The translations under genes and the position numbers were made by a program. A stretch of DNA of 36,446 nucleotides from an uncultured Microbacterium sp. (GTDB lineage Bacteria > Actinomycetota > Actinomycetes > Actinomycetales > Microbacteriaceae), in assembly GCA_947647645.1 (NCBI GenBank), contig CANSLE010000002.1:1-36446 (forward strand), in the 5' to 3' direction. The notes below the pieces were generated by a model. That model worked only from the letters and a program-made list of their open reading frames with translations, had not been told where the DNA came from and made no database searches. Positions 1-36,446 of the stretch are shown here, in pieces; position 1 is the stretch's first letter; each line of letters starts with the position of its first letter.

Positions 1-2
1 CC

Positions 3-1145
3 GCTGCCGCGATCGGCATCGACCTCGCCCTCACCCCGTCCGCCGACTCCGCCTCGCCGGCCCCGGCATCCGTCCCCCTCAACGGAGCGGAGATCGTGCC
101 GTTCCACGGCGCGCACCAGGCCGGCATCGACACCGATGCCCAGGCGCACGGCACGTTCGTCGCGCTCGACCTGCGCGCCGACGTCGACCGCGAGGGCCTG
201 CGCCGCCTCATGCGCGTGCTGAGCGACGACGCCGAACGGCTCACCCAGGGCCGGCCCGCGCTCGCCGACTCCGAGCCGGAGCTCGCCGTCGCGCCCGCCC
301 GACTCACCGTGACGTTCGCATTCGGCCCCGGATTCGTCTCGCGCGCGCAGGGCCCCGCGCCGAGCTGGCTGCGCGCACTGCCGGCGTTCGGCATCGATCG
401 CCTCCGCGACGAGTTCAGCCACGGCGACCTGCTGCTGCAGATCGCCGGCGACGACCCGCTGGCGGTCGCGCACACCACGCGGATGCTGCTGAGGGACGCG
501 CGCAGCTTCGCGGAGGTCCGCTGGACGCAGCAGGGGTTCCGCCGCGCCTACGGCACCGTCGCGCCCGGAACCACCATGCGGAACCTCTTCGGCCAGGTCG
601 ACGGCACCGCCAACCCTCGGCCCGGAACCGGCCACTTCGACGAGGTCGTCTGGTCGGATGCCGGCTGGATGGCCGGCGGCACGGGCATGGTGATCCGCCG
701 CATCCACATGGACCTCGACAAATGGGACCGGCTCGACCGTCCCGGCCGCGAGGACTCCGTCGGACGCACCCTCGCGAACGGGGCCCCGCTCACCGGCACG
801 GCCGAGCACGATGAGCCGGACTTCGCCGCGAAGACCACGATCGGCTTTCCCGTCATCCCAGAGTTCTCGCACATGCGACGATCGCGGCCCGACGACACGA
901 GGCAGCGGATCTTCCGCCGCGGCTACAACTACGACGAGCGTCCGGCGGGCGACCAGGTGTCGGATTCGGGCCTGATCTTCGTGTCCTTCCAGGCCGACAT
1001 CGATGCCCAGTTCGTGCCGATCCAGCGCCGCCTGGACGAGCTCGACCTGCTCAACGAGTGGACGACCCCGATCGGCTCGGCGGTGTTCGCCGTCCCGCCC
1101 GGGTGCCAGCCGGGCGGGTACGTCGGGCAGACGCTGCTGGGGTGA
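3..1145 (+). CDS. efeB: Dyp-type peroxidase / deferrochelatase (EfeB-like), 5' end truncated by window
   Basis: Frame is open from the window edge through ORF 96..1145; GQVDGTANPRP (GxxDG Dyp motif), RRGYNYDER, C-terminal FVSFQADIDAQFVPIQRRLDELDLLNEWTTPIGSAVFAVPPG typical of EfeB/Dyp. Confidence 0.88.
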   Translation, partial: AAAIGIDLALTPSADSASPAPASVPLNGAEIVPFHGAHQAGIDTDAQAHGTFVALDLRADVDREGLRRLMRVLSDDAERLTQGRPALADSEPELAVAPARLTVTFAFGPGFVSRAQGPAPSWLRALPAFGIDRLRDEFSHGDLLLQIAGDDPLAVAHTTRMLLRDARSFAEVRWTQQGFRRAYGTVAPGTTMRNLFGQVDGTANPRPGTGHFDEVVWSDAGWMAGGTGMVIRRIHMDLDKWDRLDRPGREDSVGRTLANGAPLTGTAEHDEPDFAAKTTIGFPVIPEFSHMRRSRPDDTRQRIFRRGYNYDERPAGDQVSDSGLIFVSFQADIDAQFVPIQRRLDELDLLNEWTTPIGSAVFAVPPGCQPGGYVGQTLLG

Positions 1146-1191
1146 TCGGGCGGCCTCCCTGATCGCCGAGCCGCCACATTACTGAGACGCC

Positions 1192-1220
1192 ACTGAGACG
1201 TGGGGTCTTCCCGTCTCAGT
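1192..1220. terminator. Inverted repeat ACTGAGACG-N11-CGTCTCAGT downstream of the peroxidase (possible terminator or operator)
   Basis: Perfect 9-bp arms read directly; left arm also present as a direct copy at 1181-1189. No U-tract. Confidence 0.4.
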
Positions 1221-1359
1221 ACCTCGCCGCGCTTCACGTATCGCTCTACCGAATTCGGTGGGATTCGGCCGCCAAGGGGAACGGACGCGCCGCAGCCCCG
1301 AATAAGGTGTCGACAAGTTGGGCTCGCCTCATGCCCGGCACCTTTCAGGGGGAAGAGAA

Positions 1360-1953
1360 ATGACCGAATCGCACGAGACCGCCTCACGTCGTCGCGAACC
1401 GCGCAGGAAAGCGCGCGCGAAGGGTGTCCTGGCCATCGCGGCCGGAGCAGCTCTGCTCCTCGGAGGCGGCTACACCTACGCCTACTGGTCGACCTCGGCC
1501 GCGATCAGCAGCTCTGCCGTTCAGGCCGGCGATCTGAACCTCACGCTCGGCACCGGGACGTGGACTCTCGACGGCGCCGTCACGGATCCCACGCAGATCA
1601 CCGGTTCGCTCAGCGCTGTGCACGTGGTGCCGGGAGACGTGTTGACTCTGACACAGCCGGTGACCGTCACCCTCGTCGGAGACACGATCGCCGCCGACCT
1701 GTCCACGAGCATCGACTCTGCGATCCCGACCGATCTCGCCCCCTACGTCACCGTCGGCTTCTCGGCCACCGGTTTCGGGACGGCGCAGTCGAACTCCTCG
1801 TACCGCGTCACGCCGGCGACGGGCAACGGTCCGATCGAAGGCACGGCGACCGTGACGATCACCTTCTCGGGTACCACGCCGGCCCGCGTGGGCGTCACGC
1901 AGACGATCAACCTCGACAAGGTGTCCTTGACCCTCACACAGGCGGCCTCCTGA
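1360..1953 (+). CDS. Alternate-type (SipW-cognate) signal peptide exported protein 1
   Basis: ATG at 1360 after a purine-rich RBS (GGGGGAAGAGAA); N-terminal RRKARAKGVLAIAAGAALLLGGGYTYAYWSTSAAI with A-Y-W motif of SipW-cognate signal peptides; beta-rich body. Confidence 0.8.
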   Translation: MTESHETASRRREPRRKARAKGVLAIAAGAALLLGGGYTYAYWSTSAAISSSAVQAGDLNLTLGTGTWTLDGAVTDPTQITGSLSAVHVVPGDVLTLTQPVTVTLVGDTIAADLSTSIDSAIPTDLAPYVTVGFSATGFGTAQSNSSYRVTPATGNGPIEGTATVTITFSGTTPARVGVTQTINLDKVSLTLTQAAS

Positions 1954-1969
1954 GCGTCGCGGTGCGACC

Positions 1970-2503
1970 ATGGCGCCACCGCAGCGAAAGAGCCGGATGC
2001 GCACTGCCCGAGTCGGCGGCATCCTCGGCGTGGCGCTCGCTCTCTTCGCCGGGGCTCTGACCGCGAACGCCTTCTGGGGCGTGCAGCGAGACATCCCGGT
2101 GTCCGCGACGACGACGGGAGACCTCTCGGTGTCCGCGACGTGGAACGGGGCTCCGCCGAGTTGGACCGACGCGATGCCGGGATCCAGCTCCACGACCGCG
2201 ACACTGCGCATCGTCGTCGGTGCGAAGGGGGACACCCTGCGCTGGGCGCTGAAGGTGCAATTGGGGGTGGCGTCCGAGTTCGCCGACTGGGTCACGATGA
2301 CCGCTCGGGCCGGAGACTGCAGCACCGGCGCGATGGTGCCGTCGACGGGCGCTGGCTATGTTCCACCTCAGGGAGGGTCGGCGCCCGGCGGCACCGTCGA
2401 CGTATGCGTACGGTTGTCGCTGAGCGCGAATGCTCCCTCGACGCTGGCTGGCAGACAGATCTCGCCGACGGTGACGGCGATCGTCGAGCAGCGGAGTGAG
2501 TGA
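1970..2503 (+). CDS. Alternate-type (SipW-cognate) signal peptide exported protein 2
   Basis: MAPPQRKSRMRTARVGGILGVALALFAGALTANAFWGVQRD: hydrophobic segment followed by A-F-W motif, 17 bp after the preceding gene. Confidence 0.72.
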   Translation: MAPPQRKSRMRTARVGGILGVALALFAGALTANAFWGVQRDIPVSATTTGDLSVSATWNGAPPSWTDAMPGSSSTTATLRIVVGAKGDTLRWALKVQLGVASEFADWVTMTARAGDCSTGAMVPSTGAGYVPPQGGSAPGGTVDVCVRLSLSANAPSTLAGRQISPTVTAIVEQRSE

Positions 2504-2976
2504 TGACCGCGAAACGCCGTTCCCGCACGCCGTTCTCCGTCGGCGCGTTCCTCATCGGCGCCCTCGTGGGCGGGATGCCGCTCGCCGCGGTCGCCTACTG
2601 GAGCGCCGCATCGGCCGCCCCCGCGTTCTCGGCATCGACGGCGACTCTTCCCGTGCCGAGCCTGTCGTGCAGTTCGCAGTCCGGCTTCCTCGGCCTCACT
2701 CCCTATGCGCGATTCACGTGGACGACGAACGCCGGCGCCACGAGCTACACCGTCACCGCGCGCAACGATGCGAGTCCACCGGCAACCACGACCAGCGAGG
2801 TGAGCGGGCCACCCTTCGACCTGCGTGGCAGTCTCCTCTCGGGCCTCGCGGGCACCTTCCACGTGAGCGTCGTCGCCCACTACGGCACGTGGACGTCCGC
2901 ATCGAGCACCTCCGCCGCGGTGGTGCCGTCCGACCCGCTCCTCGGGTTCCTGTTGGGCGGGACGAAGTGTCAATGA
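2503..2976 (+). CDS. Alternate-type (SipW-cognate) signal peptide exported protein 3
   Basis: MTAKRRSRTPFSVGAFLIGALVGGMPLAAVAYWSAASAAP (A-Y-W motif); start overlaps preceding stop (TGATG); low-complexity extracytoplasmic body with a possible Fn3-like stretch. Confidence 0.72.
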   Translation: MTAKRRSRTPFSVGAFLIGALVGGMPLAAVAYWSAASAAPAFSASTATLPVPSLSCSSQSGFLGLTPYARFTWTTNAGATSYTVTARNDASPPATTTSEVSGPPFDLRGSLLSGLAGTFHVSVVAHYGTWTSASSTSAAVVPSDPLLGFLLGGTKCQ

Positions 2977-4202
2977 CCGCGGCCGGTCACGGCCTGCGTC
3001 GAGAGCGCCGGACGAGCCGCACGCGGAGGCGGCCGCGGCGCCTGTGGTCGATCGTGACGACTGTCGCGCTCGGCGTTCTCGTCCTTCTGGCGGTGCTGAC
3101 CGTGGGCGTGCCGCTTCTGCTCGGCGCGCAGCCCTACTCCGTGCTCACCGGCAGCATGCGTCCCGGCATCCCCCCGGGCTCCCTCATCGCTGTCCGCGCC
3201 GTGCCGTTCGAGAACATCCGCGTCGGCGACGTCGTGACCTATCAGCTGGAGTCAGGGAGGTCCGCGGTCGTCACGCACCGGGTCGTGGGGCGCAGCGAAG
3301 CCGCAGACGGAGAACGGATGCTGACCACCCGAGGGGACGCGAACGACCTCGCGGACGCCCTCCCCGTCCGTGAGGTGCAGGTGCGCGGCGTCGTGGTCTT
3401 TGCGGTCCCTCTTCTCGGCTATCCGGGCAGCATCCTGAACGGCCCTTCCCGGTCGGGCATCGTCGTCGCCGGCGGCGTCGCCCTGATCCTCTACGGCGTG
3501 TTCGTCCTGACTCGGAGCATGCGCCGGGGCCGGGGCCGCGCGGCCAAGGCCGCCGTCGTCATCGTCGCCGGCGTGATCGCCCCGTGGTCGGCGACCTCCT
3601 CGGCTCCCGCGAGCGCCGCCGCGGCGAACGATCCGCTACGTGTGAGCGCCGACGGCGAGAACTGGGTCACCGACGGATCTGTGGCGATCGTCGACGGGAG
3701 GGTTCGGCTCGCACCCGGCGGTGCGACGACCGGCCAGCTGTGGGTTCGCAACGACAGCCCCGATGCCGCCACCGCGACGCTCGATGTGAGCGCGCGCCCC
3801 GCGACCGAGAGCCCCATCGACGCCGCCGCCGCCGCGGACATGAGGATATCGATCGACGACAGCCCCGTCGGCGCAGGACGAGTCACCGTGTCCGCGCGCA
3901 TCGACGCGGGAGGCGAGCGCCGGTTCGAGATCGAGACCGCACTCGACGAAGAGTCGCAGAACGACTCTCGGCGAGGCACTGTCCTCGTCGCCGCGACCGT
4001 CAACCTGGCTCAGATCGTCGAGCAGGATCCGCCGCCTCGCCCGAGCGACGGAGGCCGGGATGGCGGCCACAGCGCACCCAGCGATGCGCTGCCGGCAACG
4101 GGGGGAGCGTCGCCGCCGTTTGCCCTCATCGCCCTGGGAGGCGCCGGCGCGATCCTCCTCGGCCGCTCGCTCCGCAGGTCTTCGCGCTCGCGCAGAATGT
4201 AG
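2973..4202 (+). CDS. SipW/ER-type signal peptidase I fused to an extracytoplasmic domain with C-terminal LPATGG cell-wall sorting signal
   Basis: ATG at 2973 overlaps previous stop (ATGA). PYSVLTGSMRPGIPPGSLI (Ser box), VVTHRVVG (His in place of general-base Lys, ER-type), RGDANDLAD; then a third hydrophobic segment, a ~180-aa domain and LPATGG-hydrophobic-RRSSRSRRM. Confidence 0.85.
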   Translation: MTAAGHGLRRERRTSRTRRRPRRLWSIVTTVALGVLVLLAVLTVGVPLLLGAQPYSVLTGSMRPGIPPGSLIAVRAVPFENIRVGDVVTYQLESGRSAVVTHRVVGRSEAADGERMLTTRGDANDLADALPVREVQVRGVVVFAVPLLGYPGSILNGPSRSGIVVAGGVALILYGVFVLTRSMRRGRGRAAKAAVVIVAGVIAPWSATSSAPASAAAANDPLRVSADGENWVTDGSVAIVDGRVRLAPGGATTGQLWVRNDSPDAATATLDVSARPATESPIDAAAAADMRISIDDSPVGAGRVTVSARIDAGGERRFEIETALDEESQNDSRRGTVLVAATVNLAQIVEQDPPPRPSDGGRDGGHSAPSDALPATGGASPPFALIALGGAGAILLGRSLRRSSRSRRM

Positions 4203-4371
4203 CTCTGGCCTGCCGCCATCGGCGACGGACGGCACACCCGGTGGACAGGCCGCAGGAGCCGGCCGACGGTTTTGGGTTGTGGTAGCCGCGCGCGCGGCGA
4301 CGGTACAGGGGCCGCTACGCGCCACAAACGGCCACACGGGGCGCCGAAGCCATGGAAGCCCGTCACGCAGA

Positions 4372-4403
4372 AACCCCCGGCAAGCTCACGCTTACCGGGG
4401 GTT
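4372..4403 (-). terminator. Intrinsic terminator-like hairpin downstream of tRNA-Ser
   Basis: AACCCCCGG / CCGGGGGTT arms with a nested AAGC-TCAC-GCTT stem, just 3' of the tRNA on the minus strand. Confidence 0.75.
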
Positions 4404-4418
4404 CCAACGTGACTCACG

Positions 4419-4509
4419 TGGCGGTGACGGTGGGATTTGAACCCACGGTAGGGGGTTACCCTACACAACTTTTCGAGAGTTGCACCTTCGGCCGCTCGGA
4501 CACGTCACC
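4419..4509 (-). tRNA. tRNA-Ser (anticodon CGA), CCA encoded
   Basis: Reverse complement GGTGACGTGTCCGAGCGGCCGAAGGTGCAACTCTCGAAAAGTTG...GTGGGTTCAAATCCCACCGTCACCGCCA: acceptor GGTGACG/CGTCACC, anticodon stem CAACT/AGTTG with loop CTCGAAA, long variable arm, GTTCAAAT T-loop. Confidence 0.96.
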
Positions 4510-4609
4510 GCCGACTAGCTTACGACACTCCGTCGGGTGCCGCGAACCGGCATCCTCTTCACGATGTCGGCGGAGGGGCCTAGCGTGAGGACATGACCGA
4601 GGAGACCCC

Positions 4610-5992
4610 GTGGCGAAGAGGCTGACCGCCGAGCAGCGGCTTGTGCTGACGATCGCGATCCTCGGCTCGTTCGTCGCGTTCCTCGACGGCACGATCGTCA
4701 ACGTCGCGCTGCCGGCGATCGCCCGCGACCTCGGCGGAGGGCTGTCGACCCAGCAGTGGACCGTCGACGCCTACCTCGTCACCCTGGGCGCCCTCATCCT
4801 CGTCGCGGGTGCCGTCAGCGACGCGTTCGGCCGCCTCCTCGTCCTGCGGATCGGCCTCATCGGGTTCGGCATCGCATCGATCGCCGTCGCCCTCTCCCCC
4901 TCCGCGGAGCTCCTTGTCGCTGCGCGCGCGGTGCAGGGAGCGGCCGGTGCGTTCCTCGTCCCGAGCTCCCTCGCCCTCATCACGGCGACGATGCGCGAAC
5001 CGCTGCGTTCCCGCGCGATCGGCATCTGGACGGCATCCACCACCGGCGCGATGATCGTGGGGCCTCTCGTCGGAGGCCTCATCGTCGACCATGCGTCGTG
5101 GCGGTGGGCATTCGGCATCAACCTGCTGCCCATCGCGATCGCGCTCTGGCTGCTCACCCGCCTCGAGCACGGCGACGACCGCCGCGCCGACGCGCGCGTC
5201 GACGTCCTCGGCGCGATCATGTGCACCCTGGGACTCGGCGCAGCGGTCTTCGCGCTCATCGAGCAGCCCAACCTCGGGTGGTCGTCACCGGCGATCTGGA
5301 TGCCGGGGCTCGCGGGCCTCGTCCTGCTCGCCGGCTTCGTGTGGCGCCAGTGCCATGTCCCCGATCCGATCCTGCCGCTCGACCTGTTCCGCAGCCGCAA
5401 CTTCTCGGCCGGCAACCTGTCGACGCTGTTCGTCTATGCGGCCCTGTCCCTCAACGGATTCGTGCTCGCGATCTACCTGCAGCAGGGCGCAGGCCTCAGC
5501 GCAACGCTCGCGGGACTGGCCAGTCTGCCCACCACGCTGCTGATGATCGCGCTCAGCTCGCGCATCGGCACCCTCGTCGGCCGCTGGGGGCCGCGCCTGT
5601 TCATGACGGCCGGCCCGCTCATCATGGCCGCCGGGGCCCTCCCGCTCCTGCTCGTCGCCGACGACTTCGACTACTGGTGGCAGGTGCTGCCGGGCATGGT
5701 CGTCTTCGGGCTGGGACTCGCGCTCACCGTGTCGCCGCTGACATCCACCATCCTCGGCGCCGCCGATCCCGGACGATCCGGCATCGCATCCGCTGTCAAC
5801 AACGCCGTCGCCCGTGTGGCCGGCCTCCTCCCGATCGCGACCCTCGCGGCCCTCACCGGCGGGGCGCTCGATCTCACAGGCTTCCACCGCGCCGCCGTCG
5901 CGACCGCCGTGCTCTTGACCGTCGGCGGCCTGGTCGCACTCGTCGGCATCCGCAATCCCGCACCGGTTTCTCCCGGCCGATCGGCAGGGTAG
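4610..5992 (+). CDS. MFS transporter, DHA2 (EmrB/QacA-like) family
   Basis: FLDGTIVNVALPAIARDLGG...QWTVDAYLVTLGALILVAGAVSDAFGRLLVLRIGL; many hydrophobic segments. Confidence 0.9.
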   Translation: MAKRLTAEQRLVLTIAILGSFVAFLDGTIVNVALPAIARDLGGGLSTQQWTVDAYLVTLGALILVAGAVSDAFGRLLVLRIGLIGFGIASIAVALSPSAELLVAARAVQGAAGAFLVPSSLALITATMREPLRSRAIGIWTASTTGAMIVGPLVGGLIVDHASWRWAFGINLLPIAIALWLLTRLEHGDDRRADARVDVLGAIMCTLGLGAAVFALIEQPNLGWSSPAIWMPGLAGLVLLAGFVWRQCHVPDPILPLDLFRSRNFSAGNLSTLFVYAALSLNGFVLAIYLQQGAGLSATLAGLASLPTTLLMIALSSRIGTLVGRWGPRLFMTAGPLIMAAGALPLLLVADDFDYWWQVLPGMVVFGLGLALTVSPLTSTILGAADPGRSGIASAVNNAVARVAGLLPIATLAALTGGALDLTGFHRAAVATAVLLTVGGLVALVGIRNPAPVSPGRSAG

Positions 5993-6038
5993 ATGGGCGG
6001 CGGTGGCCCCGGCATCCCCCGCCTGTCAGACTGGGGCC

Positions 6039-6992
6039 ATGAGCGTGATCGAGAACTCCAAACTCACCGTCGTCGGCGCAGGCGCGGTGGGATCGTCCGT
6101 CGCCTATGCGGCCCTCATCCGCGGCTCCGCCCGCCACGTCGCCCTGTACGACATCGCGGCGGAGAAGACCGAGGCGGAGGTGCTCGACCTCGCTCACGGC
6201 GCACAGTTCACCGGCTCGAGCGACATCATCGGCGGCGCCGACATCTCGGTCGCCAAGGGCTCGCACGTCGTCGTGATCACGGCCGGCGCGAAGCAGAAGC
6301 CCGGCCAGACCCGCATCGAACTCGCAGGGGTCAACGCCAGCATCCTCAAGTCGATGATGCCGCAGCTGCTCGACGTCGCCCCGGACGCGACGTTCGTCAT
6401 CGTCACGAACCCCTGCGATGTGCTGACGGTGCTCGCCCAGGAGACCACCGGCCTGCCCCACGAGCGCATCTTCGCCTCCGGTACCGTCCTCGACACGTCC
6501 CGCCTGCGCTGGAAGATCGCGCAGCGCGCCGGCGTCTCGATCTCGAGCGTGCACGCCTACATCGTCGGCGAGCACGGCGACACCGAGTTCCCGCTGTGGT
6601 CGCACGCCACGATCGGCACCGTCCCGATCCTCGACTGGCAGCCGCTCGACGGCCAGCCGAAGTTCACCGTCGAGGAGCTCGACCAGATCGCCGTCGACGT
6701 GCGGGATGCCGCGTACAAGGTCATCCAGGGCAAGGGTGCGACCAACTACGCGATCGGCCTGTCGAGCGCGCGCATCGTCGAGGCGATCCTCGATGATGAG
6801 CACGCCGTCATGCCGGTCTCGGCCGTGCTCGACGACTTCCACGGCGTGAGCGGCGTCGCCCTCTCGGTCCCGGCCGTCGTCTCGGCCGCAGGGGCGGTGC
6901 CCATCCGCGAGACGTCGTTCTCCGACCACGAGCTCGGCCTGTTCCGCCGCTCCGCGGACGCCCTGCGCGAGGTCGCCGACTCGCTGCGCTGA
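6039..6992 (+). CDS. ldh: L-lactate dehydrogenase
   Basis: KLTVVGAGAVGSSVAYAAL (Rossmann), VITAGAKQKPGQTRIELAGVN, VTNPCDVLT, GTVLDTSRLRW, IVGEHGDTEFPLWSHATIG. Confidence 0.95.
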   Translation: MSVIENSKLTVVGAGAVGSSVAYAALIRGSARHVALYDIAAEKTEAEVLDLAHGAQFTGSSDIIGGADISVAKGSHVVVITAGAKQKPGQTRIELAGVNASILKSMMPQLLDVAPDATFVIVTNPCDVLTVLAQETTGLPHERIFASGTVLDTSRLRWKIAQRAGVSISSVHAYIVGEHGDTEFPLWSHATIGTVPILDWQPLDGQPKFTVEELDQIAVDVRDAAYKVIQGKGATNYAIGLSSARIVEAILDDEHAVMPVSAVLDDFHGVSGVALSVPAVVSAAGAVPIRETSFSDHELGLFRRSADALREVADSLR

Positions 6993-7137
6993 GTCGCCCG
7001 GGCCGCTTGCCTCTTCGTGCTGCCTTCCCGCTCACCACGAGCTGCCCCGGCGGGTCGGGAGCGTGGATCGTCCCGGCCCGTGGGCACGTCACCGACACGT
7101 TCGGCTCGTGCGCGATCGACCGCCGGTGGCCCTCCGC

Positions 7138-8706
7138 TCACACGGGCGTCGCGAACTCGCGGATCGTGATGCCCGTGAAGGTCGCCGCGCCGCCGTCCGA
7201 GTAGAACGAGATGCCGGTGTCAGTGTCCAGGAAGTGGACCTGCTGCGACAGCACCGTGTGGCCGGCGTTGACGAAGACCTCGACGCTCTGCCGGTCGACG
7301 AAGATCCGCAGGTGGACGGAGCGAGCGGCCGGATCTATCGGAGCCGCGGCACGCGTGTAGGGGACGAGGGAGTATCCGCTGCGATCTGACGGCGCTCGAT
7401 CGACATAGAGATCGGAGCCGTACTTGCCGATGTAGGTGTGTCGGGACCCGTCGGCCGAGCGCCCCACGGAGACGCCGACGTTCGTGGCATCCGTCCAGGC
7501 GATGTCGAGCTCCAGCTCGTACGCGCGCCCGCTCCACGGGAGCACGGCACTGCCGTTCACCGTGCGGTCGGGAAGAGTCACGGTCGACGTGGCGTGTGCC
7601 GCCAACACCGTGATCGGGCTGCTGAGCAGCGTGTATCGCCCGTCGGGCTGGTGCTCGAGACGGAGCTCCCGAACGATGGAGTTCTGCCCGTTATAGCCGT
7701 CGGTCGCGTCGGTGGGGACGTCACGCGCGGCGTACTTCCAGTTGTTCATCCACGCGATGGCGAGTCGCCGCGTGGTGGGGGCCTCGATGGTCGGCCACGT
7801 CACCGCGGCGTACCAGTCCCACCCCCAGTCCAGCCACTGCGGGGTGAGGTCGTCCGCGAGAAAGTGCGTGCCGTCCCAGGTGCCCGTCCAGTACGCGTAG
7901 GTCATCGGGAGGCCGACACCGTACGCGTCCATGCTCGCCCCGATGACCCAGTGGTTCGTGCCGTCACCGGCCGTCATCTGGAAGATATCGGGGCATTCGA
8001 TACCGCCGAGGTCGTGGTTCGGGTAGTCGAAGTTGCTCCGCCACGTCCAGTTCCGCAGGTCGGGCGACGTGAAGATGCCGGCGTACCGCGCGCGCCCGAG
8101 GATCAGGACCCATTCGCTGCGCCCCGCGTCCCAGTGCACCTTCGGATCGCGGCACCACTCGGCGTTATCGATCTCGGCGGGGGTCTGCGCAGTGCGGCCG
8201 TCGTTGTTGATGAGCACGGGGTCGGGCAGCATCGTGAAGCTGAACCCGCCGTCTGTCGACCAGTACAGGTACTGCTCCTGGTACTTGCGGATGTTGTCCG
8301 TGGGACGCGTGGCGAGCGCAATCACCGCGCCGGCACCGAACCCCGCCGTATTGGCCGTGTCGACGACGAGGCATCCCGACCAGACGGGCACGCCCCCGGA
8401 AATCGGCATCACGGTGCCGTGATGTGTGAAGCTCACGCCGTCCGTGGTCGCGTGATCCCACCCGCCCGGGCCGTTGTTGATGTTCGAATGCAAGTAATAG
8501 AGCTGGTACTGCCCACCAGAGACGATCGGGCGCTGCGGATCGCAGAGCCAGGCTGTCGGCGGGGTCATGTGGTAGAGGGCACGCTGCGACACGGTGACGG
8601 CGCGGGCTCCCGCGGGGACCGCGGCCGCGAGAGCAAGGCCGAAGGCCCCGGCTCCTGCGCCCTGCAACAGGGTGCGACGGGAGATCTCGAATGACATGAT
8701 GCTCAC
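7138..8706 (-). CDS. Secreted GH32 enzyme, Tat-type signal; resembles levan fructotransferase (possible start at 8697)
   Basis: SRRTLLQGAGAGAFGLALAAAV twin-arginine leader; YHMTPPTAWLCDPQRPIVSGGQYQLYYLHSNINNGPGGWDHATTDGVSF, WCRDPKVHWD, GGIECPDIF (GH32 D / RDP / EC motifs). Confidence 0.85.
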   Translation of the reverse strand: MSIMSFEISRRTLLQGAGAGAFGLALAAAVPAGARAVTVSQRALYHMTPPTAWLCDPQRPIVSGGQYQLYYLHSNINNGPGGWDHATTDGVSFTHHGTVMPISGGVPVWSGCLVVDTANTAGFGAGAVIALATRPTDNIRKYQEQYLYWSTDGGFSFTMLPDPVLINNDGRTAQTPAEIDNAEWCRDPKVHWDAGRSEWVLILGRARYAGIFTSPDLRNWTWRSNFDYPNHDLGGIECPDIFQMTAGDGTNHWVIGASMDAYGVGLPMTYAYWTGTWDGTHFLADDLTPQWLDWGWDWYAAVTWPTIEAPTTRRLAIAWMNNWKYAARDVPTDATDGYNGQNSIVRELRLEHQPDGRYTLLSSPITVLAAHATSTVTLPDRTVNGSAVLPWSGRAYELELDIAWTDATNVGVSVGRSADGSRHTYIGKYGSDLYVDRAPSDRSGYSLVPYTRAAAPIDPAARSVHLRIFVDRQSVEVFVNAGHTVLSQQVHFLDTDTGISFYSDGGAATFTGITIREFATPV

Positions 8707-8773
8707 TTCCTCGTTCGGTGGCGGGCGCGACGAACCGCCCGCCGGGTACCCCGGCGGTGAGAGGGGATTCGGA

Positions 8774-10168
8774 TCAGACGGTCACCGGAACCGCCCGACC
8801 TTTCTGGACGACGCCGTCGGAGACGACGAGGCGCACCGTGGGAGCACCCATCCCGGTCTCAACGTGAGCCGACACGGTCACGGGGGCTGAGCCGAGGGTC
8901 ACGAGGTGCGAGAGCACGGTCGCGCCGTCGTCGGCGAAGATCTCGAGGAGCGGTCCGTCGAGGATCGCCGTGAGGACGCCGGCCTGGCCGTCGAAGAGCG
9001 GAGCGACCCGGGTGCCCGCGAAGTCGGGGTGGAGGGAGCGGGCGGCAGACCCGTCCCTCGACACGGACAGGGTGCCCGCGGCGGGGTCGTGGACGACGTC
9101 GACCCTGGCATCCCTCTCCCCCTCGAGGGTGAGCCGCAGGGCGCCGGTCGCCGACGGGTCCCACCGGACGTCCACCAGAACGTGCGGCTCGACCGTGACC
9201 GGAGCCTCGACCGCGTCAGCACGATCGCCACCGAGATCGACCCACGGCCGTTGCACGAGACGCAACTCGCCGTCGACGTCACGGAGTCCGAGGGTGTGCG
9301 GGATCGACATCGCGCCCCGCCACGGCGACGTCGGGACGACGTGGGCGTAGCGCCAGTTGCTCATCCAGGCGAGCATGACCGCCGCTCCGTCGGGCGCACC
9401 GTGGAAGGTCACGCCGGCGTACAGGTCGCGACCGTGATCGAGGGGCACGAGGGCGTCGTGATCGGCCCGGAACGCGCCGTCGATGAGGTCGCCGACCGCG
9501 TAGTGCATCGCGGAACCGGCGGGGTCGGAATCCTCCCCGACGGGGTTCGTGCTCAGCAGCAACACCCAGCGCTGACGGCCGGGCCGCCCTTCCACCGGAA
9601 GAAGAACGAGGTCGGGGCACTCCCACACCACGCCGTCCACACCGATCGGGCCGAACGATCCGGACTCCCGCCACGAGAGCAGGTCGTCGGAAGCGTAGAA
9701 CACCACGCGTCGCTCGACCGCTTCGACGGTCAGCATGAGCCATCCGCCGTGCGGCAGCCGCACCACCTTGGGGTCACGGAAGTCGGAGCTCGCCCGATCG
9801 ATCACCGGATTGGCAGCATCCGGAATCCAGGTCTCGCCGCCGTCGGCGCTCGTCGCACGGGACTGCGCCTGGATGCCGTGGGCGTAGACACTCGTGTAGA
9901 AGGCCGTCAGTCTCCCGTCCGGCTCGATGACGGTGGACCCCGAGTAGATCTGCTCACCCGGTCGGTGCCGCAGGGCGACGTGATGCTCTTCCCACTGCAG
10001 AAGGTCGCGGCTGGACGCGTGGCCCCAGCTCATGTTCCCCCAGTCGTTCCCCTCGGGGTTGTACTGGAAGAAGGCGTGCCAGCGACCGTCGACGAAGACG
10101 AGACCGTTGGGGTCGTTCATCCAATTGCGGACGGGGGCGAGGTGGAACCGCGGACGGGGAAGGTTCAC
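8774..10168 (-). CDS. GH32 beta-fructosidase (sucrose-6-phosphate hydrolase / exo-fructanase type), no evident signal peptide
   Basis: MNLPRPRFHLAPVRNWMNDPNGLVFVDGRWHAFFQYNP, DFRDPKV, VWECPDLVLL: canonical GH32 catalytic motifs. Confidence 0.92.
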   Translation of the reverse strand: MNLPRPRFHLAPVRNWMNDPNGLVFVDGRWHAFFQYNPEGNDWGNMSWGHASSRDLLQWEEHHVALRHRPGEQIYSGSTVIEPDGRLTAFYTSVYAHGIQAQSRATSADGGETWIPDAANPVIDRASSDFRDPKVVRLPHGGWLMLTVEAVERRVVFYASDDLLSWRESGSFGPIGVDGVVWECPDLVLLPVEGRPGRQRWVLLLSTNPVGEDSDPAGSAMHYAVGDLIDGAFRADHDALVPLDHGRDLYAGVTFHGAPDGAAVMLAWMSNWRYAHVVPTSPWRGAMSIPHTLGLRDVDGELRLVQRPWVDLGGDRADAVEAPVTVEPHVLVDVRWDPSATGALRLTLEGERDARVDVVHDPAAGTLSVSRDGSAARSLHPDFAGTRVAPLFDGQAGVLTAILDGPLLEIFADDGATVLSHLVTLGSAPVTVSAHVETGMGAPTVRLVVSDGVVQKGRAVPVTV

Positions 10169-11154
10169 AGCGACTCCCGGAGAACGGTGGGGCAGGAGAC
10201 CAGCTGGCGAGCGCCCGCGGCCGGAGCATCCAGTCCGAGGAGCGTCCGCACGCCGGCAGCGCCGAGCTCGTAGTGCGGCAGCGCGACCGTCGACAGGGGC
10301 GGGCGGAGATGCGCCGCGATGACGTCCTGGTTGTCGAAGCCCATGACCGCCATGTCGTCGGGGATGCGCAGGCCGCGTTCACGGAGCCCGTCATAGACCC
10401 CCATCGCGACCCGGTCGTTGTGGCAGAAGACTCCGGTGGCGCCGGAGGCGAGCAATCCGTCGACCGCGGCGTAACCGCCCTCCTGGTCGGGAGCGGTCTC
10501 GAAGGCGAGCGCAGGGTCGAAGGCGATCCCGGCCTCCTCCAGTGCCGACCGGTAACCGGCGAGCCGCCGATCCCGGGCCGGCGAGGACGTCGTGGTGTTC
10601 AGGAAGGCAATGCGGCGATGCCCGACCGCGAGCAGTTCCTCGGTCGCCGTCCGGCCGCCCTGCTCCTCGTCGGGGACCACCGCGGGGAACGAGTCGTCTC
10701 CGGCGAAGCAGTTCACCAGCACCGTCTCCGTGTGCTGCAGCGGCGGTGGCACTTCGATCTCCCGGTGATACCAGGTCGAGTACAGAATGCCGCGCACCTG
10801 GTGCTCCAGCATCATCGCGATCGCATCGTTCTCGGCAGCGGCATTGCCCTCGGTGTTGGCCACGAGCAGGACGAAACCGTGGCGCCACGCCTCGTCCTGG
10901 GCGCCGTGGATGATCTGCCCGGCGAAGGGCGTGGTGGCGATGGCATCCGCCACCAGTCCGATGAATCGAGAGCTGCCCTCCGACAGCGTCTTGGCGAGAG
11001 CGTTCGGACGGTATCCGAGCGCGATGATCGCCTCCTGCACGCGGCGACGAGCGTCCTCGCCGATCCGGGCGCCGGGCTTGTCGTTGACGACGTGCGACAC
11101 GGTCGCGACCGAGACGCCAGCGGCCTTCGCGACGTCGCGCATGGTGGTGGTCAT
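10165..11154 (-). CDS. LacI-family transcriptional regulator
   Basis: MRDVAKAAGVSVATVSHVVNDKPGARIGEDARRRVQEAIIALGYRPNALAKTL; periplasmic-binding-like C-terminal domain. Confidence 0.93.
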   Translation of the reverse strand: MTTTMRDVAKAAGVSVATVSHVVNDKPGARIGEDARRRVQEAIIALGYRPNALAKTLSEGSSRFIGLVADAIATTPFAGQIIHGAQDEAWRHGFVLLVANTEGNAAAENDAIAMMLEHQVRGILYSTWYHREIEVPPPLQHTETVLVNCFAGDDSFPAVVPDEEQGGRTATEELLAVGHRRIAFLNTTTSSPARDRRLAGYRSALEEAGIAFDPALAFETAPDQEGGYAAVDGLLASGATGVFCHNDRVAMGVYDGLRERGLRIPDDMAVMGFDNQDVIAAHLRPPLSTVALPHYELGAAGVRTLLGLDAPAAGARQLVSCPTVLRESL

Positions 11155-11170
11155 GAGGAGATCCTTATGT

Positions 11171-12082
11171 TCATCCCTTGGTAGCTCCGCTCTCGAGGCC
11201 GGCGATCATCGCCTTGTTCAGCACCAGGAAGAGCAGCAGCAGTGGCGTCACCGTGACGCACACGGCGGCGAACGTCGCTGTCCAATCGGTGTTGCCCATC
11301 GCTCCGATGTAGTTTTGCAGCCCCAGCGGGATCGTCTTCAGTCCGTCGGACAGCACGAAGGTGTTCGCGAAGACGAAGTCGTTCCAGATGAAGATGCTGT
11401 TGACCAGCACGACGGTGATGATGGTATTCACCGAGAGCGGCGCCGTGATCTGCAGGAAGATTCGGTACGGACCGGCACCGTCGAGCGAGGCCGCCTCGTA
11501 CAGCTCTCGCGGGATGTACTCGTAGAACGACGTGAACAGGTAGATGCCCATCGGGAGCGAGAACGCCGCCAGCGGCAGGATCATCGACAGGTGGGTGTCG
11601 AGCAACCCCACCCGCGAGTAGTCGATGAAGAGCGGGACGAGCGCGATCTGCACCGGCACGATGATGCCGAGCAGGAACACCGCGCGGACGAGCCCGCTGA
11701 AGCGGAACCCGAGCACCTGCAGGGCGTAGGCGGCCATCATCCCCGCCACGACGATGAGCGCGCTGGCACCGAGGGTGACGATGAAGCTGTTGCCGATGTT
11801 CAGCGCAAGGTTGCCCGTGGCGAACGCACGCGCGTAATTGTCGAGTGTCCACTCCCGCGGAAGGGCGAACGGGTCGCCGCCCGCGAAGTCCGAGGCCGTA
11901 CGGAAGCTGGTGAGGAAGAGCCACAGTAGGGGGTACACCTGCACGACGACGATCAGGATCACGGTGACCGTAAGAAGCGTGCGCTGTACCCGCAGGCGCG
12001 GCGAGTGGTGCACCGGCCGGGGCTCGATCTCGGGATTCCGAGGGGCGGATGCCGCGGGTGCGGGGGCGAGAGTCGCGGTCAT
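11171..12082 (-). CDS. Carbohydrate ABC transporter permease (MalG/CUT1 type)
   Basis: MTATLAPAPAASAPRNPEIE..., YEAASLDGAGPYRIFLQITAPLSVNTIITVVLVNSIFIWNDF (EAA loop); start ATG overlaps upstream stop. Confidence 0.9.
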   Translation of the reverse strand: MTATLAPAPAASAPRNPEIEPRPVHHSPRLRVQRTLLTVTVILIVVVQVYPLLWLFLTSFRTASDFAGGDPFALPREWTLDNYARAFATGNLALNIGNSFIVTLGASALIVVAGMMAAYALQVLGFRFSGLVRAVFLLGIIVPVQIALVPLFIDYSRVGLLDTHLSMILPLAAFSLPMGIYLFTSFYEYIPRELYEAASLDGAGPYRIFLQITAPLSVNTIITVVLVNSIFIWNDFVFANTFVLSDGLKTIPLGLQNYIGAMGNTDWTATFAAVCVTVTPLLLLFLVLNKAMIAGLESGATKG

Positions 12083-13041
12083 CACGCGTCCTTTCGACGG
12101 AGGAGCAGGAAGATGAGCCCTACCGCGACGAGGCACTCCACCACGATGAAGACGGAGAGGGCGCTGGCATAGCCGTAGTCGGTGTGCACGAAGGCGGTCT
12201 TGTACATGTAGGTCGTCAGGAGCTCGGATGCCTGCCCCGGACCACCGTTCGTGAGGAGGTATGGGATGTCGAATCCGCGCAGCGCGAAGGTGGTCGCCAT
12301 CACGGTCGTGGTGATCCAGACGGGACGGATGTAGGGGAACCGGATGCGCCAGAACGTCTGCCACCACGAGGCGCCATCCAACCGGGCGGCTTCCTCGAGC
12401 TCCTTCGGCACGGCGATCAGCGCCGCGTAGATGATGAGCATGTAGAGGCCCGTGAAGCGCCACCCCTCGGGGACGGAAACGGCGGCCAGCACGGTCTGAA
12501 GGTTCGACAACCACGCGGTCTGCAGCCCGTCGAGGCCGACGAAGGCGAGCAGTTGGTTGATCAGGCCCACCGGTTCGAGCGAGTAGATCCGGAGGAACAG
12601 GAACGCGATGGCCACCGTGGAGATCACGGCGGGCAGCAGGTACAGCGTCTTCACGAGCTCACGTGCGCGGGGAAGCGCGGTGAGCAGACCCGCGACGGCC
12701 AAGGCTCCACCGAGCTGGAGGACGAGACAGATGGCGAGGTAGCCGAGGGCGTTGCCGAAAGCGGTCCAGAAGACGTCGTCGCGGGTGAGCATCTTGACGT
12801 AGTTGTCCAGGCCCACGAATGTCAGCTGGGTGATGCCGTCCCACGAGAACAGGCTCAGCACGAGCGACTGCACGATCGGCAGCAGAACGGCGGCCCCGTA
12901 CAGGAGCAGCGGGGGCACGAGGAAGACGGCCACGGCCAGCCCGGACCGGCGGGGAAGCATCGAGGCACTCATCGGCCGACGACGGGTGGGCCGGCCGGCC
13001 CCGGTCACCCGGGGCCGGCGGGATGTCAGGACGTCAGCCAC
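12082..13041 (-). CDS. Carbohydrate ABC transporter permease (MalF/CUT1 type)
   Basis: LEEAARLDGASWWQTFWRIRFPYIRPVWITTTVMATTFALRGFDIPYLLTNGGPGQASELLTTYMYKTAF. Confidence 0.92.
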   Translation of the reverse strand: MADVLTSRRPRVTGAGRPTRRRPMSASMLPRRSGLAVAVFLVPPLLLYGAAVLLPIVQSLVLSLFSWDGITQLTFVGLDNYVKMLTRDDVFWTAFGNALGYLAICLVLQLGGALAVAGLLTALPRARELVKTLYLLPAVISTVAIAFLFLRIYSLEPVGLINQLLAFVGLDGLQTAWLSNLQTVLAAVSVPEGWRFTGLYMLIIYAALIAVPKELEEAARLDGASWWQTFWRIRFPYIRPVWITTTVMATTFALRGFDIPYLLTNGGPGQASELLTTYMYKTAFVHTDYGYASALSVFIVVECLVAVGLIFLLLRRKDA

Positions 13042-14371
13042 CGACGTTCTCCTTCAGGGCGGCATCCATCGTCCCGACGAACTCGTCGGGCGTGATGTCG
13101 CCCTGAACCAGCAGGGTCAGCTCCTGCTGAAGACGCGTGTTCGTGGCAGGGTCGAGCTGCGTGTCCCACGGCATCGCGATCTTGGTGCCCACGTCCCCGG
13201 ATTGCGTGATCGCCCGGTCGTACAGAGGCGTCGCGTTGGACGGGATCGTGGTCTGGACATCGGTGGTGGGCGAGAGCGCACCGGATGCAGCGACCTCGGC
13301 GGGGTAGCGCTCGAGCGCGAACTTCAGGAAGTCCCGGACCAGAGGGTCATAGGTGGCGGTGTTCACAGCCATCCCGATTCCCGACGGGGTGACATATTCG
13401 TTGTCGGCCGTGGCCGCCCCGGGCAGCGTGGGGAGCGTGAAGTAGTCGACCTTGTCGCGGACGCCCGCATCGAGCTTGTCGGTCGCCAGGTTTCCGAGTT
13501 CCCACGTGCCGATGTTGTACACGGCCGCCTTGCCGGACGTGAACTGCGCCTGCGCGTCGGCGTACCCGGTCGAGGAGAAGCCCTCCTGAAAGCAGCCGGC
13601 CTTACCCAGCCCGGACAGCCACTGGGCCGCGGCGCGGCCGGGAGCGTCCGAGAACTTCGCTTCCCCGGTCTTGAGCTTCTGCACGTACTCGGGGCCGACC
13701 TGGCGGAACGGGTAGTACGCCATGTACCGCTCGAGCGGCCACCCGTCGGCACCGTCCAGCGCGATCGGGGTGATGCCCTTCGCGCGGAGCGCCCGACACA
13801 TCGGCGCGAAGTCGTCGAGAGTGGCCGGAGCCGAGACTCCGGCCTGGGAGAGGAGATCACGGTTGTACCAGAAGAACTCGAGCTGGAACTCAAAGGGCAC
13901 CATGTACAGCGAACCGTCGTCGAAGCGCTGGTAGTTGAGAGCAGCTTCGCGGTAGGTGCCGCCGAGGCCGAGGTCCTTCAGCAGCGCGTCCACGTCGATC
14001 ATCCGGCCCTGCCGCGCCAGCTTCTGAGCGAACGGGGTGGCATCCGTGTCGAAGAGTTCAGGGAGTTTATTGGCCGCGGCGAGCGTCTCGTACTTCTGGA
14101 TGTAGCTGGGTCGGTCGGGCGTCGTGATGAGATTGAGCGAGAAGCCCGGGTGGTCGGCGGCGTATTCGCCGGCGATCTTCTGCATCGCGGTGATGACGCC
14201 GCCGTCCGCGGGGCGCGAGAGCAGCCACGAGATCTCACGGGGCTTCACCTCGCCCTCCGGGTGGACGTTGGTCGGGTCGGTGCCGCCGCCAGAGGCACCG
14301 CACCCCGACAGGACGAGGGCGGTGGCAGCGGCCAGGGCGACCCAGGATGCCGCGCGCGTGAAATGGACCAT
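13034..14371 (-). CDS. Extracellular solute-binding lipoprotein (carbohydrate ABC transporter)
   Basis: MVHFTRAASWVALAAATALVLSGCGASGGG lipobox; SBP family 1-like body. Confidence 0.9.
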   Translation of the reverse strand: MVHFTRAASWVALAAATALVLSGCGASGGGTDPTNVHPEGEVKPREISWLLSRPADGGVITAMQKIAGEYAADHPGFSLNLITTPDRPSYIQKYETLAAANKLPELFDTDATPFAQKLARQGRMIDVDALLKDLGLGGTYREAALNYQRFDDGSLYMVPFEFQLEFFWYNRDLLSQAGVSAPATLDDFAPMCRALRAKGITPIALDGADGWPLERYMAYYPFRQVGPEYVQKLKTGEAKFSDAPGRAAAQWLSGLGKAGCFQEGFSSTGYADAQAQFTSGKAAVYNIGTWELGNLATDKLDAGVRDKVDYFTLPTLPGAATADNEYVTPSGIGMAVNTATYDPLVRDFLKFALERYPAEVAASGALSPTTDVQTTIPSNATPLYDRAITQSGDVGTKIAMPWDTQLDPATNTRLQQELTLLVQGDITPDEFVGTMDAALKENVGG

Positions 14372-14421
14372 AGGAATCTCCGTTGATGTGTGGTTCGGGT
14401 GGCGGGAAGGAAAAGAGCGAA

Positions 14422-15888
14422 TCAGGAGGACGTGACCAGGAGGTCGTCGCGCAGGGGGTCGATCGCGTCGGGGGTCCGCGCCGACACGTCGAGTTCGAGG
14501 ACCGTGACGGTCCCCTCCCCGACGAAGGCGCCGACCGCTCCGTCGGTGCGGTCGTAGAGCCGTGTGCTGAGGGTCACGGCGCCGTCGACGGTCGCCACGC
14601 ACAGGTCGTCGACGACGACGACGTCCAGTCGGTGCCGGCCGGGCTCCAGGAGCACGGGACGCTCGAGCTCGATGGCGAACGGGACGTCGCCCGAGATCTG
14701 CCACTGCTCACCGCCGGTGCGGCGGCGGGGCCAGCGATCGAACACGAGGCGGTTGCGGCGGGGTTCGAGGCGCAGCACGTACGCCTCGTCACCGTCAGCG
14801 CTCGCCCGCAGCAGGAGTCCGCATTCGGTGGTGTCCGGGGCGATGTCGAACTCCGCCTGCGCCCGGAAGGCGGTGGGCACCGCCCCTGAAAGAACGAGGT
14901 CGGAATAGCCGTCGGGTGCCGACAGAACCGTCGCGGATGCCAGTCCTCCGACGCCGCGATCGAAGGTCTCGAGCAGCTCCCGCGGAGGGTGGAAACGTAG
15001 CGTGCCGTCGGAATTCTGCTCTGCCTCCAGGACGGAGAGGGTACCGGCCCACTGCCAATCGCCGTCGTCAGTGGAACCCTCTCGCGAGGAGATCCACCCG
15101 AAGAAGAAGCGGCGTCCGTCGCGCGCGGCCGATTTCGCCGCGTAGTACGCGCGACCGTCGAGGGTCTCGTTTTCGGGCACCCGCCAGGGGCCGTGCAGGC
15201 TGCGCGAGACGCGGTAGCGCGTGGTGAAGGACTCGCTGAACTCGGAGTAGACCAGGTACCACCACCCGTTCCATTCGAACACTTCGGGGCATTCGTGCGC
15301 GAGATAACGCCGAGGATCCCAGAACGGCTCGGCCGGCTCCCACGACCGGAGGTCGTACGAGACGCACTGCGCTATGACACCGCGGCGACGCTCGGGACCG
15401 TGGGCGTGCCGAGCGGTCACGAGCATGCGCCAGAGCCCGGCTTCCTCGTCACGGAACACGAAGGGGTCGCGCCAATCAGCCGTCTCGTAGCCCGCCGTGG
15501 CGCCGAACGTGTCATCGGGATGACGTTCCCAGGTACGCATGCCGTCCGTGCTCGTCGCGTGCAGCACCAGCTGAAGGGGGAGCCCGTCGTTCCCGAGGAC
15601 GTCAGGGTTCTGTCCGGTGTAGAAGACGTGGTGGATGCCGTCGGCAACGACGACGCTTCCGGTGTAGACGTTGAAGTCGTCGGCGTCCGGTCCCCCGGAG
15701 GCCAATGCCGGGCCGGTTTCGGTGAAGCTGACGAGGTCGTCGGTGACGACTCGGTGCCACGGCACGCCGATCTTGGGCGTGCGACGCGACTCGTGCAGGT
15801 AGAAGAGGTGGAACCTTCCGTCTTCCTGCCACGGGATGACGTCGCCAACCCAGGCTCCGGGCGGTCGGAAGAACCCTCTTCGGTCCAT
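14422..15888 (-). CDS. GH32-like (GH-J clan) beta-fructosidase-fold protein, cytoplasmic
   Basis: GDVIPWQEDGRFHLFYLH, DWRDPFVF, AHECPEVFEWNGWWYLVYSEF; distal beta-sandwich-like C-terminus. Confidence 0.78.
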   Translation of the reverse strand: MDRRGFFRPPGAWVGDVIPWQEDGRFHLFYLHESRRTPKIGVPWHRVVTDDLVSFTETGPALASGGPDADDFNVYTGSVVVADGIHHVFYTGQNPDVLGNDGLPLQLVLHATSTDGMRTWERHPDDTFGATAGYETADWRDPFVFRDEEAGLWRMLVTARHAHGPERRRGVIAQCVSYDLRSWEPAEPFWDPRRYLAHECPEVFEWNGWWYLVYSEFSESFTTRYRVSRSLHGPWRVPENETLDGRAYYAAKSAARDGRRFFFGWISSREGSTDDGDWQWAGTLSVLEAEQNSDGTLRFHPPRELLETFDRGVGGLASATVLSAPDGYSDLVLSGAVPTAFRAQAEFDIAPDTTECGLLLRASADGDEAYVLRLEPRRNRLVFDRWPRRRTGGEQWQISGDVPFAIELERPVLLEPGRHRLDVVVVDDLCVATVDGAVTLSTRLYDRTDGAVGAFVGEGTVTVLELDVSARTPDAIDPLRDDLLVTSS

Positions 15889-15933
15889 GCGGATGACTCC
15901 TCAACGAGACGCTGTTCCCGACGAACCCAGGAT

Positions 15934-15991
15934 GGTTAATCGGTTACGCAGAACATAGCAAGCTCGTTGCAACGTGGTCAAGCGGTTAATC
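15934..15991 (-). promoter_or_regulatory. Promoter/operator region of the fructan operon
   Basis: Minus strand TTGACC (15981-15976) - 18 nt - TATGTT (15957-15952); flanked by two GGTTAATC copies (15934-15941, 15984-15991); CGTTGCAACG palindrome (15965-15974) in the spacer. Confidence 0.6.
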
Positions 15992-16281
15992 ACTCGAGCC
16001 CGCGACGAAACTCGCGTCCGCGTCATCGAAGGCGGCGTGACGTTTGCGTCGGCCGGGGGCAGTGGTTGGAACGTTCCTGACCTTCACCATTTCCGAAGGA
16101 ATTCGCCGGGTCAGTTGTTGGCAGTTCAGCCGACGCATCGCCATCGGACGATACCCGCCGCCCTGTGCCCGGTGGAGAGAACCTCGCGAGCGGCATCAAC
16201 CCACCGATAACCGCATGAACGCGCAACCGAGCGGGTGCCGCGCGCGACGCCACTGTCGGATGCCGCGGCTAGCCTGAACGC

Positions 16282-17637
16282 ATGGCATCCAAGCGCACCG
16301 CGACCACGAGCGCGTTCCGCTGCACCGAGTGCGGCTGGACGAGCGCCAAGTGGGTGGGTCGCTGCGGCGAATGCCAGCAGTGGGGAACGGTCGTCGAGGC
16401 GGTGTCATCCGCGCCCCTCCACGCCGTGACCCCGCTCGCGCCGACCCGCGCGGCGCGCCCCATCACCTCGATCGACACCCGCGAGACCCCGCGGCGGACG
16501 ACCGGGGTCGGAGAGTTCGACCGTGTTCTCGGCGGCGGCCTCGTGCCCGGAGCCGCGATCCTCCTGTCGGGCGAGCCGGGTGTGGGCAAGTCGACGCTGC
16601 TGCTCGAGGTCGCGGCGCAGACAGCCGGCGCCGGCCGGCGGGTGCTCTACGTCAGCGCGGAGGAGTCGCTCGGTCAGGTGCGCCTGCGCGCGGAGCGCAC
16701 CGGCGCACTGCACGACGAGCTCTACCTCGCCGCCGAGACCGACCTCGCCACGATCCTCGGGCACGTCGACGAGACGCGTCCCGAGCTGCTGATCGTCGAC
16801 TCGGTGCAGACGGTCGCGTCGAGTCTCGTCGACGGCGCTCCGGGCCATCCGAGCCAGGTGCGCGAGGTCGCCTCGACGCTCATCCGTGTCGCGAAGGAAC
16901 GCGACCTCCCGGTCATCATCGTCGGACACGTCACCAAAGACGGTCAGGTCGCCGGCCCACGCGTGCTCGAGCACCTCGTCGACGTCGTCTGCCACTTCGA
17001 AGGCGACCGGCAGACCGCCCTGCGGTTCGTCCGCGCGCTCAAGAACCGCTTCGGCGCGACCGACGAAGTGGGCTGCTTCCAGCAGACCAGCCGGGGGATC
17101 GCCGAGGTGCCCGATCCCAGCGCCCTCTTCCTCGGCCACGGCTCCAGCGAGCCGGGGACGTGCGTCACCATCGCGATGGAAGGGCGTCGGGCCCTTCCCG
17201 TCGAGGTGCAGGCGCTGACCCTTCCCGGCTCCGGGCCGAACCCGCGGCGCATCGTGAGCGGCGTCGACGGCGCCCGCGTGGCGATGGTGCTCGCGGTGCT
17301 CGAGAAGCGCGCGGGCCTGCGCGTGTCGGATCAGGACGTGTACGTCTCGACGGTCGGTGGCGTCCGGCTCGTCGAGCCCGCCGCCGACCTCGCGATCGCC
17401 CTGGCCGTGGCGAGCGCCGTCACCGGACGGCCGACGCCGAAGGGCCTCGTGGCGATCGGCGAACTGAGCCTCGCCGGCGAGGTCCGGGCGGTGACCGCAC
17501 ACGAGCAGCGCCGGGCCGAGGCCAACCGCGTCGGCTACCGGTCGGTGATCGACACGGCATCCCGCGATCTGCGCGGAGCCCTGCGCGACCTCACGCAGCG
17601 GCATCCGATCGAGCCGGGGGACCGCCCGGACTTCTGA
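16282..17637 (+). CDS. radA: DNA repair protein RadA (Sms)
   Basis: FRCTECGWTSAKWVGRCGECQQWGT zinc finger, GEPGVGKSTLLLEVA Walker A, KNRFGATDEVGCF (KNRFG), Lon-like C-terminal domain. Confidence 0.96.
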   Translation: MASKRTATTSAFRCTECGWTSAKWVGRCGECQQWGTVVEAVSSAPLHAVTPLAPTRAARPITSIDTRETPRRTTGVGEFDRVLGGGLVPGAAILLSGEPGVGKSTLLLEVAAQTAGAGRRVLYVSAEESLGQVRLRAERTGALHDELYLAAETDLATILGHVDETRPELLIVDSVQTVASSLVDGAPGHPSQVREVASTLIRVAKERDLPVIIVGHVTKDGQVAGPRVLEHLVDVVCHFEGDRQTALRFVRALKNRFGATDEVGCFQQTSRGIAEVPDPSALFLGHGSSEPGTCVTIAMEGRRALPVEVQALTLPGSGPNPRRIVSGVDGARVAMVLAVLEKRAGLRVSDQDVYVSTVGGVRLVEPAADLAIALAVASAVTGRPTPKGLVAIGELSLAGEVRAVTAHEQRRAEANRVGYRSVIDTASRDLRGALRDLTQRHPIEPGDRPDF

Positions 17638-17696
17638 CCGCCGCGTCCCGACGCGGTCGTCTCGCTCCACGACGGCACGCGCGACGGCCGGCGGTG

Positions 17697-18104
17697 TCAG
17701 GTGTCCAGGTCGAGCGCGGCCAGCAGGTCGCCGGGGGATGCCTGCATGGCGTGCGGGCCGGCGATGTCGAAGAAGACGGTGGTGATCTCCGCACGATGGG
17801 CCGCGAGGAACGCGCGCAACCACGCCGGGGACTGCAGCGCCACCGCCGGAGGCAGGGCCTCGGGCTTGTGCGCGGCATCGCTGAACAGGAGCAGCGCGAC
17901 GTCGCCGGTGTTCGGATCGCGGTACGTCCAGACCTCCCCGCGATCGCGAGGGTCATCACGCTGACCGGGGCGCATGAGGGGCACCACCGTCGGGCCGTGG
18001 CGGAGGGCGAACGCGAGCGCCGCCATGTCCTGCGTCTGCAGGGCATCGGCCAGCTGCGTGTTGCGGAACTCGAGGGGAGGCTTCGCGCGCTTCTTTCCAG
18101 CCAT
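17697..18104 (-). CDS. Hypothetical protein (possibly SseB-like)
   Basis: ATG at 18104: MAGKKRAKPPLEFRNTQLADALQTQDMAALAFALRHGPTVVPLMRPG...; coding-like composition, no firm family. Confidence 0.6.
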   Translation of the reverse strand: MAGKKRAKPPLEFRNTQLADALQTQDMAALAFALRHGPTVVPLMRPGQRDDPRDRGEVWTYRDPNTGDVALLLFSDAAHKPEALPPAVALQSPAWLRAFLAAHRAEITTVFFDIAGPHAMQASPGDLLAALDLDT

Positions 18105-18149
18105 CGCTCCAGCATACGAGTACACGTCGCGGCGCCCTCGGGGACGGAG

Positions 18150-18300
18150 AGAGGGGCCCTCTCGATCTCCACATTGGGGGCTGGGAAGATCGAGAGGGCC
18201 TGAACTCATCGGGCGATGTGCCGGTGATGCCGGTCATTGGGGGTGACACGACGACCGCCGTTGGGGACGGCGGCGGCTCACACGAGAGCTGAGACCAGGG
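18150..18300 (-). ncRNA. Candidate small RNA with repeated CCCCAA hairpin loops (6C-RNA-like?); boundaries approximate
   Basis: Minus-strand hairpins CCGCCG-TCCCCAA-CGGCGG (18273-18255), GTCA-CCCCCAA-TGAC (18247-18233), and a 13-bp stem GGCCCTCTCGATC/GATCGAGAGGGCC (18200-18155) with CCCCCAA in its loop, in a non-coding gap. Confidence 0.45.
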
Positions 18301-18381
18301 TATCCGCCGTCCCCTCTCTCTTCGCGGGAAAGAACGTGAGAAATCTCTCAGACGCAGAGATATATCGGTGGCACGGAATCG

Positions 18382-19068
18382 TCAGCGCAGCTCGAACATC
18401 TTCGTGTCCGCCGCCTGGATGCCGCCGATGGAGACAGACAGGTGATAGTAGCCGGGGGATGCCCGGGGTCGGGACGAGCCGCACGTGTCGACCGATGAGC
18501 GCGTACGGTCCCACTGCAAAGGGCTCACGCTGGACACCGTCTGCCCGGCCGCCAGCTGAACCACCTGATCGCTCGACTCCGACTGGCAGTCCGTGGAGCG
18601 CCACCAGGTGTCGCTTCCGCTCGTGATGACGAACGACTGCGTCGCGGTGCCCACGTTGATCAGGCAGGGCGTGGTCGAGGTGTTCGAGAGGGTGATCGAC
18701 AGCTTGGGCAGCGCCCCCGCGGCGTAGACGTCCTGGTCGGTGACCGCGTGCACCGAGATCCCCGCCGTCGAGCATGCGGCGACCGACGGCGCCGTCCCGG
18801 ACGGGTCCGGGGCCGGCGTGGTCTCGACCGCCGTCGGCGTGGAGGGGGCCGGCGCCATCGTCGGAGAGGACGACGGCGAGGCGCTGGGCGCGGTCGGTGT
18901 CGGCGGCAACGATGTGGAGGCCGCGGGCTCCGCCGAGCCCCGCCAGGGCTGCCACACCGCGAGCACGACGGCGGCGACGAGGGCGAGGACGATCAGCACG
19001 GCGACGAGTCGGCGCCGCCGGTACACGGCGGGACTGGGGCGTCGCGGACGGCGCGTCGGTGTGCTCAC
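18382..19068 (-). CDS. Membrane-anchored hypothetical protein with Pro/Ser/Thr linker and C-terminal beta domain
   Basis: RRRRLVAVLIVLALVAAVVLAVW TM segment, PTPTAPSASPSSSPTMAPAPSTPT linker, Cys-containing DUF4232-like extracellular part. Confidence 0.78.
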   Translation of the reverse strand: MSTPTRRPRRPSPAVYRRRRLVAVLIVLALVAAVVLAVWQPWRGSAEPAASTSLPPTPTAPSASPSSSPTMAPAPSTPTAVETTPAPDPSGTAPSVAACSTAGISVHAVTDQDVYAAGALPKLSITLSNTSTTPCLINVGTATQSFVITSGSDTWWRSTDCQSESSDQVVQLAAGQTVSSVSPLQWDRTRSSVDTCGSSRPRASPGYYHLSVSIGGIQAADTKMFELR

Positions 19069-19118
19069 CCCTCCAGGCTAGGCCGCGGCATCCTGTCGTT
19101 CATCGGGGCGCGCGGGGT

Positions 19119-19652
19119 TCAGAGGTTCTTCAGCATGCGGGTGTTGCCGAGGGTGTTCGGCTTGACGTGCGCGAGGTCGAGGAACTCCGCGACGCCCTCG
19201 TCGGGGCTCCGCAGCAGCTGAGAGTACACGTCGGGGTCGACGACCTGCTCGCCGATCGGCGCGAACCCGCGACGACGGAAGAAGTCGACCTCGAACGTCA
19301 GGCAGAACAGCCGGCTGAGCCCGAGCTCCCGCGCCCGCTGCTCGAGCCGGGAGACGATCGCCCCGCCGACACCGTGGTGGAGCCAGTCCTCCGCGACGAT
19401 CAGGGTGCGGATCTCGCCCAGGTCCTCCCACATGACGTGCAGGGCGCCGCAGCCGATGAGCTCGCCACCGGCCTCGGCGACGACGAACTCCTGCACCGAC
19501 TCGAAGAGCGTCACGAGCTCCTTGCCCAGGAGGACGCGCCGCAGCACCCACGGATCGAGGAGGGCGACGATGCCGCGGACATCCGAGGTCCGCGCGGGAC
19601 GGACGACGGGACGGGCGCCGTCGTGGGGATCGGAGGGGGCGGGAAGGGTCAC
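19119..19652 (-). CDS. GNAT amino-acid N-acetyltransferase (N-acetylglutamate synthase-like)
   Basis: GTG at 19652; VVRPARTSDVRGIVALLDPWVLRRVLLGKELVTLFESVQEFVVAEAGGELIGCGALHVMWEDLGEIRTLIVAEDWLHHGVGGAIVSRLEQRARELGLSRLFCLTFEVDFFRRRGF. Confidence 0.85.
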   Translation of the reverse strand: MTLPAPSDPHDGARPVVRPARTSDVRGIVALLDPWVLRRVLLGKELVTLFESVQEFVVAEAGGELIGCGALHVMWEDLGEIRTLIVAEDWLHHGVGGAIVSRLEQRARELGLSRLFCLTFEVDFFRRRGFAPIGEQVVDPDVYSQLLRSPDEGVAEFLDLAHVKPNTLGNTRMLKNL

Positions 19653-19700
19653 CGACCCACTGTATTGCCCCCTACGCTGGACCCGGGAGGGGACTTCGCC

Positions 19701-22232
19701 GTGAGTGTGTTGCGTGACTATGCCGCGACGGTGTCGCAGCCGACGCTGCCCGTGTCGTCCCCGGCCGACACCTTCCGCTACGACGAGTTCGTCGACGCGG
19801 AGGGCGGACTCCGCCCCGCCTGGAAGGCGCTGGCCGCCCACGCCCTGAGTCTCACCGGCGATGATCTCCAGCGCGTCGACGGCGAGATCGTCCGCTTCCT
19901 CGCCGACGACGGCGTGTCGTACCTGCGCGGCGAGTCCGGTCCGCAGCCGTGGCAGCTCGACCCGGTGCCGTTCGTCCTCGATCCAGCCGGCTGGGCGCGG
20001 CTCGACGTCGGACTCGCGCAGCGCGCGGAGCTGCTGAACGCCGTGCTCGTCGACCTCTACGGCCCCCAGACGCTGCTGCGCGAGGGAGTCGTGCCCTCGG
20101 CGGTCGTGTTCGGGCACTCCGGCTTCACCCGTCCGCTGGCCCGCGCGAGCGCCGTCGATCCGCACCCGCTGCTGCTTGCGGCGACCGATCTCGGGCGGGA
20201 CGCACGCGGCGACTGGCACGTGCTCGCCGACCGCGTGCAGGCACCCTCCGGCCTGGGCTATGCGGCCGAGAACCGTCGCGTGATCTCGCAGGTGATGCCC
20301 GACCTGTTCCAGGAGGGCGACCTCCATCGCATCGACCCCTACTTCTCGGCCCTGCGCGCGGCGCTGCTGTCGTCGGTGTCCGACAAGGTCGACGATCCGA
20401 GCGTGGTCGTCCTCTCCCCGGGCACCCTCAGCGAGACCGCCTTCGATCAGGCGTTCCTGGCGAGTGCGCTCGGGTTCTCCCTCGTGCAGGGCAACGATCT
20501 CGTCGTCCGCGACGGCTATGTGTGGATGAAACCCGCCGGCTGGCCGCGCACCCGCCCCACCGATCGCATCGACGTCATCATCCGCCGGGTGGATGCCGCG
20601 TGGTGCGACCCTCTCGAACTGCGCGGCGACTCGCGGCTCGGCGTGGCGGGTCTCACCGAGGCGGTGCGCCGCGGGCGCGTGCGGCTGGTCAACGGACTCG
20701 GCGCAGGCGTGCTCGAGAACCCGGGCCTGCTCCCCTATCTGCCCGCGGCGTGCGAGCATCTCCTCGGCGAGCAGCTGCGCATCCCCTCGGTGCCGACCCT
20801 GTGGTGCGGTGACCCCGCATCGCGGGACGAGGTGCTGAGGCGGCTGGGGGCCGGTGACAGCGGTCTGATCGTCCGCACCATCGATGAGCCACGCAAGGCG
20901 TTCAGCGCCCTGCCGGCCGATGAGCTCGCCCGTCGCGTCGAGGCCGCCCCGCACCGCTTCGTCGGGCAGGAGCTGCTGCCGCTGTCGCAGACGCCGGTGT
21001 GGACCGCTCCGGCCGGTCGGGCAGCTGCTCACATCGATGCCCTTCCCCTCACCCTGCGTGCCTTCGCCCTGCGCTACGGCTCGGCGTACCGCCCGCTCGT
21101 CGGCGGCCTGGCGACCGTGCGCGAGAGTCCGGAGGCCCCGCCGCGGACGAAGGACGTGTGGGTGCTGAAGTCGTCGGAGGAGGATCCCGACCAGAACCTC
21201 GCGGAGATCGCCCTCACCCCGACAGCGCGCAGCATCCCGCCCCTCGCGCCGCGCGCGCACGCCGACATGTTCTGGACCGGTCGCTACGCCGAACGCGCCG
21301 AAGACCTCCTGCGTCTGGTGCTGACGGCGCAGACCGAGCTCGATCAGCCCGGCGCGCACGCGTCGGGCACCCTCGCAGAGAGCCCCCGCGTGCTGCTCGA
21401 CGTGCTCGCGCGGCTGGCCGGCATGCGCTGGCCCGAGCCCGAGGCCGAGTTCCGGTCGCTGCTGCTGGATGCACAGCGACCCGGATCGGCGGCCCACTCG
21501 ATCGCGCGGTTGCGCGAGGCGATGGAGGGCGTGCGCGATCAGCTCTCCGGCGACACCTGGCGCGTGTTCGCGACGGTCGACCGCGCCACGCGCGCCCTGC
21601 GCGGATCGTCGCACCCGCACCGCACGGCCGAGTCGGGCGGTCGCATGCTCTCGGCGATGCTGTCGCTGTACGGCGTCACGGCGAACATGATCCGCGACAC
21701 CGGCTGGCACATGATCGAGGCGGGACGGTTCCTCGAGCGCGGGCTGCAGCTGTCGGCGCTGCTGTCGACCGCCCTCGCCGACCACCACGGTCCCCGCGCC
21801 GCACGCAGCGTGCTGGAGGCGGTGCTGCTGGCGTCCGAGAGCGTCGTCACACACCGCCGGCGCTATCGCGGCTCGATGCGGGCCGCCGACGTCCTCGACC
21901 TCCTGCTGCTCGACCACAGCAACCCCCGGTCTCTCGCTTTCGCCCTGGCACGCCTGCGCGAGCATCTGGCCGCCATGCCGGCATCCACCGGGTCGACGCG
22001 CGCCGAGCGGCTGCTCGACCACCTCGAGACGGAGCTGGCTGCCGCCGACGTCGCCGCACTGGGGGCGATCGAGGGTGGACGACGCGAAGTGCTCGTCGAT
22101 TTCCTCACGGGCGTGACCGCCCAGCTGGAACAGCTCTCGGATGCCGTCACGCATCTCCACTTCGAGAGCGGTCCACCTGCTGTCGCGATGACGGACCTGT
22201 CCCTCGTCGAACTGATGGAGACGCGCGCATGA
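19701..22232 (+). CDS. Circularly permuted ATP-grasp + alpha-E domain fusion protein
   Basis: GTG at 19701 preceded by GGGAGGGG RBS; DRVQAPSGLGYAAENRRVISQVMPDLF, DGYVWMKPAGW, and C-terminal MFWTGRYAERAEDLLRLVL (alpha-E). Confidence 0.88.
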   Translation: MSVLRDYAATVSQPTLPVSSPADTFRYDEFVDAEGGLRPAWKALAAHALSLTGDDLQRVDGEIVRFLADDGVSYLRGESGPQPWQLDPVPFVLDPAGWARLDVGLAQRAELLNAVLVDLYGPQTLLREGVVPSAVVFGHSGFTRPLARASAVDPHPLLLAATDLGRDARGDWHVLADRVQAPSGLGYAAENRRVISQVMPDLFQEGDLHRIDPYFSALRAALLSSVSDKVDDPSVVVLSPGTLSETAFDQAFLASALGFSLVQGNDLVVRDGYVWMKPAGWPRTRPTDRIDVIIRRVDAAWCDPLELRGDSRLGVAGLTEAVRRGRVRLVNGLGAGVLENPGLLPYLPAACEHLLGEQLRIPSVPTLWCGDPASRDEVLRRLGAGDSGLIVRTIDEPRKAFSALPADELARRVEAAPHRFVGQELLPLSQTPVWTAPAGRAAAHIDALPLTLRAFALRYGSAYRPLVGGLATVRESPEAPPRTKDVWVLKSSEEDPDQNLAEIALTPTARSIPPLAPRAHADMFWTGRYAERAEDLLRLVLTAQTELDQPGAHASGTLAESPRVLLDVLARLAGMRWPEPEAEFRSLLLDAQRPGSAAHSIARLREAMEGVRDQLSGDTWRVFATVDRATRALRGSSHPHRTAESGGRMLSAMLSLYGVTANMIRDTGWHMIEAGRFLERGLQLSALLSTALADHHGPRAARSVLEAVLLASESVVTHRRRYRGSMRAADVLDLLLLDHSNPRSLAFALARLREHLAAMPASTGSTRAERLLDHLETELAAADVAALGAIEGGRREVLVDFLTGVTAQLEQLSDAVTHLHFESGPPAVAMTDLSLVELMETRA

Positions 22233-23137
22233 TGCAGTACCGCGTCTGGCACCGCACCGCCTACACGTACGGGGAGCCGGTACAGGACAGCGTGGGCCAG
22301 TTCCATCTGATGCCCCGCGATCTGCCGTGGCAACGCGTGACGGCGTCGAGCGTCGAGGTCGATCCGTCACCCGGCGACATCGCACCCGACACCGACGTGT
22401 TCGGCAACTCGGCCACCTACTTCCACCTCACCGACCCGCACGAGAAGCTCACGATCACCGCGTCCAGCGAGGTGACGGTCGACACCCCCGCCTACGACTC
22501 CGGGGCCCTCGCGCGACCGTGGGAGGACGCCCGTCCCCTCCTCAACACCCACCTGCCGGAGGCGTGGCGCGCCGTCGAGTTCGCCCTCGAGTCACCGCGC
22601 GTGCGCCACGAGCCCGAGACGACCGCGTACGGCGCGCTCTCGCTCACTCCGGGGCGTCCCCTCGGCGAGGCGGTGACCGACCTCATGCGGCGGATCTATC
22701 GCGACTTCGACTACGACAAGACCGCCACGACGGTGACCAGCACCGTGGGCGACGCGATGCGCGCCCGTGCCGGCGTCTGCCAGGACTTCGCTCACGTCGC
22801 CCTCGCCTGCCTGCGCGCGCACGGCGTCGCGGCGCGCTACGTCTCGGGCTATCTCGCGACGCAGCCGCCGCCCGGCAAAGAGCGGGTGTTCGGCGCCGAC
22901 GCCTCGCACGCCTGGCTGGCCGTGTGGCTCCCCGGCACCGATCAATGGCTCGCGATCGATCCGACGAACGATCAGTGGGCGAACGACCGGTACGTCACCG
23001 TGGCGTGGGGGCGAGACTACGGCGACGTGTCGCCGGTACGCGGCATCATCTTCACCCAGGCGAAGAACTCCACCCTGCGCGTGTCCGTGGATGTCGCGCC
23101 GCTCGCCCTCGCGGCCCCGACGGAGGGCGCCGCATGA
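22229..23137 (+). CDS. Transglutaminase-like cysteine protease family protein (with N-terminal bacterial transglutaminase-like region)
   Basis: MMQYRVWHRTAYTYGEPVQDSVGQFHLMPRD; RAGVCQDFAHVALACLRAHGVAARYVSGYL, DASHAWLAVWLPG, AIDPTND (Cys-His-Asp). Start overlaps previous stop. Confidence 0.92.
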   Translation: MMQYRVWHRTAYTYGEPVQDSVGQFHLMPRDLPWQRVTASSVEVDPSPGDIAPDTDVFGNSATYFHLTDPHEKLTITASSEVTVDTPAYDSGALARPWEDARPLLNTHLPEAWRAVEFALESPRVRHEPETTAYGALSLTPGRPLGEAVTDLMRRIYRDFDYDKTATTVTSTVGDAMRARAGVCQDFAHVALACLRAHGVAARYVSGYLATQPPPGKERVFGADASHAWLAVWLPGTDQWLAIDPTNDQWANDRYVTVAWGRDYGDVSPVRGIIFTQAKNSTLRVSVDVAPLALAAPTEGAA

Positions 23138-23307
23138 GCGGGATGACCACACCCGCTCGATCATCGGTCTGACCACCTGCCTCGAGCGTGCGCCGCAGGC
23201 AGAGGCTGCGGTCCCGAACTCCTCCAGCCCGCCGGGGAGACACCCGAAACCGGCCCAGGAACGTCGGCGGCGGTCGATGTGGAGGATTTTGGCCCCGGCC
23301 ACGCCGC

Positions 23308-23353
23308 GCACGACGGAGGGGCGGATGCCACAGCATCCGCCCCTCCGTCGTGC
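23308..23353. terminator. Perfect 21-bp inverted repeat with 4-nt loop, bidirectional terminator between convergent genes
   Basis: GCACGACGGAGGGGCGGATGC-CACA-GCATCCGCCCCTCCGTCGTGC. Confidence 0.88.
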
Positions 23354-23365
23354 ATCCGATCCGGG

Positions 23366-25891
23366 TCAGCCCCCGGCGACGATGTCCGGGGTGGCCTCGA
23401 TGGCTCCCGCGGCGCCGACACCGACCGCGACCTTCTCGCCGCGCGGGCCGTGCTCGAAGACGAGCGTGCCGTTCTCGGCATCCACCTTCACGTGGTCTCC
23501 GGGGTTGAGCTCACCGTGCAGGATGCGCTCGGACAGCTGGTCCTCGACCTCGCGCTGCATGGCACGGCGCAGAGGGCGCGCACCGAGAGTCGGGTCGAAC
23601 CCGATCTCGATGAGGCGGTCCTTCGCGGCATCCGTCAGCTCGACCGTCATGTCGCGGTCGAGCAGGCGCTCGCTCAACCGCTTCGTGAACAGGCCGACGA
23701 TCTGGCGCAGCTCCGGCTTGCTCAGCTGCGGGAAGACGATCACGTCGTCGACGCGGTTGAGGAACTCGGGCTTGAAGTGACGCTTCAACTCCTCGTCGAC
23801 CTTGCCCTTCATCCGCTCGTAGGTCGTCTGCGCGTTGCCCTCGACCTGGAACCCGACCGGGCCGCCCGCGATGGCCGACGATCCGAGGTTGGTGGTCATG
23901 ATGATCACCGTGTTCTTGAAGTCGATGACGCGGCCCTGACCGTCGGTCAGGCGACCCTCTTCGAGGATCTGCAGCAACGAGTTGAAGATGTCGGGGTGCG
24001 CCTTCTCGATCTCGTCGAAGAGCACCACGGAGAACGGCTTGCGGCGCACCTTCTCGGTGAGCTGTCCGCCCTCCTCGAAGCCCACGAACCCGGGAGGGGC
24101 ACCGAACAGCCGCGAGACGGTGTGCTTCTCACCGAACTCGCTCATGTCGAGCGAGATCAGCGCGCCCTCGTCGTCGAAGAGGAACTCGGCGAGCGCCTTG
24201 GCCAGCTCCGTCTTGCCCACGCCGGTGGGGCCGGCGAAGATGAACGAGCCGCTGGGGCGCTTGGGGTCCTTGAGGCCGGCACGCTGGCGACGGATCGTGC
24301 GGCTGAGCGCGGCGATCGCCTCCTCCTGGCCGATGACGCGCTGATGCAGCGCCTTCTCCATGAAGACGAGACGGCTGGTCTCCTCCTCGGTGAGCTTGAA
24401 GACGGGGATGCCGGTGGCCTGCGCGAGCACCTCGGCGATCAGACCCTCGTCGACCACCGCGTGGCTCGCGACGTCGCCGCTGCGCCACTGCTTCTCGAGG
24501 CGCAGACGCTCGGCGAGCAGGGACTTCTCCTCGTCGCGCAGCGACGCGGCCTTCTCGAAGTCCTGCTCCTCGCTCGCGGTCTCCTTGTCTTCGCGGACCT
24601 TGGCGATCTTCTCGTCGAATTCGCGCAGCTCCGGCGGGCTCGAGAGGATCGACAGGCGCAGGCGCGCGCCGGCCTCGTCGATCAGGTCGATGGCCTTGTC
24701 GGGCAGGAACCGGTCGCTGATGTAGCGGTCGGCGAGGTTCGCCGCGGCGACGATGGCGCCGTCGGTGATCTGCACCTTGTGGTGCGCCTCGTAGCGGTCG
24801 CGCAGGCCCTTCAGGATGTTGATCGCGTGGGGCAGGCTCGGCTCGGCGACCTGGATGGGCTGGAAGCGGCGCTCGAGCGCGGCATCCTTCTCGAAGTGCT
24901 TGCGGTACTCGTCGAGCGTGGTCGCACCGATCGTCTGCAGCTCGCCGCGGGCGAGGAGCGGCTTGAGGATCGATGCGGCGTCGATCGCGCCCTCGGCGGC
25001 ACCGGCACCCACGAGGGTGTGGATCTCGTCGATGAAGACGATGATGTCGCCGCGGGTGCGGATCTCCTTGGTGACCTTCTTCAGGCGCTCCTCGAAGTCG
25101 CCGCGGTAGCGGGAGCCGGCGATGAGCGAGCCGAGGTCGAGCGAGTAGACCTGCTTGTCCTTCAGGGTCTCCGGCACGTCGTTCTTCACGATCGCCTGCG
25201 CGAGTCCCTCGACGACGGCGGTCTTGCCGACGCCGGGCTCGCCGATCAGCACCGGGTTGTTCTTCGAGCGGCGCGAGAGGATCTGCATGACCCGCTCGAT
25301 CTCCTTCTCGCGTCCGATCACCGGGTCGAGCTTGTTGTCGCGCGCGGCCTGCGTGAGGTTGCGGCCGAACTGGTCGAGCACCGCCGAGCCGCCCTGGGCG
25401 GCCTGCTGGTTCTGCTCGCCGGCGCCGGCGGCGACGCCCGCGGGCTCCTTGCCCTGGTAGCCGCTGAGCAGCTGGATGACCTGCTGGCGCACCTTGTTGA
25501 GGTCGGCGCCGAGCTTGACGAGCACCTGAGCGGCGACGCCCTCGCCCTCGCGGATGAGGCCGAGCAGGATGTGCTCGGTGCCGATGTAGTTGTGGCCGAG
25601 CTGCAGCGCCTCGCGCAGGCTCAGCTCCAGCACCTTCTTCGCCCGGGGCGTGAAGGGGATGTGGCCGGTCGGCTGCTGCTGGCCCTGGCCGATGATGTCC
25701 TGGACCTGCTCGCGGACGGCGTCCAGCGAGATCCCCAGGCTCTCGAGCGCCTTGGCGGCGACGCCCTCGCCCTCATGGATGAGCCCGAGCAGGATGTGCT
25801 CGGTGCCGATGTAGTTGTGGTTGAGCATCTTCGCCTCTTCTTGGGCGAGGACGACCACACGACGGGCACGGTCCGTGAATCTCTCGAACAT
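23366..25891 (-). CDS. clpC: ATP-dependent Clp protease ATP-binding subunit ClpC
   Basis: [75 protein letters not shown]-like middle region. Confidence 0.97.
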
Positions 25892-26030
25892 TCGTCGACA
25901 CTCCTCCGGCGCACGTTCTTCGGGTGCGCTTACGTCGAGGGTAACGACCAGCGAATGCCGGTATGCCCGTGTTCGCCGTCGGCGCACCGCCCCGGCATCC
26001 GGCCTCCCGGCGCGCCCCACGGCGCCCAAC

Positions 26031-26201
26031 ATGTGGGTGCTCGGGCCGATCGTCTGGATCGCCCTTGCTGTCATCGTCCTCGTCGTCGCGCTCTTCGTCC
26101 TGCCGTTCTGGCCGATCGCCGCGGGCCTCGCGTTCGCGGCCTTGGCCGCGAACCTGCGGCACGGCTCCACCCTGCAGCGCGACACCGGCGGGCTCGTATG
26201 A
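26031..26201 (+). CDS. Small hypothetical membrane protein (56 aa)
   Basis: ATG at 26031: MWVLGPIVWIALAVIVLVVALFVLPFWPIAAGLAFAALAANLRHGSTLQRDTGGLV; hydrophobic helices, no recognised family. Confidence 0.5.
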   Translation: MWVLGPIVWIALAVIVLVVALFVLPFWPIAAGLAFAALAANLRHGSTLQRDTGGLV

Positions 26202-26257
26202 CACCGGCGGAGAGCGACTGAGGGATCACCGCCTCAGGATCGAGCGACGAGAGGGGG

Positions 26258-27256
26258 TCAGCGCTCCACGGCAGGTGCCGCCGTGGACTGTCGCACCACA
26301 AGACGGGTCGACAGTTCGGTGTGCACCGCCGCCGACCTGCCCTGCAACGCACCGATGATGATGTCCACGGCGGCGGCACCCATCTCCGTCAGCGGCTGGC
26401 TGACGGTCGTCAGCGGGGGGTCGTTCCAGCGCGAGTAGGGGACATCGTCGAAGCCGATCACCGAAACGTCCGCCGGGACGCGCAGGCCATGTTCGCGCAA
26501 TGCGCGGATCGCCCCGAGCGCGGTGTCGTCGCTGGCCGCGAAGATGCCGGTGGGGCGGGCGTCGCGCCGCAGGAGCGCACAGACGGCGTGGTACCCCTCC
26601 TCGACGCCGTATCGTGCGCGCACGATCAGATCGTCGTCGAGGGGAAGACCGGCTTGCATCATGGCGGCCTGGTACCCGGCCAGCCGGGCGATGCCGTTGT
26701 CCTGATCGACCGGCCCGGTGATCGTCGTGATCCTGCGGTGACCGAGGTCGATGAGGTGCCGGGTCGCGTCGAACGCGCCCTGGAAGTTCGTCGCCGAGAT
26801 GGACAGCGTCCCCTCCGGCGCGCGGTGCAGCGGGTCGACGGCGACGAAGGGGACTCCCGCCTCGGTGAGGGCTGCCCGAGCGGGTTCGCTCGGGACGGCG
26901 ACGACACTGAGCAGTCCGTCCGTGCCGCGACTGAGGGCGTGTCTGACCCAGCCGTCGCAGTCGTCCGGATCGGGGTCGACGGTGAGCACGATCTCCTTCT
27001 CATAACGGCGCGCCGCGGCCGCCGCCCCCCGCACGACGGTCTCGGACCAGGGCCCGTCCAGATTCACGATCCGCACGTCGATGAGGCCGGTCGCCGTACG
27101 CGGCCGCGTACGGATGCTGTAGCCGTGGCGCTCCAGCACCTGTGTGACGCGCTCCCGTGTGGCCTTCGCCACATCGGGGCGCGCATTGAGCACCTTGGAC
27201 ACGGTCGGCAGGGACACGTCGGCCTCTTCGGCGACGAGCGCGAGTTTCACCGCCAT
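26258..27256 (-). CDS. LacI-family transcriptional regulator
   Basis: MAVKLALVAEEADVSLPTVSKVLNARPDVAKATRERVTQVLERHGYSIR HTH; sugar-binding domain. Confidence 0.93.
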   Translation of the reverse strand: MAVKLALVAEEADVSLPTVSKVLNARPDVAKATRERVTQVLERHGYSIRTRPRTATGLIDVRIVNLDGPWSETVVRGAAAAARRYEKEIVLTVDPDPDDCDGWVRHALSRGTDGLLSVVAVPSEPARAALTEAGVPFVAVDPLHRAPEGTLSISATNFQGAFDATRHLIDLGHRRITTITGPVDQDNGIARLAGYQAAMMQAGLPLDDDLIVRARYGVEEGYHAVCALLRRDARPTGIFAASDDTALGAIRALREHGLRVPADVSVIGFDDVPYSRWNDPPLTTVSQPLTEMGAAAVDIIIGALQGRSAAVHTELSTRLVVRQSTAAPAVER

Positions 27257-27289
27257 GGGACTCCGTTCCGATCATCGTGCTGATGGGTG

Positions 27290-27408
27290 GTTTCCGAAAA
27301 TCCTACTCCCACGGGGGCCGTTGCGGTCTCAGAATTCGCGCTGGACAGCCGTCGCGTTTCCCTCTAGCTTTACTCCGGGCACGAAATTTCTGCTCAGAGT
27401 TTCCGAAA
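27290..27408 (+). promoter_or_regulatory. Promoter and candidate LacI operators of the beta-glucoside operon
   Basis: TGGACA (27342-27347) - 17 nt - TAGCTT (27365-27370); GTTTCCGAAA at 27290-27299 and 27399-27408; GAAATTTC palindrome at 27383-27390. Confidence 0.55.
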
Positions 27409-27423
27409 TACAAAGGAGTAGTC

Positions 27424-28707
27424 ATGTTCGGGAAACGCATCTCCGTGGTCATCGCAGCCGCGGTCGGCGCCGCACTCGTTCTCAGCGGGTGCGGGCGGAC
27501 GGGAGACGGGTCGGCCTCCGGGTCCTCGGTCGAACCGGCCGCCGCCGGGAAGGCATCCGGCGCCATCGAGATCTGGACCGCCGGAGGCCACGCCGACAAC
27601 CTGAAGAAGCTCGCCGCTTCCTGGCTCGCGGAGAACCCGGATGCGTCCGTGAAGATCACGGACGTGCCGTGGGACCAGGTGATCACCAAGGTGCAGACGG
27701 CGACGGCGGCGGGCACGGGCCCGGACATCATCATGACCGGGGCCGATCAGACGGCGACCGCGATCGGGATGGGAGCCTTCGACAAGGTGCCGTCGGGCGT
27801 CTACGACGCGAAGGACGTCTACCCTGCGGCCGTGCAGTCCGTCACCGGCAAGGACGGCGTCTACGGCATGCCGTGGTACGTCGAGACACGGTTCCTCTTC
27901 TACCGGAAGGACATCGCCGCACAGCTGGGCATGTCGGCGCCCACGACCTGGGACGAGATGGTGAAGCTGTCGGGCGCCTTCAAGGGCCGCCCGGGCGGCA
28001 GCTTCGGCATGGCGTTGCCGAAGCCCACGGAGCAGCCGGCTCAGGTGATCGTGCCGTTCCTCGCGCAGGCGGGCGGGAAGATGTCGGACGGCTCGAAGTG
28101 GACGATCAACACCCCGCAGTTCATCCAGGCGCTGGATTTCTACGCGCAGTTCTTCCAGCGCGGTGAGTCCCCGATGGGGACGACGGATGCCACGTTCGAC
28201 AACGGCGGCACTCCGATGTTCATCTCCGGCTCGTGGATGCTCGGCATCTACAAGGACGCCATCGCGAAGGGCACCGCACCGGCGGGGTTCACGATGGACT
28301 CGGTCGGCTACACCGTCGCACCGACCGGCCCCGGCGGCAACAACGACCAGTACATCGGCGGCGGCAACCTCGGAGTGTTCGCGAGCGCCAAGAACAAGTC
28401 GTCGGCATGGTCGTTCCTGGCCTGGATGGGCCAGCAGAAGCAGCAGCAGGACTGGTACGACCTGCAGCAGGAGCTGCCCGCCAACATCGCGGCCGGCCAG
28501 TACGAGCCGATCCAGGCCAACCCGGTCACGAAGGTGCTGACGCAGCAGCTGCAGAACACCGTCGCGGCCCCGAACTACCCGACGTGGTCGCAGATCTCCG
28601 ACCTGATCAGCAAGTACTCGGAGATGGTCGCCCGCGGCGAGATGACCGCGTCCGCGGCGGCGGCGGAGATGCAGACGAAGGCCGACACCATCGGATTCGG
28701 CTGGTGA
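27424..28707 (+). CDS. Extracellular solute-binding lipoprotein (carbohydrate ABC transporter)
   Basis: MFGKRISVVIAAAVGAALVLSGCGRTGDG lipobox; SBP family 1 body. Confidence 0.93.
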   Translation: MFGKRISVVIAAAVGAALVLSGCGRTGDGSASGSSVEPAAAGKASGAIEIWTAGGHADNLKKLAASWLAENPDASVKITDVPWDQVITKVQTATAAGTGPDIIMTGADQTATAIGMGAFDKVPSGVYDAKDVYPAAVQSVTGKDGVYGMPWYVETRFLFYRKDIAAQLGMSAPTTWDEMVKLSGAFKGRPGGSFGMALPKPTEQPAQVIVPFLAQAGGKMSDGSKWTINTPQFIQALDFYAQFFQRGESPMGTTDATFDNGGTPMFISGSWMLGIYKDAIAKGTAPAGFTMDSVGYTVAPTGPGGNNDQYIGGGNLGVFASAKNKSSAWSFLAWMGQQKQQQDWYDLQQELPANIAAGQYEPIQANPVTKVLTQQLQNTVAAPNYPTWSQISDLISKYSEMVARGEMTASAAAAEMQTKADTIGFGW

Positions 28708-29624
28708 CGACCATACAGCGGCGGCCGGGGAGGGCTTCCTCCCTGGCCGCCCAGCGGCGGCGCTCCGCGCTGATCGGGTGGATCTTCGTCCTGCCGTTCG
28801 TCCTCACCTTCGGCGTCTTCGGCCTGCTCCCGCTCGTCGCGTCGTTCGTGATGTCGTTCACCGATCTGAAGGCTCGGGACATCCGCAATCCGTTCGGGGT
28901 CAATTTCGCCGGGTTCGACAACTTCGTCAAGGTGCTGACCGACGAGTCGTTCCTGCACGCGCTCCGCAACACCGTCGTCTTCGTCGTGGTCGGCGTGCCG
29001 GTCACCTTGTTCCTGGCACTGCTGCTGGCCGTTCTGCTGAACAACCTGAGCCGCAAGGCGGCCACGTTCTTCCGTGTCGGCTACTACATGCCGGTGATCA
29101 CGACGATCGTGGCCGTGGCCGTGGTCTGGCGCCTCATGTACCAGAACACGGGCGTCATCAACACCGTGTTGGGCTGGGTCGGCATCAGCGGGCCGAACTG
29201 GCTGTCCGACCCCAACACCGCACTCGCGGCGATCACGGTGATGGCGATCTGGCGCAACGTGGGCGCGTCGATGGTGATCTTCCTCGCGGGTCTGCAGGGA
29301 ATCCCCCAGGACGTGAACGAAGCGGCATCCCTGGACGGCGCCAACGCCATCCAGAAGTTCTTCCGCATCACCATCCCGATGATGATGCCCACCGTTCTGC
29401 TCAACGCGATCCTGATCACCACCGGCTACATGCAGTTCTTCGATGAGCCCTTCGTGATGACCAACGGCGGCCCGCTCGATGCCACCACCTCGATCGCGCT
29501 GCAGGTCTACAACCAGTTCAAGTACGGCAACTACGCCGTCGGCGCGGCGGGCGCATACGTGCTCTTCGCGCTCATCAGCGTGCTCGCACTCATCCAATTC
29601 CGCTTCTTCCGGCAGAGGACCTGA
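28704..29624 (+). CDS. Carbohydrate ABC transporter permease (MalF/CUT1 type)
   Basis: GTG at 28704 overlapping previous stop; VNEAASLDGANAIQKFFRITIPMMMPTVLLNAI EAA loop. Confidence 0.92.
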   Translation: MTTIQRRPGRASSLAAQRRRSALIGWIFVLPFVLTFGVFGLLPLVASFVMSFTDLKARDIRNPFGVNFAGFDNFVKVLTDESFLHALRNTVVFVVVGVPVTLFLALLLAVLLNNLSRKAATFFRVGYYMPVITTIVAVAVVWRLMYQNTGVINTVLGWVGISGPNWLSDPNTALAAITVMAIWRNVGASMVIFLAGLQGIPQDVNEAASLDGANAIQKFFRITIPMMMPTVLLNAILITTGYMQFFDEPFVMTNGGPLDATTSIALQVYNQFKYGNYAVGAAGAYVLFALISVLALIQFRFFRQRT

Positions 29625-29626
29625 CC

Positions 29627-30517
29627 ATGACCACCACCCTCGAACGCTCCGCGAGAGCGTTGTCGGAGACAGATCGCCCCACCCCGCCCCGCCGGGCGCG
29701 CTGGGGGAACGTCATCATCCTGCTCATCCTCGCCATCGGCCTCGTGATCACGGTGATGCCCTTCATCTGGATGGTCATCTCCGCGTTCAAGTCGAATGCC
29801 GAGATCATGGCCCGGCCGATCACCTGGTGGCCCCAGAAGCCGACGCTGGACAACTTCTCGGCGTGGCTGTTCCAGTTCAACATCCTCCGGCCCTTCCTGA
29901 ACTCGCTGCTGTTGGCCGGCATCACGATCGCGACGACCCTGCTGTTCTCGTCGATGGTCGGGTGGGCCCTCGCCAAGCTGCGCTTCCCCGGGAGGAACGC
30001 GATCATCGCGATCGTCCTGGCGACGATGTTCGTGCCGGGGATCGTGACCCTCATCCCACAGTTCGTGCTGGTGGCGAACCTGGGCATGGTGAACACCTAC
30101 TGGGGTCTGATCCTGCCGGGCATGGTCGGCGCTTTCGGGGTCTTCCTGATGCGGCAGTTCATGCTGGAGATCCCCAACGAGCTGCTGGACGCTGCCCGTA
30201 TCGACGGCGCCGGGGAGTTCCGCACCTTCTTCCAGATCGTGCTTCCGTTGTGCAAGGCCCCCTTGGCCACGCTCGCGATCTTCACCTTCATGGGGTCGTG
30301 GAACAGCTTCCTGTGGCCGCTGATCATCTCGCAGGACGACTCCATGTACACGCTGCCCGTCTCACTCGCGCTGTTCTCGGCGGAATCGGGCGGCCACGGC
30401 ACCGACTTCGGTCTGCAGATGGCGGGGTCCTTCCTCATCGTCATCCCCGTCCTCGTGCTGTTCATCGCCATGCAGAAGCACTTCGTGCAGGGCATCACGA
30501 TGACCGGGATCAAGTAG
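29627..30517 (+). CDS. Carbohydrate ABC transporter permease (MalG/CUT1 type)
   Basis: ELLDAARIDGAGEFRTFFQIVLPLCKAPLATLAIFTFMGSWNSFLWPLI EAA loop. Confidence 0.93.
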   Translation: MTTTLERSARALSETDRPTPPRRARWGNVIILLILAIGLVITVMPFIWMVISAFKSNAEIMARPITWWPQKPTLDNFSAWLFQFNILRPFLNSLLLAGITIATTLLFSSMVGWALAKLRFPGRNAIIAIVLATMFVPGIVTLIPQFVLVANLGMVNTYWGLILPGMVGAFGVFLMRQFMLEIPNELLDAARIDGAGEFRTFFQIVLPLCKAPLATLAIFTFMGSWNSFLWPLIISQDDSMYTLPVSLALFSAESGGHGTDFGLQMAGSFLIVIPVLVLFIAMQKHFVQGITMTGIK

Positions 30518-30519
30518 AC

Positions 30520-30543
30520 GGCGCGCACTCCTCCGTGCGCGCC
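30520..30543 (+). terminator. Intra-operonic hairpin between permease and GH1 genes
   Basis: GGCGCGCAC-TCCTCC-GTGCGCGCC perfect 9-bp stem immediately after the permease stop; no U-tract, so more likely an attenuator/processing element. Confidence 0.55.
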
Positions 30544-30603
30544 CATAGAGCAGAACATCCGTCCGGAGCCGCCCGGCTCCGTCACCCCCGAACTGAGGAC
30601 CCC

Positions 30604-31812
30604 ATGACCGACACCGTCCCCGCTCCCGCCGGATTCTTCTGGGGGGCCGCCACCGCCGCTCACCAGACCGAGGGAGGCAACTGGAACACGGCGCACTGGG
30701 CGGACGAGTACCATCCGCAGGCGACGGTGCGCGAGCCATCGGGCGATGCGTGCGACTCGTATCACCGGTTCGGCGAGGACATCGCCCTGCTTGCCGCGGC
30801 AGGTCTGGATACCTACCGGTTCTCGATCGAGTGGGCCCGGATCGAGCCGGAAGAGGGCGTCATCTCCCTCGCCCAGCTCGCGCATTACCGCCGGATGATC
30901 GACACGTGCCGAGCACACGGAGTGGAGCCGATGATCACCCTGCACCACTTCACCTTCCCCCGGTGGTGGCGTGCCCGTGGAGGGTGGAAGGCCGCGGACA
31001 GCGCCACCGTGTTCGCGAACTACGTGCGGGTCGCGTGCGACATCCTTCACGACGTCTCGTGGATCGTGACCATCAACGAGCCGAACATGCTGCTGGTCAA
31101 TCGAGAATCGACCATCGACACCGGTGTCGGCCTGAACACCCACGACGAGACCGACGAGGTCCTGGCTCGGGCGATCGCCGCGGCGCACCACGCCGCGATG
31201 GCGGTGATCCGCGAGGAGCTGCCGGGCGCGAAGGCCGGGTGGACCGTCGCGAACCAGGTCTTCCAGGCCGTGCCCGGATGGGAGGCGCAGCGCGACCTGT
31301 GGCAGTACTGGCGCGAGGACTTCTTCCTCGAGCAGGCACGCGGCGACGACTTCATCGGCGTGCAGTCATATCTGCGCACGATCATCGGCCCCACGGACGA
31401 CGAACGCGGGTACGGTCCGCAGGACTGGCCCGAGGGCACACGACGCACGCTGACGAGCTGGGAGTACTACCCCGAAGCGCTCGGGCACGCGCTCCGGCAC
31501 ACTCAAGACGTGACCGGCGGCATCCCGATGGTCGTCACGGAGAACGGCATCGCGACGGCGGACGACGCCGAGCGCATCGCGTACACCACCGGCGCTCTCC
31601 AGGCGATGGCGTCCGCCATGGGAGACGGCGCCGACGTGCGCGGATACCTGCATTGGTCGCTGCTCGACAACTACGAATGGGGCTCTTTCGAGCCGACCTT
31701 CGGGCTCATCGCGGTCGATCGCGTCACCTTCGAGCGCACCCCCAAGCCCAGCCTCGCCTGGCTCGGCGGATGGGCCCGGAGCGCGGCGATCCCGACCTCC
31801 GGGCGGAGCTGA
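30604..31812 (+). CDS. GH1 beta-glucosidase
   Basis: FFWGAATAAHQTEGGNWNT, DTYRFSIEWARIEPEEG, TINEPN (acid/base), VTENGIAT (nucleophile), YLHWSLLDNYEWGSFEPTFGLIAVD. Confidence 0.95.
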   Translation: MTDTVPAPAGFFWGAATAAHQTEGGNWNTAHWADEYHPQATVREPSGDACDSYHRFGEDIALLAAAGLDTYRFSIEWARIEPEEGVISLAQLAHYRRMIDTCRAHGVEPMITLHHFTFPRWWRARGGWKAADSATVFANYVRVACDILHDVSWIVTINEPNMLLVNRESTIDTGVGLNTHDETDEVLARAIAAAHHAAMAVIREELPGAKAGWTVANQVFQAVPGWEAQRDLWQYWREDFFLEQARGDDFIGVQSYLRTIIGPTDDERGYGPQDWPEGTRRTLTSWEYYPEALGHALRHTQDVTGGIPMVVTENGIATADDAERIAYTTGALQAMASAMGDGADVRGYLHWSLLDNYEWGSFEPTFGLIAVDRVTFERTPKPSLAWLGGWARSAAIPTSGRS

Positions 31813-31817
31813 CCGAG

Positions 31818-34097
31818 GTGACGGCGCTCTATCTCGACCCCGCCGCGCCGATCGCGGATCGGGTCACCGATCTCCTGGGGCGGATGAGTCCCGCCGACAA
31901 GGTCGGGCAGATGATGCACCTCGATGCGCGGGACGATCTCGACGACATGGTGCTGCGCATCCACGTCGGGGCCGTCCTCCATGCGTCCCCCGAGAGGATG
32001 CGGCGCGCGCACGATCTGGTCGCGCAGACGCCGTTGCGCATTCCCGTTCTCGTCGGTGAGGACTGCATCCACGGTCATTCCTTCTGGGAGGGCGCGACGA
32101 TCTTCCCGATCCAGCTGGCGATGGCCGCGTCCTGGGATGCGGGGCTGCTCGAGCAGGTGGCCCGCGCGACGGCGGTCGAAGCCGCCGCCACCGGCGTGCA
32201 CTGGACCTTCTCGCCGGTGCTGTGCATCGCTCGCGATCTGCGCTGGGGCCGCGTGGGCGAGACGTTCGGCGAAGACCCTCACCTGATCGGCGAGCTGGCC
32301 TCCGCGATGGTGCGCGGCTACCAGGGTGCGGGCCTGTCAGACCCGACGGCGGTGCTCGCGACGGCGAAGCACTTCGCCGGCTACTCCGAGACGATCGGCG
32401 GGCGCGACGCCAGCGAGGCCGATCTGTCTCCGCGCAAGCTGCGCTCGTGGTTCCTGCCGCCGTTCGAGCGGGTCGCCCGGGAAGGATGCCGCACCTTCAT
32501 GCTCGGTTACCAGTCGATCGACGGCGTGCCGATCACGACCAACGAGTGGCTGCTCTCGGACGTCCTCAGAGGCGAGTGGGGCTTCACCGGGACCTTGGTC
32601 ACGGATTGGGACAACGTCGGCCGCATGGTGTGGGACCAGCGCGTGCAGCCCGACTTCGTGCACGCGTCGGCGGCAGCCGTGCGGGCCGGAAACGACCTCA
32701 TCATGAACACGCCGCAGTTCTACGACGGGGCGCTGGCGGCCCTCGACGCCGGTCTTCTTCTCGAAGCCGATCTCGACCGCGCCGTGGCCCGCATCCTGAC
32801 GCTGAAGTTCGAGCTCGGGCTCTTCGAGAACCCGCGCCGTCCCGACGACGCCGCGATCGCGCGCGCCGTCGGCTCGCCCGAGCACCGAGCCCTCAATCGG
32901 GAGATCGCACGGCGGAGCGTCACGCTGCTGCGCAACGACGGAGTGCTCCCCCTGGGGGACGCCGCCGGTGGAGCGGCCGGCGCGGCGGACGAGCCCCGGC
33001 CGTTGCGGATCGCGGTCGTCGGTCCGCTCGCCGATGACGCCCAGACGCAACTGGGCGATTGGGCGGGCGGTTCGGGACAGGCGGGCTGGCTCGACGGGCA
33101 ACCTCGCGAGATGATCAGCACCGTCGTCGACGGCTTGCGCCGGTGTGCACCGACGGCGTGGGACATCCGCTACGCCCGCGGCAGCGACATCGTCGAGCTC
33201 GCCCCCGACCCCGCGGGTACGCATTTCGCCGACGGCCAGCCGCGTCCGCCGATCGCGACCTCCGCGCCCCTCGATGAGGCGCAGCTGGCCGACGCGATCT
33301 CGCTCGCCCGACGCAGCGATGTCGTCGTGGCCGTCGTCGGAGACAGCATCGAGCTCATGGGGGAGGGGTGCTCCACCGCGACCCTCGAACTCCTGGGCGG
33401 TCAGACGGCGATGCTGGACGCCCTCGCCGCCACCGGTACCCCGCTGGTCGTCGTGCTGCTCTCGTCCAAGCCGCTCGTGCTGCCGGCATCCGCACTCGAG
33501 GCCAACGCGCTGCTGTGGGCTCCCAGCCCCGGAATGGAGGGAGGCCGAGCGCTCGCCGAGATCCTGCTGGGACTCACCGAGCCGAGCGGACGCCTGCCGA
33601 TCTCGTTCGCTCGCCACGTCGGCCAGCAGCCCACCTTCTACAACACCGTGCGCGGCCAACACGGAGACCGCTATGCCGACCTCACTCAGGCGCCGGCGTT
33701 CGTCTTCGGAGAAGGGCTCTCCTACACGACGATCGAATACGTCGGTGCGGCGCTGTCCGCCGACACGATCGGCCTCGACGACGATCTCCTCGTGGACGTC
33801 ACCGTCCAGAACACCGGGCGGCGCCCCGCGCGCGAGACCGTCCAGCTCTACGTCAATGACATCGTGACCTCGGTCAGCTGGGCGGAACACGAGCTGAAGG
33901 CATTCGCCCAGGTCGACCTCCTCCCCGGGGAGACCGCGACCGTGCGGTTGGCACTCCCGTGCTCGTCCCTGAGCATCGTCGACGCGCGGGGAGCCCGTGT
34001 CGTGGAGCCGGGCAGGTTCGAGGCGAGGGTCGGCGGGCTCGTGCGGGGATTCGAGGTGGTGGGTCGAGCGGATGCCGCGGCATCCGCCGCGGGATGA
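31818..34097 (+). CDS. GH3 beta-glucosidase
   Basis: DLRWGRVGETFGEDPHLIGELASAMVRGYQG, AKHFAGYSET, TLVTDWDNVG, C-terminal Fn3-like domain. Confidence 0.94.
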   Translation: MTALYLDPAAPIADRVTDLLGRMSPADKVGQMMHLDARDDLDDMVLRIHVGAVLHASPERMRRAHDLVAQTPLRIPVLVGEDCIHGHSFWEGATIFPIQLAMAASWDAGLLEQVARATAVEAAATGVHWTFSPVLCIARDLRWGRVGETFGEDPHLIGELASAMVRGYQGAGLSDPTAVLATAKHFAGYSETIGGRDASEADLSPRKLRSWFLPPFERVAREGCRTFMLGYQSIDGVPITTNEWLLSDVLRGEWGFTGTLVTDWDNVGRMVWDQRVQPDFVHASAAAVRAGNDLIMNTPQFYDGALAALDAGLLLEADLDRAVARILTLKFELGLFENPRRPDDAAIARAVGSPEHRALNREIARRSVTLLRNDGVLPLGDAAGGAAGAADEPRPLRIAVVGPLADDAQTQLGDWAGGSGQAGWLDGQPREMISTVVDGLRRCAPTAWDIRYARGSDIVELAPDPAGTHFADGQPRPPIATSAPLDEAQLADAISLARRSDVVVAVVGDSIELMGEGCSTATLELLGGQTAMLDALAATGTPLVVVLLSSKPLVLPASALEANALLWAPSPGMEGGRALAEILLGLTEPSGRLPISFARHVGQQPTFYNTVRGQHGDRYADLTQAPAFVFGEGLSYTTIEYVGAALSADTIGLDDDLLVDVTVQNTGRRPARETVQLYVNDIVTSVSWAEHELKAFAQVDLLPGETATVRLALPCSSLSIVDARGARVVEPGRFEARVGGLVRGFEVVGRADAAASAAG
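34068..34087. terminator. 20-bp perfect palindrome near the stop of the GH3 gene, between convergent genes
   Basis: GCGGATGCCGCGGCATCCGC; 8-bp stem with CGCG loop; convergent CDS stops at 34097 and 34099. Confidence 0.5.
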
Positions 34098-34098
34098 C

Positions 34099-35559
34099 TC
34101 ACTGCAGGGCCGAGGTGAGCCGTGCGAGGTTGTCGAGCACGGTCGAGCGCAGCGGCTGCTTCTCCCATTCCTCGAGCGTGAGCTCGCGGCTGAGCGCACG
34201 GTACTCGTCCTCGACGGCGCGCAGCTGCGACACGAAGGCCTCGCCGCGCACGAGCAGCGAGATCTCCAGGTTCAGACCGAAGCTGCGCATGTCCATGTTG
34301 CTGGAGCCGATGACGGCGACCTCGTCGTCGACGGACATCGACTTGGAGTGGAGGATGAAAGGCTTCTCGTACATCCAGATCTTGACGCCGCCGCGCAGCA
34401 GCTCCTCGTAGTAGCTGCGCTGTGCGTGGTAGACCATCGCCTGGTCGCCCTCTTCGGACACGAAGAGCTCGACGTGCACCCCGCGCTGGCAGGCGGTCTG
34501 AATGGCGAGCAGCAGCCCCTCGTCGGGCACGAAGTAGGGCGAGACGATGATGATCTTCTCGCGTGCCGCGAACAGCAGCGTCATGAACAGCTTCAGGTTG
34601 TTCTGGAACTCGAAGCCGGGGCCGGACGGGATCACCTGGCAGTCGAGATCGCCGTCGCCGGTACGCACGTCGAACAGCTCGATCCCCTCGACGACCTCGT
34701 CCGTCTCGCTGTACCAGTCGCTCAGGAAGACCGCGTTCACGGACGCGACGACCGGTCCGTCCAGTCGCGCCATCATGTCCACCCAGTGCAGACCGCGCGC
34801 GATGTTCTTGCGCAGGTTGTAGGTCGAGTCGGTCACGTTCTGCGACCCCAGGAAGGCGGTGTGCCCGTCGACGACGAGGAGCTTGCGGTGGTTGCGCAGA
34901 TCGGGACGCTGGTACTTCCCGCGCAGCGGCTGCACGGGCAGCATGAGCTGCCAGGTGGCGCCCATCGCGTCGAGACGACGGCAGGTCTCCGCATAGAAGG
35001 GCTTGCCGCGGTTGGCCCAGTGGTCAAGGAGCACCCGCACGACGACGCCGCGTTTCACGGCATCCTCCAGCGCGTCGAAGAAGCCGGCGGTGGTCGTGTC
35101 GCACTGCAGGATGTAGAACTCGACGTGGACGTAGCTGGTGGCCTGCCTGATGGCCGCGGCCATCTCGTCGAGGCTCTCCTGGTACCCGGAGATGAGCGTC
35201 GCGTCGTTCTCCCCCGACAGCGGCATGGCGCCGAGGTTGCGGTTGAGGCGCACCAGCTGCGCGAACCACAGCGGCGGATCCGGGCGGAGGGTGCCGAGGT
35301 CGAGGCCGCGGCTGGTCGTGCGGATGTAGTCGTTGATCTGCTCCTGCTTCTTGCGGCGTTTGCGTGGCAGGCGCGGGTTGCCGATCATCAGGAACAGGAA
35401 CACGCCGATGAGCGGGATGAAGTAGATGGCCAGCAGCCAGGCCATCGCCGCCGTGGGACGGCGGTTTCGCGGGACGATGATGATCGCGAGGATGCGGACC
35501 GTCACATCGACCACGAGGACCAGGATCACCCAGGCGAGAGCCCATCCGGTCTGATCCAC
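34099..35559 (-). CDS. cls: Cardiolipin synthase (phospholipase D family)
   Basis: Two N-terminal TM segments; HRKLLVVDGHTAFLGSQN and HSKSMSVDDEVAVIGSSNMD HKD motifs. Confidence 0.95.
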   Translation of the reverse strand: MDQTGWALAWVILVLVVDVTVRILAIIIVPRNRRPTAAMAWLLAIYFIPLIGVFLFLMIGNPRLPRKRRKKQEQINDYIRTTSRGLDLGTLRPDPPLWFAQLVRLNRNLGAMPLSGENDATLISGYQESLDEMAAAIRQATSYVHVEFYILQCDTTTAGFFDALEDAVKRGVVVRVLLDHWANRGKPFYAETCRRLDAMGATWQLMLPVQPLRGKYQRPDLRNHRKLLVVDGHTAFLGSQNVTDSTYNLRKNIARGLHWVDMMARLDGPVVASVNAVFLSDWYSETDEVVEGIELFDVRTGDGDLDCQVIPSGPGFEFQNNLKLFMTLLFAAREKIIIVSPYFVPDEGLLLAIQTACQRGVHVELFVSEEGDQAMVYHAQRSYYEELLRGGVKIWMYEKPFILHSKSMSVDDEVAVIGSSNMDMRSFGLNLEISLLVRGEAFVSQLRAVEDEYRALSRELTLEEWEKQPLRSTVLDNLARLTSALQ

Positions 35560-35609
35560 GTCGCTCTCCCCGCTGTCGGACTCCGCCCAGCGTAGCGACT
35601 ATCGCCGAC

Positions 35610-35822
35610 TCAGGTCGTCGACGGCGCGTCGGGACCGGGTGTGTCCACCGTCCCGGCGGGAGGCAGCCCGCGCTTGGCGCGCTCCTCGTTCTCGATCCGT
35701 GTGTAGGCGCGCCGCTCGGTGCGGTCCATTCGCAGGATGGAGCGCAGCACGAACACGAACAGTCCCAGCACGACGACGGTCGGCAGCAGCGACCAGGCGA
35801 CGGCGGTCCAGTACGAGTCCAT
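35610..35822 (-). CDS. Small membrane hypothetical protein
   Basis: MDSYWTAVAWSLLPTVVVLGLFVFVLRSILRMDRTERRAYTRIENEERAKRGLPPAG; TM helix plus charged tail. Confidence 0.7.
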   Translation of the reverse strand: MDSYWTAVAWSLLPTVVVLGLFVFVLRSILRMDRTERRAYTRIENEERAKRGLPPAGTVDTPGPDAPSTT

Positions 35823-35938
35823 TCCCCCATGGTACGCGTGCGCCCGCCTCCTCCTCCCCAGCACGGCGATCGCCCGTCGTTGTCCACGACCTCCGTCACC
35901 ACCTGTTCGCGGGAGCGGCGCACGCCCAGACTCACGTC

Positions 35939-36446
35939 ATGTCCACGACCGTCCACGCCGCCGATGCGGCACAGTTCCTCTCCGTTCTCCCGCACCTGCT
36001 GGGCTGCACGCCGCGACGAAGCGTCGTGATCGTCCCGCTGTCGCAGGGGCGGACGCTCGGCGCCATGCGCGTCGACCTCCCCGACGATGACGACGCCTCC
36101 ACGGCGGCGGCGAGCATCATCGGCATGGCCTGCCGCATCGACGAGGTCGAGAGCGTGCTCGTCGTGATCTACACGGATGCCGAGATGCCGCGCCGGCGCG
36201 CGTCCGACCTGCCGCACCGCGCCGTGATGGAGGCACTCCTGACCCGCGCCCGCGAGTGCGGGGTGCCCGTCGGCGATGCGCTCGTCGTGGCGGCCGACGG
36301 ATGGAGCTCCTTCTTCGACGATGCGCGCCCCGCGGGCGGGCATCCCCTGGAGCGCATCGCGCCCCGCGATGACCTGCCGCCGGAGGCGACGTCCGGAATG
36401 CTCGCGTCCGATCACGCGATCGGTGCGCGACTTCCTCTGCCCGGCT
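35939..36446 (+). CDS. DUF4192-type protein, 3' end truncated by window
   Basis: ATG at 35939: MSTTVHAADAAQFLSVLPHLLGCTPRRSVVIVPLSQGRTLGAMRVDLP...; open to window edge, hence absent from the ORF track. Confidence 0.78.
   Translation, partial: MSTTVHAADAAQFLSVLPHLLGCTPRRSVVIVPLSQGRTLGAMRVDLPDDDDASTAAASIIGMACRIDEVESVLVVIYTDAEMPRRRASDLPHRAVMEALLTRARECGVPVGDALVVAADGWSSFFDDARPAGGHPLERIAPRDDLPPEATSGMLASDHAIGARLPLPG

Follow-up and report, generated by a model that had tools for sequence, protein, structure and literature searches.

A predicted multi-copy small RNA of Microbacterium with the same C-rich core in three hairpin loops

How actinobacterial small RNAs find their targets is poorly understood; to our knowledge, the usual RNA chaperone, Hfq, is absent from Actinobacteria. 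The 6C RNAs (RF01066) are short intergenic RNAs of ~75 nt with two hairpins whose loops hold at least six C; the last hairpin doubles as the terminator, and pairing with G-rich RNA has been proposed. Several mycobacteria carry additional 6C copies (PMC9569102). LhrC of Listeria monocytogenes is multicopy and pairs with mRNA through three redundant UCCC sites, two of them in loops (terminator loop included) and one single-stranded (PMC4132741). The staphylococcal RNAs RNAIII, RsaE and SprD also use a UCCC motif for mRNA binding (PMC4132741).

The window analyzed here is a 36,446-nt stretch of DNA from an uncultured Microbacterium sp. From the covariance model R1, covariation and the positions of promoter and terminator, we predict a small RNA of ~148 nt, whose ends we infer, on the minus strand at 18290-18143 (the class A C-loop RNA). 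The initial annotation had described three minus-strand hairpins with CCCCAA loops, and all three are present: H1 (CCGCCG-TCCCCAA-CGGCGG, 18273-18255; helix 2), with a nearly invariant loop, H2 (GTCA-CCCCCAA-TGAC, 18247-18233; helix 3), and a terminator-like hairpin T (18200-18155; helix 4) with a GGCCCTCTCGATC/GATCGAGAGGGCC stem, 16 bp in its lower part, and CCCCCAA within a loop containing CCCCCAAT, the third C-rich loop. Two further elements had been missed. One is a closing stem, P1 (helix 1), in which GCTCTCG (18289-18283) pairs with CGATGAGT (18211-18204, with a bulged U), as indicated by the fold of the 148-nt unit and by covariation. The other is a -10 box, TACCCT (18302-18297); 38/39 homologs have TAnnnT in this column, and the conserved 5′ end of the RNA follows 5-7 nt later. 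Farther upstream, the inverted repeat TGAGA-N4-TCTCA (18337-18350, minus strand), centered ~50-55 nt before the RNA start, is possibly a transcription factor site; a GAGA-N4-TCTC inverted repeat also lies 5′ of most class A promoters outside a clade with a TACCAT promoter.

In the minimum free energy fold of the 148-nt unit, all three CCCCA cores lie in hairpin loops and the closing stem encloses H1 and H2. Relative to dinucleotide shuffles, the fold of the 252-nt gap has z = -5.3, although in its overall minimum free energy structure the C-run of H1 pairs differently, with upstream sequence. That the repeated loop core is unlikely by chance, as the initial annotation had argued, agrees with simulation: when the whole window was simulated 300 times with a Markov model, a single run placed three CCCCAA within 130 nt. 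When the three CCCCAA were fixed in place and the rest was shuffled, three CCCCA hairpin loops formed in 0/500 cases and two in 37/500. CCCCAA itself is this clade's form of a genus-wide UCCCCAG/UCCCCAA loop.

Compensatory changes occur in the RNA helices in both alignments used for the covariation analysis that had been proposed for this region. Alignment A2 has 99 distinct model-aligned rows and, as it was fitted to the model, its counts lean towards the model: 88.0% of cells are paired (76.3% after shuffling), compensatory change is found at 32/42 pairs (540 cells), and the covariation score is 0.352, against 0.172 for shuffles, with 0/500 shuffles reaching any of these measures. Pairing drops to 39-48% when partners are slid by 1-3 columns. 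Opposite-strand terminator matches account for 4/100 rows and leave the picture unchanged. By helix, the closing stem is paired in 91% of A2 cells with both-side changes at 7/7 pairs, H1 in 92.5% with compensatory change at 6/7 pairs, and H2, the hardest to align, in 73% with compensatory change at 8/9 pairs. Covariation is thus strong in the closing stem, H1 and H2, and the upper terminator stem varies too; the lower terminator stem is nearly invariant and so says little on this point. The 39 MAFFT-aligned sequences of alignment A1 give the same overall picture (pairing in 85.5% of cells, and 161 compensatory cells where shuffles give 67.6), but two of five measures are not above shuffles. 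RNAalifold alone reports 19 pairs with compensatory change. Folded singly, the 39 homologs mostly adopt the same shape, and the CCCC cores of the three loops are unpaired at a probability of at least 0.75. The loops are fixed across the 99 distinct aligned sequences, with the genus consensus UCCCCAG, UCCCCAG and GUCCCCAAUG, and the CAGYCCCCAATG loop of the terminator hairpin is kept genus-wide.

R1, whose training set includes the window, matches the window RNA at 120 bits. In loci extracted from relatives, the full unit comprises the -10 box, the closing stem, two C-loop hairpins and a terminator-like hairpin with a AGUCCCCAAUG loop, and in same-genus genomes the third hairpin is found at the same place. 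Most class A loci keep a gene of the 228-aa type upstream, one of the 135-aa type downstream and a convergent radA-like gene. The conserved neighbors in the window, both on the minus strand, are a 228-aa gene at 18382-19068 (membrane or secreted by eye) and a 135-aa gene at 17697-18104 (beginning MAGKKRAK, SseB-like by eye); neither has a Pfam match.

The terminator-loop pattern, with up to two mismatches, is present in 151 of 298 Microbacterium genomes, many with two copies; reversed-pattern controls in the genus gave zero among those listed. Across all GTDB species genomes it occurs in at least 117 places, and among the 80 matches listed the named ones are nearly all Microbacterium; the remainder are actinobacterial bins without a name and a handful of contigs that are probably contaminants. 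A contig labelled Stenotrophomonas maltophilia (L125, JACEFY010000315.1) bears the Microbacterium RNA pattern, probably through contamination. Outside the genus, R1 found only weak matches in a restricted first look at 293 family and 197 order genomes, and those inspected are terminator-only or without C-loops; given that restriction, the absence is provisional.

The second copy found elsewhere in many genomes, class B (26 distinct sequences), differs from class A in its closing-stem, H1 and H2 sequences and has the identical set of three loops. Its closing helices are GUGCAUGCAC and GAUCGUC, and its hairpins CGUCUC-UCCCCAG-GAGACG and GCC-UUCCCCAG-AGGC; L192, L177, L071 and L075 hold further diverged copies. 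This constancy of the loops while the stems change is the best evidence that the loops are the functional part. Separately, directly after class B comes a further unit of C-rich hairpins, with loops ACCCUCC and UCCCCCC, and then a cspA-like gene; this unit (L176 downstream of 7464, L181 downstream of 4093, L233) has weak 6C scores of ~28 bits.

Covariation, the conserved -10 box, conserved synteny and the same-loop paralogs strongly support a small RNA on the minus strand, the part of the initial interpretation that stands. Judged from sequence, the C-loop RNA is a predicted small regulatory RNA that Microbacterium carries in multiple copies and that had not been catalogued before. We consider it likely that 18290-18143 encodes a trans-acting antisense RNA of ~148 nt with its own promoter and three redundant C-rich seeds. 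That promoter would drive the ~148-nt transcript, in which the closing stem would hold H1 and H2, and transcription would end at the long terminator-like hairpin that comes next. The three hairpins would expose one seed of the UCCCCA family, so that pairing with UGGGGA-type sites could start from any loop. The loops would pair with G-rich RNA, probably needing no dedicated chaperone, as reported for 6C, and mRNA leaders may serve as the partner or, in some species, a G-loop RNA (see below). A genus-wide multicopy family in which stems are free to change whereas three near-identical loops are fixed offers a natural experiment for seed-loop recognition.

The best working analogue, and the one that may be closest in function, is LhrC. 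Both are multicopy and carry three redundant C-rich sites, classes A and B occurring together in many genomes with three loops each, although only one C-loop copy, of class A, was found in the window's own genome (an incomplete assembly, 81%). LhrC differs in being a Firmicute RNA of other sequence with one site single-stranded rather than in a loop. The Rfam scans of the window, whose families may or may not include LhrC, gave no LhrC match. RNAIII, RsaE and SprD are unrelated to the C-loop RNA in sequence and host.

Is the C-loop RNA, then, a 6C RNA? Both are short and intergenic, with C-rich hairpin loops, a last hairpin that doubles as terminator and proposed pairing with G-rich RNA, and the initial annotation had suggested a divergent 6C or a new relative. 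The RF01066 model scores 16.2 bits (E = 9.1), on the third hairpin only, against a gathering cut-off of 47. Neither the window nor the tested loci of relatives contain a gathering-level RF01066 match, and the only gathering-level Rfam 15 match in the window is a tRNA (4422-4509). Genuine 6C occupies a separate locus in Microbacterium, scoring above the cut-off in 3/59 genomes and slightly under it in several others; in one genome (G013), RF01066 at 244169 (51.7 bits, above cut-off) and the C-loop RNA at 2262327 are distant from each other. The low score and the genuine 6C elsewhere in the genus led us to drop 6C membership and to regard the C-loop RNA as a separate family with a similar principle. 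What holds of the "new relative" is the shared use of C-rich loops; common descent is not borne out. Canonical 6C RNAs (49-52 bits) at L195, L196 and L197 (G020, G013 and G016) adjoin a TadA/CpaF-like ATPase gene by eye.

A highly diverged 6C, descended by duplication, would account for the C-rich loops and for the use of the last hairpin as terminator, and duplication has a parallel in the extra mycobacterial copies (PMC9569102). We nevertheless find this unlikely, given the RF01066 score on one hairpin, the real 6C with a different neighbor in the genus, and the architecture itself: there are three C-loop hairpins rather than two, with UCCCCA loops mostly of 4-5 C rather than six, a closing stem, and ~148 nt in length. 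The last C-loop hairpin is terminator-like as in 6C, and its T tail, weak in the window (CCTCTCTCCGTC), is richer in T in many relatives. The location between two co-oriented genes and the terminator-like end would also suit a cis element, either a 5′ leader or attenuator of the 135-aa gene or a 3′ UTR or terminator of the upstream gene. This is improbable, however, as the RNA has its own conserved -10 box and class B and other same-loop paralogs lie at unrelated loci. The downstream gene, moreover, has its own -10 box (TATGCT, 18111-18116, minus strand) 6 nt before the ATG, a TAxGCT box likewise standing just before the ATG in relatives, which speaks against the RNA as its leader. Least credible is action at the DNA level, or a bare bidirectional terminator with incidental C-loops: the stem is a near-perfect palindrome, and the model also gives the opposite strand a score, yet the asymmetric loops are conserved on one strand, H1 and H2 covary, and paralogs retain all three loops.

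If the C-loop RNA is a trans-acting antisense RNA, G-rich sites near starts are candidate targets. In 1062 genes of one relative (1.2 Mb, about a third of the genome), CTGGGGA occurs 5 times at -30 to -1, against 3.5 expected, which supports no mRNA target. With no start-site excess, wide Shine-Dalgarno targeting is unsupported and was dropped; a few specific targets or a G-loop RNA are more likely. In the window, CTGGGGA is found at 35861-35855 on the minus strand, 33 nt 5′ of a conserved, apparently leaderless small membrane-protein gene. This candidate too was set aside, since the site lies upstream of the gene's own -10 box in both the window and a relative, and is probably not transcribed.

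The palindrome TTGTCCCCC-N4-GGGGGACAA occurs at some class A promoters (7/39) and beside class B. A search of eight genomes found ~3 sites in each of seven relatives; the window's own genome has five, of which three are near-identical copies. Of the sites in relatives, one strong one lies with a C-loop RNA (of class A, or in the spacer next to class B), and another is upstream of putative transcripts with G-rich hairpin loops. A conserved G-loop RNA is predicted in 26 of 149 Microbacterium genomes, with a marginal 27th match, and all 26 loci have a TTGTCCCCC-N4-GGxGGACA palindrome. Its hairpin loops are GGGG, CUGGGGA and GGGAA, and its terminator loop, UCUGGGG, sits on a stem resembling that of the C-loop RNAs. 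CUGGGGA, present in 22/26, is exactly complementary to UCCCCAG (-11.9 kcal/mol). Two C-loop matches were found in 23 of the 26 genomes with the G-loop RNA versus 7 of the 123 without it, a hand count inflated by shared ancestry. Neither the window's own genome (81% complete) nor most class A genomes yielded the G-loop RNA. No Rfam family matched at the G-loop loci tested, and a literature search on Microbacterium small RNAs or a 6C sponge found nothing relevant. The loci are L309-L334 (e.g., L241:1535-1685, L244), behind the palindrome TTGTCCCCCAAATGGCGGACAA. In one case (L242), CUGGGGA stands at the Shine-Dalgarno position behind a palindrome.

These patterns raise the possibility that the C-loop RNA acts mainly with the G-loop RNA, the UCCCCAG and CUGGGGA loops kissing and one RNA titrating the other as a sponge under partly shared control. 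The conserved G-rich loops, the palindrome common to both RNAs and the co-occurrence speak for this, but the G-loop RNA is missing from the searches of most class A genomes and of the window's own, the co-occurrence is confounded by phylogeny, and the distances from palindrome to -10 box differ. We hold it tentatively; it would refine the trans-acting antisense reading and does not exclude it. A shade more doubtful is a full mirror system in Microbacterium, in which multicopy UCCCCAG three-loop RNAs and a separate CUGGGGA RNA, partly under one operator, would be coupled by kissing-loop titration. Should the G-loop RNA truly bind C-loop RNAs, the two would form a genetically simple sponge pair in an environmental genus that is mostly harmless. 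The matching loops could also mean that both RNAs act on common targets.

A second, rarer G-loop RNA is seen in few genomes; its stems vary, and its GGGGGGA loops are complementary to UCCCCCC (L237:1523-1690 and L238 on the plus strand, L239 on the minus strand). The three near-identical palindrome sites of the window's own genome are copies of ATGTCCCCTTTTCGGGGGACAA (G000:C4:19142, C29:12445 and C84:3581; L240, L248), which by eye lie near genes for WXG100-like proteins.
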